This document shows, one piece after another, positions 1 to 64,000 of a stretch of DNA of 64,000 bases (its first letter is position 1; each line of letters opens with the position of its first letter). The stretch comes from Ruminococcus flavefaciens. Its GTDB lineage: Bacteria > Bacteroidota > Bacteroidia > Bacteroidales > P3. Location: contig JAMPAI010000008.1 in the NCBI GenBank assembly GCA_023667315.1, positions 1 through 64,000 of the forward strand, written 5' to 3'. The position numbers and the translations under genes are program-made. The notes under the pieces were generated by a model. The model was not told where the DNA came from and ran no database searches. It saw only the letters and a list, made by a program, of their open reading frames with translations.

Positions 1-67
1 AAACAAAAACAGTTAAACAGCCCCTAATGTGTCAACCTTTTTCAGGGAAAGTCAGCGCCCCAGCCAT

Positions 68-188
68 AAAATGGAAAAAGTGTAGTTTTTGACCCTCCAA
101 AAAGTGGAAAAAGTGTAGTTTTTTGGCCTCAAAAAAGTGGAATAAGTGTATATTTGCCCTATCCAAAAAGTGGAATAAGTGTATAATA
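68..188 (+). repeat. Four tandem repeats leading into the ATPase start codon
   Basis: Four imperfect direct repeats begin near 68, 99, 131 and 165, with a period of 31-34 bases. Each carries a variant of AAAAAGTGGAAwAAGTGTA followed by a T-rich stretch. The first two units read GGAAAAAGTGTAG and the last two GGAATAAGTGTAT. The last unit runs into the GTG start of the following ATPase gene. Likely an operator or promoter array for that gene; this is inference. Bases 1-67 hold no gene that I can recognise. Confidence 0.75.
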
Positions 189-1552
189 ACTATTTTAAAA
201 GAAAGATAGAAAGCGAGTTAACTTTTTATCTAAAGAATCCGGAGAAAAGGATGCTGATTGTTGACGGTGCGCGGCAAATCGGCAAGTCGTATATCATACG
301 TACGCTCGGCAAGAAACTCTTTCCCAACTTTATTGAAATAAACATGGAACGCGACAAACAGCACGACCGTCTGTTTGCCGATGCCAGGACCACCGAGGGG
401 TTTTACCTTGCCTTGAGTGCCGTTGCCGGCAACAAGATGGGGAAACCTGAAGACACGCTGGTGTTCATCGACGAAATCCAGGCGTACGACCATCTGCTGA
501 CACTCGTCAAGTTCCTTATGGAGGAGGGCAGGTTTACCTTTATCGCCAGCGGTTCGCTTTTGGGCGTGACCTTAAGGAAAACGCAGTCCGTTCCGGTGGG
601 ATATATGCGTCAGTTGCATATGTACCCGATGGATTTTGAAGAGTTCCTTTGGGCGAACGGCGTGGGCGACGAGGCGATGGAAAGGATGCGGCTCGCCTTC
701 GAAAACAAGGAATCCCTGCCCGATGCCATCCATCGGAAAATGATGGATCTTTTTCGCCGCTACCTCTTGGTGGGCGGGTTTCCGGCTGCCGTGGGCGCCT
801 ATCTCTCGGATCACAATATCGCCAAGGTAAGGAGCGTTCAACGCGAGATCATGGAGCTTTATATCGCCGATGCCGCCAAATACGAGGAGGATGCCCGGAG
901 GAAGCTCAAGATACAGCAGATATACCGAATGATTCCCTCCTATATGGAGAACCGCAAGAAGCGCATCGTGTTTAAGGATATCGAGGACAAGAAGGGGAAA
1001 CGGGTTTCCGATTATCAGGATGAATTCGAGTATCTGGTTTCGGCGGGCATCGCGCTTGCCGTGAATGCGGTGAGCACACCCGTCTATCCGTTGTTGCAGA
1101 ATGCCGCCAAGAACCTTCTTAAACTCTACCTGAACGATGTGGGATTGCTTACGGCCATCCTTTACCGCAACGATATAAAGCCGGTGCTCGAAGACATGCG
1201 CGGCATCAATCTCGGCAGCGTGTACGAAACGGCGGTGGCGCAGGAGTTGCGGGCGCACGGCTTCGACCTCTATTATTTCGACAACAAGAAGGCGGGCGAG
1301 GTGGATTATCTGGTAGATCATGCCGATACGCTCTCGTCGCTGCCGATTGAGGTGAAGTCGGGCAAGGACTACAATACGCACCGGGCCTTGACCAAGTTCC
1401 TGAACAACCCGGACTACCACGTCAAGAACGCGCTGGTGCTCTCCAACGAGGCCAAGGTGTACCGGGAAGACGGCGTAACCTATATGCCGGTCTATAACGT
1501 GATGTTCCTTTCCGTAGACCGGAACCTCTCCGAGGCCGAGATGCGGTTCTGA
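179..1552 (+). CDS. AAA-family ATPase with DUF4143 domain
   Basis: A 457-residue protein of the AAA_14/DUF4143 type that is common and often multicopy in Bacteroidota. The N-terminal P-loop is GARQIGKS, near residues 31-38, and a Walker B-like stretch VFIDEIQAY lies near residues 98-106. The C-terminal half matches the DUF4143 pattern, including a nuclease-like E..D.. segment (AGEVDYLVDH, then PIEVKSGKDY) resembling PD-(D/E)xK folds. The biological role of the family is not settled. An in-frame TAA sits directly before the GTG at 179, so GTG is the first possible start; ATG 251 would remove conserved N-terminal residues (FKRKIESEL). No Shine-Dalgarno sequence is visible and the start lies inside the last tandem repeat, which suggests repeat-linked control. 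Confidence 0.85.
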   Translation: MYNNYFKRKIESELTFYLKNPEKRMLIVDGARQIGKSYIIRTLGKKLFPNFIEINMERDKQHDRLFADARTTEGFYLALSAVAGNKMGKPEDTLVFIDEIQAYDHLLTLVKFLMEEGRFTFIASGSLLGVTLRKTQSVPVGYMRQLHMYPMDFEEFLWANGVGDEAMERMRLAFENKESLPDAIHRKMMDLFRRYLLVGGFPAAVGAYLSDHNIAKVRSVQREIMELYIADAAKYEEDARRKLKIQQIYRMIPSYMENRKKRIVFKDIEDKKGKRVSDYQDEFEYLVSAGIALAVNAVSTPVYPLLQNAAKNLLKLYLNDVGLLTAILYRNDIKPVLEDMRGINLGSVYETAVAQELRAHGFDLYYFDNKKAGEVDYLVDHADTLSSLPIEVKSGKDYNTHRALTKFLNNPDYHVKNALVLSNEAKVYREDGVTYMPVYNVMFLSVDRNLSEAEMRF

Positions 1553-1600
1553 AATTAACGGCGGTTTTGTATAATTTTACACCTTAAATCGATTACAGAA

Positions 1601-2788
1601 ATGATGCGTGCCATTGGGTTCAAGTGCGTTTGGGGAATGGCTTTGCTGCTGATGCTTTCGGGTGCGGCGCGGGCGCAGAGCTTTGAGTGGAAGGCCGATG
1701 CCGACGGTTTTTTCGACAACGGGGAATACGGGGGCATCAGACAGGCCGTTTCCCAGACCATGTACGGTTTGCGCTTCTCTCCGCAGATAGGCGTTTCGTA
1801 CAAGGATTTCTCGCTCTTTGTGGGCTCCCACCTGCAGACCTCCTTCGGCTCGCCCAAATACCTCGACAAGCTTTATTTTATCGGCTATTTCCAGTATAGG
1901 AACGATCATCACCTGTTCCGTTTCGGGGCGTTCCCGAGGCAGGAACTGCTGCCCAACTACACCGATTTCTTTATCCGCGACACGTTCAACTACTTCCGTC
2001 CCAACATGACGGGGCTTTTCTACAGGCTGAGCGGCAACAACAACTTTCTGAGCCTCTATCTGGACTGGACGGGGGCGCAGTCGCCCACCGTGCGGGAGGC
2101 GTTCTTCGTGGGCCTGAGCGGCGAGCAACGCTACAAGTGGTTCTTCGCGCAGGTGCTTGGCTACTACTACCATTATGCCAACACCAAGCCGCACTCCGGC
2201 GACGGGGTGGTGCACGACAACGGCCTGGGCCAGGTGGGCGTGGGCATCGACTTCTCGCAGAAGGCGCACCGGCTGTACGCGGCCAGGCTCTCGGCCAACT
2301 TCATGGCGGGCTACGAATGCAAGCGCGACCATGTAACGCCCGTAAAGGTTCCCTTGGGGCTGGTGCTCGACCTGCACGTGCGCTACTGGCGTTTCGGCAC
2401 CAAGACGCTCTATTACTACGGGCAGAAACGCTTTACCGTGCCCACCGACAACTACGCGCTCACCTATTGGGGGAACCCGATCCTGGCTTCCAATTCGTAC
2501 CTGCAGAGCAAGTGGTACTGCGTGCTTTTCGAGAACGATTTCGTGAGCGCCGAGGCCGCGGCGGTGTTCCACCTCTCGGGAAAGGAACTGGGAACGCAAT
2601 ACATGGTGCGGCTCAACGTGAACCTGAACGGCAGCATCTACGGCAGGAAAGAGGCAGAGGAAAGGGGAGGCCGCTACCGTTTCAACTTTATCGGCGCCGA
2701 AAGGCAGGACAGGGTGCTGGACGACTTTATCGGGCGCAGGAAATCCCGCGGCAAGGCTTCTGAACCCTCCGCAACCAACCAGGAATAA
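1601..2788 (+). CDS. Predicted outer-membrane beta-barrel protein, function unknown
   Basis: A 395-residue protein with a clear signal peptide (about residues 1-25, ending ..GAARAQ). The rest is rich in alternating aromatic and polar residues (FFIRDTFNYF, LGYYYHYANT), as in outer-membrane barrels. Many strands seem to end in aromatic residues, but I recognise no named family. It starts 48 bases after the ATPase stop and is followed by a strong terminator near 2870. It could be a porin-like or structural outer-membrane protein. The C-terminus (RRKSRGKASEPSATNQE) is basic and unlike a barrel strand, so the last 25 or so residues may be a tail. The barrel call rests on composition, not on homology. 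Confidence 0.65.
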   Translation: MMRAIGFKCVWGMALLLMLSGAARAQSFEWKADADGFFDNGEYGGIRQAVSQTMYGLRFSPQIGVSYKDFSLFVGSHLQTSFGSPKYLDKLYFIGYFQYRNDHHLFRFGAFPRQELLPNYTDFFIRDTFNYFRPNMTGLFYRLSGNNNFLSLYLDWTGAQSPTVREAFFVGLSGEQRYKWFFAQVLGYYYHYANTKPHSGDGVVHDNGLGQVGVGIDFSQKAHRLYAARLSANFMAGYECKRDHVTPVKVPLGLVLDLHVRYWRFGTKTLYYYGQKRFTVPTDNYALTYWGNPILASNSYLQSKWYCVLFENDFVSAEAAAVFHLSGKELGTQYMVRLNVNLNGSIYGRKEAEERGGRYRFNFIGAERQDRVLDDFIGRRKSRGKASEPSATNQE

Positions 2789-2869
2789 ACGTTTTTCGCG
2801 ATGGCCTCGAACACCGGAGTGTAAAAAGTACGATTAGAGAAGAGGTCGTCAGGCGGCCATGAACGAAAA

Positions 2870-2899
2870 GACCTCGGCATCATGCCGAGGTCTTTTTTT
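2870..2899. terminator. Bidirectional intrinsic terminator
   Basis: A perfect 10-bp stem, GACCTCGGCA (2870-2879) with TGCCGAGGTC (2883-2892), has a 3-base loop and is followed by seven T. On the other strand the stem is followed by the short run CTTTTC. It lies between the barrel gene and the convergent peptide transporter and probably serves both. Confidence 0.85.
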
Positions 2900-2919
2900 G
2901 CCGGACCGAACCGGGAGGT

Positions 2920-4575
2920 TTACTTGGTGATGCGTTCGAGCCACTTGAGCATGCCGAGCATCACGCCCATCGAGGCCAGGCAGATCAGGGCGAACACCAG
3001 CCAGGTGATCCACTGCTGGCCGATGTTGTTGAGCATCGTAACACCCAGGAAGATAAACAGGTTGGCCACCGCCGTGGCGCACAGCCAAAGACCCTGGCAG
3101 ATACCCTGCAGGTGCTTGGGCGCGATTTTCGACACGAACGACAGGCCGAGCGGCGAGATGAACAGTTCGGCCACGGTAAGGAAGAAATAGGTGAGGATAA
3201 GCACCCACGGGCCTACCAGGCCGCGCTGTTCGATAGGCGTCACGACCCATTCGTTGCCGGAGGGATAGCCCATCACCTTGGCCAGGGCCGAGAGGAAGAT
3301 ATAGGCGCAGGCCACGATGAACATGCCGATGGCGATTTTCTTGGGCGTGGAGACATTCCTGCCCCGGCGTGCCAGACCGCCGAAAATCAACATGATGACA
3401 GGCGTGAGCACGATTACGAAGAAAGGATTGATGCACTGCCAGATTTCGGGCGCGATCGAATCGGTCTTCACGAAGTCGCGGGCGAAGATCGAGAGCGACT
3501 GTCCGTTCTGGTGGAACGAGAACCAGAAGAAGATGGCCACGCCCAACACGGCGAACAGGGCGGCCATGCGCTGCTTGATTTCCTTGGCCTGCGCCTGGCG
3601 TTCTTCGGGCGTGTAATCGACCGCGGCGCTCTTTTCCTTGCGCACGGGGTTGGGGAATTTCTTCTTCACGCAGGCGAAGATCACGAACGAGATCAACATG
3701 GCGGCCACCGAGGCGATGAACGAGAAGTGCACGCCCGTGTTGAACACCTGCAGGTAGTTTTCGCAGAACGCACCCATGGCGGTGGGGTCAACGGGAGCCT
3801 GGCTTACCTCGCCGGCCAGTTTGGTGAGGTTGTCCATCGAGGTGGCGTCCATGCCGCCGCCAAGATACTGGTGGCAGAGGGCGGGCAGCTGCGAGTTGTA
3901 GGAGAGTCCCTTTACCTTCAGCAGCCATTCGCGCAACAGGGGAGCCACGAAAGGCGCGATCACGCCGCCGATGTTGATGAACACGTAGAAAATCTGGAAA
4001 CCGCTGTCGCGCTTGCTCTTGGCCAGAGCCAGGGCTTCAGGGCCTTTCTTGGCCGCGTCGGCCTCGAAATTGTCGTACATCTGGCCCACGATGGCCTGCA
4101 GGTTGCCCTTGAAGAGACCGTTACCGGCCGCAATCAGGAACAGGGCCACGCAGGTGAACACCAGTACCCACGAGGGCACGTGGCCGGCGTTGCCGCCGAA
4201 CACCGGGAGAGACAGCAATACATAACCGAGCGCCATGATGAGCAGTCCCGCCATAATGGTGCCCTTGTAGTTCTGCAGGCGGTCGGCAACCACACCGCCG
4301 GGAAGGCTGAACAGATAGATGCAGCAATAGAAGACGGCGTAGATCAGACCCGCCGTGGCGTCGGCGATACCGAACTTGGAGCAGATGAAAAGCAGCAGTA
4401 CGGCGTTCATGATGTAGTAGCCGAAACGTTCGCCCATATTGCTCAGGGCGGCGGCGATCAGACCTTTGGGGTGGTTCTTCGTGGCCGTAACCACATAATA
4501 GACCAGAAACGGTATGACCACGATCGCAATCCCGATCAAAACCGCCATAGCAGTGTGTGCTTGAATCCAAGACAT
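2920..4575 (-). CDS. POT/PTR-family proton-dependent oligopeptide transporter
   Basis: A 551-residue, about 14-helix inner-membrane transporter of the major facilitator superfamily, POT family, expected to import di- and tripeptides with protons. The family hallmark region is present as ALSNMGERFGYYIMNAVLLLF. The canonical ExxERF motif reads NxxERF here, so the first Glu is replaced by Asn. LIYAVFYCCIYLFSLPGGVVADRL matches the helix 2-3 POT signature. A cytosolic insertion of charged residues (VKKKFPNPVRKEKSAA) sits in the middle of the protein. The gene is transcribed alone toward the terminator at 2870; its promoter probably contains the -7 box at 4623-4630. The family call is firm, the substrate is inferred. 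Confidence 0.88.
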   Translation of the reverse strand: MSWIQAHTAMAVLIGIAIVVIPFLVYYVVTATKNHPKGLIAAALSNMGERFGYYIMNAVLLLFICSKFGIADATAGLIYAVFYCCIYLFSLPGGVVADRLQNYKGTIMAGLLIMALGYVLLSLPVFGGNAGHVPSWVLVFTCVALFLIAAGNGLFKGNLQAIVGQMYDNFEADAAKKGPEALALAKSKRDSGFQIFYVFINIGGVIAPFVAPLLREWLLKVKGLSYNSQLPALCHQYLGGGMDATSMDNLTKLAGEVSQAPVDPTAMGAFCENYLQVFNTGVHFSFIASVAAMLISFVIFACVKKKFPNPVRKEKSAAVDYTPEERQAQAKEIKQRMAALFAVLGVAIFFWFSFHQNGQSLSIFARDFVKTDSIAPEIWQCINPFFVIVLTPVIMLIFGGLARRGRNVSTPKKIAIGMFIVACAYIFLSALAKVMGYPSGNEWVVTPIEQRGLVGPWVLILTYFFLTVAELFISPLGLSFVSKIAPKHLQGICQGLWLCATAVANLFIFLGVTMLNNIGQQWITWLVFALICLASMGVMLGMLKWLERITK

Positions 4576-4622
4576 AGCAGTAATTTTATGTTAGTGATTT
4601 AAATTTCATCAGGCATAAAGGG

Positions 4623-4630
4623 CAAAGTTA
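4623..4630 (-). promoter_or_regulatory. -7 box for the peptide transporter
   Basis: On the minus strand this reads TAACTTTG, an exact match to the Bacteroidota -7 consensus TAnnTTTG, 48 bases before the transporter start. No clear -33 TTG is visible. Confidence 0.5.
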
Positions 4631-4711
4631 ACGATTATTTCTATATGAGAAGGAATGTTTTTCGCGCTGGCAGAGGAGTCTTGCAGTATTTGAGGCTCAC
4701 CCGCAGAAAAG

Positions 4712-4743
4712 TTGATCGGGTCGTAGAAAAATTCGTACCTTTA
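4712..4743 (+). promoter_or_regulatory. Promoter for the TPR/HTH regulator
   Basis: TTG at 4712-4714 and TACCTTTA at 4736-4743 fit a Bacteroidota -33/-7 pair with a 21-base spacer, 42 bases before the regulator start. The divergent transporter promoter lies in the same 210-base gap. Confidence 0.5.
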
Positions 4744-4785
4744 TGGAATGATTCGCCGAGAAATAGCCCCATTGGTCGTGCCTAA

Positions 4786-6561
4786 ATGAAACGTTCTGTC
4801 GCCATAGGATTGTTGCTGTGTTTTTTTCTTCCGTTGTCCGGGCAGGATTGCGCCGGCTATTTCCGCCCCCTTCTTCCCGACACCGTTAACCGTTATATCG
4901 AGGAATACGGGAGGAATCCGAAACACGCGACGGGACTTATCGACTATATAGAGGCCATTCGCTTGCAACTTCCGTACGAAGACTGGGGATGCCTGACCGA
5001 TGAATTGCGTTCTTTTGTGGACGATAAGACTTCCTACAACCGCGCCTACGCCAACTATCTCTTGGGGTGCTATTCCATGAATTTCGACCATTTTCGCGGC
5101 ACGGCCGACTACCTCAACAAGGCGAAGGAGGCCGCCAACCATCTGGATATAAACAACCAATACACGAAAAAACTGCAGGTCAAGATATCGTTGGCCACGG
5201 GAGCCTACTATTTCTATCTGGGTAACCTCAACCAAGCCCGGCTGGCCAACGAACATGCAAGCGAGACAAACCGCAGCCTGAAGGATTTCATCCTCGAGGC
5301 CTCCATCAACAACAATCAGGGAGCCATCTATAAGAACCTGGGGCAGAACCAAAAGGCCATAGCCATCTTTCAAAAGAACTGTCAACCGGAGTTCTATGGT
5401 TCCGAACTATACCCCCTGGCCTTATCCAACATCGCGGAGGCCTACCTGAACATGGGCATTCCCGATTCGGCCTACCGTTATCTTTGCAAGGCCATGCAGG
5501 TTGACATAGACCTTCGGCGCAACTATTCCCAGGCTAACACCTACTATCTTCTGGGGCTGACATATTTGCAGAAGGAACAGCTCGATTCGGCCAAGTTGTA
5601 CTTTATGAAAAGTTTTGATTTGGCGGACGATACGAAGGAGGAGAACGTGAAGATGCAGGTTTTGGTGTCGCTTGTCGAACTTTATTCCGGCACATCCCGG
5701 TATGAAGAGGCCCTGCAGAAGACATCCGAATTGTTGGAGATGGGCGAACACAACCATAACCTTTTGGCCAAAACGGTGGCTCTGCGCGGAAAAAGTCGAG
5801 TGTTGGACCTGATGAACCGGAAAGAGGAGGCCTACGAGGTGCTTAAGGAGTATATTTCGTTGAACGACAGTCTTAACATAAGGGAGAGCGACGAAAAGGC
5901 CAGACAGGGTCTTTTGGTGGAGGAGTTCCATCTGGAGCAGCAAAAACTTGAATATGAGTATAAAGAAGGGCAATTGAGGCTGGAAAGCCGGATAGGTCGG
6001 CAAAAGTGGATGTTGGCGAGTGTGCTCTTGATCTTGTTGGGTGTGTCGGGTGTATTCCTGATTTACGGAAAGAAAAAGAAAAAAGAAAAGGAGGCGCAGA
6101 AACTGGTTGAGAATGCCTTGCTCGAAAACCTGGAGATCAAGGAGAAGGAGTTGGTCGACAGCATCATGTTCAGGATTAACAAAGATGAATTGATAAAGAA
6201 GATTATAAGTGAATTGCAGACGTTGGGATTGGGGTCTGCCGAAAAGAGCCGGCAGAAGATTTCCTCCCTGATTTCTTCCCTGCGACGTTCGCTCAATCCC
6301 AACCTCCTCTCGGAGTTTGAGAACAGTTTTACTCAGATTAACAATAATTTCTACGTGCGCCTCTTGGCCGATTTCCCTTCCATGAGCCAGTCGGAAAAGA
6401 GGCTTTGCGCCTTTATCAGGCTGGGATTGAATACAAAAGAGATAGCGGTAATCACAAACCTCAGCCCGAACAGCATCCGGGTTGCGAAGGTGCGGTTGCG
6501 CAAGAGACTTAACCTCACCAACAACAATCAGACCCTCTACGATTTTCTTTCTCGATACTGA
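4786..6561 (+). CDS. Membrane-anchored TPR regulator with C-terminal HTH
   Basis: A 591-residue protein with a signal peptide (about 1-22), a periplasmic array of TPR-like helical pairs (about 80-390), one membrane segment near 408-430 (WMLASVLLILLGVSGVFLIYG), a charged cytoplasmic coiled coil (about 430-500), and a C-terminal LuxR/GerE-like helix-turn-helix at about 530-590 (LNTKEIAVITNLSPNSIRVA). This TPR-TM-HTH layout is widespread in Bacteroidota and is taken to couple envelope signals directly to transcription. The gene sits immediately upstream of two giant T9SS cargo genes, its most likely targets (inference). There is no histidine kinase domain and no receiver aspartate. The intergenic bases 6562-6758 are T-rich and hold no gene. 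Confidence 0.85.
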   Translation: MKRSVAIGLLLCFFLPLSGQDCAGYFRPLLPDTVNRYIEEYGRNPKHATGLIDYIEAIRLQLPYEDWGCLTDELRSFVDDKTSYNRAYANYLLGCYSMNFDHFRGTADYLNKAKEAANHLDINNQYTKKLQVKISLATGAYYFYLGNLNQARLANEHASETNRSLKDFILEASINNNQGAIYKNLGQNQKAIAIFQKNCQPEFYGSELYPLALSNIAEAYLNMGIPDSAYRYLCKAMQVDIDLRRNYSQANTYYLLGLTYLQKEQLDSAKLYFMKSFDLADDTKEENVKMQVLVSLVELYSGTSRYEEALQKTSELLEMGEHNHNLLAKTVALRGKSRVLDLMNRKEEAYEVLKEYISLNDSLNIRESDEKARQGLLVEEFHLEQQKLEYEYKEGQLRLESRIGRQKWMLASVLLILLGVSGVFLIYGKKKKKEKEAQKLVENALLENLEIKEKELVDSIMFRINKDELIKKIISELQTLGLGSAEKSRQKISSLISSLRRSLNPNLLSEFENSFTQINNNFYVRLLADFPSMSQSEKRLCAFIRLGLNTKEIAVITNLSPNSIRVAKVRLRKRLNLTNNNQTLYDFLSRY

Positions 6562-6707
6562 CACTACGTTTTTCTGTTTTTCTTTCCCGTTTTAATTTTT
6601 TAATATCCTGTATATTCTCTTCTGTTGTATCTTTTCCATAGCTACGTTTTTTAGATATGTATCCTTTTACTATCATTCTATTTTAAGGCTTTCCCTGCGC
6701 TTTTCCC

Positions 6708-6715
6708 TAAAATTG
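6708..6715 (+). promoter_or_regulatory. Candidate -7 box for the first adhesin gene
   Basis: TAAAATTG lies 43 bases before the start of the first giant adhesin, in a 197-base pyrimidine-rich spacer. It is a near match to TAnnTTTG, and no convincing -33 element is seen. Confidence 0.35.
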
Positions 6716-6758
6716 CGGAGAAATACCGTTTCAGAAGTTTCACCAAAAACGATATGCT

Positions 6759-9700
6759 ATGAGAAAATTATCAGGCCTTTTCAAGACGATAGTCTTGGAA
6801 GGCATGTTCTGCCTGGCTTCACCGGCGTTTGCCCAGACTCCGACCTTTGCCCTTTCGGAAAACTTCGAGTCCTGGCCGCCCGCCGGCTGGGAGCTGTTTC
6901 CCGTTGCCGGAGTAAGCGGAGCCTGGGTGCAGGATTTAGGCTGGTCTTTCGGACCCTATTACGCCTACGAGGGTTCCTGCTGCGCCATGTTCAACAACTA
7001 TCTCTACAATGTTGACGTGCGTGGGGAGATGGTCTCGCCCGAACTGGATGTTGAGGCTTTCGGGAATCCCATGCTCACCTTTATGTGGATCAACCAGGCG
7101 GCCAACGCCTTCGACAACAAATGGTCGCGGCTCATCGTGTATGTTTCCGAAAACGGCACGGATTTCCGCTCTGTCGATACCCTTGTGGCCGCACACTGCC
7201 AAAAATGGGAATACTATGAGCGTCCCCTATCCAAAAACACGAAAAGGATCCGTATTCAAGGCATAAGCAACTACGGAGGGAACAACACCTTTATCGATTT
7301 CCTGCACGTTGGCGACAGGCCCATGCTCCTGCCCTCGAACCTGCAGGTACCCTATTCCGGTATTCAGACAAGGCAGGCGCAGGGCACGTGGGATGCCTAC
7401 GGCAACGTCTCGGGCTTTGAACTGGTCTATGGAAAGAAAGGCTTCGACATGGCCGCCGCTTCCGTGCAGGAGGTTTCCATCACCTCCTGCACGATGACGG
7501 GTCTAGAGCCTTTCACGGAATATGAGTTTTGCGTGCGGCAGGTGTATCCGTCCGGCAGCAGGTCGGACTGGTCGGCCCGCAAGGCTTTCACCACGCTTCC
7601 CTCCTGCCCCCGGGTAACGGATGTGTCGGTCGAGGTGGTTTCCCCTTCGGCGGCCACCTTTTCGTGGACGGAAAAGGGAGATGCCCGGCAGTGGGACATC
7701 TGCTGGGGCCCGGCGGGTTTCGATCCCGCCAAGGGACAGGGGACGCTGGCCAGGGGTGTTGACAAGAACCCATACACCCTTTCCGGCCTTCCTGCAGGAA
7801 CCTATCTGCATGCCTACGTAAGGGGTGTCTGCGGCGACGGCGACACGGCGCAATGGAGCGAGAAGCCTGTGTTTTTTCAGACGGAATGCGCCGAAAGCCG
7901 CGTACCCTATCTCGAGACTTTCGAAACAGGCACGGCCTCGCGCCTTCCAACCCCCTGCTGGAGTGTCAAGGCTGGCGTGTTGAAACAGGTGGGGACCCTC
8001 GATCTTGCCGATACCGTCATCACCGCCAACACATGGGCGGTGGGCCGCTATGGTAATGACACGCGGCGCACACGCGCCGCCCGCGTGGAGTTCTGTTCGG
8101 AAGGCATGTGGATGATAACGCCGACTCTTGATCTGGGTGACGGCACGCAAAAATATGTGATGCAGTTTGACGTATCCCTGACCTACGATAGATCCGTGCG
8201 TCCGGGAGCCCCCAATGCCGACGACGACCGTTTTGCCGTGCTTGTCTCCACCGATGACGGCAGGACATGGACACAAAGCAACCAACTGAGACTCTGGGAC
8301 AACGCCGGGAGCGAGAACGTGCTCAAAGACATACCTCCCTACGGCCAGCCCGTCACCATCGATCTGGGCGACTACAGCGGCAAGGTGAAGGTGGGCTTCT
8401 ATGCCGAGAGCACGAAGGGCGACTACTGGAAGTGGCAGGACATAAACAACCTCTTCATCGACAACCTGGCCGTGCGTCCGCAGCCCGGAAGATACATGGT
8501 GGCACAGGGGGTTGAAGGGCAGGAATATGTGGTGGTCGATGAGGAAAACACAATCTATGCGGTAGTTTCCAACCAGGGCTCCGATCCGCAGAAGGACTTC
8601 GTGGTGGAGCTCGTGGACCAGAACGGCGCCGTCGCGGCCTCCACGACCTATACGCAGACCATCTACCCGGAAGAAAGCGCACACGTTCCTTTGGTGTGGA
8701 AACCCTCCCGGAAGGGAATCGGAAGCCTTTTTGCGAGAATCGTTTTCGATAACGACGTGGAACCGGAAAAAACCGTTTCCCTCCCTTTCCAAACAGAAAT
8801 CCTTGGCAGGGAAACAAAGGTGAATGTCATCGGCGACGGGCGCATGAAACGCGATGACACGCCCATCGACTTCTTCTCGGACAACGCCCGCACACAGATT
8901 ATCTACTACGAGGACGAGATTTCCTCGGTGGGGGCGATAACCGCCCTGAAGTTCTTCCACCGCACCGGCCAGTACCACTACGGCTTCCCGCTCGATATCC
9001 GCATAGGAACCACCGAAAAGGATCGTTTCGATTCCGAAACCGACTGGATTCCGGAAGATTCCATGACCCTGACGTTCTCGTCGGTCATAGAATCTCTCGG
9101 CGGCGAGGGCGAGTTGCTCCTCACCCTGCAAACCCCCTACACCTACACGGGCGGCAATCTCGTGGTCTCGGTGCGCAAGGGGATGGAATCGCCGGAACCG
9201 GCCTACTACAGCACGGGCGAAAGCTGGTGGGTCACGAAAGACGCCTCCTCCCGCCGGCGCTCGCATACATGGATAGGAAGCGAAGGCGGGAACGGAATAG
9301 AAAGCCTGACGGAATACCATCCCAACGTGGTGTTCTACATAGACTCGATGTCGGCGGGACGCATCAGGGGAAAGGTATCCGGTGAGGACGGAAAGGGAAT
9401 CGCCTCGGTGCGGGTGGAATGTCTGAACACCGCCATCGTCGCCTCCACAGACAGGGAGGGTGTTTACGAGATGAACCGGATTTTGGAAGGAATCTACGAC
9501 ATAAAAGCCTCGAAGACGGGCTATTTCGATTCTGTGATGAAAGGAATCGCGGTTTCCGAAAAGGAAATCGTTACCGTGGACTTCGCGCTCAGGCAGCTTC
9601 CCGTGTATCAGGTGAAGGGCAAGGTCGTGTCGAACGACGGAAATCCCCTGCGCGGGGTGAGTGTCTTTCTGGAAGGCTATCAGAATTACGAGGCCGCCAC

Positions 9701-10904
9701 ACTCTCGGACGGAACGTTTACCTTTCACGATGTCTATGCCCCGAAAACCTATACACTGTCTGTAAAGGATCAGGATTACGCACCCTACGACACCACCTTC
9801 ACGCTTAGGGACGGCGAGGTCTTCCTCAACGTCACCCTGCATGAAACGACCTATCCCGCCGTGGGTTTCAGGGGAGAGGTGAGCCAGGACGGCAACCGGA
9901 TGGACTTGAAGTGGGAAAGCCCGGCCTCCATGGCCCGCACGGAAATCGCCCTCGATGACGGGACTTCCGAAAACGGCATGTCGCTGACCCCCTATCAGGA
10001 CATCAGGATAGGAAACTACTACAGGAACGACAGCCCCGTTTTCCTTTCGTCGGTAAGGGTGTGTGGAAGCGCCAACGAAAAGGCCGGCACCGATTCGGTA
10101 ACCGTTGAGGTTTACGACAGGAACCGAAACCTTCTGGTTTCCAGCCCGAGGTTCTTTATTCCCGCCGAGGGATGGACGGAAGTGCCCATGCCGTACATGA
10201 TGGGGCTGGAAGACGACTTCTATGTGATGGTGCACTTCGGCGACGAGCGTGAGAAATACACCAATTACCTCTGTATCGACGAAACGGGGCGGCACACCTC
10301 CGAAAGCCTCGCCTACTATGTGGGCAAGGACGGGGAATGGCTCAATATGGACAAGGACATGGATGCCGGCAACCTCGTCTTCATGCTGCGCCCCGTGGTG
10401 TTCGGGAAAAAGAATGCCGCCAAGGCCGTCCAGGGTTTCAGACTCTGGAAAGTGGATATGGGCAGGCAGGCAGATCCGGAATCCTGGCAGTTGCTTACGC
10501 CCGAACCCATCACCGCCACCTCCCTCAACGAAGAGAAATGGAACACCTATCCCGACGGTTCCACGCACCTCTACGCCATACAGACCCTTTACAGCGGGAA
10601 CGTACAGTCGGATTACGCCTTCTGCCGCCCGATAACGAAAGGGGAAAATTCTTCCGTGGAGTTTCCGAAAAACCTTCGCTTCCGCGTCTGGCCCAATCCG
10701 GCCAGGGGTTTCATTTATGTTGAGTCGGAAGGCGGGTTGAAGGAAATCCGTATCCATGATGTTTACGGAAGACGCTTGCGGGTGGTTCCCTGTCCGGGAC
10801 AGAACCCGTGCATATCCCTGCGTGGGCTTCCCAAGGGTCTGCTTTTGATGGAGGCCGTGGGTAGCGGCAACAGGGTCGGAACGCAAAAAATAATTAACCG
10901 ATAA
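6759..10904 (+). CDS. Giant T9SS-exported fibronectin-III/cleaved-adhesin protein
   Basis: A 1381-residue exported protein. Order of parts: signal peptide (about 1-26, ending AFAQ); a gingipain-type cleaved-adhesin/MAM-like jellyroll (about 30-185, with ENFESWPPAGW and GEMVSPELDV); two fibronectin-III-like domains (about 190-375); a second jellyroll (about 382-580); a middle region of several further beta domains; two carboxypeptidase-regulatory-like domains (about 867-945 and 948-1027); another beta-rich part; and a T9SS type A sorting domain (about 1308-1381, with RVWPNPARGFIYVE, IHDVYGRRL and LPKGLLLM). The sorting domain implies export by type IX secretion and surface attachment or release. 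No catalytic domain is recognised, so adhesion or binding is the best guess. It is 12 bases upstream of a related giant gene. Confidence 0.88.
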   Translation: MRKLSGLFKTIVLEGMFCLASPAFAQTPTFALSENFESWPPAGWELFPVAGVSGAWVQDLGWSFGPYYAYEGSCCAMFNNYLYNVDVRGEMVSPELDVEAFGNPMLTFMWINQAANAFDNKWSRLIVYVSENGTDFRSVDTLVAAHCQKWEYYERPLSKNTKRIRIQGISNYGGNNTFIDFLHVGDRPMLLPSNLQVPYSGIQTRQAQGTWDAYGNVSGFELVYGKKGFDMAAASVQEVSITSCTMTGLEPFTEYEFCVRQVYPSGSRSDWSARKAFTTLPSCPRVTDVSVEVVSPSAATFSWTEKGDARQWDICWGPAGFDPAKGQGTLARGVDKNPYTLSGLPAGTYLHAYVRGVCGDGDTAQWSEKPVFFQTECAESRVPYLETFETGTASRLPTPCWSVKAGVLKQVGTLDLADTVITANTWAVGRYGNDTRRTRAARVEFCSEGMWMITPTLDLGDGTQKYVMQFDVSLTYDRSVRPGAPNADDDRFAVLVSTDDGRTWTQSNQLRLWDNAGSENVLKDIPPYGQPVTIDLGDYSGKVKVGFYAESTKGDYWKWQDINNLFIDNLAVRPQPGRYMVAQGVEGQEYVVVDEENTIYAVVSNQGSDPQKDFVVELVDQNGAVAASTTYTQTIYPEESAHVPLVWKPSRKGIGSLFARIVFDNDVEPEKTVSLPFQTEILGRETKVNVIGDGRMKRDDTPIDFFSDNARTQIIYYEDEISSVGAITALKFFHRTGQYHYGFPLDIRIGTTEKDRFDSETDWIPEDSMTLTFSSVIESLGGEGELLLTLQTPYTYTGGNLVVSVRKGMESPEPAYYSTGESWWVTKDASSRRRSHTWIGSEGGNGIESLTEYHPNVVFYIDSMSAGRIRGKVSGEDGKGIASVRVECLNTAIVASTDREGVYEMNRILEGIYDIKASKTGYFDSVMKGIAVSEKEIVTVDFALRQLPVYQVKGKVVSNDGNPLRGVSVFLEGYQNYEAATLSDGTFTFHDVYAPKTYTLSVKDQDYAPYDTTFTLRDGEVFLNVTLHETTYPAVGFRGEVSQDGNRMDLKWESPASMARTEIALDDGTSENGMSLTPYQDIRIGNYYRNDSPVFLSSVRVCGSANEKAGTDSVTVEVYDRNRNLLVSSPRFFIPAEGWTEVPMPYMMGLEDDFYVMVHFGDEREKYTNYLCIDETGRHTSESLAYYVGKDGEWLNMDKDMDAGNLVFMLRPVVFGKKNAAKAVQGFRLWKVDMGRQADPESWQLLTPEPITATSLNEEKWNTYPDGSTHLYAIQTLYSGNVQSDYAFCRPITKGENSSVEFPKNLRFRVWPNPARGFIYVESEGGLKEIRIHDVYGRRLRVVPCPGQNPCISLRGLPKGLLLMEAVGSGNRVGTQKIINR

Positions 10905-10916
10905 AGACTGAAAGCT

Positions 10917-13900
10917 ATGAAAATAAAATCTCTAATAATCATATTCTTACTGAGTTTTCCGCTTTTGCAGGCTCAGGAGAAGACCACGGAAGGCTTCGAG
11001 GGTGCCTATTTCCCGCCCAAGGGGTGGACGGTGCGCTACGCGAACGCCCATCCCACCCCGGGAAACCTGATGGGCCTTTCGGGAGACGAATACAAGGGGG
11101 GCCTCAAGTCTTTCCGCTTTTCCTCCTCCGACGCCAACCAGGGGATACCCTACGACCAATACCTCATCAGCCCCGAACTCGATTGCCCGACCGCAGACAC
11201 CTTCTCTTTCGTTTGCCTGACGACAACCGGAAGCCGCAACTACCGGGTGGGATGGTCCTCGACCGGCACGGCCGAGGAGGATTTCACCTATACCCCGCAA
11301 AAGGAAGACTCTTATGACTGGGAATTTGGAAAGTGGTGGAACACATACAGGAAAACGGACCTGCCGGCGGGCACAGGTATGTCTGCATCAAATATGAGGC
11401 ATCCGCAGCCAGTCCCGGGACATACTTTTATAGACAACGTGAAGCTTCCGCCCGTCAAGGATGTGCGCCTTTCCGCTCCCGTCAACCTCGCCTACGAGGA
11501 GGGTAGCGGAAAGATCTCGTGGGAGGAAGTTTCGTCGGCGACCCGCTGGGAGGTGGCCGTGGTGAAGTCGTCGGCCTTTTCCTGGGGCGGACTTTCGGGA
11601 GAGGAAGTGACGGGCCGGGAGTTCACACCTTCTTCGCTCGATCCGCTCACCGGCTATGTGGCCTATGTACGCGGGAAAGACGGAGAGGACGTGTCGGCCT
11701 GGAGTTCCCCCCTGTTCTTCCGCACGGGTTGCCCGCCCTACCACACGGTTCCCTTCTTCGAGGGTTTCGAGAACCTGGTGGCCGACGACGTGCTGCCCGA
11801 ATGCCATGAGGCGGAGAACGGGACAGACTTTAAATGTGTCAGGGAACAAGACTACGCCGGGTCGGCATGGCTCAACGAAAAGCCCCATGCAGGGAAAGGC
11901 TTTTCCTTTTTCCGAAACTACGACAAGACCTTTTCCAACCGCTATCTCTCGCCGGCTGTCCGCACGGAGGCGGGCAAGACCTATAAACTTTCGTTCTGGT
12001 GGGCCACCGACGAGAATTTCGGCTTCGACACCCTGGCCTTGGGAGTGCAGGCGGAGACCGGTGCACATGGGGTCTGGCTGAAGGTGGAGGAGCGTCCGCA
12101 CTCGGCCGTCTATCGGGAAATGTGCGCCTACTACACGCCATCGGCCGCGCAGAACGTCCGCATGGTGGTTTATCTTGCGGGAAAGCACGACAAGAAAAGG
12201 AACCTGAAGGCCGAGAGGCTTTATATCGACGACCTCAGGGTGGAGGATGTCACGGACATGCCCTCTCTTTCCGGACTTGCCCTTGCGGGAAGGGCGGAGG
12301 CAAGAAGCTTCTCTGTTGCATGGAAGGAAAGCCGTACCCCCTCCCGCCGTCAGATATCCTTAGGAATGCACACCCCGAAGGTGGACTTCAATCCCGAAGA
12401 CTCGCTTTTGGCGCTCGTCCCCGACGGAGCCGGGGCCACCCTCTCTTCAGACAGACAGGGACGCGCCTTGCGGCCCGACACAGAATACGATGTGTATGTG
12501 AGGATTGCCGATGGAAACAAAACAAGCCCTTGGGTGGGTCCCCTCACCGTCAGGACCGCCAAAGACACCCTGAGGATTCCCTTCGTGGAGGACTGCGCCG
12601 GCCTGACGGAAAAAGGCCTTCTCCCCGAAAAGACGGCGTGGATCTCGCATCTAGGCAACGGCAGTACCGACGGCATGACCACACCTGTAGGCAATTCCAC
12701 GTACAACAGGCAGGAAGGCCACACAGACAGCAGATACATACTCTTCCAGCCGCAGGGAACAGCGCAGGACACCTCCGAGGAATGGATCATCATGCGCGGG
12801 GTGATTTTGGAGCGGGAGTCCTACGACTTTTCGGCCTGGTTCCTCACCAATGTGGAAAAAGGCATAGACACCCTCGCGTTCCACGTGGGCGAAAGTCCCG
12901 AGCCTTCGGCCATGACCACGCGCATTGCCTGCCGCACGGCATACGGCGCCACTGCCTACGAGCAGCTGGTGGCCACCTACGAGAACACGCGCGAAAGCAC
13001 GCCGCTGTATTTCGGCATCCGGATCAAGGGACACGGCGGGGGTTATTACGACAAGGCCACGCTCTGCATAGACGACATAAGCCTTCGCCCGACCCCATCC
13101 TGCAGGCCTGCCGAGGAGGTGGCGGTGAGCGCGACGGAGGGAATCTCGGCGCAGGTTTCGTGGAGCGGTTCCGCGCAGGAATACGAAGTGGCCTATTGCA
13201 AAGGCGGGTCGTTTGATTTCGGAGAAAGCGACACCGTGAAGGTTCCGGCGGAAACCTCGGTGAGACTCTCCGGACTGGAACCGCAGACCCTCTACTGGGT
13301 GAGCGTGCGGGGCTACTGTCAGACAGAAGGCCTCTTTTCCGAATGGACGGAGCCGATGCCTTTCCGCACGGCATGCCTGCCCAACGGGCAATATCCCCTG
13401 CACGAGAATTTCGAGGATTTCGAGAACGGCTGCTGGCTTACGGCGGGCTGGAACAATGGCGCGCCAGACGAGAGCGCAAGCTGGAAGATACACGAAAGAA
13501 ACTCTTCAGGAACGAGCGATGCCGAACCCCTGCAGGGAGGGAAAGCCATCCGTTTCCGCAGCAACTTCCTCACGTCCTCGCAATACGGCGACTTGACCAG
13601 TCCGAGGCTCGAGGCGGACGGTGCCACGTATACCGGGATAGAGTTCTATTGGTGGAACATCGAGAATTGCGAAGGGACGGAAAACATCAAGCCGTGGCTT
13701 TATCTGATGGCCGAAAGGGAGGGCGAGGACATGCAGACCATAGACTCCGTGCGGCTCTGCGGTTGTCAGGCCTCCGAATGGGCGCGTTACCGGAGGGTTT
13801 TCGATTTTCCGATTTCAGGTTTAACCCTACGCACGTTCGGTGCCAACACCGAATACAACCTTTCGAACACCCTTCTCGACTCGCTTACCCTCGACCTCTT

Positions 13901-15125
13901 CAACACGGAAGATCTGCCCCGTGTGACAGGCCTGCAGGTTTCAGTACGCGACAATGCCGTTACGCTGACCTGGGACGGAGCCGCCGCGCAGACTTCCTCT
14001 TTCCGCGCCAACGGTTCTTATGTGGTGTTGCGCGACGGCGTGAAAGTGGGCGAGACCTCACTCAACAGTTACGAGGATTCCCTGCTTCAAAAAGGGGAAT
14101 ACACCTACGGGGTGGTGTATATGACGAGGGCGGGCCTGCCTGCCGACACCGCCTATACGCAGGCGGAAGTAACGGTGAATACATATGGCTTGACCTTGGC
14201 CGTGGAAGGCGAGGGTGATGTTATACCCGAAGCCGGTGTCCATCACTACCTTTCCGGCAAGAAAGTCAGCCTGCAGGCGCAGGCGGTGCCCGGAAAGAGT
14301 TTCTTTGCGGGCTGGAAGTGCGGCGCGGACACGGTGAAAGAAAATCCGTTGGAGGTCACGCTTACTTCCGACACCCTCGTCACAGCCCTCTTCCAAACCA
14401 TCACGTACCCGATTACCGTGGAGGTGGAAGGGGAAGGCGCGGTGCGTCCCGAGCCGGGCATGCACGTTTGCAAAAGTCTGGATACCTTGACGTTCGAAGC
14501 AGCGTCTTCCAACAGATACTGGTTGTTCGAAAAATGGATCCTGAACGGGGACAGCGTTATTTCCGAGGCATCCTTCCGCTGGATCGTTACCGACACCCTG
14601 CACGCCAGGGCCGTCTTCAGCCGTCCCTCCTACAAGCTTACGATGAAGGTGCAAGGCGAGGGAACGGTGGAACCTGCGGCGGGAAGCCACGACCTTCTTT
14701 CCGGCGATACAGTTCACCTCAAGGCGATACCCTCGGAAGGGCACCATTTTGTAAGATGGACGGTGAGCGGCCAGACCGTTACGGATTCCCTGTATCTTTT
14801 TGTGATGGAAAGAGCCACTACCGTTACCGGTTATTTTGAGGAAAATCCCGTAACGCCTCCCGATCCCCCGGTGGCCAATGAGGAAAACGAGACTTTTTCT
14901 GTACGCCTCTATCCCAATCCCGTGCGCAATACGCTTTATATCGAGGCCTCGGAAATCGTCGATGAGGTGATTCTGTATTCGACCGGAGGAAACGAGGTGT
15001 TACGGGTTCACGGGAAATCCGCAAAACCGAATGTATCCGTGGAGAATATTCCGCAAGGCCTCTATTTGGTGCGTCTGCGCATGCGCAGCGGATATGAGCG
15101 GATAGAACGAATAATCATTCAATAA
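10917..15125 (+). CDS. Giant T9SS-exported adhesin with three InlB-type B repeats
   Basis: A 1402-residue exported protein. It has a signal peptide (about 1-20, ending LLQAQE), alternating cleaved-adhesin-like jellyrolls and fibronectin-III-like domains up to about residue 1085 (for example PPVKDVRLSAPVNL and LSGLEPQTLYWVSVRGYC), and then three consecutive divergent InlB B-repeat-like units at about 1091-1160, 1162-1235 and 1237-1310. Each unit opens with a form of LxVEGEGxVxPxxGxH and contains a FxxW motif. A T9SS type A sorting domain closes the protein (about 1325-1402, with VRLYPNPVRNTLYIE). It shares domain types with the gene just upstream, so the two probably arose by duplication and are co-transcribed. 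A strong terminator follows at 15147. A surface binding role is inferred. Confidence 0.88.
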   Translation: MKIKSLIIIFLLSFPLLQAQEKTTEGFEGAYFPPKGWTVRYANAHPTPGNLMGLSGDEYKGGLKSFRFSSSDANQGIPYDQYLISPELDCPTADTFSFVCLTTTGSRNYRVGWSSTGTAEEDFTYTPQKEDSYDWEFGKWWNTYRKTDLPAGTGMSASNMRHPQPVPGHTFIDNVKLPPVKDVRLSAPVNLAYEEGSGKISWEEVSSATRWEVAVVKSSAFSWGGLSGEEVTGREFTPSSLDPLTGYVAYVRGKDGEDVSAWSSPLFFRTGCPPYHTVPFFEGFENLVADDVLPECHEAENGTDFKCVREQDYAGSAWLNEKPHAGKGFSFFRNYDKTFSNRYLSPAVRTEAGKTYKLSFWWATDENFGFDTLALGVQAETGAHGVWLKVEERPHSAVYREMCAYYTPSAAQNVRMVVYLAGKHDKKRNLKAERLYIDDLRVEDVTDMPSLSGLALAGRAEARSFSVAWKESRTPSRRQISLGMHTPKVDFNPEDSLLALVPDGAGATLSSDRQGRALRPDTEYDVYVRIADGNKTSPWVGPLTVRTAKDTLRIPFVEDCAGLTEKGLLPEKTAWISHLGNGSTDGMTTPVGNSTYNRQEGHTDSRYILFQPQGTAQDTSEEWIIMRGVILERESYDFSAWFLTNVEKGIDTLAFHVGESPEPSAMTTRIACRTAYGATAYEQLVATYENTRESTPLYFGIRIKGHGGGYYDKATLCIDDISLRPTPSCRPAEEVAVSATEGISAQVSWSGSAQEYEVAYCKGGSFDFGESDTVKVPAETSVRLSGLEPQTLYWVSVRGYCQTEGLFSEWTEPMPFRTACLPNGQYPLHENFEDFENGCWLTAGWNNGAPDESASWKIHERNSSGTSDAEPLQGGKAIRFRSNFLTSSQYGDLTSPRLEADGATYTGIEFYWWNIENCEGTENIKPWLYLMAEREGEDMQTIDSVRLCGCQASEWARYRRVFDFPISGLTLRTFGANTEYNLSNTLLDSLTLDLFNTEDLPRVTGLQVSVRDNAVTLTWDGAAAQTSSFRANGSYVVLRDGVKVGETSLNSYEDSLLQKGEYTYGVVYMTRAGLPADTAYTQAEVTVNTYGLTLAVEGEGDVIPEAGVHHYLSGKKVSLQAQAVPGKSFFAGWKCGADTVKENPLEVTLTSDTLVTALFQTITYPITVEVEGEGAVRPEPGMHVCKSLDTLTFEAASSNRYWLFEKWILNGDSVISEASFRWIVTDTLHARAVFSRPSYKLTMKVQGEGTVEPAAGSHDLLSGDTVHLKAIPSEGHHFVRWTVSGQTVTDSLYLFVMERATTVTGYFEENPVTPPDPPVANEENETFSVRLYPNPVRNTLYIEASEIVDEVILYSTGGNEVLRVHGKSAKPNVSVENIPQGLYLVRLRMRSGYERIERIIIQ

Positions 15126-15146
15126 AACAACAGTTTTTTTCAGAAA

Positions 15147-15185
15147 GCAAGGCGGTTCGGAAAAATCGAACCGCCTTGCTTTTTT
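15147..15185 (+). terminator. Intrinsic terminator of the adhesin operon
   Basis: A perfect 13-bp stem (15147-15159 with 15167-15179), a 7-base loop and then six T. It lies 21 bases after the second adhesin stop. Confidence 0.9.
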
Positions 15186-15258
15186 ACATCCCTATTGGTT
15201 GTGTCCCGCGTCCGACGCTGCTGTCGGTGCCTCCGGCGGTCGTTACGGCAAAAATTCT

Positions 15259-15266
15259 TAATTTTG
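15259..15266 (+). promoter_or_regulatory. -7 box for the maf operon
   Basis: TAATTTTG is an exact match to TAnnTTTG, 28 bases before maf. No clear -33 element is seen. Confidence 0.45.
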
Positions 15267-15294
15267 AAGTTTTGAGTATAAAAACGGAAAGACT

Positions 15295-15897
15295 ATGCTT
15301 CCTTTTCAAGATTTTCCCTATAGGCTGGTGCTGGGATCCTCTTCCCCGCGCAGGAAAGAGCTCCTGGCCGCGCTGGGCTTTCAGTTCGAGGTGATGAGCA
15401 AGGACGTTGACGAAAACTATCCCTTGACCATTCCCCGCGAGAGCGTTCCCGAATATCTGGCGCACCTCAAGTCGATGGCGTTCTCCGAGGAGGAACTGCC
15501 CGAGAACTACCTCCTCATCACCGCCGACACCATGGTGCTGCTCGAGAACAAGCCCTTTCACAAGCCCAAGGACCGCGACCAGGCCATACGCACGCTCTAT
15601 TCGCTCTCGGGTCAGACCCACAAGGTGATCACCGGGCTTTCGATACGCACCAAGGAAAAGCAATATACCTTTTCGGTAGAGTCGAAAGTGGCTTTCCGGG
15701 TGTTCACCCTCGAGGAAATCGAATACTACGTGGATACCTACAGGCCCTACGACAAGGCGGGTTCCTACGGCATCCAGGAATGGATCGGCTATGTGGGCAT
15801 AGAGTCCATAGAAGGCTCGTTCTACAACGTGATGGGACTGCCCACCCAGCGCCTGTACCGCGTGCTTTCGGAATTTTACAATCACAAGGCTCAGTAA
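15295..15897 (+). CDS. maf: Maf-like nucleotide pyrophosphatase
   Basis: A 200-residue protein matching the Maf/YhdE family of house-cleaning nucleoside triphosphate pyrophosphatases, expected to hydrolyse dTTP, UTP or modified nucleotides. The substrate-binding SSSPRRKELL motif is at about residues 14-23, the catalytic-base region ITADTMV is near 80, and KPKDRDQA follows. The length is normal for the family. It is the first gene of a same-strand run: the processing protease starts 5 bases downstream, then guaD overlaps that gene and gldA follows closely. Cytoplasmic. The dTTPase/UTPase subtype is inferred from similarity to YhdE-type members. Confidence 0.92.
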   Translation: MLPFQDFPYRLVLGSSSPRRKELLAALGFQFEVMSKDVDENYPLTIPRESVPEYLAHLKSMAFSEEELPENYLLITADTMVLLENKPFHKPKDRDQAIRTLYSLSGQTHKVITGLSIRTKEKQYTFSVESKVAFRVFTLEEIEYYVDTYRPYDKAGSYGIQEWIGYVGIESIEGSFYNVMGLPTQRLYRVLSEFYNHKAQ

Positions 15898-15902
15898 AGA
15901 AA

Positions 15903-17588
15903 ATGAAGTTTTTTGCAAGAAAGACCGTTCTTCCGGCCTTGCTGTGCCTGCTGTTTCCGCTCGGAGCCATGGCGCAGCAGAGCGGGGCGGCGCGCAACGA
16001 CGAGTTCGAGGTGCTCAAGAACCTGGAGATTTTCTCGGCCGTCTATAAGAACGCGGAACTGGTGTATGTGGACGGCGTGAAGCCCGGCAGCCTTATCAAG
16101 ACGGCTCTGGACGCGATGCTGCGCACCCTCGATCCCTACACCGTGTATATTCCCGAGGCCGAGATAGAGGATTTCCGCATCATGACCGAGGGTGAGTACG
16201 GCGGCATAGGCTCCACGATTCTGGCCCGCGACGGCTGGATCTACATCTCCGACCCCTACGAAGGCTTTCCGGCCGACCTGGCGGGGCTCAGGCCCGGCGA
16301 CAGGATCCTGGCCATCAACGGCGAGTCCACCAAAGACAAGAAGGTTTCGGACGTAAACGCCCTGCTCAAGGGGCAGGCGGGAACGGCGCTCAACCTCTTG
16401 GTGGAACGCCCCGGTTCCAAGCCCAGGGAATACAATATCGTACGCCGCGAGATAAAGATAAAGAACGTAACCTACAGCGGCATGTTGCGCGACGGGGTGG
16501 GCTACATCCGTCAGGACGGCTTTACCCAGGGCGCGGTGGACGAGGTGAAGCAGGCGTTTCTCGCCCTTAAGGAAAAGGGTATGAAATACCTGGTCTATGA
16601 CCTGCGCTACAACGGCGGCGGATTGCTCAACGAGGCGGTGGATATCGTGAACCTGTTCTACCGCAAGGGCGTGCCGGTGGTGAGCACCAAGGGCAGGCTG
16701 CAGGACCGCAACTATTCCTACCAGACCGCCAAGGACCCCGTGGATACCGAGATTCCCATCGTTTTCCTTACCAGCCGCGGCACGGCCTCGGCCTCCGAGA
16801 TCCTTACCGGCGCCATGCAGGACTACGACCGCGCGGTGCTGGTGGGCGAGCGCACTTTCGGCAAGGGTCTGGTGCAGAACATACTGCCCTTGCCCTACAA
16901 CGCGCAGATGAAGGTGACGGTGGCCAAGTACTACATTCCCAGCGGCCGCTGCGTGCAGGCGCTCGACTACAGCCATAAGGACGAGAACGGCCGGGCGCTG
17001 CCCATTCCCGACTCCCTGCGCACCGCCTTCAGGACGGCGGCGGGACGCGTGGTCTATGACGGCGACGGCATCGAGCCCGACATCGAGGTGGAAGTTCCCT
17101 TCATGAGCGAGGCCGCCATAAGCCTTGTCACCAAGTTCCTTATCTTCGACTACGCCAACCGGTACGCCGCCCAACACGACAAGATCGGCGAGATCTCGAA
17201 GTTCGAGGTGAGCGATGCGCTCTACAACGACTTCCTTTCGTTTATGAAAGACAAGGACTATTCGTACCGGCTGCCGTGCGAGAAGGTGCTCGACCAGTTC
17301 AAGGCCGAGGCGCAGAGCGACAGCTGCTGGAACGAGGTCAAGGCGCAGTTCGCCGCCCTGTCCGAACGGCTGGCGCAGACCAAGGAAGACGATTTAATCA
17401 GGAACAAAAAGGAAATATCGACCCTCTTGCGCGAGGAAATCGTGTCGCGCTACTACTACCAGTCGGGGCGGGCCGAGGCCGAGCTTCAGGGCGACGAGAC
17501 GGTAAACGCGGCCATCGGGGTGCTGCTCGACGGCAACCGTTACCGCGCCTTGCTGCTGCCCGGAGGAGATTCCCAAAAAGACAAGTGA
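15903..17588 (+). CDS. C-terminal processing peptidase, S41 family
   Basis: A 561-residue periplasmic Ctp/Prc-type serine protease. ATG 15903 is chosen because it gives a clean signal peptide (KTVLPALLCLLFPLGAMAQ); a longer open frame reaches back into maf. Parts in order: an S41 N-terminal helical region, a PDZ domain (about 90-180, with GGIGSTILARDGW and AGLRPGDRILAING), and the protease core. The catalytic Ser lies in SRGTASASEIL (about residue 297) and the Lys in FGKGLVQN (about 320), forming the Ser-Lys dyad. GRCVQALDYSHKD matches the usual C-terminal core strand. The roughly 150-residue helical C-terminus is typical of Bacteroidota members. It probably trims envelope proteins; substrates cannot be told from sequence. 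Confidence 0.92.
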   Translation: MKFFARKTVLPALLCLLFPLGAMAQQSGAARNDEFEVLKNLEIFSAVYKNAELVYVDGVKPGSLIKTALDAMLRTLDPYTVYIPEAEIEDFRIMTEGEYGGIGSTILARDGWIYISDPYEGFPADLAGLRPGDRILAINGESTKDKKVSDVNALLKGQAGTALNLLVERPGSKPREYNIVRREIKIKNVTYSGMLRDGVGYIRQDGFTQGAVDEVKQAFLALKEKGMKYLVYDLRYNGGGLLNEAVDIVNLFYRKGVPVVSTKGRLQDRNYSYQTAKDPVDTEIPIVFLTSRGTASASEILTGAMQDYDRAVLVGERTFGKGLVQNILPLPYNAQMKVTVAKYYIPSGRCVQALDYSHKDENGRALPIPDSLRTAFRTAAGRVVYDGDGIEPDIEVEVPFMSEAAISLVTKFLIFDYANRYAAQHDKIGEISKFEVSDALYNDFLSFMKDKDYSYRLPCEKVLDQFKAEAQSDSCWNEVKAQFAALSERLAQTKEDDLIRNKKEISTLLREEIVSRYYYQSGRAEAELQGDETVNAAIGVLLDGNRYRALLLPGGDSQKDK

Positions 17589-18052
17589 TGGACGTTGCAT
17601 TCATGAAGGAAGCCATCGAGCTGGCTTGCCAAAACATCCGCAAGGGAGGCGGTCCGTTCGCCGCCGTTATCGTAAAGGACGGACAGGTGATCGCCCGCAC
17701 GGGCAATACCGTAACCTTAGACAACGACCCCACGGCGCACGCCGAGGTGAACGCCATACGTCAGGCCTGCAGGAAACTGGGCACCTTCGACCTGAGCGGC
17801 TGCGAAATCTATTCCAGCTGCGAGCCCTGCCCGATGTGCCTCTCGGCCATCTATTGGGCGCACGTGGACAGGATCTACATGGCCGGACTGCGCCAGGAGG
17901 CGGCCGAGGCCGGTTTCGACGACAACTTTCTCTACGAGGAAGTGGTGAAGGACTACGCCGACCGAAAGATTCCCGTTACCGTGCTCCTGCGCGAGGAGGG
18001 CAACAGGCCTTTCGAGGCATGGAAGAAATACGAGCAGAAAATAGCCTATTAG
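17588..18052 (+). CDS. guaD: Guanine deaminase (CDA-fold, GuaD type)
   Basis: A 154-residue zinc deaminase converting guanine to xanthine. The zinc site is H51-A-E53 with C81 and C84 in the PCxxC motif. The C-terminal AEAGFDDNFLYEEV and the tail FEAWKKYEQKIAY resemble Bacillus-type GuaD rather than the tRNA deaminase TadA. The start ATG at 17588 overlaps the protease stop by one base (TGATG), indicating translational coupling; an in-frame extension upstream lies within the protease gene and was rejected. gldA begins 1 base after its stop. A more general nucleoside or cytidine-type deaminase is possible but less likely. Confidence 0.88.
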   Translation: MDVAFMKEAIELACQNIRKGGGPFAAVIVKDGQVIARTGNTVTLDNDPTAHAEVNAIRQACRKLGTFDLSGCEIYSSCEPCPMCLSAIYWAHVDRIYMAGLRQEAAEAGFDDNFLYEEVVKDYADRKIPVTVLLREEGNRPFEAWKKYEQKIAY

Positions 18053-18053
18053 C

Positions 18054-18977
18054 ATGTTGTTGCAGGTAGATGAGGTAAGCAGGTTCTACGGAGCGCAGAA
18101 AGCCCTGAACGAGGTGAGCTTCCGCGTGGAGAACGCCCAGGTGGTGGGGCTTCTGGGTCCCAACGGCGCGGGCAAGTCCACGCTGATGAAGATTATCTGC
18201 TGCTATCTGCCGCAGACCTCGGGCAGCGTGTCGGTGTGCGGCCTTGACACGCAGCGGCAGTCGCTGCAGGTGCGCCGCAAGATCGGCTACCTCTCGGAAC
18301 ACAACCCGCTCTATCTTGACATGTACGTGCGCGAATACCTCGATTTCGCGGGCGGCATCTACATGGACGCCAAGATGGTGGCCAGACGCCGCGAGGAAGT
18401 GATTTCCCTTACCGGCTTAGGCAGGGAGTCGCACAAGAAGGCGGGGCAGCTTTCCAAGGGATACCGCCAGCGCCTGGGCTTGGCGGCCGCCCTGATCCAC
18501 GAACCGGACGTGCTGGTGCTCGACGAGCCCACCTCCGGCCTCGACCCCAACCAGCTGGAGGAGATACGCGCCCTGGTGCGGGAGATAGGCCGGGAGAAGA
18601 TCGTGATTTTCTCGACCCACATCATGCAGGAGGTGCAGGCCGTTTGCGACCGGGTGCTGCTCCTGAACCGCGGGCAACTGGTGGCCGACGCGCCCACGAA
18701 CGAATTGGCAAGCCGCATGAACGGCAATACGCCGGTGCGGGTGGAGTTCGATAAGGGTGTGGATCTAAGCCGGTTGCAAGCCATCGAGGGCGTTACGGAA
18801 GCCGTCTTCCTACAGGAAAACACCTACCGGCTGTGGAGTTCCCCGCAGGTGGACCTGCGCCCCGCCGTGTTTGCGTTCGCGGTAAACAACGGGCTTTCCG
18901 TATTAACTTTGCAGCGCGAGGAAATGAACCTCGAATCTGTGTTCCATCGGCTCACGCAAACCGAAAAACCGCTATGA
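18054..18977 (+). CDS. gldA: GldA-type ABC transporter ATP-binding protein
   Basis: A 307-residue ABC ATPase. Walker A is GPNGAGKS (35-42), the signature is QLSKGYRQRLG and Walker B is VLVLDEPTSGLD. The segment IGYLSEHNPLYLDMYVREYL is characteristic of GldA, the ATPase of the gliding-associated GldAFG exporter of Bacteroidota. A C-terminal domain of about 90 residues follows the ATPase, as in GldA. The membrane partners gldF and gldG are not in this window, so it either works with subunits encoded elsewhere or serves another permease. The start is 1 base after guaD and its stop overlaps the next gene (ATGA). Gliding itself cannot be inferred from this gene alone. Confidence 0.85.
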   Translation: MLLQVDEVSRFYGAQKALNEVSFRVENAQVVGLLGPNGAGKSTLMKIICCYLPQTSGSVSVCGLDTQRQSLQVRRKIGYLSEHNPLYLDMYVREYLDFAGGIYMDAKMVARRREEVISLTGLGRESHKKAGQLSKGYRQRLGLAAALIHEPDVLVLDEPTSGLDPNQLEEIRALVREIGREKIVIFSTHIMQEVQAVCDRVLLLNRGQLVADAPTNELASRMNGNTPVRVEFDKGVDLSRLQAIEGVTEAVFLQENTYRLWSSPQVDLRPAVFAFAVNNGLSVLTLQREEMNLESVFHRLTQTEKPL

Positions 18978-19705
18978 CAGCAGCCTCCGTCTTACTTTCC
19001 GCCCTGCAATGGCAGCCCTATCACGTCATGCACTTCCTGAGCATGGACATATGGATCTTCCTTTCCATGGTGTTCTTTGCCTGGGCGGTGCAGCGCAATA
19101 TGCGCAAGATAGGCAGTCTGTGCGGCAACCTGTTCAGTTTCCGCGACCAGGCGAGAAACAAGAACGCCGGTGCAAGCAAGCGGCATTCGCGGCGCATCTG
19201 GAACTTCTCGTTCCTGGCGCTCTCGGTGGTTACCGTGGCCTGGTTCCTGTACGCGCTCTGGACGTACGCCGGCTGGGATCTTCCCTTTGGCGAAGACCAC
19301 CACGACGCCCATCTGGGCTGCAACTACCTGATGTCGATCTGCGCCCTTTTCGCCCTGCTCTTCTATATGCTCAAGGGCCTGGTGCTGTTTGTGGTCTCCA
19401 ACATCTTCGACGAGTCGCGCTGCGGGCTTTTCCTCTGGCGGATGAGCATCTCGTACGACTTCCTGCTGTCCGTGTTCAGTTTCCCTTTCCTGATGATCTT
19501 TCTCTATGCCGACGGCTGGCTTCAGGCCGTTTCCTTCTGGGTCGCCGCCGGTTTGTTCGCCATATTCTTCATTATAAGAATCTTAAAAGCGGTTATCGTG
19601 GGCAGGTACTACAGCCGGTTTTCGTACCTCCATATTTTTGTTTACTTTTGCGCCCTTGAAATCCTGCTCTCACTTAGTTTGTGGCGGATTGTATTCGGTC
19701 TGTAA
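18974..19705 (+). CDS. DUF4271-type integral membrane protein
   Basis: A 243-residue protein with about six or seven predicted membrane helices, fitting the Bacteroidota-specific DUF4271 family. The start is set at ATG 18974, which overlaps the gldA stop by 4 bases (ATGA). It sits directly before hemD, the usual neighbour of this family in Bacteroidota, which supports the assignment. A conserved-looking polar loop GEDHHDAHLGCNY lies between helices. The function is unknown; a role in haem metabolism or in the envelope is suggested only by its neighbours. Confidence 0.8.
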   Translation: MTAASVLLSALQWQPYHVMHFLSMDIWIFLSMVFFAWAVQRNMRKIGSLCGNLFSFRDQARNKNAGASKRHSRRIWNFSFLALSVVTVAWFLYALWTYAGWDLPFGEDHHDAHLGCNYLMSICALFALLFYMLKGLVLFVVSNIFDESRCGLFLWRMSISYDFLLSVFSFPFLMIFLYADGWLQAVSFWVAAGLFAIFFIIRILKAVIVGRYYSRFSYLHIFVYFCALEILLSLSLWRIVFGL

Positions 19706-19772
19706 ATCAATCTGTTTGTAGCATCAGGCGGATTGTTTTGCCGGCCTCGGCTTAACCAAACCGTTTTCAGAG

Positions 19773-20921
19773 ATGTTAAAGGTCAAAAAGGTTCTCGTTT
19801 CGCAGCCGGCCCCCGCCGATTACGAAAAATCTCCCTACAAAGCCATTGCCGACAAGTTTGGTCTGAAGATTGTTTTCAAGAAGCTCTTTCAGATAGAGGG
19901 GCTTTCGGCCATGGAATTCAGAAAAAGCCGTATCAACCTGCTGAACTATACCGCCGTGGTGCTCACCAGCCGCAACGCGGTCGACAACTATTTCCGTCTG
20001 GCCAGGGAATTGCGCGTGCAGGTGCCCATCACGATGAAGTTTTTCTGCAGTTCCGAGTCGGTGGCTTTCTATATTCAGACCTACATCCAGTACCGCAAAC
20101 GCAAGATTTTCTACGGCAAGCAGACCACGGCCGACCTGATGGAGGTCATCACGAAGCATAAAGACGAGAAGTTCCTTTTTCCCTGCTCGCTGGACAGCAA
20201 TTCGGACGTGCCGGCGGCCTTCGCCAAGGCCAAGCTGCCGCTAAAGAAGGCGCCCATGTACCGCACCGTTCCCGCCAAGGTGGCTTCCGAGATCAAGATC
20301 AGCGAGTTCGACATGCTGATCCTCTTTAGCCCGGTGGGCGTGAAGTCGCTGTTCGAGAACTATCCCGGATACCGGCAGAACAAGACCCTGATCGCCACCT
20401 TCGGGCTTTCGGTGGCCGAGGCCGCCGACCAGGCCGGGCTTACGGTAAACCTTTCGGCACCCACACCCACGTCGAGTTCCATGACCCAGGCCTTGAACGA
20501 GTTCCTGACCGACCTGCACAAACACGGCTGGGAATTGAGCAAGGTGGAAGACAAATACGGTTATAGGCAACTGCAGGAATCGGCCCAAAAGGCCGCCAAG
20601 GCGGTATCGAACGAAAATAGGGCCAAGGCCGCGGCCACGCGCAGCAAGAAAGCCATCGAGCATAAGGTGGCGGCCAACAAGGCGGCGGCGCTGGCGGTGA
20701 TGGCCGAGAAGAAGGTGAACCGCAAGAGCACGGCTTCAAAAGCCACGGCCTCCAAGAGCACGGCTGCCAAGACTACAGCTTCCAAGAGTACGGCGTCCAA
20801 AACCACGGCCAAAACCACGGCCAAAACCACGACGGCCAAAGCCACGGCTGCCAAGGGCACGGTGGCCAAGACGGCGGCAACCAAAAGTTCTTCCGCCAAA
20901 ACCACGGCCAAGAAAGCATAA
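19773..20921 (+). CDS. hemD: Uroporphyrinogen-III synthase with histone-like C-terminal tail
   Basis: A 382-residue protein. Residues 1 to about 250 form the HemD fold of the Bacteroidota type (VKKVLVSQPAP, AVVLTSRNAVDNYF, MLILFSPVGVKSLF and a C-terminal TPTSSSMTQALNEFL), which cyclises hydroxymethylbilane to uroporphyrinogen III in tetrapyrrole synthesis. After residue 250 comes a roughly 130-residue extension that is first helical and charged (AQKAAKAVSNENRAKAAATR). It then becomes a low-complexity Lys/Ala/Ser/Thr repeat (SKSTAAKTTASKSTA, KTTAKTTAKTTT) resembling H1/Hc-type or AlgP-like tails. The gene lies in the conserved order DUF4271-hemD-rnpA-yidD. The enzyme call is good; the role of the tail is unknown. 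Confidence 0.85.
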   Translation: MLKVKKVLVSQPAPADYEKSPYKAIADKFGLKIVFKKLFQIEGLSAMEFRKSRINLLNYTAVVLTSRNAVDNYFRLARELRVQVPITMKFFCSSESVAFYIQTYIQYRKRKIFYGKQTTADLMEVITKHKDEKFLFPCSLDSNSDVPAAFAKAKLPLKKAPMYRTVPAKVASEIKISEFDMLILFSPVGVKSLFENYPGYRQNKTLIATFGLSVAEAADQAGLTVNLSAPTPTSSSMTQALNEFLTDLHKHGWELSKVEDKYGYRQLQESAQKAAKAVSNENRAKAAATRSKKAIEHKVAANKAAALAVMAEKKVNRKSTASKATASKSTAAKTTASKSTASKTTAKTTAKTTTAKATAAKGTVAKTAATKSSSAKTTAKKA

Positions 20922-20931
20922 AACATAGGGA

Positions 20932-21375
20932 ATGCCCACACTTTGCAAGCAAGAGCGTCTTTTCGAGAAAAAGCTCTTGTCGATGTTGTTTGACAAGGGA
21001 AAACGCTTTACTTGCGCGGGGATTTCCGATACCGGCGCTCCGGCGGGGAAGAGCCTGCTTAGGGTCTGTTACCTGCTTCTGCCCCAACCGCAAGTGTGGG
21101 GCGAAGGTTTGGAATCTTATCCTCCTTATTCCTGCAAATTATTGGTGAACGCGCCCAAGAGCCGCTTCAAGCACGCGGTGGACCGCAACCGCATCAAGCG
21201 CCTGCTGCGCGAGGCGTTCCGTTTCCATAAGGCTTCGTTTCTGCAAGTTGTTCCCGAAGGCCAAGTGCTGTTGCTCTCCCTGCAGTTTACCCAGGGCGAG
21301 GTTACCCTGCCCGTGATGCTGCAGTTGGCCGAAAAGGCCGTGCAGACGCTTCAAACCCGCCTGAACCATGCGTAG
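20932..21375 (+). CDS. rnpA: Ribonuclease P protein component
   Basis: A 147-residue basic protein, the protein subunit that helps the RNase P RNA mature tRNA 5' ends. The family RNR motif is seen in [20 protein letters not shown] (about residues 79-98). The N-terminal [23 protein letters not shown] is also typical. The start is 10 bases after hemD and its end overlaps yidD by 8 bases. The gene order hemD-rnpA-yidD supports the call. Confidence 0.93.
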
Positions 21376-21610
21376 GCTGCTGCAAGGTTTTCTGGATTTT
21401 CTGGAATGGATCATGCGGCTCTTGGTGCGCTTCTATCAGGTCTGCATCTCGCCGCTTTTCCCGCCTTCCTGCCGGTTCACGCCCACCTGTTCCGAATACG
21501 CCTTGCAGGCCCTGAAGAAATACGGTCCGTTCAAGGGCGGCTGGCTGACCCTGAAACGCCTTTCCCGTTGCCATCCCTGGGGCGGCAGCGGCTACGACCC
21601 GGTGCCTTAA
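21368..21610 (+). CDS. yidD: YidD membrane-protein insertion efficiency factor
   Basis: An 80-residue YidD protein with an amphipathic N-terminal helix and the family signature [18 protein letters not shown], then [17 protein letters not shown]. It is expected to assist membrane-protein insertion together with YidC at the inner membrane. It overlaps rnpA by 8 bases, as in many bacteria, and is followed 11 bases later by a glycosyltransferase gene. Confidence 0.95.
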
Positions 21611-21621
21611 CTTTGCATGCC

Positions 21622-22494
21622 ATGATTTCGGTGCTCATTCCCAATTATAACTACGACTGTCTGCAACTGGTGCGCGATCTGCACGCACAGTTGATGCAAA
21701 GCGGCGTGCCGTTCGAGATTATCGTGATGGAAGACGGTTCCACGCAGCATTTGGAAAACAACCGCCGGATGACGGAACTGGCAAACGTGCGCTACGAGGA
21801 GCGTAAAGAGAACGTGGGGCGGTTCAAGATACGGGCCTTGCTGCCTTCGCTGGCGCGGTATCCGTACCTGTTGTGCATGGATTGCGATGCCCGCGTGTCG
21901 CGTTCCGATTATATCCGTAGATATCTCGATTTTGCCTTACGCGGCCAAGAAGCGGCGGTGTGCGGCGGCATAGAGTCTCCCCAAGTGTTGCCGGAGGCCG
22001 ATTGCAGCCTGAGGTTCTTTTATGAGCGAGAGCGCGGAAACAACGGCCGGAACAAGACGGCCTTCACCACGTTCAACTATATGATTCCCGCTTCCGTATT
22101 GCAAAAGACAAGCCTGGACGACGGCTGGGATTTCAAGTATGGCCACGAAGACACGGTGCTCGGCATCAAGATAAAGCGTCTGGGTGTTCCCGTTGTGTTT
22201 ATCGACAACCCCTTGGTCCACATGGGGCTGGACACCAACCGGCAGTTTTTGCAGAAATCGCTGGATGCCGTCCGTTCGCTGTTGCAACTGTACAAGAGCG
22301 GCAAATATCCCGAACTGCCGTCCGAAAGCCGCCTGCTGGCCTGTTACCTGAAAGTGGGGAAATACGGCATGGGCGGCATCCTCCGTTTCTTCTTCCGCCT
22401 TTCAAGACCGCTTCTCCTCAGGAATCTGAACGGCCGGCATCCCAACATGAAGCTTTTCGACCTTTACCGCCTGGGCGAGATGCTTTCGGTGTAG
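21622..22494 (+). CDS. Family 2 glycosyltransferase
   Basis: A 290-residue GT-A fold transferase. It opens with ISVLIPNYNYDCLQLVRDLH, has VMEDGST (nucleotide-sugar site) and a CMDCDARVSRSDY metal-binding DxD-like segment (DCDA), and a downstream GHEDTVLGIKIKRLG resembling the catalytic ED motif. ATG 21622 is chosen because it begins the conserved first strand; an open frame extends upstream through yidD but is not coding. It has no membrane helix. It is probably co-transcribed with the hemD-rnpA-yidD genes. The acceptor and sugar cannot be told. Confidence 0.85.
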   Translation: MISVLIPNYNYDCLQLVRDLHAQLMQSGVPFEIIVMEDGSTQHLENNRRMTELANVRYEERKENVGRFKIRALLPSLARYPYLLCMDCDARVSRSDYIRRYLDFALRGQEAAVCGGIESPQVLPEADCSLRFFYERERGNNGRNKTAFTTFNYMIPASVLQKTSLDDGWDFKYGHEDTVLGIKIKRLGVPVVFIDNPLVHMGLDTNRQFLQKSLDAVRSLLQLYKSGKYPELPSESRLLACYLKVGKYGMGGILRFFFRLSRPLLLRNLNGRHPNMKLFDLYRLGEMLSV

Positions 22495-22554
22495 ATCAAG
22501 GCCGTTTTCGGCCCCGTTTGTTAAAAACTCGTGAAGAAAATTTTGAACAAATGG

Positions 22555-22585
22555 TTGTTTAAAAGTAAAACTTGCTTTATCTTTG
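22555..22585 (+). promoter_or_regulatory. Promoter of the rplM-rpsI genes
   Basis: TTG at 22555-22557 and TATCTTTG at 22578-22585 form a -33/-7 pair with a 20-base spacer. The -7 box matches TAnnTTTG exactly. It lies 52 bases before rplM. Confidence 0.65.
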
Positions 22586-22637
22586 CGCTCCCTTTGCGCC
22601 TTGTGTGCGATTGGATTATGATGAAAATTGTTTGAAA

Positions 22638-23093
22638 ATGAACACCTTGACTTACAGAACCATTTCGGCCAACAGGGCTACGGCCAACAAGAAATGGGTT
22701 TTGGTTGATGCCGAAAACCAGACGCTCGGTCGTCTTGCCTCTGAAATCGCCTCTTTGTTGCGCGGCAAGTATAAGACCAACTTCACTCCCCATGCCGATT
22801 GCGGGGATAACGTTGTTGTAATCAACGCCGACAAAGTGCGTTTTACCGGCAAGAAGCTCAACGAGAAGGTTTACACCCGCCACACCGGTTATCCCGGCGG
22901 CCAGCGTTTCGCCACCCCGGCGCAGATGCTCAAACGTAAGCCCAATTTCGTTATCGAACACGCCGTAAAGGGAATGTTGCCCAAGACCATCCTGGGCAGC
23001 CAGCTGTTCCGCAACCTGCACGTTTACGCCGGTGCCGAACATCCCCACCAAGCCCAGAATCCTACTGTGATTAACGTTAAAGACCTCAAGTAA
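22638..23093 (+). CDS. rplM: Large ribosomal subunit protein uL13
   Basis: A 151-residue ribosomal protein. Typical blocks include [48 protein letters not shown], and [26 protein letters not shown] 22638 is used; the open frame extends 22 codons upstream into the promoter. It is followed 5 bases later by rpsI, the near-universal L13-S9 pair. Confidence 0.96.
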
Positions 23094-23098
23094 TAGCC

Positions 23099-23485
23099 AT
23101 GGAAGTTACCAATAAGACAGGTAGAAGAAAGACCGCTGTTGCCCGTGTATACCTTACCGCCGGCAACGGAAACATTGTGGTAAACGGAAAAGATTACAAA
23201 GCCTATTTCCCCACCACCATTTTGCAATACGTGGTGAACCAGGCTTTTGAGGTAACCGGAACCCTCAACCAGTTCGACGTCAAGGCCAACCTGGACGGCG
23301 GCGGCGTAAGGGGTCAGGCCGAAGCGCTCCGTCTGGGTATTGCCCGCGCTCTGTGCGAAATCGATCCCGAACACAGACCCGCCCTCAAGGCCAAGGGTCT
23401 TATGACTCGCGACCCGCGTATGGTTGAAAGAAAGAAACCGGGTCAGCCCAAAGCACGTAAACGCTTCCAGTTCAGCAAGCGTTAG
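23099..23485 (+). CDS. rpsI: Small ribosomal subunit protein uS9
   Basis: A 128-residue S9 with the typical start [13 protein letters not shown], the [19 protein letters not shown] block, and the C-terminal [17 protein letters not shown] that reaches toward the ribosomal P site. Its terminal Lys-Arg is as expected. It is co-transcribed with rplM. A 7-bp hairpin (23498-23504 with 23519-23525) follows, with only a weak T tract. Confidence 0.96.
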
Positions 23486-23568
23486 TATATGCAGGCATCG
23501 GAGAGGGTTGTACGCGACTCTCTCCGCTTGCTTTTGCGTTTTAGGGTCTTGGTTCCCGTTTAGCATCC

Positions 23569-23601
23569 AAACCTTTCGGATCCGTCAGGCTACCGGAGGG
23601 T
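23569..23601 (+). promoter_or_regulatory. Hairpin in the rpsB leader
   Basis: Bases 23569-23578 can pair with 23592-23601 (10 pairs, two of them G-U) around a 13-base loop, 33 bases before rpsB. It is not followed by T residues, so it is not a terminator. It may be an autoregulatory leader for S2; this is inference from position only. Confidence 0.35.
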
Positions 23602-23633
23602 TGATTTAGAGAAAGTAAACAAAACACAATAAA

Positions 23634-24530
23634 ATGTCTAAAGTATCCTTTGAGCAATTGCTCGATGCAGGTGTGCACTTCGGCCACCTCAGAAGAAAGT
23701 GGAATCCCAAAATGGCTCCCTATATCTTTGCCGAAAAGAACGGGATCCACATCATCGACCTCCAGAAAACAGAAGCCAAGTTAGACGAAGCCTGCGCCGC
23801 GATCAAGCAGATTGCCAAGTCGGGCCGCAAGATTCTGTTCGTGGCCACCAAGAAGCAGGCGCGCGCCATCGTTTCCGAACAGGTACAGCGCGTAAACATG
23901 CCTTACGTTACCGAACGCTGGCCGGGCGGTATGCTCACCAACTTCGCCACCATCCGCAAGGCGGTCAAGAAAATGGCCAACATCGAACGCCTGATGAACG
24001 ACAAGCAGTTCGAAGCCATCTCCAAACGCGAACGTCTGCAGATCCGCCGCGAAAAGGAAAAGCTCGAAAAGAACCTCGGCTCCATCGCCGACCTGAGCCG
24101 TCTTCCCTCGGCCATCTTCGTGGTTGACATCAACAAGGAACACATTGCCGTGGCTGAAGCCCGCCGCCTGAACATTCCCGTTTTCGCGATGGTCGACACC
24201 AACGTGAACCCCGACCTGGTGGATTTCATCATTCCCGCCAACGACGACGCCTCCAAATCCATCTCCATTATCGTTGAACAGATGGTGAACGCCATCGAGG
24301 AAGGCCTTACCGAACGCAAGCTCGACAAAGACCAGCAGAAAGACGATGAGGAAGCCGCCGACGGCGAAGAAAGACTTTCTGTGGAAGGCATGGATGAAGA
24401 CGAAAACGAAGGCGGAAGCGAAAAGAAACGCAAGCGCGCCGGTGCCGCCGAAGGTGGCGAAGGCCAGCGTGAACGCCGCCCGCGCAAGACCACGCCGGTA
24501 GGCGGAGCCAAGAAGGTTTCCAAGAAATAA
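23634..24530 (+). CDS. rpsB: Small ribosomal subunit protein uS2 with charged tail
   Basis: A 298-residue S2. The ribosomal core (about 1-225) has GVHFGHLRRKWNPKMAPYIF, YVTERWPGGMLTNF and LNIPVFAMVDTNVNPDLVDF. It is followed by a tail of about 70 residues, first acidic (QQKDDEEAADGEE) and then basic (KKRKRAGAAEGGEGQRERR). Escherichia coli S2 is about 241 residues, so the tail is an addition. It is followed by an intrinsic terminator and then tsf, the conserved rpsB-tsf order. Confidence 0.95.
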   Translation: MSKVSFEQLLDAGVHFGHLRRKWNPKMAPYIFAEKNGIHIIDLQKTEAKLDEACAAIKQIAKSGRKILFVATKKQARAIVSEQVQRVNMPYVTERWPGGMLTNFATIRKAVKKMANIERLMNDKQFEAISKRERLQIRREKEKLEKNLGSIADLSRLPSAIFVVDINKEHIAVAEARRLNIPVFAMVDTNVNPDLVDFIIPANDDASKSISIIVEQMVNAIEEGLTERKLDKDQQKDDEEAADGEERLSVEGMDEDENEGGSEKKRKRAGAAEGGEGQRERRPRKTTPVGGAKKVSKK

Positions 24531-24548
24531 TCAGGAAACGACATACAA

Positions 24549-24583
24549 GGCTCGCCGAAAGCAATTCGGGCGAGCCTTTTTTT
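24549..24583 (+). terminator. Intrinsic terminator between rpsB and tsf
   Basis: A stem of GGCTCGCC (24549-24556) with GGCGAGCC (24569-24576), extended inward by CGAA/TTCG pairs, is followed by seven T. It probably lowers read-through from rpsB into tsf. Confidence 0.8.
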
Positions 24584-24610
24584 ATTCAATAACCTAAAAC
24601 ATCAAGAGAA

Positions 24611-25606
24611 ATGGGAAATATAACTGCCTCCGAAGTAAATAAACTCCGTCAGATGACCGGCGCCGGCATGATGGACTGCAAGAAAGCCCTTACCGAATGC
24701 GACGGCGATTTCGACAAGGCCGTTGAGTTCTTGCGTAAGAAAGGCCAGAAAGTGGCCGCCAACCGTGCCGACAAGGAAGCCAAGGAAGGTATGGTCTGGG
24801 CGCAGGTGAACGCCGACAAGACGTTCGGCTGCATCGTAAGCCTCAGCTGCGAGACCGACTTCGTGGCCAAGAACGACGAATTTACGGGTTTGGTGCGCAA
24901 GATGGCCGAACTGGCCCTGGCCAAGAAGGTAAAGACCGCCGATGAAGTGAAGGCCCTCGACGTGGATGGCCGCACCGTGGCCGACCACATCACCGACCTG
25001 GTGGGCAAGATCGGCGAAAAGATGGAGATTCCCGGCTACGAGTTCATCGAAGCGGGCATGGTCTGCGCCTACAACCACAACGGCAACAAGCTGGCCACGC
25101 TGGTAGGTTTCGACAAGGCTTCGGCCAAGGAAGAAGTGGGACACAACGTAGCCATGCAGGTGGCCGCCATGAACCCCGTGGCCCTCGACAAGGATTCCGT
25201 ACCGGCCGCCACCATCGAGACCGAAAAGTCGGTGGCTCGCGAAAAGACCAAGCAGGAACAGATTCAGAAGGCGGTTGACAACGCGCTCTCCAAAGCCGGC
25301 ATCAACCCCGCCCACGTGGATTCCGAAGAACACATCGAGTCCAACACCTCCAAGGGTTGGCTCACGCCCGAACAGGCGCAGCAGGCGCGCGAGATCATCG
25401 CCACCGTATCGGCCGAAAAGGCCGGCAACATTCCCGAAGCTATGTTGGAAAACATCGTGAAGGGACGTATCGAGAAGTTCTACAAGGAAAACACCCTGAT
25501 GCACCAGGAATACATCATGGACAGCAAGCTGAGCGTGGGCGACTACGTTAAGCAAAGCGGAGACGCCGCCGTGGTGGCTTTCCGTCGCCTCCAGATGGGT
25601 GCCTAA
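24611..25606 (+). CDS. tsf: Elongation factor Ts
   Basis: A 331-residue EF-Ts, the guanine nucleotide exchange factor for EF-Tu. The N-terminal VNKLRQMTGAGMMDCKKALTECDGDFDKAVEFLRKKG is the UBA-like EF-Tu binding part. GCIVSLSCETDFVAKNDEF contains the TDFV motif that contacts EF-Tu. The C-terminal part includes a helical coiled region and ends with DSKLSVGDYVKQSGDAAVV. The length is in the Bacteroidota range, longer than in Escherichia coli. A good terminator follows. Confidence 0.96.
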   Translation: MGNITASEVNKLRQMTGAGMMDCKKALTECDGDFDKAVEFLRKKGQKVAANRADKEAKEGMVWAQVNADKTFGCIVSLSCETDFVAKNDEFTGLVRKMAELALAKKVKTADEVKALDVDGRTVADHITDLVGKIGEKMEIPGYEFIEAGMVCAYNHNGNKLATLVGFDKASAKEEVGHNVAMQVAAMNPVALDKDSVPAATIETEKSVAREKTKQEQIQKAVDNALSKAGINPAHVDSEEHIESNTSKGWLTPEQAQQAREIIATVSAEKAGNIPEAMLENIVKGRIEKFYKENTLMHQEYIMDSKLSVGDYVKQSGDAAVVAFRRLQMGA

Positions 25607-25626
25607 TCCTTATACAAGCCGATGAC

Positions 25627-25662
25627 GGGGCTGTCGCTTTTTGAGGCAGCCCCCTTTTTTTT
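25627..25662 (+). terminator. Intrinsic terminator after tsf
   Basis: GGGGCTG (25627-25633) pairs with CAGCCCC (25647-25653), followed by eight T at 25655-25662. It lies 20 bases after the tsf stop. Confidence 0.85.
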
Positions 25663-25683
25663 GAATACTGAAAAAACAACATC

Positions 25684-26442
25684 ATGACAACCGAACAGAC
25701 TTTGTCTTCCAAGAAAAACTCCTGGTTCAGCAAGCAGGAACTCATCGCCTATCTGCTCGTAATCGGCGGAAGTATCCTCTTTGCCATCGGCGACGTAATG
25801 TTCGCCAATCCCTACAAGCTGGCGCCCGGCGGCACCTATGGCCTTTCGAATGTGCTGAACACCGTTTTCCCGTGGAAAATCAGCTATTACGCCGCCTGTA
25901 TGGACATTCCCCTGCTGTTGATAGGAACGTGGATCCTCGGTCCCCGTTTCGGTGTCAAGACCATTGTTTCCACTTTCGTCATCTTGGGGGCGGTCTGGGT
26001 TATCGAAAACACCTGGGGTTATGCGCCGCTTATCCACAACGGTATCCTGAGCGCCGATTTCGACATGGCCTCCGTGCCCGACTACATGCAGAACATGCTG
26101 GTGCAGCTGGGCGACAAGGGCATTACCTTCGTTCCCGATTATTTCCTGAACACCCTGGTGGCGGGGCTTATCTACGGGGTCGCCATCGGCATGATATTCA
26201 GGTCGGGCGCCACTTCCGGCGGCAGCGACATCATTTCGATGATCATCAACAAATACACGCGTATTCCGTTGGGAACGCTGGTCATTATCGTCGATACCCT
26301 CATCACCCTTTCCACCTTGGTGGCCTTCGGCGAACTACGCCTGCCCATCTACTCCATCATGCTGATCGTTATCGAAGGCAAGATCATCAACTGGATGATG
26401 GCCCTCGATTTCAAGAAAAAGAAAAAAGAGGTGGCCGCGTAG
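25684..26442 (+). CDS. YitT-family membrane protein lacking the DUF2179 domain
   Basis: A 252-residue integral membrane protein with about five or six helices matching the YitT/DUF161 membrane part (FANPYKLAPGGTYGLSNVLN, FRSGATSGGSDIISMIINKY). Family members usually continue into a C-terminal DUF2179 domain and reach about 280-290 residues. Here the protein stops after the last helix with a lysine run (KKKKKEVAA), so the cytoplasmic domain is absent. The transported substrate or function is not known for the family. It starts 77 bases after tsf, past a terminator, and has its own weaker terminator at 26464. Confidence 0.82.
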   Translation: MTTEQTLSSKKNSWFSKQELIAYLLVIGGSILFAIGDVMFANPYKLAPGGTYGLSNVLNTVFPWKISYYAACMDIPLLLIGTWILGPRFGVKTIVSTFVILGAVWVIENTWGYAPLIHNGILSADFDMASVPDYMQNMLVQLGDKGITFVPDYFLNTLVAGLIYGVAIGMIFRSGATSGGSDIISMIINKYTRIPLGTLVIIVDTLITLSTLVAFGELRLPIYSIMLIVIEGKIINWMMALDFKKKKKEVAA

Positions 26443-26463
26443 GGCGTTTCACACGTTTTAATG

Positions 26464-26500
26464 AAAGCGGGGTCGTGCAGGCGGCTCCGCTTTTCTATTT
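26464..26500 (+). terminator. Probable terminator after the YitT-like gene
   Basis: AAAGCGG (26464-26470) can pair with CCGCTTT (26487-26493), followed by TCTATTTTTT. The 7-bp stem with a 16-base loop is weaker than the others in the window. Confidence 0.5.
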
Positions 26501-26536
26501 TTTGTAACTTTACAAGTTTTGAGAAAAGAGGAAACC

Positions 26537-27247
26537 ATGAAATACAAGCGCGTTTTGTTGAAACTCAGCGGAGAATCGCTGATGGGTTCCCAGGCTTACG
26601 GCATCGACCCGCAACGTCTGGCCGAGTATGCCGCCCAGATTGCCGCCGTGGTGAAGGAAGGCTGTCAGGTGGGTATCGTGATCGGCGGGGGCAATATCTT
26701 CCGCGGATTGCAGGGAGCGGCCAAGGGAATGGACCGCATACAGGGCGATTACATGGGCATGATGGCCACTGTAATCAACTCGATGGCCTTGCAGTCGGCC
26801 TTGGAGAAAGAGGGCGTGAAAGCCGTCCTGCTCTCGGGGCTCGCCATCGATCCGGTGTGCGGGAAGATGAGCAGCCGCCGTGCCATCGACTATCTGGAAC
26901 GCGGCTATACGGTGATTATGGCCGCCGGTACGGGCAACCCCTTCTTTACCACCGATTCGGGTGCCGCGCTGCGGGCGGTCGAGATTCGCGCCGATGTATT
27001 GCTCAAGGGCACGCGGGTGGACGGCGTCTATACCGCCGACCCCGAAAAGGACAGGACGGCCGAAAAATACAAGACGCTCACCTTCGCCGAGGCCTACCAG
27101 AAGAAGCTTAAGATCATGGACCTCACGGCCTTTACGCTTTGCGAGGAAAACAACGTTCCCATCTATGTGTTCGACATGGACACCGTGGGCAACCTCGCCA
27201 AGGTGGTGAAGGGCGAGGAGATAGGCACCCTGGTTCACCGCCAGTAA
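26537..27247 (+). CDS. pyrH: UMP kinase
   Basis: A 236-residue amino-acid-kinase-fold UMP kinase that makes UDP from UMP in pyrimidine synthesis. Motifs: KRVLLKLSGESLMG (ATP site), GIVIGGGNIFRG, AAGTGNPFFTTDSGAALRA, LLKGTRVDGVYTADP. The start ATG 26537 is preferred; a TTG six codons upstream is also in frame but falls just after a TAACTTTA box (26505-26512) that could be its promoter. It is followed 27 bases later by frr, the usual neighbour in many bacteria. Confidence 0.95.
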   Translation: MKYKRVLLKLSGESLMGSQAYGIDPQRLAEYAAQIAAVVKEGCQVGIVIGGGNIFRGLQGAAKGMDRIQGDYMGMMATVINSMALQSALEKEGVKAVLLSGLAIDPVCGKMSSRRAIDYLERGYTVIMAAGTGNPFFTTDSGAALRAVEIRADVLLKGTRVDGVYTADPEKDRTAEKYKTLTFAEAYQKKLKIMDLTAFTLCEENNVPIYVFDMDTVGNLAKVVKGEEIGTLVHRQ

Positions 27248-27274
27248 TCAGCAAATAATAAAACACCATACATC

Positions 27275-27841
27275 ATGACCGAAGAAGTAAAGGCTTGCAT
27301 GGACAAGCAGAAGACCCAAATAGAAGCCGCTCTGGCGCATTTGGAAAAAGAATTGTCGCGTATCCGCGCCGGTAAGGCCAGCCCCCAGATGCTGGACGGC
27401 GTAAAGGTGGAATACTACGGCAACATGACCCCGCTCTCGCAGGTGGCCGCCATCAACACCCCCGACGCCCGCCAGATCGTGGTTCAGCCCTGGGAAAAGA
27501 ACATGCTTCCCGTTATCGAGAAGGCCATCATGGCCGCCAACCTCGGCTCTACGCCTCAGAACAACGGCGAGGTGGTGCGCATCGCCATTCCGCCCCTGAG
27601 CGAGGAACGCCGCAAGGACATGATGAAGAAATGCCGCGCCGAAGGCGAGAACGCCAAGGTGGTGATCCGCAACACCCGCCGCGACGCCAACGAAGAAATC
27701 AAGAAGCTTTCCAAAGACAAGGTCCTGCCCGAGGATGCCGCCAAGCAGGCCGAAAAGGATATCCAGGACCAGACCGACAAGTTTGTGGCAAAGGTTGATG
27801 CGATTCTTTCCGAGAAGGAAAAGGATATCATGACCGTTTAA
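27275..27841 (+). CDS. frr: Ribosome recycling factor
   Basis: A 188-residue RRF that splits post-termination ribosomes together with EF-G. Seen: LEKELSRIRAGKASPQMLDGVKVEYYG, the NTPDARQIVVQPWEKNML block, and ERRKDMMKKCRAEGENAKVVIRNTRRDANEEIKK. Length and ends are normal. The stop codon runs straight into the first arm of a palindromic element (27841-27962) that probably ends transcription. Confidence 0.96.
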   Translation: MTEEVKACMDKQKTQIEAALAHLEKELSRIRAGKASPQMLDGVKVEYYGNMTPLSQVAAINTPDARQIVVQPWEKNMLPVIEKAIMAANLGSTPQNNGEVVRIAIPPLSEERRKDMMKKCRAEGENAKVVIRNTRRDANEEIKKLSKDKVLPEDAAKQAEKDIQDQTDKFVAKVDAILSEKEKDIMTV

Positions 27842-27962
27842 AAACGATTCCGGCGGCGAGCTGCTGCGTTAGAAGCCTTGGGCTCGCTTGGTCACGTACT
27901 TCAGTACGCTCCCGCGCGTTCCCAAGGCTTCCGCCTTGCATCTCATCCGCCGGAATCGTTTT
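27841..27962 (+). repeat. Palindromic core element nested in a terminator hairpin, copy A
   Basis: Outer arms 27841-27856 and 27947-27962 form a perfect 16-bp stem that is A-rich at the start and T-rich at the end, like an intrinsic terminator. Between them lies a structured insert: an inner stem GAAGCCTTGGG with CCCAAGGCTTC, and a small hairpin CGTACTTCAGTACG. Bases 27881-27922 are identical over 42 bases to 60039-60080 on the minus strand. The arms differ between copies while pairing is kept. It starts at the frr stop codon. Confidence 0.85.
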
Positions 27963-27988
27963 TACGGGAGGCCGTCTGATTTGTTTTT

Positions 27989-28030
27989 AGACAAAAAAAG
28001 GGAGTTCATATGAACTCCCTTTTTTTGTCT
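27989..28030. terminator. Bidirectional terminator between frr and the Hc1-like gene
   Basis: A perfect 21-bp inverted repeat without spacer: 27989-28009 with 28010-28030. It has a GC-richer centre-proximal part (GGGAG/CTCCC) and A7/T7 flanks on both sides, so it can act for both converging genes. Confidence 0.9.
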
Positions 28031-28043
28031 ATGAAAGTAAAGA

Positions 28044-28220
28044 TTAGTTCTTGCTTTCTTCAATCGAAGCCTTGCGGAATTCCTTGAACAGTTTGGTCAG
28101 TTCCAAGGAAGCCTTACGGGCGCGGGCACCGGCGGCTTTGTTGCCCTTTTCGGCGTAAGCGTCGGCGTTGGTTTTGAAAGCTTCGAGTTGTTCGTTGATT
28201 TGGCTCATCAATTTGTTCAT
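28044..28220 (-). CDS. Histone H1-like protein (Hc1 family, Bacteroidota type)
   Basis: A 58-residue, lysine- and alanine-rich, helical protein. NKAAGARARKASLELTKLFKEFRKASIEESKN matches the short Bacteroidota Hc1-like (PF07432-type) proteins, which are thought to bind DNA and help organise the nucleoid. ATG 28220 is taken as the start; a TTG two codons upstream is in frame. It is transcribed alone, with a likely -7 box TATATTTG at 28301-28308 on the minus strand, and faces frr across a bidirectional terminator. The family is recognised; a nucleoid role here is inferred. Confidence 0.85.
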   Translation of the reverse strand: MNKLMSQINEQLEAFKTNADAYAEKGNKAAGARARKASLELTKLFKEFRKASIEESKN

Positions 28221-28300
28221 TGTCAAGCAGGATTTTAAGGGTTAGTAATTTTGGTGTTTCGTGTCTGTTTACAAGGCTTCCGCCCCGTTTTTCACGCTCG

Positions 28301-28330
28301 CAAATATAGCAAAATTACCGATTATCAAAA
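28301..28330 (-). promoter_or_regulatory. Promoter of the Hc1-like gene
   Basis: On the minus strand TATATTTG (28308 to 28301) matches TAnnTTTG exactly. A TTTTG (28330 to 28326) lies 17 bases upstream as a possible -33 element. The 5' untranslated leader would be about 75 bases. The gap 28227-28460 otherwise holds only the divergent promoter below. Confidence 0.5.
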
Positions 28331-28404
28331 TATGGCTCTGTAAGGCTTTACAAGGGTGTTGATATGTTTTTGACGCATTGCAAGGCTTTTTGTTCGGCTT
28401 TCAT

Positions 28405-28412
28405 TATCTTCG
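28405..28412 (+). promoter_or_regulatory. -7 box for the glycosyltransferase gene
   Basis: TATCTTCG, a box that recurs upstream of several genes in this window, lies 48 bases before the start of the glycosyltransferase at 28461. Confidence 0.45.
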
Positions 28413-28460
28413 CTTCCTTGTCGGAAAAATTTCCGATAGGAGCACAGGAGAACTATAAGC

Positions 28461-29486
28461 GTGAACCCAAAGCCTTTCATATCAGTTGTCTGCCCGGTCT
28501 ATAACGAGGAGCGGTTTATCGATGGGTTGGTTCAATCCATTATAAACCAAGATTATCCTAAAGACCGTATGGAGGTTCTGATTGTGGATGGAAGAAGTTG
28601 CGACAAAACGAAAGAACGGGTGGAGTCCTATATTTGGGAATATCCGTTTATTTCGTTGTACGATAATCCGTTGTGTTATGTTCCCCATGCGTTGAACATC
28701 GGTATCGAAAATGCAAGGGGAGAAGTCGTTATCCGGCTGGATGCCCATTGTGTATATCCTTCGGATTATTTCAGCGTGCTGGTTCAGCGTCTGTTCGAAC
28801 TGGATGCCGACAATGTGGGGGGCGTTTGGAGAACGGTGCCGGCCGACGGTTCGGATAAGGCTTTGGCCGTGGCTGTGGCTTCTTCCAACAGTTTCGGGGT
28901 CGGCAATTCTTTTCATAAAACGGGTATTGCATCGGTACGTCAGGTGGATACGGTGCCTTTCGGATGTTTCAAGCGGGATTTGTTCGATAGGATCGGTTTT
29001 TTCGATGAGGAACTGATACGCAACCAGGACGACGAGTTCAACGCGCGCATCATTCAGGCGGGCGGCAGGATCTTCTTGCTGCCGGAACTGGAAATTACCT
29101 ATACCGCGCGCGGCAGCCTGTCGAAGATAGCCAAGACCTATTTTCAGTACGGATTGTTTAAGCCATTGGTAAATAAAAAGATAAAGCATCCGGCAACCCT
29201 GCGCCAATTCGTACCGGTGCTTTTTGCCGCCGGTTTGATTTTCGGTTTGCCGCTGTCGGTGTTCCTGCCGTTTGCCGCCAAGGTGTATGCCGCCTGTTTT
29301 TCGCTGTATGTCCTTGTCAGTCTGCTGGTAAGCCTCAGGCAAGCTGTGAGGCATAGGAATCCGGTGCTGTTTTTCCTGCTTCCGCTCGTGTTCTTCTTGA
29401 TGCATTTTTGCTACGGCTGCGGCTATTGGAAAGGGCTTTGGAAGATAGCCACGGGCGGGAAGTTCAGCGTGGGAGAGAGCCGTTAG
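28461..29486 (+). CDS. Family 2 glycosyltransferase with C-terminal membrane helices
   Basis: A 341-residue membrane-attached GT2 enzyme. ISVVCPVYNEERFIDGLVQS begins the nucleotide-sugar domain; RLDAHCVYP holds the DxD-like metal site (LDAH), and IRNQDDEFNARIIQAGG is the acceptor-side motif. Three hydrophobic helices fill about residues 250-325. The domain pattern resembles succinoglycan-type (ExoA-like) transferases. The start is GTG 28461, preceded by an AGGAG about 10 bases upstream. It begins a four-gene run with an aminotransferase, a phosphoglycosyl transferase and dnaE. Base composition is AT-richer than the genes after it, hinting at an accessory origin. Confidence 0.87.
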   Translation: MNPKPFISVVCPVYNEERFIDGLVQSIINQDYPKDRMEVLIVDGRSCDKTKERVESYIWEYPFISLYDNPLCYVPHALNIGIENARGEVVIRLDAHCVYPSDYFSVLVQRLFELDADNVGGVWRTVPADGSDKALAVAVASSNSFGVGNSFHKTGIASVRQVDTVPFGCFKRDLFDRIGFFDEELIRNQDDEFNARIIQAGGRIFLLPELEITYTARGSLSKIAKTYFQYGLFKPLVNKKIKHPATLRQFVPVLFAAGLIFGLPLSVFLPFAAKVYAACFSLYVLVSLLVSLRQAVRHRNPVLFFLLPLVFFLMHFCYGCGYWKGLWKIATGGKFSVGESR

Positions 29487-29516
29487 GCGCTTTCCGTAAC
29501 CTTAAAGACCAACAAG

Positions 29517-30740
29517 ATGAAGATACCATTTTCGCCGCCCTATATCGATGAATCGGTGCTTGCCGAGGTGGTGGACTGCCTGCGTTCGGGCTGGATCACC
29601 ACCGGTCCCAAGACGCGGGCGCTGGAAGAAGAGATCCGCAAGCTCAGCAATGCCGGGGAGGTGCTCTGCGTCAACTCCTGGACTTCGGGTGCCATATTGA
29701 TGCTGCGCTGGCTGGGCGTGAAGCCCGGCGACGAGGTGATCGTGCCTGCCTACACCTACAGCGCCACGGCCCTGGCGGTGTTGCATGCGGGAGCCACGCC
29801 GGTCATGGTGGACTCGGGCGAAGACTTCAATATCTCGGTGGATGCCGTGCGCAAGGCGATCACCCCGCGCACCAAGGCCGTCATTCCGGTGGACATAGCC
29901 GGTTTCCCCTGCGACTACGACGCCATCAACGCCCTGGTGGCCGAACCGGACATCAAGGCGATGTTTTCGGCCTCTTCGCCGGTGCAGGAAAAACTGGGGC
30001 GCATCCTGGTGATGAACGACGCGGCCCACTCTTTGGGCGCCTGCTACGGCGAGGGCAAGCGCACCGGCTGCGAAACCGACGTGGCCATATTCTCGCTCCA
30101 CGCGGTAAAGAACGTTACCACGGCCGAGGGCGGGGCGATCTGCCTGAACCTGCCCGAACCTTTCGACAACGCGCTTCTTTACAAGGAACTGCGCATGATG
30201 GCGCTCAACTGCCAGACCAAGGATGCCTTTGCCAAATCCAAGGCCGGGGGCTGGCGCTACGACATTACCGGCCTGGGCATGAAGGTGAACATGGCCGACG
30301 TGAACGCCGCCATCGGCCTGGCGCAGATACGCCAGTACGACATTCTGCTGAGACAGCGCAAGAACGTGTTTACCGCCTACAACAACGCCTTTTCGGCTTG
30401 CGGTTGGGCAATCTGCCCGCCCTCGGTGCAGAACGGAAAGGAAAGTTCCTACCATCTCTACGCGCTCCGCATCAAGGACTTTACCGAGGCGCAGCGCGAC
30501 CGCATGATCGAGAAGATAACCGAAAGGGAAGTGGCGGTAAACGTGCACTTCATCCCCATGCCCATGCTCTCGTTCTTCAAGGGTCTGGGCTACAGGATAG
30601 AGGACTACCCGCAGGCCTACCGCAACTACAGTGCCGAAATCTCGCTGCCCATCTATCCGCAGCTGGATCAGGAGGAGATAGAGTTTGTCATCGAAACCGT
30701 TAAGGAGGCCTATCAGGCCGTGATGCAGGAAGAAGGATGA
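29517..30740 (+). CDS. DegT/DnrJ/EryC1/StrS sugar aminotransferase
   Basis: A 407-residue PLP enzyme that would aminate a nucleotide-linked keto-sugar for a surface polysaccharide. Signature segments: FSPPYIDESVLAEVVDCLRSGWITTGP, VNSWTSGAILMLRWLG, EVIVPAYTYSATALAV, the NDAAHSLGACY block with its conserved Asp, and SLHAVKNVTTAEGG with the PLP lysine (K near residue 197). The C-terminal VHFIPMPMLSFFKGLGY is also typical. It overlaps the next gene by 4 bases (ATGA). The exact sugar product (for example an amino-dideoxy sugar) cannot be told from sequence. Confidence 0.92.
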   Translation: MKIPFSPPYIDESVLAEVVDCLRSGWITTGPKTRALEEEIRKLSNAGEVLCVNSWTSGAILMLRWLGVKPGDEVIVPAYTYSATALAVLHAGATPVMVDSGEDFNISVDAVRKAITPRTKAVIPVDIAGFPCDYDAINALVAEPDIKAMFSASSPVQEKLGRILVMNDAAHSLGACYGEGKRTGCETDVAIFSLHAVKNVTTAEGGAICLNLPEPFDNALLYKELRMMALNCQTKDAFAKSKAGGWRYDITGLGMKVNMADVNAAIGLAQIRQYDILLRQRKNVFTAYNNAFSACGWAICPPSVQNGKESSYHLYALRIKDFTEAQRDRMIEKITEREVAVNVHFIPMPMLSFFKGLGYRIEDYPQAYRNYSAEISLPIYPQLDQEEIEFVIETVKEAYQAVMQEEG

Positions 30741-31324
30741 TACGTCTGTTCGACATAGTGTTTTCCCTTTCGGGCATTCTCGTGCTCTCGCCCCTGCTGC
30801 TCGTTGTGTATGCGGCGGTCTGTATGGAGAGCCGGGGCGGTGGCCTTTACCGCCAGCGGCGGGTGGGAAAGGACGGCCGGGAGTTCACGCTCTATAAGTT
30901 CCGTTCCATGCGCGTGGGCGCCGATAAGGAAGGCCTGCTCACGGTGGGCGGCGAAGACCCGCGCGTCACCAGGGTGGGCGCCTTTCTGCGCAAGTACAAG
31001 TTAGACGAGCTGCCGCAGCTGTTCAACGTGCTCAGGGGCGACATGAGCCTTGTGGGCCCCCGCCCGGAAGTGGCGCGCTACGTGGCGTTATACACGCCCG
31101 AACAGCGCAGGGTGCTGTGTGTGCGCCCCGGCATCACCGACTACGCCTCCATCGAATACATCGACGAAAACACGATTCTCGGGCAGGCCGAAGATCCCGA
31201 CAGCGTGTATGTCGGGCAGATCATGCCGGACAAGATACGGCATAACATGAAATACATCGAAAACCGTTCCGTCAGGGAATACTTCAAGGTTATCCTGCTC
31301 ACGGTCTCCCATATCATACGCTAA
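30737..31324 (+). CDS. Monotopic phosphoglycosyl transferase (sugar transferase)
   Basis: A 195-residue enzyme of the PglC/WcaJ C-terminal type. It moves a sugar phosphate from a UDP-sugar to undecaprenyl phosphate and so starts glycan assembly at the inner membrane. The N-terminal re-entrant helix is [19 protein letters not shown]. The core has [47 protein letters not shown] and [12 protein letters not shown], with the catalytic Asp-Glu in LDELPQ. It is translationally coupled to the upstream aminotransferase, as expected for one pathway. dnaE starts 11 bases later. Confidence 0.92.
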
Positions 31325-31335
31325 AAACATACGCC

Positions 31336-34300
31336 ATGCCTTATTTCACCCACCTCCACCTGCATACGCTCTACTCCGTTCTCGACGGTGCCTGCAAGAT
31401 TTCCGACCTGATGAACAAAGCCAAGGAGTTCGGCATGGACGCCATGGCCATTACCGACCACGGCAACATGTACGGCGTGATGGAGTTCGTGAACAAGGCC
31501 CGTGCCGCGGGCATCAAGCCCATTGTGGGCTGCGAGGTGTATGTGGCGCCCGGAAGCCGTTTCGAGAAAAGGGGAAAGGACGAGGACAGGACCAACTACC
31601 ACTTGATCCTGCTGGCCAAGAACCCCACCGGCTACCACAATCTGGTAAAGCTCTGTTCCCTGTCGCAGCGCAAGGAGGCCTTCTACTACAAGCCGCGTAT
31701 CGACCACGACCTGCTCAGGCAGTACCACGAGGGCCTTGTCTGCTGTTCGGCCTGTCTGGCGGGCGAGGTGCCGCAGGCCATCCTTTCCGGCCAGGAAGAG
31801 CAGCTTAAGGAACACATCGCGTTCTTCAAGGGTCTGTTCGGCGAAGACTACTATTTCGAGATGCAGCGGCACGGGCACGAGGAACAGATGATCGTGAACG
31901 CCCGTCTGGAACAGCTGGCTTCCGAATACAACATCAAGTGCATCGCCACCAACGACGTGCATTTCGTGAACGCCGACGACTACGAGGCGCACCGCATCCT
32001 CATCTGCCTCAACACGGGCAAGAAGCTGCACGAAGACACCAAGATGCTCTATACGGGCCAGGAATACTTCAAGAGCGCCGACGAGATGGCCGAACTGTTT
32101 CCCGACCATCCCGAATACCTCGAGAACACGCGCGAAATCGTGGAGAAGATAGAGAACTTCGAACTGGAACACGCGCCGCTGATGCCGCACTTCCCCCTGC
32201 CGGAGCCCTTTACGGAAGACATGGAGTATCTGCGCCACCTTACCTACGAGGGGGCGAAGAAACGTTACGGGGAAAACTTCCGCGAGAACGAAGTACTGCG
32301 GGAGCGTCTCGATTTCGAGCTGGACACCATCGCGGGGATGGGCTTTCCGGGGTATTTCCTCATCGTGTGGGACTTTATCCGCGCCGCCCGCGAAATGGGC
32401 GTGCTGGTGGGGCCCGGACGTGGTTCGGCGGCCGGTTCCATGCTTGCCTATTGTCTGGGTATCACCAATATAGACCCCGTCAAATACGACCTGCTGTTCG
32501 AACGATTCCTCAACCCGGAGCGTATCTCCCTGCCCGATATCGACGTGGACTTCGATGACGCGGGGCGCGGCCGGGTCATCGACTACGTAAAGGAGAAGTA
32601 CGGTTCGGAACGGGTCTCGCAGATCATCACCTACGGCACCATGGCGGCCAAGTCGGCCATCAAGGACGTGGCGCGTGTGCTGGACCTGCCGCTGCCCGAA
32701 TCGAACCGCCTGGCCAAACTGGTGCCCGACAATCCGGGCATGACCCTGCCCAAGGCCTTCAAGGAAGTGCCCGACCTGCAGAAGGAAATGGACGGCAACC
32801 CCGACCCCCTGGTGCGCGACACGCTCCGTTACGCCATCAAGCTGGAGGGCTGCATCCGCAGCGTGGGCGTGCATGCCTGCGGCATGATCATCGCCCCCGA
32901 AGACATCATCGAGTACGTGCCCACCGGCGTGGCCAAAGACTCCGAGATGCCCGTGACCCAATACGAAGGCACCTATGTGGAGTCGGTGGGCCTGATCAAG
33001 ATGGACTTCCTGGGGCTCAAGACCCTCACCATCATTAAGGGCGCGCTCGACAACATCAAGCTGCGCCACGGCATCGACATCGATATCGAGAGCATTCCGC
33101 TCGACGACAAGGCCACCTACGAGCTTTTCGGCAACGGCGAGACCAACGGCATCTTCCAGTTTGAATCGCCGGGCATGCAGAAGTACCTCAAGGAACTGAA
33201 GCCCACCCGCCTGGAAGACATCATCGCCATGAACGCCCTCTACCGTCCGGGTCCCATGGAATACATTCCCCAGTTTATCCGCCGCAAGGAGGGCAAGGAG
33301 GCCATCGACTACGACCTTCCCGAAATGGAGGAATACCTGCACGACACCTACGGCATCACCGTCTATCAGGAACAGGTGATGCTGCTTTCCCAGAAGCTGG
33401 CCGGCTTTTCGAAGGGCGATGCCGACAAGCTCCGCAAGGCCATGGGCAAGAAGAAGAAAGACGTGCTGGACCAGATGAAGACCAAGTTCATGGACGGTTG
33501 CGGCGGCCACCAGCTGAATCCGGAGGTCTGCGAGAAGGTGTGGAAAGACTGGGAGGCCTTCGCTTCCTACGCCTTCAACAAGTCGCACGCCACCTGCTAT
33601 GCCTGGATCGCCTACCAGACGGCCTACCTAAAGGCGCACTATCCGGCCGAATACATGGCCTCCGTGCTCACCAGCAACCTGAGCGCCATCGACAAGATCT
33701 CGTTCTTCATGGACGAGTGCAAGCGCATGGGCATACAGCTGCTGTCGCCCGACGTGAACGAGAGCATGGGCTTCTTTACCGTGAACAAGGACGGGGCGAT
33801 ACGTTTCGGCCTGAGCGGCATCAAGAACGTGGGCACCAACGTGGTGGAGGAACTCATCAAGGAAAGGAACGAGAACGGGCCGTACAAGGACGTGCTGGAT
33901 TTCGTTACCCGCGTGAACCTGCGCAGCATGAACCGCCGCTGTATGGAAGCCCTGGTGATGGCCGGCGCGTTCGACAGTTTCGGGCTTACCCGCTCGGTGT
34001 TCTTCTTCCAGCGTCCGGGCGAGAACCAGACCTTTACCGAAAAGCTGCTGCAATACGGGGCGAGCGTTCAGCGCAACCAAAGCTCCACGCAGACCGACTT
34101 GTTCGGCAACAGCATGGAGGAGGTGGCCTCCACGATCGACATCCCCAACGTGGAGCCTTGGTCGCAGATCGAGCAGCTGAGCAACGAAAAGGAGGTGGTG
34201 GGCATCTATCTGAGCGGCTTTCCCCTGGATCCCTACAGGCTGGAACTCAAGACGTTCTCGAACATCAACATTTCCGGCATCAAGAGCAAGCCCATCGGAG

Positions 34301-34854
34301 ACTTCCGGGGCAAGATACTGCATTTCGGGGGCATTGTCACCGCTTCCTCGCTGAACCTGAAGACCAAGACCGGCAAGGACTACGGGCGCTTTACGCTGGC
34401 CGACTACGACGACTCGATGGAGTTCATGCTCTTCGGCAACGATTACATCAACTTCAAGAACTTTGTGGACGTGGTGGGCCGCCTGGTGTTCATCACCGCC
34501 GACGTGCGCCAGCGCTGGGCCAAGGAAAAGGACGCCGCGCCCGAATACGAGCTGCGGATCCAGGCCATGGAACTGCTGGACGAGATGCTGGACAAGAAGG
34601 CGAAGAAGCTCCGCCTTACCCTGCGTTCGGGCGATGTAACGCCGGAGTTCACCGAAAAGGTGCAGCGGGTGTGCAAGAACAACGCCCTGAACAAGAAGTT
34701 GGCGCAGAGCGGCGGCGCTGTGGTCGATTTTCATGTGGTTGACAGCATCAATACGCTGTCTGTCAGTATGATATTGCCGGCCAAGGTAAAGCCCTCCGAT
34801 TTCCTGGCCGACCTCAAGAAAGAGAACCTGGAACCAGAAATCACCATCGGTTAA
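31336..34854 (+). CDS. dnaE: DNA polymerase III alpha subunit
   Basis: A 1172-residue replicative polymerase. The N-terminal PHP domain has HLHLHTLYSVLDGACK and ITDHGNMYGVMEF. The palm contains GPGRGSAAGSMLAYCLGIT and the catalytic aspartates in LPDIDVDFDD. YRPGPMEYIPQFIRRKEG and YQEQVMLLSQKLAGFSKGDAD follow in the fingers. An OB-fold region near the C-terminus (ISGIKSKPIGDFRGKI) and the tau-binding end are present. The length is close to that of Escherichia coli DnaE. It lies 11 bases after the sugar transferase gene and 12 bases before a membrane protein gene, so read-through is likely. Confidence 0.96.
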   Translation: MPYFTHLHLHTLYSVLDGACKISDLMNKAKEFGMDAMAITDHGNMYGVMEFVNKARAAGIKPIVGCEVYVAPGSRFEKRGKDEDRTNYHLILLAKNPTGYHNLVKLCSLSQRKEAFYYKPRIDHDLLRQYHEGLVCCSACLAGEVPQAILSGQEEQLKEHIAFFKGLFGEDYYFEMQRHGHEEQMIVNARLEQLASEYNIKCIATNDVHFVNADDYEAHRILICLNTGKKLHEDTKMLYTGQEYFKSADEMAELFPDHPEYLENTREIVEKIENFELEHAPLMPHFPLPEPFTEDMEYLRHLTYEGAKKRYGENFRENEVLRERLDFELDTIAGMGFPGYFLIVWDFIRAAREMGVLVGPGRGSAAGSMLAYCLGITNIDPVKYDLLFERFLNPERISLPDIDVDFDDAGRGRVIDYVKEKYGSERVSQIITYGTMAAKSAIKDVARVLDLPLPESNRLAKLVPDNPGMTLPKAFKEVPDLQKEMDGNPDPLVRDTLRYAIKLEGCIRSVGVHACGMIIAPEDIIEYVPTGVAKDSEMPVTQYEGTYVESVGLIKMDFLGLKTLTIIKGALDNIKLRHGIDIDIESIPLDDKATYELFGNGETNGIFQFESPGMQKYLKELKPTRLEDIIAMNALYRPGPMEYIPQFIRRKEGKEAIDYDLPEMEEYLHDTYGITVYQEQVMLLSQKLAGFSKGDADKLRKAMGKKKKDVLDQMKTKFMDGCGGHQLNPEVCEKVWKDWEAFASYAFNKSHATCYAWIAYQTAYLKAHYPAEYMASVLTSNLSAIDKISFFMDECKRMGIQLLSPDVNESMGFFTVNKDGAIRFGLSGIKNVGTNVVEELIKERNENGPYKDVLDFVTRVNLRSMNRRCMEALVMAGAFDSFGLTRSVFFFQRPGENQTFTEKLLQYGASVQRNQSSTQTDLFGNSMEEVASTIDIPNVEPWSQIEQLSNEKEVVGIYLSGFPLDPYRLELKTFSNINISGIKSKPIGDFRGKILHFGGIVTASSLNLKTKTGKDYGRFTLADYDDSMEFMLFGNDYINFKNFVDVVGRLVFITADVRQRWAKEKDAAPEYELRIQAMELLDEMLDKKAKKLRLTLRSGDVTPEFTEKVQRVCKNNALNKKLAQSGGAVVDFHVVDSINTLSVSMILPAKVKPSDFLADLKKENLEPEITIG

Positions 34855-34866
34855 AAAAGAGGACCA

Positions 34867-36318
34867 ATGAATCGATTGTGTTTTTGGAGAAATGTTACGC
34901 CGATAACATTCCTTACCTACCTTTATATCGCTTTGCCGATATTTATCTTTCTTGTCGGTTGGACAAGAACGGTTTGGGCGGTGCCTTTCGGCATAGTTAC
35001 GGGCCTTTCTTTCGTGCTGTGCCTTCGCCATGCGGAGCCATATCGCCTGCCTTTCGACAGAAAGAAACTTTTTCTGTTGTTTATTCTCATTGCCGTTATC
35101 GTTGTTCTCTGCGGTATAGGGGGCTATATCTGGCAGCATGGCGACCATTATTTCCGCAATGCGATCTTTAAGGCTTTGGTCGAAAACAAATGGCCGGTTG
35201 TAAAGCCTGTGGAGACGGAACTTGGGCTTCGGTTCCGTATCTTGGATTATTATCTCGGATTTTGGTTGCCGGCCGCCGTTTTCGGAAAGGTGTTCGGCCT
35301 TGAGGCGGGTTTCTTCTTTCAGTTTTTGTGGGCATCGCTGGGCCTTTTTCTCATTTGGTACCATTTGTGCCGCTTCATAGGGAAATACAGCCTGTGGATT
35401 CTGGTCGCCTTTGTATTTTTCGGCGGCCTGGACCTGCTGGGTTATTTTATTTTGGATTGCGGACGTTACCGTCTGTTTTTCGAAATGGACTTGGAAGTGT
35501 GGTCCTTTTCCAGAGGCGAGTGGTTGGCATACGTTTCTTTTTTCAACCATATGCGGGGAGCCTTCAACCAGATTTTTTACGCGGCGCCCATCTTTTTGGT
35601 GCTGTTGCAGGAAAAAACAAACAGGAACCTTGTCTTTTTATGGGGGTGCGCCCTGCTTTGCTGCACGATTCCGTTCGTCGGCATGATACCGTTTCTGATT
35701 TACCGGATCTGGCGTAACGGAAAGAGGTATGGCGATTTGATTTCCTTTCAGAATGTAGCGGGCGGTGCGGTGGTAGGACTGGTTTCGTTTAGCTACATCA
35801 TAGGAAATCCGAGTGGCGGCGCATTGGGTTGGTTTCACTTCGGTTTCCTGCAAAGTGTACTTATTTTTCTGCTTTTTGTCTTGCTGGAGGCCGGGGTTTT
35901 CCTGGCTTTGGTTTATCGGCGGAACAAGGGCGTCTTGTTTTGGATTACCGCGGCCGTATTGGTTTTATTGCCTTTTACCGCCATGAACAACGGGCAGATG
36001 CCCGATTTCTGCATGCGGGCTTCCATTCCTGCCTTTCTTGTATTGTTCGCCATGTATGTAAAGGCTTGGGTCGGCGCCAAAGAGCAAAGAAGAAAAGGGG
36101 AGTTATGGATTTTGTCTGTGGTTTTCGTCTTGTCAACGGCTGCTCCCGCCTGCAATCTTTATCAGATAATGCAGGGAACCTGTAAAAAGCATGGATGTGA
36201 GCGCAGGATAGCGCAGGAAGAAGAGATAATGAGACATGGTAATTTCTCGGGCTGGACTGACGAATGTCCTTTCTACCGTCTTTTCGCCAAAAAACAAGAA
36301 GTGCAGCCGGAGATATGA
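34867..36318 (+). CDS. Multipass membrane protein, unknown; possible GT-C-like enzyme
   Basis: A 483-residue protein with about 11 or 12 hydrophobic helices and two polar stretches facing outward (IWQHGDHYFRNAIFKALVENKWPVV and MNNGQMPDFCMRASIPAF). The layout, with an Asp-rich first loop, resembles GT-C-type glycosyltransferases or polymerases, but I recognise no family motif. The C-terminal tail is soluble, with several Cys (GTCKKHGCER, DECPF). The gene is clearly AT-richer than dnaE and trxA on either side, so it looks like an insertion into a conserved housekeeping block. It may serve the polysaccharide genes before dnaE. Function is not assigned. Confidence 0.6.
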   Translation: MNRLCFWRNVTPITFLTYLYIALPIFIFLVGWTRTVWAVPFGIVTGLSFVLCLRHAEPYRLPFDRKKLFLLFILIAVIVVLCGIGGYIWQHGDHYFRNAIFKALVENKWPVVKPVETELGLRFRILDYYLGFWLPAAVFGKVFGLEAGFFFQFLWASLGLFLIWYHLCRFIGKYSLWILVAFVFFGGLDLLGYFILDCGRYRLFFEMDLEVWSFSRGEWLAYVSFFNHMRGAFNQIFYAAPIFLVLLQEKTNRNLVFLWGCALLCCTIPFVGMIPFLIYRIWRNGKRYGDLISFQNVAGGAVVGLVSFSYIIGNPSGGALGWFHFGFLQSVLIFLLFVLLEAGVFLALVYRRNKGVLFWITAAVLVLLPFTAMNNGQMPDFCMRASIPAFLVLFAMYVKAWVGAKEQRRKGELWILSVVFVLSTAAPACNLYQIMQGTCKKHGCERRIAQEEEIMRHGNFSGWTDECPFYRLFAKKQEVQPEI

Positions 36319-36375
36319 GAAGTTTTGATTTTTTCGCGTAAATTAGCCGTCGGAAAACTAAAAAGACAAAATACT

Positions 36376-36693
36376 ATGGCAACAACATTCACTGATGCAA
36401 ATTTCGAAGAGCTGGCGCTGAAGGCCGCCACGCCCGTTATGGTTGATTTCGGCGCCGCCTGGTGCGGTCCCTGCAACGCCATCGCTCCCGTGGTGGACAA
36501 ACTGGCGGGCGAATACGAAGGCAAGATCCTTATCGGCAAGGTCGATGTGGACGCCTGCCCCGAAGTAACCAAGAAGTACAAGGTGCGCAACATCCCCACC
36601 ATTCTTTTCATCAAGAACGGTGAAGTGGTGGACAAGCACGTGGGCAGCACCAACGAAGGTGACCTGAAAAAGAAACTCGACGCCATGCTTTAA
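36376..36693 (+). CDS. trxA: Thioredoxin
   Basis: A 105-residue thioredoxin with the redox site WCGPCNAIAPVVDKLA and the cis-Pro segment NIPTILFIKNG. It has no signal peptide, so it is a cytoplasmic disulfide reductant. ATG 36376 is preferred over an in-frame codon 17 codons upstream because it begins the first helix of the fold. In the active site WCGPC is followed by Asn rather than the more usual Lys or Arg. A strong terminator follows at 36727. Confidence 0.95.
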   Translation: MATTFTDANFEELALKAATPVMVDFGAAWCGPCNAIAPVVDKLAGEYEGKILIGKVDVDACPEVTKKYKVRNIPTILFIKNGEVVDKHVGSTNEGDLKKKLDAML

Positions 36694-36726
36694 TGGTTCA
36701 GGATGGTTTTCCGTCCGTTGAACGAG

Positions 36727-36764
36727 GTCGGTTGGAAACCATGCGTTTTCAACCGACTTTTTTT
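36727..36764 (+). terminator. Intrinsic terminator after trxA
   Basis: GTCGGTTG (36727-36734) pairs with CAACCGAC (36750-36757), extended inward by G-U and three A-T pairs around a 7-base loop, then seven T. Confidence 0.88.
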
Positions 36765-36785
36765 ATCCGGTAAAGCCGGCTTGCC

Positions 36786-37727
36786 ATGACAGAAGATTTT
36801 TACAGACAGATCACGGAACCTTTCGCCTCGCTGGAACTCTTGGCCTCGCAGGTGGTGGAGGGCTTCATCACCGGCCTGCACCAAAGCCCCTTCCACGGCT
36901 TTTCGGTGGAGTTCGCCGAACACCGCCAGTACAATCAGGGCGAATCGGTGCGTCACGTGGACTGGAAGCTCTACGGGCGCACCGACCGGCTGTACGTCAA
37001 GAAATACCAGGAGGAGACCAACCTGCGTTGCCACATCCTGGTGGACACCTCTTCCTCGATGTATTTCCCGACCCCCGGCGCCAACGAAAAGACGCTGCAC
37101 AAGCTGGGGTTCTCGCTCTGCGCGGCGGCGGTGCTCGCCACGATGCTGGCAAGGCAGCGCGACGCGGTGGGCCTGCATTTCTTCTCGTCGGAAGAAGACG
37201 TAAAGACGGAGGTGAAGTCGAGCCAGACCCACCTCAAGTACCTGCTTTCCGAACTGGAGGGTCGGTTGCGCCGCTCGCTTGACCGCCCGGAATTCCATAT
37301 CGGCTCGGATATGGCCGAAACCCTGCATCTGGCGGCCGAACGAATCCACAAACGCTCGCTGGTGGTGGTCTTTTCGGACATGTTCGAGGCCGAGGCCGAC
37401 CCGGAGGCACTGTTCGGTGCGTTGCAGCACCTCAAGTACCGCGACAACGAGGTGTTGCTGTTCCACGTTACCCACCACGGCAAGGAGGCGGCCCTGGAGT
37501 TTCCCGAAAAACGCTACTGCATGGTGGATATGGAGAGCGGCAAGGAAATCCGCCTCAGCCCGGCGCAGTACAGGCAGGCCTATGCCGAAAAGTACGCCGT
37601 TTTCCGTCAGGAATTGGTGAACCGCTGCAACCAGTACCGCATAGACCTGGCCGAAGCCGACGTGGCCGAGGGCTTCGTTCCCGTGCTGCAGGCCTATATG
37701 GCAAAAAGACACAAAGTTTTCCGATAG
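36786..37727 (+). CDS. DUF58 domain protein (vWA-like)
   Basis: A 313-residue protein of the DUF58/YeaD2 type. HRQYNQGESVRHVDWKLYGRTDRLYVKKYQEE is the family signature, and the following DTSSSMYF is a MIDAS-like DxSxS as in von Willebrand A domains. A second vWA-like motif is VVVFSDMFE. Members usually pair with a MoxR ATPase, which is absent from this window. No signal peptide or helix is evident. The molecular role is not established; a part in envelope or complex assembly is a guess from relatives. Confidence 0.88.
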   Translation: MTEDFYRQITEPFASLELLASQVVEGFITGLHQSPFHGFSVEFAEHRQYNQGESVRHVDWKLYGRTDRLYVKKYQEETNLRCHILVDTSSSMYFPTPGANEKTLHKLGFSLCAAAVLATMLARQRDAVGLHFFSSEEDVKTEVKSSQTHLKYLLSELEGRLRRSLDRPEFHIGSDMAETLHLAAERIHKRSLVVVFSDMFEAEADPEALFGALQHLKYRDNEVLLFHVTHHGKEAALEFPEKRYCMVDMESGKEIRLSPAQYRQAYAEKYAVFRQELVNRCNQYRIDLAEADVAEGFVPVLQAYMAKRHKVFR

Positions 37728-37745
37728 TATTTCGGGAAAAAGTGC

Positions 37746-37753
37746 TATCTTTA
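37746..37753 (+). promoter_or_regulatory. Candidate -7 box before the small secreted protein
   Basis: TATCTTTA lies 108 bases before ATG 37862, giving a leader of about 100 bases. No clear -33 TTG is seen. Confidence 0.4.
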
Positions 37754-37861
37754 CGCAATAGGAATTCACGGAATAGTAACAAAAACCAACACATCGGCAA
37801 AGAAAATCTAAGAGGGGGCTGAAAACCGGCTCCACCACTAAACCAAAATACGTTTAAAACT

Positions 37862-38177
37862 ATGAAAACGATGAAACAATGTCTATTGGTCATCCTGTTG
37901 ACAGGACTGACGCTGAATGCCTATTCTCAAATCAATGTAAAGACCGATGGAGGGATAAGGATAGGAACCCTGTCGGTAAGTCCCGGCATGTCCCGTTACG
38001 GAGTTCGCCAATAAGATGGTTACCAAAAATACAACGGTAAGCGGCTATTCGGTATCGGTTCGGGATGTTACGGTAAAGACAGGTGCCAAATTGACCATTG
38101 ATGCCAAGGGAACGGTAACCTTCGGAACGAACTTTACGGTGGAAGAGGGGGCGGAATTGGAAGTGAAGAAGCCCTGA
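37862..38177 (+). pseudogene. Frameshifted small secreted protein
   Basis: Two overlapping pieces of one apparent gene. Frame 1 (37862-38014, 50 residues) gives a signal peptide (KQCLLVILLTGLTLNAYSQ) and then INVKTDGGIRIGTLSVS before a TAA. Frame +1 is open across the break and reads EFANKMVTKNTTVSG, then VRDVTVKTGAKLTIDAKG and TVEEGAELEVKKP, ending at TGA 38177. The second piece has the regular beta pattern of short Bacteroidota secreted proteins. A single-base indel around 37970-38000 would rejoin them at about 104 residues. It may be a real pseudogene, a sequencing error, or less likely a programmed shift. It lies 7 bases upstream of a T9SS protein gene. Confidence 0.6.
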
Positions 38178-38184
38178 ATGTAAA

Positions 38185-39627
38185 ATGCCAAAAACAAAAA
38201 CCATGAAAACGAAGAAATATAGCGGCATTATCCTGCTGGTTTCATGTGTGTTGTTTGCGATAGGGACTGCTTGGAGCCAGAAGAGGGAATTAATCGAAAG
38301 AAGAAAAAAACCATTGGATAAATCAGTAGGTGAAGTACGTTGTCGGCTTTATAGTCCCAAGTTGCGTCTATACGGAGACACACTCTATGTACCGACCACA
38401 ACGGGTCTGTACCGGAAGTGCCTGAGTGACACGAACAGCGTGATGTCTCGGGTGGGGTTCGAAGGGCTTTCGGTGGTGGATATCGTCAAGCAGGGAGAAT
38501 GCATTATGGCGCTGCTGTATGGCAATCCGCAGGCCGGCGCCCGCTGTCTTTTTTTGTCGGAAGACGGCGGCCGTACCTGTCGGGACATCACCTACCCGTT
38601 ACAGGAGACAATCCGCAGGGCAGAGATAGAGTTTGGTCTGCCTACTGAAAACACCTTTCGCCTGTTGGTGAATCCTCTAAATGCGAATACTATATGGCTT
38701 ATATTTTCTGACCTTTATCCAGCATTTTATCGAACGTACGACTTCGGGCGGACATGGAATTTTGTTTGGCCGGAGATAAAGGGCTATCATCCAGTGTTAG
38801 CCTATCATCCGTTGGATACGACTATGGTTTTTACGGCAGGAAGCCAGCCATCTGTTTGTGTTTATGCATCGATGGTGAATTATCTGATAGGAACGGATGA
38901 AAATTGGCATAGCTCTTATCGCGGTAGTGGGTCATATGGAATATACGATCTGGCTTTTCATCCAGAGAATCCCGATATAATGATGCTTTCGGATGTGACG
39001 CATGGGCTGTTTAAATCGGCAGACCAGGGGCAAACGTGGATACAGATAAAGGGAACCGAGGAATACGGCATCACCAAAATTGTATTCGACGAAAGGAATC
39101 CCGAGATGATATACGGGCTGAGCCAGGTGTTGTGGTATTGGGATTTGGGTCCGGAGTATGTGGTGACGATGTACCGATCCGACAACGGGGGAGAGACCTG
39201 GAATGAAATTTATCGTTGGATTATGGATATAGACGAAATGGGACCGGTAATCGATGTGGTGCAATATAAGGGCAATCTGATCTTTTATTCGCTGTGGGGA
39301 GAGGTGTCGTCCTTTAACCTGGAGAAACTGGCGTTTGATTGGATGATACCGATAGAATGGGGTCCGTTGACCACGCCCGTGGAACGAAGCGCGGAGGCGT
39401 TCAACCTGACGCTCTACCCGAACCCGGTGCGGGATGTATTGCATTTTAAAACGGAAGAAAAATTGATCTGGGTGGTGATAACGGATATGTCGGGCCGTGT
39501 GGTGAAGACCAAGGCGTTGTCGGGTAACGAGCGGGAAATCTCGGTGTCAGACCTGCGGGCAGGAATGTACGTGGTATGTTTCTACACAAACAACGGCAGC
39601 GTGCGGAAAAAGGTCTGTGTTTTATAA
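38185..39627 (+). CDS. Asp-box (BNR) beta-propeller protein with T9SS sorting domain
   Basis: A 480-residue exported protein. The signal peptide is near residues 8-31 (GIILLVSCVLFAIGTAWSQ); ATG 38203 is an equally good start, giving 474 residues. Four Asp-box-like motifs are seen: SEDGGRTC, TYDFGRTW, SADQGQTW and SDNGGETW, pointing to a sialidase/sortilin-type propeller, but no sialidase catalytic triad is recognised. A T9SS type A sorting domain ends the protein (about 405-480: LTLYPNPVRDVLHF, ITDMSGRVVKTKAL, LRAGMYVVCF). It is a likely surface protein exported by type IX secretion. The AT-richer composition matches the small gene upstream. Confidence 0.85.
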   Translation: MPKTKTMKTKKYSGIILLVSCVLFAIGTAWSQKRELIERRKKPLDKSVGEVRCRLYSPKLRLYGDTLYVPTTTGLYRKCLSDTNSVMSRVGFEGLSVVDIVKQGECIMALLYGNPQAGARCLFLSEDGGRTCRDITYPLQETIRRAEIEFGLPTENTFRLLVNPLNANTIWLIFSDLYPAFYRTYDFGRTWNFVWPEIKGYHPVLAYHPLDTTMVFTAGSQPSVCVYASMVNYLIGTDENWHSSYRGSGSYGIYDLAFHPENPDIMMLSDVTHGLFKSADQGQTWIQIKGTEEYGITKIVFDERNPEMIYGLSQVLWYWDLGPEYVVTMYRSDNGGETWNEIYRWIMDIDEMGPVIDVVQYKGNLIFYSLWGEVSSFNLEKLAFDWMIPIEWGPLTTPVERSAEAFNLTLYPNPVRDVLHFKTEEKLIWVVITDMSGRVVKTKALSGNEREISVSDLRAGMYVVCFYTNNGSVRKKVCVL

Positions 39628-39631
39628 ACGG

Positions 39632-39691
39632 ATCGGCGTGGAAGGGATATTGTCATTTGTCAAAATAAATGAGTATCTTCGCCACGCCGAT
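39632..39691. repeat. Inverted repeat flanking a promoter
   Basis: Perfect 10-bp arms ATCGGCGTGG (39632-39641) and CCACGCCGAT (39682-39691) enclose 40 bases that contain the probable promoter of the lipoprotein gene. No T tract follows the right arm, so it is not a simple terminator. Confidence 0.5.
39650..39681 (+). promoter_or_regulatory. Promoter of the TPR lipoprotein gene
   Basis: TTG at 39650-39652 and TATCTTCG at 39674-39681 are spaced by 21 bases, 63 bases before the start codon. Confidence 0.5.
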
Positions 39692-39744
39692 TGGTCGGCT
39701 CAATCCGTTCAGATTGAGAAGTTGAGTTAAAAAACACAAAAGCA

Positions 39745-41562
39745 ATGAAGAGAATACAATTCCTCAGTATTTCGTTGGTTCTCGGTCTGGGTGTTCTGTT
39801 TTCATCCTGCGAGAGCCTCAAGAAGATGGCCAAGAACCATCCCACCGTTAAGTACGAAGTAAAGCCCAGTCCGCTCGAAATGCACGGCGACAAGGTGAAG
39901 GTTGAAATCAACGGAACCATTCCCGGCAAGTATTTCTGGAACAAGGCTATGGTTGTCTTCCAGCCCTCCATCGTTTACGAAGGCGGCCAGACGGATTTGA
40001 AACCCTTTACATTGCGCGGTGTCAAGACCCAGGGTCAGGGCACGGTGATCAACAACAAGACCGGTGGCAAGTTCTCCTACAGCGACGAAGTGGCCTATGT
40101 TCCCCAAATGGAACAGAGCCGTCTGGTGGTGAACCCCGTGGGTTTCCCCGAAAAGAGCGCCGCGGGACAGAACGTGGCTGATGCCGCCGCCGCGATGCAG
40201 TTGGCCAAGAGGCTTCAGCTGGGCGACCGTCAGATGGCGGAAGGCATGATGATCACCTCCACCCGCATCGACAGGGAAGGCGCCAAGCCGGCCATCGCTC
40301 CCGACAAATACGAAAAGGAAACCGTTATCCCCCATCTGGCCCACATCTACTACCTGGTGGATACCTACAACCTGAACTGGAACTTCGTCCTAAACAAGAA
40401 GGCCGAAGCCAAGGCCGCCATCAAGGCTCTGGACAGCCTGTTCAACACCGGTATGGCCATGAAGTCGGTTGAAATCAAGGCCTGGGCTTCTCCCGAAGGC
40501 GAAGAAAGCCGCAACCAGAACCTTTCCGACAACCGTGCCAAGACCGCGGTCAAGTACTTCAACACCGCCTACGACAACGCCATCAAGAAACTGGCCCGCA
40601 AGCAGAAGGTGAAACCCGCCTCCATCAAGCAGGACATCCAGCCTTCGGTTCAGTCGATGGGCGAAGACTGGGATAAGTTCATCGCCGACCTGCGTTCTTC
40701 CGACATCGCCGAAAGGAACACCATCATCAACGTTATTTCCTCGCACAAGGACCGCAGCGCCCGCGAACAGGAAATCCGCAACATGACCGTTATCTACAAG
40801 CAGATCGAAGACAACATCCTGCCTCCCCTGCGCCGTGCCGAACTGCAGGTTAACTTCCTCGAACCCAAGAAGACCGACGAGGAAATCGCCCAGCTCTCGC
40901 TTACCGAACCCTCGGCCCTGAAGGTGGAAGAACTGCTCTATGCGGCCACCCTTACCGAAGACAAGGACAACCAGCTTAAGATTTACCTTTCGGCCACCGA
41001 AGTATATCCCGAAGAATACCGTGGATTCAACAACGCCGCCGCCCTGTATATCGAAAGACACCAGTACGCCGAAGCCCAGAGCCTGCTTGAAACCGCGCTC
41101 GGCCTGCAGCCCAACGACGGTGCGGTGCTCAACAACATGGGCGCCGTGGCCATGGCCAAAGGCGATATGGACAATGCCCGCTCCAACTTCGAAAACGCCC
41201 TCAAGACGGGCAATGCCGAAGCCGGATTCAACATGGGCATGCTCGATATTAAAGACGGCAACTACGCCAAGGGCGTAAGCGCCATGGGCGGAGAAAAATG
41301 CGTTTACAACCTGGCGCTCGCCCAGTTGATGAACGGTCAGCTCGACGAAGCCAAGGCCACCCTGAACTGCATGGAAACGGTTACTCCCGACGCCCAGTAC
41401 CTGTTGGCCGTAATCGCCGCCCGTCAGAACAACAAGGCCGATTTGACGAACGCGCTCCGTCAGGCTGTTGCCGGCAAGTCTTCGTTGAAGGCCCAGGCTC
41501 AGAAAGACGTTGAATTCATCAACTTCCGCGACGATGCCGAATTCCAGAGCATCATCCGCTAA
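39745..41562 (+). CDS. TPR-containing outer-membrane-type lipoprotein
   Basis: A 605-residue protein with a lipoprotein signal (LGLGVLFSSC, lipid-bearing Cys at residue 22). The next 200 residues are a beta-rich domain. A region near 245-275 (MKSVEIKAWASPEGEESRNQNLSDNRA) resembles an OmpA-type peptidoglycan-binding segment. The C-terminal third is a TPR array (about 395-560: VLNNMGAVAMAKGDMDNARSNFENALK). Similar large TPR lipoproteins occur as abundant surface antigens in Bacteroidales. Codon choice is strongly biased toward a few codons, which suggests high expression. It has its own promoter and terminator. The function is probably envelope structure, not proven. Confidence 0.8.
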   Translation: MKRIQFLSISLVLGLGVLFSSCESLKKMAKNHPTVKYEVKPSPLEMHGDKVKVEINGTIPGKYFWNKAMVVFQPSIVYEGGQTDLKPFTLRGVKTQGQGTVINNKTGGKFSYSDEVAYVPQMEQSRLVVNPVGFPEKSAAGQNVADAAAAMQLAKRLQLGDRQMAEGMMITSTRIDREGAKPAIAPDKYEKETVIPHLAHIYYLVDTYNLNWNFVLNKKAEAKAAIKALDSLFNTGMAMKSVEIKAWASPEGEESRNQNLSDNRAKTAVKYFNTAYDNAIKKLARKQKVKPASIKQDIQPSVQSMGEDWDKFIADLRSSDIAERNTIINVISSHKDRSAREQEIRNMTVIYKQIEDNILPPLRRAELQVNFLEPKKTDEEIAQLSLTEPSALKVEELLYAATLTEDKDNQLKIYLSATEVYPEEYRGFNNAAALYIERHQYAEAQSLLETALGLQPNDGAVLNNMGAVAMAKGDMDNARSNFENALKTGNAEAGFNMGMLDIKDGNYAKGVSAMGGEKCVYNLALAQLMNGQLDEAKATLNCMETVTPDAQYLLAVIAARQNNKADLTNALRQAVAGKSSLKAQAQKDVEFINFRDDAEFQSIIR

Positions 41563-41585
41563 GTAAAGCGAAAACAACACGAAAG

Positions 41586-41611
41586 GGGCGGGCTTCGGTC
41601 CGCCCTTTTTT
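41586..41611 (+). terminator. Intrinsic terminator after the TPR lipoprotein
   Basis: GGGCGG (41586-41591) pairs with CCGCCC (41600-41605) around an 8-base loop, followed by six T. The convergent radC gene ends just beyond. Confidence 0.8.
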
Positions 41612-41614
41612 ATT

Positions 41615-42370
41615 TTAACCGTAGATGCGGAGGGTCGTTTTGGGCGGTTCTATCACCAGGTTCTCGTCGGTGAAGCTGAAGTAGCGGTTGCCCGACACGA
41701 TGATGTGGTCGAACAGGTAGAGGTCGAGCAGCTTGGCGCCGTCCTTTATCTTCTCGGTAATGGAGATGTCTTCCGGACTGGGGCGCAGGTTGCCCGAAGG
41801 ATGGTTGTGTGCCAGGATAAGCCCGCTGGCCTGCTCGTCGATGGCGAACTTGAACACCTTGCGCGCGTCCACCACGGTGGCGGCCAGCCCGCCCTCGCTG
41901 ATCAGCACCTTCCGCAACAGCCGCCCTGATTGCGCCAGAAGCAGGGCGTAGAACTTCTCGTAGGGAGAGGCGGCGAAATCGCCGCAGAGAAGCCGGAAGG
42001 CCGCCGCACTGGTGCATACCTTGGTTTCCGTTCCGCAAGAGAGCGCCAGACTCCTTCTCCCCAGCTCGATACCCGCCAGTATGCCCACCGCCTTGGCCTG
42101 CCCGATACCGGTAAACTTGCGCGCCAGTTCCTTGGCCGAGCGGCTGCTCAGTTCGTGCAGACTGCCGTTGAAGTGTCTGAGCATTTTCCGGGCTATGTCC
42201 AGGGCCGAATAACTCTCGGTGCCGCTGCCGATAAGGATGGCCAGCAGTTCCTCGTCTTTCATGCCGGCGGCCTCCCCGGAAAGGAATTTCTCGCGCGGAC
42301 GGTCTTTCAACTCCCATTTATGGATGGGCAGGAAGTGTTTCTTCTCCAAAATAAACTCGAAGGGTGTCAT
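41615..42370 (-). CDS. radC: RadC family JAB/MPN-domain protein
   Basis: A 251-residue RadC/DUF2466 protein. The N-terminal helix-hairpin-helix part has DRPREKFLSGEAAGMKDEELLAILIGSGT. The C-terminal JAB-type domain has the metal motif AHNHPSGNLRPSPEDISIT with a downstream D (LFDHIIVSG). RadC was once tied to DNA repair, but its function is unsettled. It is transcribed alone on the minus strand; bases 42371-42503 between it and the permease gene are AT-rich and show no gene. Confidence 0.94.
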   Translation of the reverse strand: MTPFEFILEKKHFLPIHKWELKDRPREKFLSGEAAGMKDEELLAILIGSGTESYSALDIARKMLRHFNGSLHELSSRSAKELARKFTGIGQAKAVGILAGIELGRRSLALSCGTETKVCTSAAAFRLLCGDFAASPYEKFYALLLAQSGRLLRKVLISEGGLAATVVDARKVFKFAIDEQASGLILAHNHPSGNLRPSPEDISITEKIKDGAKLLDLYLFDHIIVSGNRYFSFTDENLVIEPPKTTLRIYG

Positions 42371-42503
42371 AAAGGTGCTTTACCTTAATAACCCCGAATT
42401 CCGGTTTTATCGAAGAAAATATTCTTAAAAAAAACTTAAAGCGGATGCAATGCGCTGGAAATCTTTTTATTGAAAACAGTAAAAATGAGGTGTCTTTCCG
42501 CGC

Positions 42504-43583
42504 TCAAAGCCGCTTGGTGAGCTCGCGCACCAGTTTGGTGTTCTTGAAGAATTCCTTGGCGATGATGCGCAGCACCGTGTAGAAGGGAATGGCCAGGATC
42601 ATGCCCCAGATACCGGTGAGGGTGCCCGCGATCAGGATCACGAAGAAGATCTCAAGCGGATGCGCCTTCACGCTGTTGGAGTAGATCGTTACCTGCAGCA
42701 CGAAGTTGTCGATGAGGTTGGCGGCGGTGAACACTCCGATCACCTTGAGCAGCACCCACAGCAGCTCGGTCGAGAGCCCGAAATGCAGGTGGTTCACGAT
42801 GGCGAACAGGCAGGTGAGGGTCGCCCCGATAACGGGACCCAAGTAAGGAATTACGTTGAACAGCCCGCCCAGGCAGCCGTAGAGCAACGCGTTCTCGATG
42901 CCGCAGAGCCACAGGCCGAGCGAGAGCAGGACCATCATGCAGATTACCTCGAGCGAAAGCCCCACGAAATAGCGGCTCAGCAGGTTTTCCACTGATTTCA
43001 TGACCCGTTCCATGCGTGCCGTCTGCCGGTCAGGCACAAAGAGGAAGATCATTTTCTTGAACATCTGTTCGTCGCGCAAGAAGAAGAACGAGAGGAAGAT
43101 AATGCAGAACAGGCCGATGGCCAGCGAAGAGATCTTGCTGGCCAGCGAGCCCAGCAGGCTCTGCAGGTCGAGGTGTTTCCAGACGGCGTTCAGTCCGGAG
43201 GAGAAATAGGCCGAGATGTCCTCGCCCGTAACGGCCACGCCCTTGCGGTTAAGCCATTCGATGAACTCGCCGCCCATAACGGTCGTCTGGGCGGAGAGGG
43301 CGTTGTAGTCGAGGCTTGCGATCTGCTGCGCCTGCCGTACGAAAAGCGGGAACACCAGCCACACCGCCAGGCTCACGATGCCGATAATCACCGCCAGCAC
43401 GATGCCGCTGCTCAGGGCCGCCGGCAGCCTTACCTTTTCGTGCAGCAACTTAACCAGGGGCCTGCCCAACATGGAGATCAAGAAGGCCGCCAGCGTGTAG
43501 ATGACCAGGTTCGACAGCCAATGGAATACCGCCACGAGCAGCAGGATGCCCAGCACGATGCCGATTATTTTTTTCTTGTCCAT
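42504..43583 (-). CDS. AI-2E-family permease-like membrane protein
   Basis: A 359-residue protein of the AI-2E (PerM/YdiK-like) family with seven or eight helices. The family pattern is seen in the N-terminal helix pair, the long soluble segment after WLVFPLFVRQAQQI, the FFLRDEQMFKKMIFLFVPD block, and the C-terminal CLGGLFNVIPYLGPVIGATL with PFYTVLRIIAKEFF. Some relatives export small molecules or ions; the substrate here is unknown. It is the last gene of a five-gene minus-strand run (nadB-purB-ABC exporter-rsgA-this), 4 bases after rsgA. Confidence 0.88.
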   Translation of the reverse strand: MDKKKIIGIVLGILLLVAVFHWLSNLVIYTLAAFLISMLGRPLVKLLHEKVRLPAALSSGIVLAVIIGIVSLAVWLVFPLFVRQAQQIASLDYNALSAQTTVMGGEFIEWLNRKGVAVTGEDISAYFSSGLNAVWKHLDLQSLLGSLASKISSLAIGLFCIIFLSFFFLRDEQMFKKMIFLFVPDRQTARMERVMKSVENLLSRYFVGLSLEVICMMVLLSLGLWLCGIENALLYGCLGGLFNVIPYLGPVIGATLTCLFAIVNHLHFGLSTELLWVLLKVIGVFTAANLIDNFVLQVTIYSNSVKAHPLEIFFVILIAGTLTGIWGMILAIPFYTVLRIIAKEFFKNTKLVRELTKRL

Positions 43584-43587
43584 GTCG

Positions 43588-44523
43588 TTATTTCTTGTCG
43601 TTTTTGTTTCCCAGAAGGCTCGGTTCGGGCACCTCGTCGCCGTGCAGTATGTTGAGGTAGCTGGCGTAGCGTACCGGGGAGATTTTTCCCTCTTCCACCG
43701 CCTGCTTCACGGCGCAGCCCGGTTCGTGTTCGTGGGTGCAGTTGTTGAAGCGGCAGTCTCCCGACACCCGCTGCATTTCGGGGAAGTAGCGTGAAAGTTC
43801 GTCGGTGGTGAACCTCACCATGCCGAATTCCTTGATGCCGGGCGTGTCCACGATGTAGCCGCCGAACGAGAGCGGGTACATGCGGGCGTAGGTGGTGGTG
43901 TGCTTGCCCTTGAGGTGGGTTTCGGAAATCTCGCCGATGCGTATGTCAAGGCTCGGCTCCAGGTGCCGGATAAGCGCCGACTTGCCCACGCCCGAATTGC
44001 CCGAAAAGAGGCAGATGCGGTCTTTCATGCGCGCCTTCAGTTCCTCCATGCCTTCTCCTGTGAGTGCGCTGGTGGCCATCACTTCGTAGCCGGCCTCGGT
44101 GTAGATCTGCCGGTAGGTTTCGTATTCCTCCTCGTTTTGAGGCGTGAAGAGGTCGCGTTTGTTGAACACGAGGCACACCGGCACGTGGTAGGCCTGCCCG
44201 GTTACCAGAAAGCGGTCGATGAATCCCTGGGGCGTACGCGGCTGATTCAGCCCGATCACCAGAAAGGCCAAATCTATGTTGGCGGCGATGATGTGGGTCT
44301 GCTTGGAAAGGTTCACCGACTTGCGGATAATGCAGTTGCGGCGTTCCTCCACGCGCGTGATCCACTCGCCCTCGAATTCCACCATGTCGCCCACCGCCAC
44401 CGGGTTGGTGGTCTTTACGCCCCTGATGCGGAAGTTGCCCTTCACCTTGCAGTTGTGCAGCTGCAAGGCGCTGTCCTGCACCGCGTATTCCTTGCCCGTA
44501 CTTGCGATTACCCTTCCCAGCAT
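43588..44523 (-). CDS. rsgA: Ribosome small subunit-dependent GTPase A
   Basis: A 311-residue RsgA (YjeQ) GTPase acting late in 30S subunit maturation. It has an N-terminal OB fold (KVKGNFRIRGVKTTNPVAVGD), then the circularly permuted GTPase order G4 (VFNKRD), G1 (SGNSGVGKSAL) and G3 (VDTPGIKEFG). The C-terminal zinc site is GDCRFNNCTHEHEPGCAVKQA. The length is normal. It lies 4 bases from both neighbours, so co-transcription is expected. Confidence 0.95.
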   Translation of the reverse strand: MLGRVIASTGKEYAVQDSALQLHNCKVKGNFRIRGVKTTNPVAVGDMVEFEGEWITRVEERRNCIIRKSVNLSKQTHIIAANIDLAFLVIGLNQPRTPQGFIDRFLVTGQAYHVPVCLVFNKRDLFTPQNEEEYETYRQIYTEAGYEVMATSALTGEGMEELKARMKDRICLFSGNSGVGKSALIRHLEPSLDIRIGEISETHLKGKHTTTYARMYPLSFGGYIVDTPGIKEFGMVRFTTDELSRYFPEMQRVSGDCRFNNCTHEHEPGCAVKQAVEEGKISPVRYASYLNILHGDEVPEPSLLGNKNDKK

Positions 44524-44527
44524 CGGC

Positions 44528-46354
44528 TTACTGATTTGCGGTGTTCTGCATCTGGCAGAGCTTGTGGTAAAGCCCCTGTTGCGCGTAGAGCTGTTCGTGC
44601 GTGCCGCGTTCCACTATGCGGCCTTCCTCAATCACGATGATTTCGTCGGCCTGGCGGATGCTCGAGAGCCTGTGGGCCACCGAGATGATGGTCTGGCGGT
44701 TCTTCTTTCCCTCCTGGCGGATGGCCTCCATGATGCGGTTCTCGGCCTCGGTGTCGAGCGCGGAGGTGGCCTCGTCGAACAGCAGGATGGGCGCTTTCTT
44801 GAGCAGGGCGCGCGCGATGCTGATGCGCTGCCGCTGGCCGCCCGAGAGCTTGGTGCCGCTGTCGCCGATAAGGCTCTGGTAGCCGTTTTCGCTCTGCATG
44901 ATGAAACCGTGCGCGTCGGCCATCTTCGCGGCGTGTTCCACCTCTTCTTTGGACGCCTTGGGATTTCCGACCAGTATGTTGTTGTAGAGCGTGTCGTTAA
45001 ACAGCACCGTGTCTTGCGAAACGAGGGAGGAAAGCTCGCGCAGGTCGTCAATGCGGCAGTCGGCGAGGTCGTTGCCGTCTATCGTTATCCTGCCCGAAAC
45101 GGGGTCGTAGAAACGCGGGATAAGGTTGATGACGGTCGATTTCCCGCCGCCCGAGGGCCCCACCAGCGCCACGAACTTCCCCTTTTCGATGCGCAGGTCG
45201 ATGTGCTTGAGGGTCTGTTTCTCGCCATAGGTAAAGCAGACGTCCTGCAAGGCTATCTCGTGTTCGAACGTCTTGAGCTCCGTGGCGTTCTCTTTCTGCA
45301 CGATAACCTCCTCGGCCTCGAACACCTCCTGGATACGGGCCAAGGAACCCTTGCCCGACTGCCAGACAAAGTAAGCCGTGGTGATGTTCTTCGACGAAGG
45401 CAGGATCTGGATCATCGCCAGCAGGTAGGTGATGAACGCCTCCGGCCTAAGGCTGTGCTGCGACAGGATAAGGTAACCTCCTACAACTAGAATCACCACG
45501 ATGGCGATGGTTCCCAACACCTCACTGACGGGCGAGCTGAGGTTGGTGCGGTGCAACACATTGCTGTTGAGTCTGTAAAAAGAATCGTTGTCTTTGCGGA
45601 ACTTATTCACGGCATAAGGGGTGGTGTTGTAGCTTCGGATGGTCTTCATACCGTCCAAACTCTCGGACACCTGCGCCGCGATATGCCCCTTTAAATCTTG
45701 CAATTGGCGGGATTTGCGCTTTAACGAACGCGATATGAAGCTGGTGACCACCCCGATGACGGGCAGGATCACCAGCACGAACAGGCTCAGGGGAACGCTG
45801 ATAAAGAACAGGGCCGCCACCAGGAAGATAAAAGTTATGATGTCCACCAGCACTTCCTGAATCTGGTTCAGCATCTGGTTATCGACTTCTTGGGTGTTGT
45901 CGGTGATGCGCGAGATCAGGTCGCCTTTCTGTTGCTGCGAATAGTAGGAAAGGGGCAGGGTCATGTACTTTTTGAACATGTCGTTGCGCATCTGCGCCAC
46001 CATGCGGTTGCGGATGGGTGAGAAGAGGTACAGTCCCATATAGGCGCACAGGTTCTTGAGGAAATAGGCTCCGGTAAGGCAGCCAGCCAGGATCAATAGG
46101 GTAATGGGTTTTCCGAAACGGGCGATGGAGAGGTTCACCCAGTTTTCCAGCACCTCGATGCCGGCGTTAGCCAGGCCTTCCGTGGCCTGCGCGCCTGCGC
46201 CTGCATTGCCCGTGTCGAAAAGGATGTACAGCAAGGGCGCCACCGACACGATGAGCACGATGGTGAACAGCGCCGAGAGTGTCCGCAGGAACACGTTGAA
46301 CAGCAACCGCCCGATATGGGGCTTCATATACTTGAACAGGAGGCTGTTTTTCAT
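44528..46354 (-). CDS. MsbA-like ABC exporter (membrane and ATPase fused)
   Basis: A 608-residue half-transporter. A six-helix membrane domain (about 1-335) is followed by an ATPase with Walker A GPSGGGKST, Q loop VSQDTVLFND, signature KLSGGQRQRIS and Walker B ILLFDEATSALD. The length and the motif TLPLSYYSQQQKGDLISRITDN fit lipid A/lipid flippases of the MsbA type, or multidrug exporters. The start is the ATG whose last bases overlap the purB stop (ATGA, 46351-46354); an open frame extending another 199 codons upstream lies within purB. Lipid substrate is the best guess. Confidence 0.88.
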   Translation of the reverse strand: MKNSLLFKYMKPHIGRLLFNVFLRTLSALFTIVLIVSVAPLLYILFDTGNAGAGAQATEGLANAGIEVLENWVNLSIARFGKPITLLILAGCLTGAYFLKNLCAYMGLYLFSPIRNRMVAQMRNDMFKKYMTLPLSYYSQQQKGDLISRITDNTQEVDNQMLNQIQEVLVDIITFIFLVAALFFISVPLSLFVLVILPVIGVVTSFISRSLKRKSRQLQDLKGHIAAQVSESLDGMKTIRSYNTTPYAVNKFRKDNDSFYRLNSNVLHRTNLSSPVSEVLGTIAIVVILVVGGYLILSQHSLRPEAFITYLLAMIQILPSSKNITTAYFVWQSGKGSLARIQEVFEAEEVIVQKENATELKTFEHEIALQDVCFTYGEKQTLKHIDLRIEKGKFVALVGPSGGGKSTVINLIPRFYDPVSGRITIDGNDLADCRIDDLRELSSLVSQDTVLFNDTLYNNILVGNPKASKEEVEHAAKMADAHGFIMQSENGYQSLIGDSGTKLSGGQRQRISIARALLKKAPILLFDEATSALDTEAENRIMEAIRQEGKKNRQTIISVAHRLSSIRQADEIIVIEEGRIVERGTHEQLYAQQGLYHKLCQMQNTANQ

Positions 46355-47781
46355 TCGGCCGCGCTTTGCGTGGAGGATTCTATGCCGCATTGGGCCAGGC
46401 GTTCCCGGATGCGCTGCGGTTCGAGGCCGTAAACGCCCGTATAGGTCTTGGGGTCGAGTTGCATCAGGCGGTTCTTGGTGTCGGGATCCACGTTCAAGTT
46501 CTGCACAAAATCGATAATGGCCTGCCGGTCTATCTTGCTGCCGGTGCGGGTAAGCGCCTTGAGGGCTTCGTAGGGATGGTCGAACCCGATGGAACGCAGC
46601 ACGGTCTGTATGGCCTCGGCCAGCACGGCCACGTTGTCGTCCAGGTCCTGGTCGATGCGCGGGCGGTTCAAGAGCAGTTTGCCGATGCCTTTGCCGAGCG
46701 ACTTGAAGGCGATGAGCGTGTGCGCCAGTGGCACACCGATATTGCGGCATACGGTGGAGTCGGTAAGGTCGCGCTGCAGGCGCGAGACGGGCAGTTTGGA
46801 AGCCAGGTGCGCGAAGAGGGCGTTGGCGATGCCGAAGTTGCCTTCCGCGTTCTCGAAGTCGATGGGGTTCACCTTGTGCGGCATGGCCGACGAACCCACT
46901 TCGCCCGCCTTGATGCGCTGCTTGAAGTAGTCCATCGAGATGTACGTCCATACGTCGCGGCTAAAGTCGATGAGGATGGTGTTGATGCGCGCCAGGGCGT
47001 CGAAAATGGCGGCGGCGTTGTCGTAGTGTTCTATCTGCGTGGTGGTCTGGTAACGGTTCAGGCCCAGGCTCTCGCTTACGAAACGGTTGGCGAAGGCCAC
47101 CCAGTCGATATGGGGCAGGGCCACGTAATGGGCGTTGAGGTTGCCCGTGGCGCCGCCGAACTTGGCGCTGTGGGGCGTCTGCTGCAAGAGCTGCAATTGC
47201 CCGTAGAGGCGTTCCACGAACACCAGCATTTCCTTGCCCAACACGGTGGGGGAGGCCGGTTGGCCGTGGGTGCGCGCCAGCATGCCCACTTCCGCCCAGT
47301 CGAAGGCTTTCTGCCCGATGAGCCGCATGATTTCGCGCAGGGCGGGCAGCATCACGTTTTCCAGGCCTTCCTTGAGCATCAGGGGCTGGGCGGTGTTGTT
47401 GATGTCTTGCGAGGTAAGCCCGAAGTGAACGAACTCTTCGTACTTCTGCAGTCCCCAGGCCTCGAACTTCGACTTTATAAAGTATTCCACGGCCTTTACG
47501 TCGTGGTTGGTAACCTTTTCGGTCTGCTTTATCTGCAAGGCGTCTTCGTCCGAGAAGTTGAGGTAGAGGCCGCGCATGTCCTGGAACCTGTCTTTCGGAA
47601 AGTCTTTCAGGGCGGGGATATCCAGGCCGCAGAGGGCGATGAAGTATTCCACCTCCACGCGCACCCGGTAGCGCATGAACGCCCATTCGGAGAAGTATTC
47701 CCGGAGGGCGGAGGTCTTGTCGGCGTAGCGCCCGTCGATGGGCGAGGTGGCGTGCAGTGCGGAAAAGGCAGTGTTGTCCAT
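46351..47781 (-). CDS. purB: Adenylosuccinate lyase
   Basis: A 476-residue fumarase-superfamily lyase of purine synthesis that splits SAICAR and adenylosuccinate, releasing fumarate. It resembles Escherichia coli PurB in length and start (FSALHATSPIDGRYADKTSALREYFSEWAFMR is typical). The superfamily signature is GEVGSSAMPHKVNPIDFENAEGN. LTSQDINNTAQPL and ARTHGQPASPTVLGKE carry active-site residues. It overlaps the nadB stop by one base (TAATG) and the following ABC exporter by four bases, so the three are translationally coupled. Confidence 0.95.
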   Translation of the reverse strand: MDNTAFSALHATSPIDGRYADKTSALREYFSEWAFMRYRVRVEVEYFIALCGLDIPALKDFPKDRFQDMRGLYLNFSDEDALQIKQTEKVTNHDVKAVEYFIKSKFEAWGLQKYEEFVHFGLTSQDINNTAQPLMLKEGLENVMLPALREIMRLIGQKAFDWAEVGMLARTHGQPASPTVLGKEMLVFVERLYGQLQLLQQTPHSAKFGGATGNLNAHYVALPHIDWVAFANRFVSESLGLNRYQTTTQIEHYDNAAAIFDALARINTILIDFSRDVWTYISMDYFKQRIKAGEVGSSAMPHKVNPIDFENAEGNFGIANALFAHLASKLPVSRLQRDLTDSTVCRNIGVPLAHTLIAFKSLGKGIGKLLLNRPRIDQDLDDNVAVLAEAIQTVLRSIGFDHPYEALKALTRTGSKIDRQAIIDFVQNLNVDPDTKNRLMQLDPKTYTGVYGLEPQRIRERLAQCGIESSTQSAAE

Positions 47782-49343
47782 TATTTCTTGATATTGTCGA
47801 GATTGTAGTAAAGCCCGCAGTTTTCCTTGCGCTCCATCGACATCTTGATGATGAGGTAGCCGATGTTGATGAGGTTGCGCAGTTCGGCCAGTTTTACCGA
47901 ATGCACGGACTTATGATACAGTTCTTCGGTTTCGCGGTAGATGATGTTGAGCCGGTCCCAGGCGCGTTTAAGGCGCAGATTGGAGCGTACGATGCCCACG
48001 TAGTTCGACATGATGGCCTGAACCTCCTTGAGGCTCTGGGTGATGAGGATCATTTCTTCGTTGAGCACCATGCCTTCGCCGTTCCAGTCGGGAACTTCTT
48101 CGCAGAACGAGATGCCCGGAAGATGGGCCACGGCGTGTTGGGCGGCGCGGTGCGAGAACACGAGGGCTTCAAGCAACGAATTGGATGCCAGTCGGTTGGC
48201 TCCGTGCAGTCCCGTGCAGGAACATTCGCCGGAGGCGTAGAGGTTCTTGATGCTCGTGCAGCCGTCGTGGTCCACCACGATGCCGCCGCAGCTGTAGTGC
48301 GCCACGGGAACTACCGGCAGCATGTCTTTGGTGATGTCGATGCCGATGGAGAGGCACTTGGCGTAGATGGTGGGGAAATGGTGGAATATCTCGGTCTTGG
48401 GGATGGGGCGGCAGTCGAGGAATACATGGTCGTCGCCCGTAATCTTCATCTCGCTGTCGATGGCGCGCGCCACCACGTCGCGGGGCGCCAGTTCGAGGCG
48501 CTTGTCGTAGCGTTCCATGAAGTAGTCGCCGCGGATGGAGCAGAGCTTGGCGCCGGCCCCGCGCACGGCTTCCGAAATCAGGAAGCAGGGTCTTTCCGAG
48601 GGATTGTAGAGCCCGGTGGGGTGGAACTGGATGAACTCCATGTTCTTTACCTTGCCTTTGGCGCGATACACCATGGCCACGCCGTCGCCGGTGGCCACCA
48701 CGGGATTGGTGGTGGTGTTGTACACGTTGCCGTTGCCGCCGGTGGCAAGCATCGTGGTCTTGGCCAGGATGGTGTCTATTTTGTCGGTGTGGGGGTTGAG
48801 CACGTAGGCGCCGAAACACTCGATGTTTTCGGTACGCCGCGTCACTTCCTGCCCCAGGTGGTGCTGGGTGATGATGTCAATGGCGAAGTAGTTCTCCAGC
48901 AGCTCGATGGCGGGGTGCTCCTTAACCGCCTTGAGCAGCGCCCGTTCTATTTCGGCGCCGGTCTGGTCCTTGTGGTGCAGGATACGGTTGGCCGAGTGGC
49001 CGCCTTCGCGCCCCAACTCGAACTCGCCGGTCTGCCTGCGGTCGAATTCGGCGCCCCAGGAGATAAGTTCGTCGATGCGGGCGTTCGACTCGCCGATGGT
49101 GAGCCGTACCACCTCCTCGTCGCAGAGGCCGTCGCCGGCAATGAGGGTGTCCTTGATGTGTTCTTCGTGCGAATCGAGCGCGTCCATCACGGTGGCGATG
49201 CCGCCCTGGGCGTAGTTGGTGGAGGTTTCGTCGGCTTTTGCCTTGGTGATGATGCATACGGTGCCTTTCGAGGCCACCTTCAACGCATAACTCAATCCGG
49301 CTATGCCTGTTCCGATAATCAGAAAATCAACGTGTTTTTTCAT
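47781..49343 (-). CDS. nadB: L-aspartate oxidase
   Basis: A 520-residue flavoprotein that oxidises L-aspartate to iminoaspartate, the first step of de novo NAD synthesis. It has the FAD site DFLIIGTGIAGLSYAL, the substrate loop AQGGIATVMDALDSHEEHIKDTL, the HPTGLYNPSERPCFLISEAVRGAGA block and the C-terminal GECSCTGLHGANRLASNSLLEALVF. It is the first gene of the minus-strand operon. The partners nadA and nadC are not in the window. A 569-codon open frame runs antisense through it and joins phoH, but it is not coding. Confidence 0.95.
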   Translation of the reverse strand: MKKHVDFLIIGTGIAGLSYALKVASKGTVCIITKAKADETSTNYAQGGIATVMDALDSHEEHIKDTLIAGDGLCDEEVVRLTIGESNARIDELISWGAEFDRRQTGEFELGREGGHSANRILHHKDQTGAEIERALLKAVKEHPAIELLENYFAIDIITQHHLGQEVTRRTENIECFGAYVLNPHTDKIDTILAKTTMLATGGNGNVYNTTTNPVVATGDGVAMVYRAKGKVKNMEFIQFHPTGLYNPSERPCFLISEAVRGAGAKLCSIRGDYFMERYDKRLELAPRDVVARAIDSEMKITGDDHVFLDCRPIPKTEIFHHFPTIYAKCLSIGIDITKDMLPVVPVAHYSCGGIVVDHDGCTSIKNLYASGECSCTGLHGANRLASNSLLEALVFSHRAAQHAVAHLPGISFCEEVPDWNGEGMVLNEEMILITQSLKEVQAIMSNYVGIVRSNLRLKRAWDRLNIIYRETEELYHKSVHSVKLAELRNLINIGYLIIKMSMERKENCGLYYNLDNIKK

Positions 49344-49391
49344 CTCTCACATGATGTTTTTCGTCGCTTCAAGCGGCTTTGGCATAAGACG

Positions 49392-49399
49392 CGAATTTA
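49392..49399 (-). promoter_or_regulatory. Candidate -7 box for nadB
   Basis: On the minus strand TAAATTCG lies 48 bases before nadB, in the 120-base divergent gap with phoH. One mismatch to TAnnTTTG; no -33 element seen. Confidence 0.35.
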
Positions 49400-49424
49400 C
49401 GCAAAATCCCGTTATGATTATTTG

Positions 49425-49432
49425 TATTTTTG
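49425..49432 (+). promoter_or_regulatory. -7 box for phoH
   Basis: TATTTTTG matches TAnnTTTG exactly and lies 31 bases before phoH. A GGAGG follows at 49448-49452, an unusually strong Shine-Dalgarno-like sequence for this window, 11 bases before the ATG. Confidence 0.5.
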
Positions 49433-49463
49433 CACACCCAAGACAGAGGAGGTAAAACACACG

Positions 49464-50453
49464 ATGAGCGAACTCTATATCGAAACTTCACCCCACCATC
49501 CGATCGACGTGTTCGGACTGGAAGAGGAGAAACTGAACCGCATACGCCGCTTTTTCCCGCAGCTCAACATCATCCTGCGGGGCGACCTGATCAAGGCGGT
49601 GGGCGATACGGAACACTTGGCGGATTTCGAGGAAAAGATGAAGCTGGTGCTTTTCCATTTCGAGCGTTTCAACCGCCTCAACGAAGCCGACATCGACGCC
49701 ATTCTGGGCGATTCCAAGCCCGAAAACAACGCCCGTACCGAAAATCCCGACCTAGAAAAGGCGTCCACGCCGCTTATCCTGATGGGCGTGAACGGCAAGC
49801 CGGTGCGCGCCCTTACCGCCAACCAGCAGAAACTGGTGGATGCCGTGAACAAGACCGACATGGTGTTCGCCATCGGCCCCGCCGGATCGGGCAAGACCTA
49901 CACGGCGGTGGCGCTGGCCGTAAAGGCCTTGAAAGAGAAAGAGGTAAAGCGCATCATACTGACCCGTCCCGCCGTGGAGGCGGGCGAGAACCTGGGCTTC
50001 CTGCCCGGCGACATGAAGGAGAAGCTGGATCCCTATATGCAGCCGCTTTACGATGCCTTGCGCGACATGATTCCCTACCGCAAGCTGCTTACGCTGTTGG
50101 AAGAATCCACCATCGAGATCGCGCCCCTGGCCTTTATGCGCGGCCGTACCTTGGATCACGCCTTCGTTATCCTGGACGAGGCCCAGAACGCCACCGAAAG
50201 CCAGATGAAGATGTTCCTGACCCGTATGGGCAAGAACGCCAAGTTCGTGATCACCGGCGACATCACCCAGGCCGACCTTCCCCGACACCAGCGTTCGGGC
50301 CTTGTACAGGCTCGCCAGCTGCTGCATTCGGTTCCCGGCATCGCCTTTGTGGAACTTACCGGCAAGGATGTGGTGCGGCACCGTCTGGTGGCGCGCATTA
50401 TTGAGGCCTACGCCAAACATCAGGAAGAAACTCCGGACACCAACGCCCGATAG
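49464..50453 (+). CDS. phoH: PhoH-family ATPase
   Basis: A 329-residue PhoH/YbeZ-like protein. An N-terminal KH-like region (about 1-120) precedes the ATPase with Walker A GPAGSGKTY, then RIILTRPAVEAGENLGFLPG, Walker B VILDEAQNATESQMKMFLTR and a sensor-like ITGDITQADLPRHQRSG. Bacterial PhoH proteins are linked to RNA metabolism, often with the YbeY RNase; ybeY is not seen here. ATG 49464 is chosen because it follows a GGAGG and a -7 box; the open frame upstream is antisense to nadB. It is followed 6 bases later by a secreted protein gene. Confidence 0.93.
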   Translation: MSELYIETSPHHPIDVFGLEEEKLNRIRRFFPQLNIILRGDLIKAVGDTEHLADFEEKMKLVLFHFERFNRLNEADIDAILGDSKPENNARTENPDLEKASTPLILMGVNGKPVRALTANQQKLVDAVNKTDMVFAIGPAGSGKTYTAVALAVKALKEKEVKRIILTRPAVEAGENLGFLPGDMKEKLDPYMQPLYDALRDMIPYRKLLTLLEESTIEIAPLAFMRGRTLDHAFVILDEAQNATESQMKMFLTRMGKNAKFVITGDITQADLPRHQRSGLVQARQLLHSVPGIAFVELTGKDVVRHRLVARIIEAYAKHQEETPDTNAR

Positions 50454-50459
50454 CCCGCC

Positions 50460-52487
50460 ATGCAGAAATCAGCCTTGTTTCAACGCTCTTTCCTGTTTCT
50501 GTCGCTTCTGCTGTCGTTCCGCCCCGGCCTGCGGGCGCAAGACGACGAGGTGCGCAAGAACGCCTTCAGTCAGCGTATCGAAGCCATCAAGACCTCGCCC
50601 TTGGAAGCCCTGCCGGCCTCCGACTGCCGCCTGGCCGACCTCGAATCGGAAATATTCCTTTCCTACGCCCGCCAGAACAGCGGCATCCCCTCCGACCTTC
50701 GCCACCTGCTGGAAGAAAAGCGCCGCCAGATCGACTTCATGCGTTCCCGCATCGACAGCCTCTACTACATACAGGCGCTTCAGGCCATAAACCAAAGCGT
50801 TCCCGACTGGAAAGAGGCCGGAAGGAACATCGAGAAATCCCTGCTGCACAACCGTTTTTTCATCAAGGCGATCGCCTTTAAGATTACCTGCCTCTCGCTC
50901 GACAAAACGAATGCGGAAGCCCTGCTGCAATACGTGAACCGGGTGATGCAGGAATGTTCCTATCCGCCCAAGATAAGGCAGATGGCGCAGACCGTCTATG
51001 GGCGCACCCTAAAGGAAATCGAGGAACTCATTTCCCGCAAGCTCTACCGCGACGCCTTGGATATGTGCCGGCTCCTGGAAACCTATTACCTGCCCGAATT
51101 TCCCGTGCGCTATATGCGCTACAAGGAAAAACTGCTGCAGAACAAGGCGCACCAGGGGGTCTACCGTTCGTTCTGCGAGGTGGCCGAGAAAGCGTTCTCG
51201 CAAAAGCAGTACCAGTTCGCCCAGCAGTACGCGCTGCAGGCCCACGATTATTTCAACGCCAACGAAAAGCATATGGACGGGCTGAACCGCGTGCTTGAGC
51301 TGCTCGACCGCATCGCGCTCGAATACAACCGTATCGCTTCTCTTTCGGACACCGAGGAAAGGGCGTTCTATTCCGCCCTGGTCGATACGATCGTGAACCG
51401 CACGGGTCTGGTCATCAGCCCGCGCATCGAGTACCGGCCCGAAGACGACCTGGCGCTCGAACTGGAACTGCTGAACCGCAGCCTGCATCCCGACACGCTT
51501 GTGCAGGGCAGGGAACTGGTGGCGGCCGACAGCAGGCCGCTTCCGCAACGTACGCCGCTTCAACCTGCCGCACCGGGCAATATCGCGCAAACACGCCTGA
51601 GCCCGCAACAGGCCCGCAGGCAGTTCGAAACAGCCTGCGAACAGGCGCGCTACCTCAACACCAAGCGCAAGTTCCCGGAGGCCTACGCCTGGTTCGAAGA
51701 GGCCGTGCAGCTTAAAGACCAATACAGACTGCGGGCGGAGGCCGATTTCGGGCAGGAATGCCTGCACACGCTCTATCAGGCCATCGACCAATTGCTGAAC
51801 CGCGCCGTGTTCCAGCTGTGGAACAACAACGAGGCGCGCGCCGACAGCCTCTATGCGCAGTCTTCCGCGCTGTTCGGGCGTTACCGGGACCAGAATCCTG
51901 AAGAAGTGGCCGCCCTTACGCCCCTGCAGCAACTTTTGGATAACTATCAGCAGAAAAGGAACGACATACGCTGCCGACAGTGGAGCGAACGCTTGAACCG
52001 TATCCGCACCGCCTTTTTCCGGGAGGCTTCTTTCGGCAACCACGCCTCGGCAGAGGAACAATTGCAGGAAATGCACCGCTTACTGGCGCAAAAACAGGGT
52101 GATTTCGCCGACTGCAGCGAGAATACCGAACAGATAGACGGAGTCCGGAAGGTGTTCGCCGACTGGAGCGATTACCGTAGGTTTATGCACGAAGCCTTTG
52201 CCGACCACAGGAACGGCGATACGGTGGCCTTCATCGCCAAATACCTGTCGGCATCGGCCATGTTCGACACTATGGGGCTGAACGCCTACGTGCCGGCGGA
52301 ACCCTCGCTGTTCAGCCTGCTTTCGGCCTGCGGCGACCTGCAGAGCCTGCTTGTGTGGGACGAATACTGCCTGCGCGGGAAGGAATGGAAACAGGCGCGC
52401 TTTTTAACCGACTACCTGCTGCAGCAGGACTACCGCCGCAAATACGTGGAAAAAATTTCCAGACAGCTTAAGAAAGTTCATGAATAG
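50460..52487 (+). CDS. Secreted helical repeat protein, unknown
   Basis: A 675-residue protein with a signal peptide (SFLFLSLLLSFRPGLRAQ). The rest is almost wholly helical, with TPR-like pairs (FSQKQYQFAQQYALQAHDYFN; RKFPEAYAWFEEAVQLKDQYRLRAEADF) and many aromatic and charged residues. There is no catalytic motif, no T9SS sorting domain and no lipobox. It is probably periplasmic. It overlaps the next gene, an M23 peptidase, by 8 bases, so the two are likely made together and may act in the same cell-wall process. The family is not recognised. Confidence 0.65.
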   Translation: MQKSALFQRSFLFLSLLLSFRPGLRAQDDEVRKNAFSQRIEAIKTSPLEALPASDCRLADLESEIFLSYARQNSGIPSDLRHLLEEKRRQIDFMRSRIDSLYYIQALQAINQSVPDWKEAGRNIEKSLLHNRFFIKAIAFKITCLSLDKTNAEALLQYVNRVMQECSYPPKIRQMAQTVYGRTLKEIEELISRKLYRDALDMCRLLETYYLPEFPVRYMRYKEKLLQNKAHQGVYRSFCEVAEKAFSQKQYQFAQQYALQAHDYFNANEKHMDGLNRVLELLDRIALEYNRIASLSDTEERAFYSALVDTIVNRTGLVISPRIEYRPEDDLALELELLNRSLHPDTLVQGRELVAADSRPLPQRTPLQPAAPGNIAQTRLSPQQARRQFETACEQARYLNTKRKFPEAYAWFEEAVQLKDQYRLRAEADFGQECLHTLYQAIDQLLNRAVFQLWNNNEARADSLYAQSSALFGRYRDQNPEEVAALTPLQQLLDNYQQKRNDIRCRQWSERLNRIRTAFFREASFGNHASAEEQLQEMHRLLAQKQGDFADCSENTEQIDGVRKVFADWSDYRRFMHEAFADHRNGDTVAFIAKYLSASAMFDTMGLNAYVPAEPSLFSLLSACGDLQSLLVWDEYCLRGKEWKQARFLTDYLLQQDYRRKYVEKISRQLKKVHE

Positions 52488-53748
52488 GAAAACCGCCTTT
52501 ATAAGACCTTTTTGGATTCTTGCCCTGGCCTTTCTCGGGCTGATGCTGCAATCTACGGCATGGGGTGCGCCTTCGGCCAAGAAAAAGAAGGCGGACACTT
52601 CGCTGTTCAGCTATCCGCTGCGCACCGCGCCCGAACTCTCGGGTTCGTTCGCCGAACTGCGCAACAACCACTTTCACGGCGGCATGGACCTGCGCACCGA
52701 ACAGCGCGAGGGCCTGCGGGTGTATAGCGCCGCGCCCGGCCATATCGTGCGGGCAGGGGTTTCCAAGGTGTCTTACGGAAAGGTGCTTTACGTGCAACAC
52801 GACAACGGTATGGTTACCGTCTATGCCCATCTTTCGAAGTTCTGCGCGCCGGTGCAGAAATTGGTCAGGAAACAGCAGAAACAGAGCGGCCGCTACGAAA
52901 CCAACCTGACGGGGCTTCAGGTTCCCACCAAGAAGAACAGACCCATCGCCCGTTCGGGCAACACGGGCTCTTCGGGCGGCCCCCACCTGCATTTCGAGAT
53001 ACTGCAAGACACCCTCCGCCTCAACCCCGCGCTTTACGGCATCCATATCCCCGATTCGGTACCGCCCGCCCTGCTGTATCTGGCGTTTTACTCGTACCGG
53101 GATTCGGCGCGGCAGGCCGACACCCTCGTGCTGCCCGACACCGATTCGCTGATGCGGGAATCGTTCATGGACGCCCCGGCTTCGGACTACGCGATGCAGA
53201 AGGCCATCGAGCACGAATACGACTCCCTGCTGTCGCTTTCGGGAGCTTCCGACACGCTCTGCGCCGACCGTCCCTCGCTGTTCCGTCTGCAAAAAAACAT
53301 CGGGGGCGAGGCGTTCACGGCGCATTACTTCCGTGCCGACAGCCTGCCCGACACGCTCTACCTGCACCAGAAGGCGGCCTTCGGGGTCTGCGTGCTGGAC
53401 TCCATACAACAGATGCCCTTCCACTACGGGCTTTTCAAGCTGCTGTTCGCCATCCGGGAAACAGGCCGTGAAACCGCCGACACCCTGGCCTACTATTGCC
53501 TGGACGCCCTTTCGCTGCGTGCCTGTGCGGAACTGAACCGGCATATCGACCTGCCGTTCTACGGAATCACCCGAAAACGCCTCGAAAAATCCTACCTCGA
53601 CGACGGCCAATGGGCCACGCCCTACCGCGTAATCAACAACCGGGGCGTTTTCGTACCGCAGAAGGGGCGTTCCTACACGCTCATCATCCATATGGAAGAC
53701 GTATCGGGCAACCGTACCGCGCTGCAGCTTCCCCTTGTTTGTAAGTAA
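52480..53748 (+). CDS. M23-family metallopeptidase (LytM-like)
   Basis: A 422-residue exported peptidase. A signal peptide (ILALAFLGLMLQSTAWGA) is followed by the LytM domain with zinc motif HGGMD (about 66-70) and the HLHFE motif (about 168-172), plus YVQHDNGMVTVYAHLSKF and RSGNTGSSGGPHLHFEI. All usual M23 metal residues (HxxxD and HxH) are present. A beta-rich domain of about 230 residues follows, of unknown role. It probably cleaves peptidoglycan cross-links. It is translationally coupled to the helical protein upstream. No lipobox. Confidence 0.9.
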   Translation: MNRKTAFIRPFWILALAFLGLMLQSTAWGAPSAKKKKADTSLFSYPLRTAPELSGSFAELRNNHFHGGMDLRTEQREGLRVYSAAPGHIVRAGVSKVSYGKVLYVQHDNGMVTVYAHLSKFCAPVQKLVRKQQKQSGRYETNLTGLQVPTKKNRPIARSGNTGSSGGPHLHFEILQDTLRLNPALYGIHIPDSVPPALLYLAFYSYRDSARQADTLVLPDTDSLMRESFMDAPASDYAMQKAIEHEYDSLLSLSGASDTLCADRPSLFRLQKNIGGEAFTAHYFRADSLPDTLYLHQKAAFGVCVLDSIQQMPFHYGLFKLLFAIRETGRETADTLAYYCLDALSLRACAELNRHIDLPFYGITRKRLEKSYLDDGQWATPYRVINNRGVFVPQKGRSYTLIIHMEDVSGNRTALQLPLVCK

Positions 53749-53794
53749 GCCGCTATTTCTTGCGCCCGCCGTCGGAAAAACCGCCGTTTTTGGT

Positions 53795-53802
53795 TATCTT
53801 CG
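53795..53802 (+). promoter_or_regulatory. -7 box for guaA
   Basis: TATCTTCG, 20 bases before the guaA start codon, identical to boxes at 28405, 39674 and 61215 (minus). A -33 element is not clear. Confidence 0.45.
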
Positions 53803-53822
53803 CGTGTTAAACACGCCTCGAT

Positions 53823-55352
53823 ATGCAAGAAAGCATCCTCATTCTGGATTTCGGCTCGCAATACACGCAGCTGATTGCGCGAAAAGTGCGCGAGAACAAC
53901 ATCTATTGCGAGATTCATCCCTACAACCACATTCCGCAACTGTCCGAAAACATCAAGGGGGTCATCCTTTCGGGAAGCCCGTATTCGGTAAACGACCCCG
54001 ACGCGCCCAAGCCCGATTTGAGCCAGATCCGCGGCAAGTTCCCGCTTCTGGCGGTATGTTACGGGGCGCAGCTGCTGGTTAATCTGGAAGGCGGAAAGGT
54101 GGCCTCGGCCAACAGCCGCGAATACGGACGCGCCAACCTCTCGTATATCGACACGGAATGCCCGTTGTTCAAGGACGTTCCGCTCAACAGCCAGGTATGG
54201 ATGTCGCACGGCGACACGATCCTGGAATATCCCGCCAGGTTCCGCATCACCTGCAGCACGCCCGATGTAAAGGCCTGCGGCTACAGCATCGAGGGCGAGA
54301 ACACCTACGCCCTGCAGTTCCATCCCGAAGTGTACCACTCCACCGACGGCTTCACCATCCTGCACAATTTCCTTACCGGTATCTGCGGCTGCCGAGCCGA
54401 CTGGACGCCCGACAATTTCGTGAAGTCGTGCGTGGAAGACCTGCGCAAGGCCGTGGGCAACGAAGAAGTGATCCTGGGGCTTTCGGGCGGCGTGGACTCG
54501 AGCGTGGCGGCGGTGTTGCTGCACAAGGCCATCGGCAAGCAGCTGCACTGCATATTCGTGGACAACGGCCTGTTGCGCAAGGGCGAATTCGACGACGTGC
54601 TGGATTCGTTCAAGGGCATGGACATCGAGGTTACGGGCGTGGATGCCTCCCAACTTTTCTACGATGCCCTCAAGGGCGTTACCGAACCCGAGGCCAAACG
54701 CAAGGCCATCGGCAAGACCTTTATCGATGTGTTCGAGGCCGAGGCCCGCAAGTTCAGGAGCGCGCGTTTCCTGGCGCAGGGCACGATTTATCCCGACGTC
54801 ATCGAGTCGGCGCCCGTAAAGGGACCCTCGCAAACGATAAAGTCGCACCACAACGTGGGCGGCCTGCCCGAAAAGATGAACCTGAAGGTGGTGGAGCCCC
54901 TGCGCGCCCTTTTTAAGGACGAAGTGCGGCGGGTGGGGAAGAGCGTGGGCCTGCCCGACCATCTGCTCAACCGCCATCCCTTTCCCGGGCCCGGCCTGGG
55001 CATCCGCATTTTGGGCGAGGTCAATGCGCAGAAAGTGTCTATATTGCAGGAAGTGGACGCCATCTACATCAACGCCCTGCGACAGGAAAACCTCTACGAC
55101 AAGGTTTGGCAGGCGGGCGCCGTGCTGCTGCCCATCTATTCGGTGGGCGTGATGGGCGATGAGCGCACCTACGAGCAGGTGGTGGCCTTGCGCGCGGTAA
55201 ATTCCACCGACGGCATGACCGCCGACTGGAGCCGCCTTCCGTTCGACTTCCTGGGCAGGGTGAGCAACGAGATCATCAACAAGGTGCGCGGCGTGAACCG
55301 TGTGGTGTATGACATCAGTTCCAAGCCGCCCTCCACAATCGAGTGGGAGTAG
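53823..55352 (+). CDS. guaA: GMP synthase (glutamine-hydrolysing)
   Basis: A 509-residue bifunctional enzyme that turns XMP into GMP. The N-terminal class I glutamine amidotransferase has [18 protein letters not shown] and [15 protein letters not shown] with the catalytic Cys (canonical CYGMQ is here CYGAQ), and [12 protein letters not shown] with the His-Glu. The ATP pyrophosphatase has [21 protein letters not shown]. The C-terminal dimerisation domain ends with KPPSTIEWE, the conserved terminus. It is followed directly by the EcoRI-type genes with a 37-base gap and no evident terminator. Confidence 0.96.
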
Positions 55353-55389
55353 GTTAAAAATAGAGGAAACTTCTTATATGTGTTGACCG

Positions 55390-56259
55390 ATGGCAAAAAA
55401 AAATCAATCGAATAGACTGACCAAACAACAAAAAAGTTCGAAAGGCGTTGTCGGTATATTTGGAGAAGAAGCCAAATTGCATGACTTAACAGTAAGTCAA
55501 CTTTCGCAATTGGTTATATCCAATCTTGAAACCAAATACCCCTGTCTGGAGTTTCGGCACAGAGACCGTATCCGAAAGGAAGAAATAAATCGTGCGTTAC
55601 AAAAAATCGATCCTGAACTTGGGCAAACTTTATTTGTTGCAGATTCAAGCATTATACCTGACGGCGGTATAATAGAAGTGAAAGATGACAATGGAAATTG
55701 GCGTATCGTTTTGGTATCCGAAGCCAAACATCAAGGCAAGGATATTGAGAATATACGCAGAGGAAAACTTGTAGGAAAGAATAACGATCAAGATTTAATG
55801 GCAGCAGGTAATGCTATTGAACGTTCCCATAAAAACATTTCTGAAATCGCTAATCTGATGTTGGGAGAATCCCATTTCCCATATGTTCTTTTTCTAGAGG
55901 GTTCAAATTTTCTCACTGAAACTCTTACAATAAAACGTCCAGACGGAAGATCCGTCATCTTGGAATATAACTCAGGAATGTTAAATAGGTTAGATCGTCT
56001 TACCTCTGCCAATTATGGAATGCCCATCAACACGAATCTATGCAGAAACAGATTTGTTCAGCATCATGATAAAACCATTATGCTGCAAGCAGCCTCCATT
56101 TTTACTCAGGGGGATGGCTCTCGATGGCAACGGAAAAAGATGATTGAAATCATGATGGATATCGCAAATACATCACTCCGGATTTTAGGCAGTGAGTTAT
56201 TTAAACAATTATCTAACCTAACGGCTTCAACTAATTCCGATGGCACGAAAGGCAAATAA
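55390..56259 (+). CDS. EcoRI-type type II restriction endonuclease
   Basis: A 289-residue protein that I recognise as close to EcoRI over its length (NQSNRLTKQQKSSKGVVGIFG, NAIERSHKNISEIANLM, PYVLFLEGSNFLTE). The PD-(D/E)xK residues fall at the same numbers as in EcoRI: D91 (PDGG), E111 and K113 (EAKHQGKD). The DNA-recognition residues also coincide: M137-A138-A139-G140-N141-A142, E144, R145, R200 and R203. It is therefore predicted to cut G^AATTC. EcoRI is 277 residues; the extra C-terminal tail (NLTASTNSDGTKGK) overlaps the methylase gene by 20 bases. The gene is AT-rich compared with guaA, a sign of transfer. Confidence 0.93.
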   Translation: MAKKNQSNRLTKQQKSSKGVVGIFGEEAKLHDLTVSQLSQLVISNLETKYPCLEFRHRDRIRKEEINRALQKIDPELGQTLFVADSSIIPDGGIIEVKDDNGNWRIVLVSEAKHQGKDIENIRRGKLVGKNNDQDLMAAGNAIERSHKNISEIANLMLGESHFPYVLFLEGSNFLTETLTIKRPDGRSVILEYNSGMLNRLDRLTSANYGMPINTNLCRNRFVQHHDKTIMLQAASIFTQGDGSRWQRKKMIEIMMDIANTSLRILGSELFKQLSNLTASTNSDGTKGK

Positions 56260-57343
56260 TTCTCTTTTGCATAAAGCTAAAGGGTTAAAAAGCGATGAGT
56301 TTTATACTCAGTATTGTGATATTGAGCGGGAATTGCAATATTACGAATCACAGTTCTATGGAAAAACAGTATATTGTAACTGTGACGAACCAAGTAAAAG
56401 CAATTTTTTTAAATACTTTATTGATAATTTCTATAAACTCAGGCTCAAAAAGGTCATTGCTTCTTGTTATGTGAAGACAAACGATGATTTGTTTTCAACG
56501 CAACACGAGCATGGAATGTATTCAGTATACACAGGAGAACCTTACATCAATGACCTTTCTAACTTTCCAATAAGATATTTTGACGGCAATGGAGATTTTC
56601 GAAGTAGAGAAAGCATACGACTTCTTTCAGAAGCGGATATAGTCGTAACCAATCCTCCTTTTTCCTTATTCAGGGAATTTGTGTCTCAATTAATCAAGTT
56701 CAACAAGAAATTTTTAGTTATTGGAAACATAAACGCCATTACGTATAGCGAAATTTTCAAACTGATACAAGAGAACCGTATTTGGCTCGGACAGAATTTG
56801 GGACGAGGCATTTCAGGTTTTATCGTCCCCGATAACTACCCTCTTTATGGTACTGAAAATCATATAGATGAAGATGGGAAAAGAATCATCGCATCCAATA
56901 ATTGCCTATGGCTCACCAATTTAGAAACTCCGTTACGTGAAGAAGAAATAAAACTGACAAAAAAATATTACGAACACGAAGACTTGTATCCCTCGTTTGA
57001 TAATTATCCTGGGATAAATGTCAACAAGACACAAGATATTCCAATGGATTATTATGGAGTAATGGGCGTTCCTATTACCTTTCTCCACAAATACAACCCA
57101 CATCAATTTGAAATTGTTAGATTTAGGAAGGGAATAGACGGGAAAGACCTATCGGTTAACGGAAAATGTCCATACTTTCGTATCCTAATCCGGAATATCA
57201 GTTTATCAAAAAATGAACTCGGTTCAAGTTCTACTATTATGGATATAAGTTCTATGTCAAGGGATTTGAATCAGGAAGCCTCACATAATAAGAATAATCC
57301 TTCGTTTATTAACGAGAATTCACAATTCTCGTTATTCGAATAA
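56240..57343 (+). CDS. EcoRI-type adenine DNA methyltransferase
   Basis: A 367-residue N6-adenine methyltransferase that I recognise as close to M.EcoRI (NSLLHKAKGLKSDEFYTQYC, IASCYVKT, DIVVTNPPFSLFREF, LGQNLGRGISGFIVPDNY, INVNKTQDIPMDYYGVMGVP). The catalytic NPPF lies at about 138-141. It is predicted to methylate GAATTC and protect the host from the preceding nuclease. M.EcoRI is about 326 residues; here about 40 extra residues rich in Ser, Asn and Asp end in NENSQFSLFE. Its start lies inside the nuclease gene, unlike the plasmid EcoRI genes, which are separated by a short gap. AT-rich. Confidence 0.93.
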   Translation: MARKANNSLLHKAKGLKSDEFYTQYCDIERELQYYESQFYGKTVYCNCDEPSKSNFFKYFIDNFYKLRLKKVIASCYVKTNDDLFSTQHEHGMYSVYTGEPYINDLSNFPIRYFDGNGDFRSRESIRLLSEADIVVTNPPFSLFREFVSQLIKFNKKFLVIGNINAITYSEIFKLIQENRIWLGQNLGRGISGFIVPDNYPLYGTENHIDEDGKRIIASNNCLWLTNLETPLREEEIKLTKKYYEHEDLYPSFDNYPGINVNKTQDIPMDYYGVMGVPITFLHKYNPHQFEIVRFRKGIDGKDLSVNGKCPYFRILIRNISLSKNELGSSSTIMDISSMSRDLNQEASHNKNNPSFINENSQFSLFE

Positions 57344-57386
57344 AATTTTGTAACTTGGCCTAGTGGCCGTTTTAAGTCCCAAGAAT

Positions 57387-59174
57387 ATGAAGATTAAAAG
57401 TTTCCTTTTCAGAATATGCTTTTTTGCACTCCTGCTGTGTATCGGCGCGAAGCTTGGCGCGCAGGAGTCCGCGACCCCGTTCCAGGCTTCGCCCGTGGTT
57501 CCCGCCAAGGTGTCCGACACCATTCTGGGCAAGGCATATCGGGTGCACACCGTGCAGAAAGGCCACACGCTGTATTCCATCTGCAGGGCCTATCAGGTCC
57601 CGGCCGATTCCATACTGAAGGACTCTCCGGCCAATCAGGTGGATATCGACGAGTTCATCTACATTCCGCTCCGCCTGCTGCCGGGCGAGAGGGCACAGGA
57701 GTTCAGCCGTTTTTCGGGCAAACGTCCGTGGGCGGTGGTGTTCCTGCAGAAAGACGAGGTGGCGCAGACGGTAACGTCCGACAGACAGGAGACGGCCCCT
57801 GTGGAAACGGGCAGCGAAGTGTCTGAAAGCGCCGAACCCGAAAACCTCAGGCCGGGCGGGGCCGTTCAGGAAAGGACGGAATTGGAGGAAGATTCCGTGG
57901 AAGTGGAAAAGGGAAGGGGCAAGAAACGCCGTGAGCGCAGGGAAGAACGCATGGCCGAGGCTGATACCGCCGTGGTGACCGACAGCCTGGATGTCTTTCT
58001 TTCCGACAGCGTTTTCGTGACCCCGCACCCGCAGGCCAAGGAATACAAGGATTCCTTGCGCGTTTCCCTGCTGTTGCCCCTTTACAGCAACACGCCCCAA
58101 GACAAGAAGGCCTATATTTACCTGCCGTTTTTCGAAGGCGCCACGGTGGCCTGGCAGGAACACCTCGACCCCGCCTTCTTCAATCCTCCCGTATCCGACA
58201 CCGTAGGCGCAGACTCGTTGGCCATGGCCGTGCCGGAGATTCCTGCCGACACCACGCCCAAGCCCCATATTAGCCTGCGGGTCTATGACCTTACCCAGTC
58301 GGCCGACGCGCTCGACTCAATCGTAAACGACGCCTATTTCCAGGCCTCCGACGCGGTGGTGGCCACGGCCTTCGTGGACCAGTTCGTGCGGCTCGACAGC
58401 CTTTCCAAGGCATGGCAGATGCCTGTGATCCATCCCATTTCCGAACGCGACTCGATGGGTTTCGCCAATTCTTATTTCGTGCAATTGGCGGCCAGCTACG
58501 GCACGCAAATCCGGCATATCGCCGGGTTCATCAAGGAACACCACGCCAAATCGAGGGTGCTGGTGATCACCGACTCGGCCGAGTCGGAGGTACGCAAGGC
58601 CGGACAGTTGCAGGCACTGCTGCCCGAATGCGAGCATCTTTACTTCAACGCGGCCACGGTCGAACGGCTGGAAAGCTTCAGCGAAGACAACACGAAAGTG
58701 GTTATCGTGCCGTTCTACCGCAAGGAGATAACGGCGGTAAAGACGGTGCTTCCCTTGCGTCAGGCCAAGGGCAACATCACCATTATCGCGCCCAACGTGT
58801 GGCTGGACTACGCCTCGGTGGACCTGGACTACTACATACAGAACAACCTTACCGTCTATCACACCTTCTGCAGCACCGTGCAGAACACCGATCTGCTGGA
58901 GTTCTCGCGCAAATACTACTTCCTGTACCGCGCCCTGCCCAATCCCCTGGCCTATCAGGGCTATAAGACCCTGCTCTGGCTGCTGGACAACCTGAATGCC
59001 CGCAACGCGGACTTCATGCGCTATTTAGATGCCGGAAACGAAGACGAAGAAACGCATCGGGAAGGAGAAGACGAGGAAATCTACATCCTGAAGGAACGCG
59101 AAATGGGCGGTTTCGAAAACCGGGATGTGCATTTCGTAAAGATTTCCGACAACAAGCTGGAACATTTCAAGTAA
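57387..59174 (+). CDS. LysM-domain protein with substrate-binding-like region
   Basis: A 595-residue exported protein. ATG 57387 gives a signal peptide (IKSFLFRICFFALLLCIGAKLGAQ); a GTG 8 codons upstream is in frame but less likely. A LysM domain at about 51-94 (RVHTVQKGHTLYSICRAYQ) would bind peptidoglycan. A charged linker (about 120-215) follows. The rest (about 220-560) resembles type I periplasmic-binding or receptor-ligand folds (LRVSLLLPLYSNTP, HAKSRVLVITDSAESEVRKAGQL, GNITIIAPNVWLDY). Such proteins are common in Bacteroidota with unknown ligand. It lies directly after the restriction-modification genes and probably once followed guaA. Confidence 0.83.
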   Translation: MKIKSFLFRICFFALLLCIGAKLGAQESATPFQASPVVPAKVSDTILGKAYRVHTVQKGHTLYSICRAYQVPADSILKDSPANQVDIDEFIYIPLRLLPGERAQEFSRFSGKRPWAVVFLQKDEVAQTVTSDRQETAPVETGSEVSESAEPENLRPGGAVQERTELEEDSVEVEKGRGKKRRERREERMAEADTAVVTDSLDVFLSDSVFVTPHPQAKEYKDSLRVSLLLPLYSNTPQDKKAYIYLPFFEGATVAWQEHLDPAFFNPPVSDTVGADSLAMAVPEIPADTTPKPHISLRVYDLTQSADALDSIVNDAYFQASDAVVATAFVDQFVRLDSLSKAWQMPVIHPISERDSMGFANSYFVQLAASYGTQIRHIAGFIKEHHAKSRVLVITDSAESEVRKAGQLQALLPECEHLYFNAATVERLESFSEDNTKVVIVPFYRKEITAVKTVLPLRQAKGNITIIAPNVWLDYASVDLDYYIQNNLTVYHTFCSTVQNTDLLEFSRKYYFLYRALPNPLAYQGYKTLLWLLDNLNARNADFMRYLDAGNEDEETHREGEDEEIYILKEREMGGFENRDVHFVKISDNKLEHFK

Positions 59175-59198
59175 ACATCAACCCTATACATTTAACCT

Positions 59199-59918
59199 AT
59201 GAAAACACTCAGAATCCTCGCACTTGCCGTCTTGACGGCGGTATTCTCGACGGGCTTGCGCGCCCAACAGGCCGTGTTGCCCTTTACGGGAACCGTGCAG
59301 TACAGCATCGCGTACGAAAGCCCGATCATTCCTCAGGAACAACTGGCGCAGCAGCCGCAGATCGCCTCGCTCCGCATGGCCACCGACAAGGCCGTTTTCT
59401 CGATGGCCGAACAGAAGGCCCTGGCCGATGCGACCACAAAAGAGGTTCATTCGCTGATAAACCTTTCGTCCATGGGTCTGGGCAAATACCATATGGTGGA
59501 AACCGAAGCCGAACTGCAGCAGCAGATGCAGGAAATGCAGAACGTAAAGGTGGAGGAAACCGAAGAAACCAAAACCATTTTCGGCTATACCGCAAAACTC
59601 ACCAAAGCTGCCTATAAAGAAGGCAACACCTCGGTGGAAATGGAAATCTGGACGGTGGAAAATTTCTGTGACCCCTTCCTTTCGAGAGCCACGCAGGGAG
59701 AGGTGCCCGGTTTAAAGGGATTCCCCTTGGAATACAAGGTAAAGACGCCAGATATGACGGTAAACTTTACCGTCCGCAAGCTCACGAACGAGGAAGTGAA
59801 CCCGAAATACTTCAGCATACCGTCTTCCTACAAGGTCTCCACCAAGGAACAGATGCAGAAAGACATCCAGGAATTCATGCAGAGCATGCAGAACATGCAG
59901 GGCGGCATGGGGATGTAG
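59199..59918 (+). CDS. Small secreted protein, DUF4412-like
   Basis: A 239-residue exported protein with signal peptide (LALAVLTAVFSTGLRAQ). The core is beta-rich and resembles DUF4412/GLPGLI-type periplasmic proteins (FTGTVQYSIAYESP; TIFGYTAKLTKAAYKEG; EIWTVENFCDPF; PGLKGFPLEYKV). It ends in a Met/Gln-rich tail (QMQKDIQEFMQSMQNMQGGMGM), which may be flexible or bind metal. It starts 24 bases after the LysM gene and ends at a strong terminator. The function is unknown. Confidence 0.65.
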   Translation: MKTLRILALAVLTAVFSTGLRAQQAVLPFTGTVQYSIAYESPIIPQEQLAQQPQIASLRMATDKAVFSMAEQKALADATTKEVHSLINLSSMGLGKYHMVETEAELQQQMQEMQNVKVEETEETKTIFGYTAKLTKAAYKEGNTSVEMEIWTVENFCDPFLSRATQGEVPGLKGFPLEYKVKTPDMTVNFTVRKLTNEEVNPKYFSIPSSYKVSTKEQMQKDIQEFMQSMQNMQGGMGM

Positions 59919-59940
59919 AAATAGATTGAACGCTAAACAA

Positions 59941-59973
59941 AAAGGCTCCGGACGAAAGTCCGGAGCCTTTTTT
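59941..59973 (+). terminator. Intrinsic terminator with GAAA loop
   Basis: A 13-bp stem (59941-59953 with 59958-59970) is capped by a GAAA tetraloop and followed by T residues. It ends the LysM and DUF4412-like operon. Confidence 0.93.
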
Positions 59974-59997
59974 ATGTGCCTCTAAATCCGAGACCAT

Positions 59998-60122
59998 AAA
60001 AAGTGTTTTGAATGGCGAGATGCAAGGCGGAAGCCCTTGGAACGCGCGGGAGCGTACTGAAGTACGTGACCAAGCGAGCCAAGGGCTTCCAACGAAGCAG
60101 ATTGCCGTTCAAAACGCTTTTT
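59998..60122 (-). repeat. Palindromic core element nested in a terminator hairpin, copy B
   Basis: Read on the minus strand, it begins at the ilvE stop codon. Outer arms 60122-60104 and 60016-59998 pair over 19 bases with two G-U pairs. The inner stem GGAAGCCCTTGG/CCAAGGGCTTCC and the CGTACTTCAGTACG hairpin match copy A in design. The 42-base core 60080-60039 is identical to 27881-27922, and GCTTCCGCCTTGCATCTC follows in both. The inner stem differs from copy A by compensating changes. Confidence 0.85.
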
Positions 60123-61140
60123 AGTCAACAATCACGTTCCAGCCGTGCTTGTCTTCCATCTCGCCTTCCTGGATCGCACGGAGCGCCTTGTACAGCTTGG
60201 TGGAGACAGGACCGGCTTCCTGACCGTTGCCTACCGCGAATTCGTGGCCGGTGGCGCGGTCAACGATCTTGCTGATGGGCGAGATAACGGCGGCCGTTCC
60301 GCAGGCACCGATTTCGTCGAAGGTGGAGAGTTCTTCTTCGGCAACCGGACGGCGTTCCACTTCCAGACCCATATCCTTGGCAATCTGCTGCAAGCTCATG
60401 TTGGTGATGGAGCGCAGGATCGAGTTGGAGTCGGGCGTGATGTACTTGTTGCCCTTGATGGCGAAGAAGTTGGCCGGACCCGCTTCATCGATGTATTTGT
60501 GTTCCTTGGCATCCAGGAACAATACGGTGGAGAAGCCTTCATCGTGGGCACGTTCGCTGGCGCGCAAGGAAGCGGCGTAGTTACCGCCCACCTTGAACAG
60601 ACCCGTTCCGAGGGGAGCCACACGGTCGTAGTCCTTTACAATCTGCATGGGCACGGGCTTGAAACCGGCCTTGAAGTACGGGCCTACCGGACCGCCGAAC
60701 ACTACGAAAGTGTATTCCTTGGCAGGCTTCACGCCCACTTCGGCACCCGAACCGATAAGGAGGGGACGCAGGTAGAAAGAAGCGCCCATTCCGTAAGGGG
60801 GAATGTATTTCTCGTTGAGTTTAACCACTTTCTTACAGGCTTCGATAAACAGGTCGGTGGGAACCGGCTGCATCAGGATACCGTTGGCCGAGAGGAGAAG
60901 ACGCTTGGCGTTTTCGTCCGGACGGAACATACGGATCTTGCCGTCTTTACCGCGGAAAGCCTTCAGGCCTTCGAACGCTTCCTGACCGTAGTGCAGACAG
61001 GTGGCGGCCATGTGGAGGTTCAGCATTTCATCCTGGTGAACTTCCAGTTCGCTCCATTTGCCGTCTTTGTAGTAAGCCCTTACATTGTAGTCGGTCTTGT
61101 AATAACCGAAGGGCAGGTTTTTCCAATCGATTTCGCTCAT
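60121..61140 (-). CDS. ilvE: Branched-chain amino acid aminotransferase
   Basis: A 339-residue class IV PLP aminotransferase of the BCAT type that interconverts Leu, Ile and Val with their keto acids. Family blocks: LHYGQEAFEGLKAFRGKDG, RPDENAKRL, YLRPLLIGSG, and GTGLFKVGGNYAASLRASERA with the PLP lysine (in FKVGGNY). The C-terminal IGACGTAAVISPISKI is also typical. The promoter probably has the TATCTTCG box at 61208-61215. Its stop codon overlaps the first arm of the palindromic element that likely ends transcription. Confidence 0.95.
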   Translation of the reverse strand: MSEIDWKNLPFGYYKTDYNVRAYYKDGKWSELEVHQDEMLNLHMAATCLHYGQEAFEGLKAFRGKDGKIRMFRPDENAKRLLLSANGILMQPVPTDLFIEACKKVVKLNEKYIPPYGMGASFYLRPLLIGSGAEVGVKPAKEYTFVVFGGPVGPYFKAGFKPVPMQIVKDYDRVAPLGTGLFKVGGNYAASLRASERAHDEGFSTVLFLDAKEHKYIDEAGPANFFAIKGNKYITPDSNSILRSITNMSLQQIAKDMGLEVERRPVAEEELSTFDEIGACGTAAVISPISKIVDRATGHEFAVGNGQEAGPVSTKLYKALRAIQEGEMEDKHGWNVIVD

Positions 61141-61207
61141 GGTTGTATGTTTTTGAATTTTGTTTGCAATCAGCGTTCCAAGTCGGAAGAACCGCCTTAG
61201 AAACGCG

Positions 61208-61215
61208 CGAAGATA
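61208..61215 (-). promoter_or_regulatory. -7 box for ilvE
   Basis: TATCTTCG on the minus strand, 67 bases before ilvE. It matches the recurring box in this window. Confidence 0.45.
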
Positions 61216-61236
61216 CGAATATTTTGCCGTTGGCGG

Positions 61237-61947
61237 TTAATCTCTACGGTTCAGGTAGATCATTATATAGTACAACAGTGTCGCCAAACTCGACAAGGCC
61301 GCGATAACGTAGGTATAGGCCGCCGAACGCAAGGCGCTGCACGCCATCGGATAGGTCTCGGCATTGGTGATCTGCGCCGTGTCCAGCCAGGCCACCGCGC
61401 GGCGGCTGGCGTCGATTTCCACCGGCAGCGTGATGAACGCGAACAAGGTGGTGAGGGCGAACAGGCAGATGCCGAACAGCAGTAGCGAGGGCGTGGTTTC
61501 CACCAACAGTACGCCTGCCAGCAACACCCACATCACGATGCGGTCGCTGTAGCTTACAACAGGCACCAAGGCCGAACGCATCCTGAGCCAGCTGTAGGCG
61601 GTGGCGTGCTGCACCGCGTGCCCGCATTCGTGGGCCGCCACGGCCGCGGCGGCGATGCTGTCGCCGTAAAACACGTCGCGGCTCAGGTTCACGGTCTGTT
61701 TGTCGGGATTGTAGTGGTCGCTCAACATGCCCGGCACGCACTGCACGGTAACGTCGGTAATGCCGTGGTCGCGCAGCATCTTCTCGGCAACGTCCTTACC
61801 CGTCATGCCGCCGGGAAGCGGCACCTTGGAATATTTCCTGAACTTGTTCTTCAGGTTCGACTGCACGAACAAGCCCAAGACCATCAAACCGATAAAAATC
61901 AACCAGGCAAAAGACAGCCCGGAAGTTGTCTGAACATACAAAAACAT
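61237..61947 (-). CDS. YugP-type zinc metallopeptidase
   Basis: A 236-residue membrane protease of the neutral zinc metallopeptidase-2 (YugP) family. The HExxH-like motif AAHECGHAVQHA holds the catalytic Glu and zinc His residues. An N-terminal helix and two C-terminal hydrophobic segments anchor it in the membrane (IVMWVLLAGVLLVE and LLLFGICLFALTTLFAF). The role in the cell is not known. It is the last gene of the minus-strand run permease-cysS-peptidase, 15 bases after cysS. Confidence 0.9.
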   Translation of the reverse strand: MFLYVQTTSGLSFAWLIFIGLMVLGLFVQSNLKNKFRKYSKVPLPGGMTGKDVAEKMLRDHGITDVTVQCVPGMLSDHYNPDKQTVNLSRDVFYGDSIAAAAVAAHECGHAVQHATAYSWLRMRSALVPVVSYSDRIVMWVLLAGVLLVETTPSLLLFGICLFALTTLFAFITLPVEIDASRRAVAWLDTAQITNAETYPMACSALRSAAYTYVIAALSSLATLLYYIMIYLNRRD

Positions 61948-61962
61948 CTTTCTTTACATTTT

Positions 61963-63462
61963 TCAAAAAATTGTCCAGGTAGCGCCATCCTTGCCGTCCA
62001 TCACCGCGATGCCGAGATTCTTCAGTTCGTCACGGATCAGGTCGGATGTGGCGAAATCCTTCTGTGCCTTGGCCTTGGCGCGTATGTCGAGCAAAATGCC
62101 CATCAGACCGTCCAGCTTCTGCGCCGACTTGTCGCCGCTTTCGGCCACGCTCAGGCCCAGCACCTCTTCCACGAAATCGTGATACAAATTCCTTGCCGTC
62201 TCAATGTCTTCGGCGGTAAAGGCTGTCTTATTGTCAGAGGCGGAGTTCACCATCTTCACCAAGTCGAACAGGTGAGCGATCAGGATGGGCGTGTTGAAGT
62301 CGTCGTCCATCGCGGCCTGGCACTTGGCGCGCAGATCCTGCAAGGCTTCCCGCACCTGCGAGCTGGCGGCGGGCTTGATGCGTTCCAACACCGGACGCAC
62401 CTGCATGAGCCGCTGCAATCCCTTTTCGGCCGAAACCAGGGCTTCGTTGCTGAAGTCGAGGGTGCTGCGGTAGTGCGCCTGCAGGATAAAGAAACGTATC
62501 GTCATCGGGTCGTAGGCCTGCGTAAGGGCTTCATGCCTGCCGGTAAAGAACTCTTCGAGCGTGATGAAGTTGCCCAGCGACTTGCCCATCTTCTTGCCGT
62601 TGATGGTAATCATGTTGTTGTGCATCCAGTAACGGCAGGGTTCGCAGCCGAAAGCCGCGTTCGACTGGGCGGCTTCGGCCTCGTGGTGCGGAAACATCAG
62701 GTCCATGCCGCCCCCGTGTATGTCGAAGGGCTGCCTCAGGTATTTGCGCGACATGGCGGTACATTCGGTGTGCCAGCCGGGGAAACCCTCGCTCCAGGGC
62801 GAAGGCCAGCGCATGATGTGTTCGGGCTGCGCCTTCTTCCAGAGCGCGAAATCGGCCGGGTCGTGCTTTTCGTCCTGAGATGCCAGGTTGTCGCGCGTGG
62901 TGGCCAGCAGGTCTTCCAGCACACGACCCGAAATCTTGCCGTAGGCGTGTTGCTGCCCGTACTTGCGCACGTCGAAATACACCGAACCGTTTTCCACGTA
63001 GGCGAATCCGGCATCCAATATCTTCTTGATGAGTTCTATCTGCTCGATGATATGTCCCGAAGCTAACGGCTCGATGCTGGGGCGCAGAACGCCCATCATG
63101 TCCATGAAGGTATGGTAGCGGTTGGTGTAATATTGCGCCACTTCCATCGGTTCAAGCTGCTCCAGGCGGGCTTTCTTGGCAATCTTGTCCTCACCCTCGT
63201 CGGCATCGTGCTCCAGATGCCCCACGTCGGTGATGTTGCGCACATAGCGCACCTTGTAGCCGAGGTATTTGAGATAGCGGAAAACGATATCGAAGGTAAC
63301 CGCCGAACGGGCGTGCCCCAGATGCGGGTCGCCATAGACGGTGGGGCCGCAGACATACATGCCCACCTGGGGCGAGTGCAGGGGCTGGAAGGCTTCTTTC
63401 TTGCGCGAGAGCGTGTTGGTCACGCACAAATCGTTTTTACGGATGTTGGTTTCCTTTTCCAT
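61963..63462 (-). CDS. cysS: Cysteinyl-tRNA synthetase
   Basis: A 499-residue class Ia synthetase. The HIGH-type motif is seen in [20 protein letters not shown] (DPHLGHA) and the KMSKS-type motif as [11 protein letters not shown]. Zinc-binding Cys/His residues lie in WHTECTAMS and [16 protein letters not shown]. The C-terminal anticodon-binding part ends in [14 protein letters not shown]. The length is normal. It starts 6 bases after the permease gene stop and is co-transcribed with it. Confidence 0.96.
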
Positions 63463-63468
63463 GTCTGA

Positions 63469-64000
63469 TTATTCTTTTTCCGCCGGCTTTCCGGCAAAAA
63501 CATTCACTTGCTGCAGGGGGAGCGCCGAGGCGAGCATGCCTACCGCCAATCCCACCCCCAAAACTAATAACAAATCGCCGGCCTGCCAATACACCGGATA
63601 GGCGTCGGTAATGTAGTTGCCCGAACCGCCGCCCAACTTGACCCAGCCGAATTCCTGCTGTCCGAACGCCAGCAGGCTGCCGAACAGCAGGCCCGAGAGC
63701 GTTCCCCATACGCACACCAGCAGTCCGTTGCAAAAAAACAGGCTCTTTAGCCTGCGCCTGCCCATGCCCATGCTCGACAGGATGGCGATGTCGCGGCGTT
63801 TCTCGTACATCAGCAGCATCTGGTCGGCCACCATGGTGAAGGTTGCGATCAGCATCACGAAGGCGAACACGGCGATCACGATCAGTTTTTCGGCCTTCAT
63901 GCTCTTGAACATGGCCTGCTGCTGTTCCACGCGGTCCTTTACCGTAAACCCGCCGCCCAACTTGGCCTGCAGGGCCTTCTTTACGTTCTTTGTCTTGAAG
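63469..64000 (-). CDS. FtsX-like ABC permease (LolC/E-type), partial
   Basis: The C-terminal part of a permease; the N-terminus lies beyond the window end. The frame stays open to base 64000 (..TKNVKKALQAKLGGGFTV). The visible part has three helices with the FtsX/MacB pattern (KLIVIAVFAFVMLIATFTMVADQMLLMYEKRRDIAILSSMGMG, then LFFCNGLLVCVWGTLSGLLFG and LLLVLGVGLAVGML). EKRRDIAILSSMGMGRR is the typical cytoplasmic coupling segment of lipoprotein-releasing permeases. Lol-type lipoprotein export is likely, but the ATPase partner is not seen. It is first in an operon with cysS. Confidence 0.85.
   Translation of the reverse strand, partial: FKTKNVKKALQAKLGGGFTVKDRVEQQQAMFKSMKAEKLIVIAVFAFVMLIATFTMVADQMLLMYEKRRDIAILSSMGMGRRRLKSLFFCNGLLVCVWGTLSGLLFGSLLAFGQQEFGWVKLGGGSGNYITDAYPVYWQAGDLLLVLGVGLAVGMLASALPLQQVNVFAGKPAEKE

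Follow-up and report, generated by a model that had tools for sequence, protein, structure and literature searches.

The textbook EcoRI restriction-modification system, that of E. coli plasmids, consists of an endonuclease gene (R) followed in tandem, on the same strand, by a methylase gene (M); PMC3874152 describes one promoter for a bicistronic message, together with further M promoters that lie inside R and face reverse promoters. LraI of Lactococcus raffinolactis and RsrI are characterised isoschizomers of the same family that recognise G/AATTC (PMC5896346), and the same 2018 publication counts 526 putative EcoRI-like proteins in REBASE, spread among phyla. The locus described here lies in a window, by which we mean the whole 64,000-nucleotide stretch of Bacteroidota DNA that was analysed. 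Its nuclease, likened to LraI and RsrI by description, is found in a host of a phylum other than theirs. It is 72% identical to EcoRI of E. coli plasmids, and R and M adjoin in the same order on one strand, but the pair is chromosomal and is not accompanied by plasmid mobilisation genes. The E. coli plasmid pCol-4 differs further in having a 29-bp gap between R and M, whereas the two genes overlap by 20 bp in the window, and in a methylase that extends 6 residues past its YFRILIR core, compared with 49 in the window. We conclude with considerable confidence that the locus is an intact, canonical type II restriction-modification system of the EcoRI type, one that arrived recently and whose donor was most likely another Bacteroidota genome; the pair is an ordinary additional member of a known, widely spread family. 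The features of the region are as follows.

53823..55352, + strand: guaA, the upstream host neighbour, outside the system (NF000848 equivalog; score 759 bits, cut-off 400)
55356..57386, no strand: inserted segment of 2,031 bp, compared with a 42-bp spacer in the same-genus genome G008; one GAATTC inside, at 57316
55390..56259, + strand: R, EcoRI-family type II restriction endonuclease, 289 aa, a predicted G/AATTC cutter (PF02963, EcoRI alignment, kept residues)
56240..56259, + strand: 20-bp stretch shared by the 3' end of R and the 5' end of M
56240..57343, + strand: M, EcoRI-family adenine DNA methyltransferase, 367 aa (PF13651, NPPF at residues 138-141)
57310..57334, + strand: perfect inverted repeat with 11-bp arms and a 3-bp loop, in the last M codons; a possible hairpin or terminator
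57323..57337, + strand: encodes QFSLF, residues 362-366 of M, a peptide similar to the beta-clamp-binding consensus; overlaps the inverted repeat
57387..59174, + strand: LysM-type gene, the downstream neighbour (PF01476 at 20 bits, just under the cut-off of 20.9)

The original prediction of a complete EcoRI-type pair was borne out: both open reading frames are intact and in tandem at the positions listed, and both family matches are far above their cut-offs and far beyond chance. In profile searches, R scored 474.1 bits against PF02963 (EcoRI; cut-off, 22) and covered positions 1-257 of the 257 in the profile, while M scored 400.1 bits against PF13651 (EcoRI_methylase; cut-off, 26.4) over positions 2-304 of 345; the PADLOC models for type II REases and type II MTases were matched by R and M, respectively, and NCBIfam searches gave no matches for either protein. 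Against three relatives, R and M differ approximately 2 to 6 times more often at codon position 3 than at positions 1 and 2, a purifying pattern which argues that both proteins have been under selection. In a set of 85 tandem pairs, which includes two pairs of rows with identical proteins (L128 = L016 and L129 = L032), no overlap other than this 20-bp one exceeds 1 bp; the next value is -1 and the others are at least 2. The gap is -1 to 43 bp in 79 of the 85 and at least 179 bp in 5, for which the paired copies may be mis-assigned. A forward-strand pattern scan for Bacteroidota-type promoter boxes placed -7-like boxes at 55455, 57173 and 57351 and returned no full -33/-7 pairs.

The phmmer alignment of R with the solved EcoRI structure (PDB 2oxv) runs without gaps across residues 1-275, and residue numbering is therefore common to both proteins. 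At this numbering, R is identical to EcoRI at D91, E111 and K113, the catalytic residues, and at M137 to A142, E144, R145, R200 and R203, the residues of recognition, exactly as had been read from the sequence beforehand. Conservation was counted over 90 EcoRI-family rows, with the denominators giving the rows that bear a letter: D91 is retained in 86/86, E111 in 84/85, K113 in 85/85, N141, E144 and R145 in 85/85 each, and R200 and R203 in 84/84 each, whereas A138 is less fixed (79/85). R departs from EcoRI nearby at two positions, with D in place of N85 and I in place of K89, and these substitutions could be taken to mean that specificity has drifted away from GAATTC. Such drift strikes us as highly improbable, for R200, R203 and all residues from 137 to 149 are kept, family members more often have I at position 89 (46 of 86 rows with a letter there), and RsrI still recognises GAATTC at 50% identity (PMC5896346, PMC4081073). 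Recognition of GAATTC by the pair is a sound prediction from its sequence.

The NPPF motif, which the methylase was expected to retain, occupies columns that are invariant across a 32-row alignment. A search of solved structures with M produced no convincing match, the best (E = 0.021) being to a diaminopimelate decarboxylase. The end branch of M in the M tree is long (0.54), and its tail falls outside the PF13651 profile; given these two properties, M activity may be weakened. From what is known of the family, we would expect R to cut unmethylated G/AATTC and M to place N6-methyladenine on the same GAATTC sites, with incoming phage or plasmid DNA being cut and host DNA spared. As a working prediction, DNA intended for this host should be GAATTC methylated or GAATTC free.

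The alignment with G008 halts at window position 55355 and restarts at 57387; its flanks on either side of the insert are 93-95% identical to the window, with segments over the entire aligned region ranging from 78% to 97%. Comparison with relatives also places the start of the LysM gene at ATG 57387, replacing GTG 57363. This gene was present in 11 of the 12 other same-genus genomes searched, and 7 of the 11 stretches fetched were informative on the insertion site (L086, L087, L088, L090, L093, L094 and L096), with L089, L091 and L092 holding the LysM start alone and L095 holding neither end. The comparison of the guaA-LysM gap that had been proposed as a check came out in favor of insertion: all seven informative genomes (G008 and six more) have an empty site, at which the end of guaA and the start of the LysM gene are approximately 18 to 150 bp apart. 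The empty site in close kin makes the pair a clean example of an EcoRI-type cassette in a Bacteroidota chromosome, one that would have entered recently and displaced the short guaA-LysM spacer.

That the pair is old, was inherited vertically in this lineage and was lost from sister genomes is an explanation to which we give very little credence. A second member of the genus, G010, also bears an EcoRI-type pair, but this is only approximately 75% (R) and 66% (M) identical to that of the window, stands beside it in neither tree and is on a contig other than that carrying the G010 guaA-LysM junction, while G008, the nearest genome in this region, shows an empty site. Given the divergence of the G010 pair and its location on another contig, acquisitions within the genus look independent.

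Entry by way of a transposon or integron was considered and rejected, as the guaA-LysM interval showed no mobility ORF and, R and M apart, its ORFs of at least 60 aa are all short and antisense; nor was a target-site duplication seen. An imperfect inverted pair that spans the insert (55364-55377/57393-57406; 14 nt, 86% complementary) was attributed to chance because its right arm lies in LysM coding sequence and is also present in G008. The system is a bare two-gene cassette. The window and G008 differ elsewhere as well: two window genes lie in stretches that have no equivalent in the G008 DNA retrieved, one (34867-36318) for what by eye is a 483-aa multi-pass membrane protein and the other (38185-39627) for a 480-aa protein that by eye looks secreted and C-terminally sorted, and G008 has extra DNA of approximately 12 kb at window position 49413/49458 and approximately 6 kb at 59917/59934.

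Exact-peptide scanning recovered 164 relatives of R in GTDB species genomes. The best 80 of the 164 are 71-79% identical to it and, by submitters' titles, include many Bacteroidota, with others from Pseudomonadota, Cyanobacteriota, Patescibacteria groups and more; enterobacterial plasmids, at approximately 72%, fall within the same range. The original prediction held for the completeness and recent arrival of the pair, but its suggestion that so close a relative of EcoRI is remarkable when found outside Enterobacteria was not supported. The textbook plasmid EcoRI is better seen as one branch of a family that is spread patchily through Bacteroidota and beyond. With the window's own genome included, PF02963 was matched in 4 of 61 genomes, and in the taxonomic sets the tally was 6 of 190 (family), 8 of 393 (order) and 5 of 395 (class), so that the EcoRI family occurs patchily in Bacteroidota, in about 1-3% of the genomes in the family, order and class sets. 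M-family genes are commoner and were found in 20 of 395 genomes of the phylum. No R match was obtained from 10 of the 13 family genomes bearing M, and EcoRI-family methylases approximately 46-52% identical to M lie in L115-L123 and L125 without an EcoRI-type nuclease match in the same stretch.

The pair is AT rich, as first noted, with a GC content of 0.385 for R and 0.348 for M, compared with 0.56 for the remainder of the window, and its GC3 is 0.34, whereas guaA and the LysM gene reach 0.82 and 0.76, respectively. L003 and L020, the two copies of the family from other hosts whose composition was examined, are also low in GC (0.38 each), and GC alone therefore points to foreignness and gives no date of arrival. 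Avoidance of GAATTC, a sign of age, was absent from both window and genome. Outside the insert, the window contains 16 GAATTC sites against 13.1 expected, and the sequence ranks 54th of 57 palindromes (expectation of >3) ordered from the most avoided; the whole 2.93-Mb genome contains 951, compared with 768 in approximately 2.3 Mb of G008, in which neither R nor M was found, and the two densities are near equal. Rusinov and colleagues (PMC4687349) report that when a system is present and its site is not under-represented, this may point to a recently acquired system. Together with the empty site in close kin, the low GC and the patchy distribution, the lack of avoidance agrees with the recent acquisition proposed at the outset.

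Absence of avoidance fits an inactive nuclease equally, and R might be intact in sequence yet silent or weak in this host, with the pair persisting as a methylation gene or as a decaying selfish element. Relatives lend this idea some substance: M outnumbers R there (14 versus 4 of 61 genomes), and family copies interrupted by stops occur in G103 and G190, among 8 matching order genomes, and in G771 and G536, among 5 matching class genomes, assembly error being possible in each. We nevertheless think it unlikely, since R is full length with its active-site residues in place and its codon pattern indicates selection. An intact system of recent arrival is the reading that we retain. Among other members of the genus, G003, in which no EcoRI-type R or M was found, has 224 GAATTC sites in approximately 2.0 Mb, compared with 429 for the reversed control, unlike the 12 other genus genomes, in which GAATTC exceeds that control; the scarcity in G003 may be the trace of a lost GAATTC system.

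In both the R and the M trees, the window pair adjoins that of L003 (SH-aLRT support of 85 and 94, respectively), apart from the enterobacterial plasmid copies. Each tree held 83 rows and was built by a quick method with SH-aLRT support and no bootstrap; 7 of 90 rows were dropped from the R tree (<230 aa) and 13 of 96 from the M tree (shorter than 260 aa or lacking a usable R row), and the window and L003 rows were flagged as long in the latter, so that their pairing may be overstated. The L003 pair shares 77% (R) and 67% (M) identity with ours but has other neighbor genes and a 2-bp gap between R and M. Two of the metagenome-assembled genomes, L003 (titled Pseudoflavonifractor) and L065 (titled Lachnoclostridium), look like mislabelled Bacteroidota: SusD_RagB was matched 8 times in the former and 6 times in the latter, and among 14 control genomes only a Bacteroides has any. 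Transfer from Bacillota, an idea raised by the title of L003, was dropped in view of this richness in SusD_RagB, and the Bacteroidota-like character of the tree neighbor places the donor most likely within Bacteroidota. Among 72,556 plasmid records, 19 matched R, the best at 72.4%, which is no closer than the best chromosomal relatives, and Enterobacteria are therefore not the likely donor. Carriage by phages was likewise set aside, as a single phage record among 50,697 matched R, with 54% of the query covered, and R peptides were found in four viral contigs. M-family genes, for their part, are frequent in viral contigs (278 stretches in an alignment query, of which the best 80 were kept).

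The tail of the methylase family is hypervariable: among 91 full-length M ORFs, the conserved core could be placed in 84, and in these the tail runs 2 to 49 residues beyond it. The window M, which ends in ENSQFSLFE, has the longest. In the AlphaFold model, whose mean pLDDT of 68.9 is moderate, residues 327-367 fall below 50. QLSLF is given as the PolC clamp-binding consensus in PMC3919608, and a C-terminal Q[LF]xLF, a motif picked after it had been seen, occurs in mechanically called ORFs in 3 of 191 distinct M-family members (the window, L003 and the viral contig L146 = L188), is lacking in the other 188 and is absent from all 877 non-overlapping ORFs outside the family (at least 150 aa) in the DNA analysed; no run of 2,000 in which tails were shuffled by residue pool gave two or more motifs. 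In the window, the part of the M tail concerned is 57310-57343. The sites in the relatives, of the QFSLF or QLSLF type, are at 7893-7907 in L003, whose M, like ours, has the peptide (Q-L-x-L-F) at its end, and at 4913-4927 in L146.

It is conceivable, but in our judgement doubtful, that this subset of EcoRI-family methylases gained a sliding-clamp-binding peptide on a disordered C-terminal tail and docks on the replisome. A docked methylase would methylate new GAATTC sites before the nuclease arrives, a form of replication-coupled self-protection that, if real, would give a selfish restriction-modification pair a mechanism for keeping the new DNA of its host safe. The window motif may instead be a by-product of stem-loop DNA: its codons overlap the right arm of the 11-bp inverted repeat, and the L003 motif lies inside a long terminator-like hairpin followed by a T run, whereas that of L146 is outside any stem-loop. 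The window and L003 are also adjacent in the tree, and the motif may reflect only two events. A non-exhaustive search of the literature brought up no clamp-like peptide in a type II methylase; the nearest idea encountered is that of PMC7736820, in which a plasmid methylase is tied to DNA polymerase I and the authors mention the sliding clamp when they discuss a possible host intermediary. Elsewhere in the window, a 1172-aa ORF that appears DnaE-like by eye carries QTDLF at 919.
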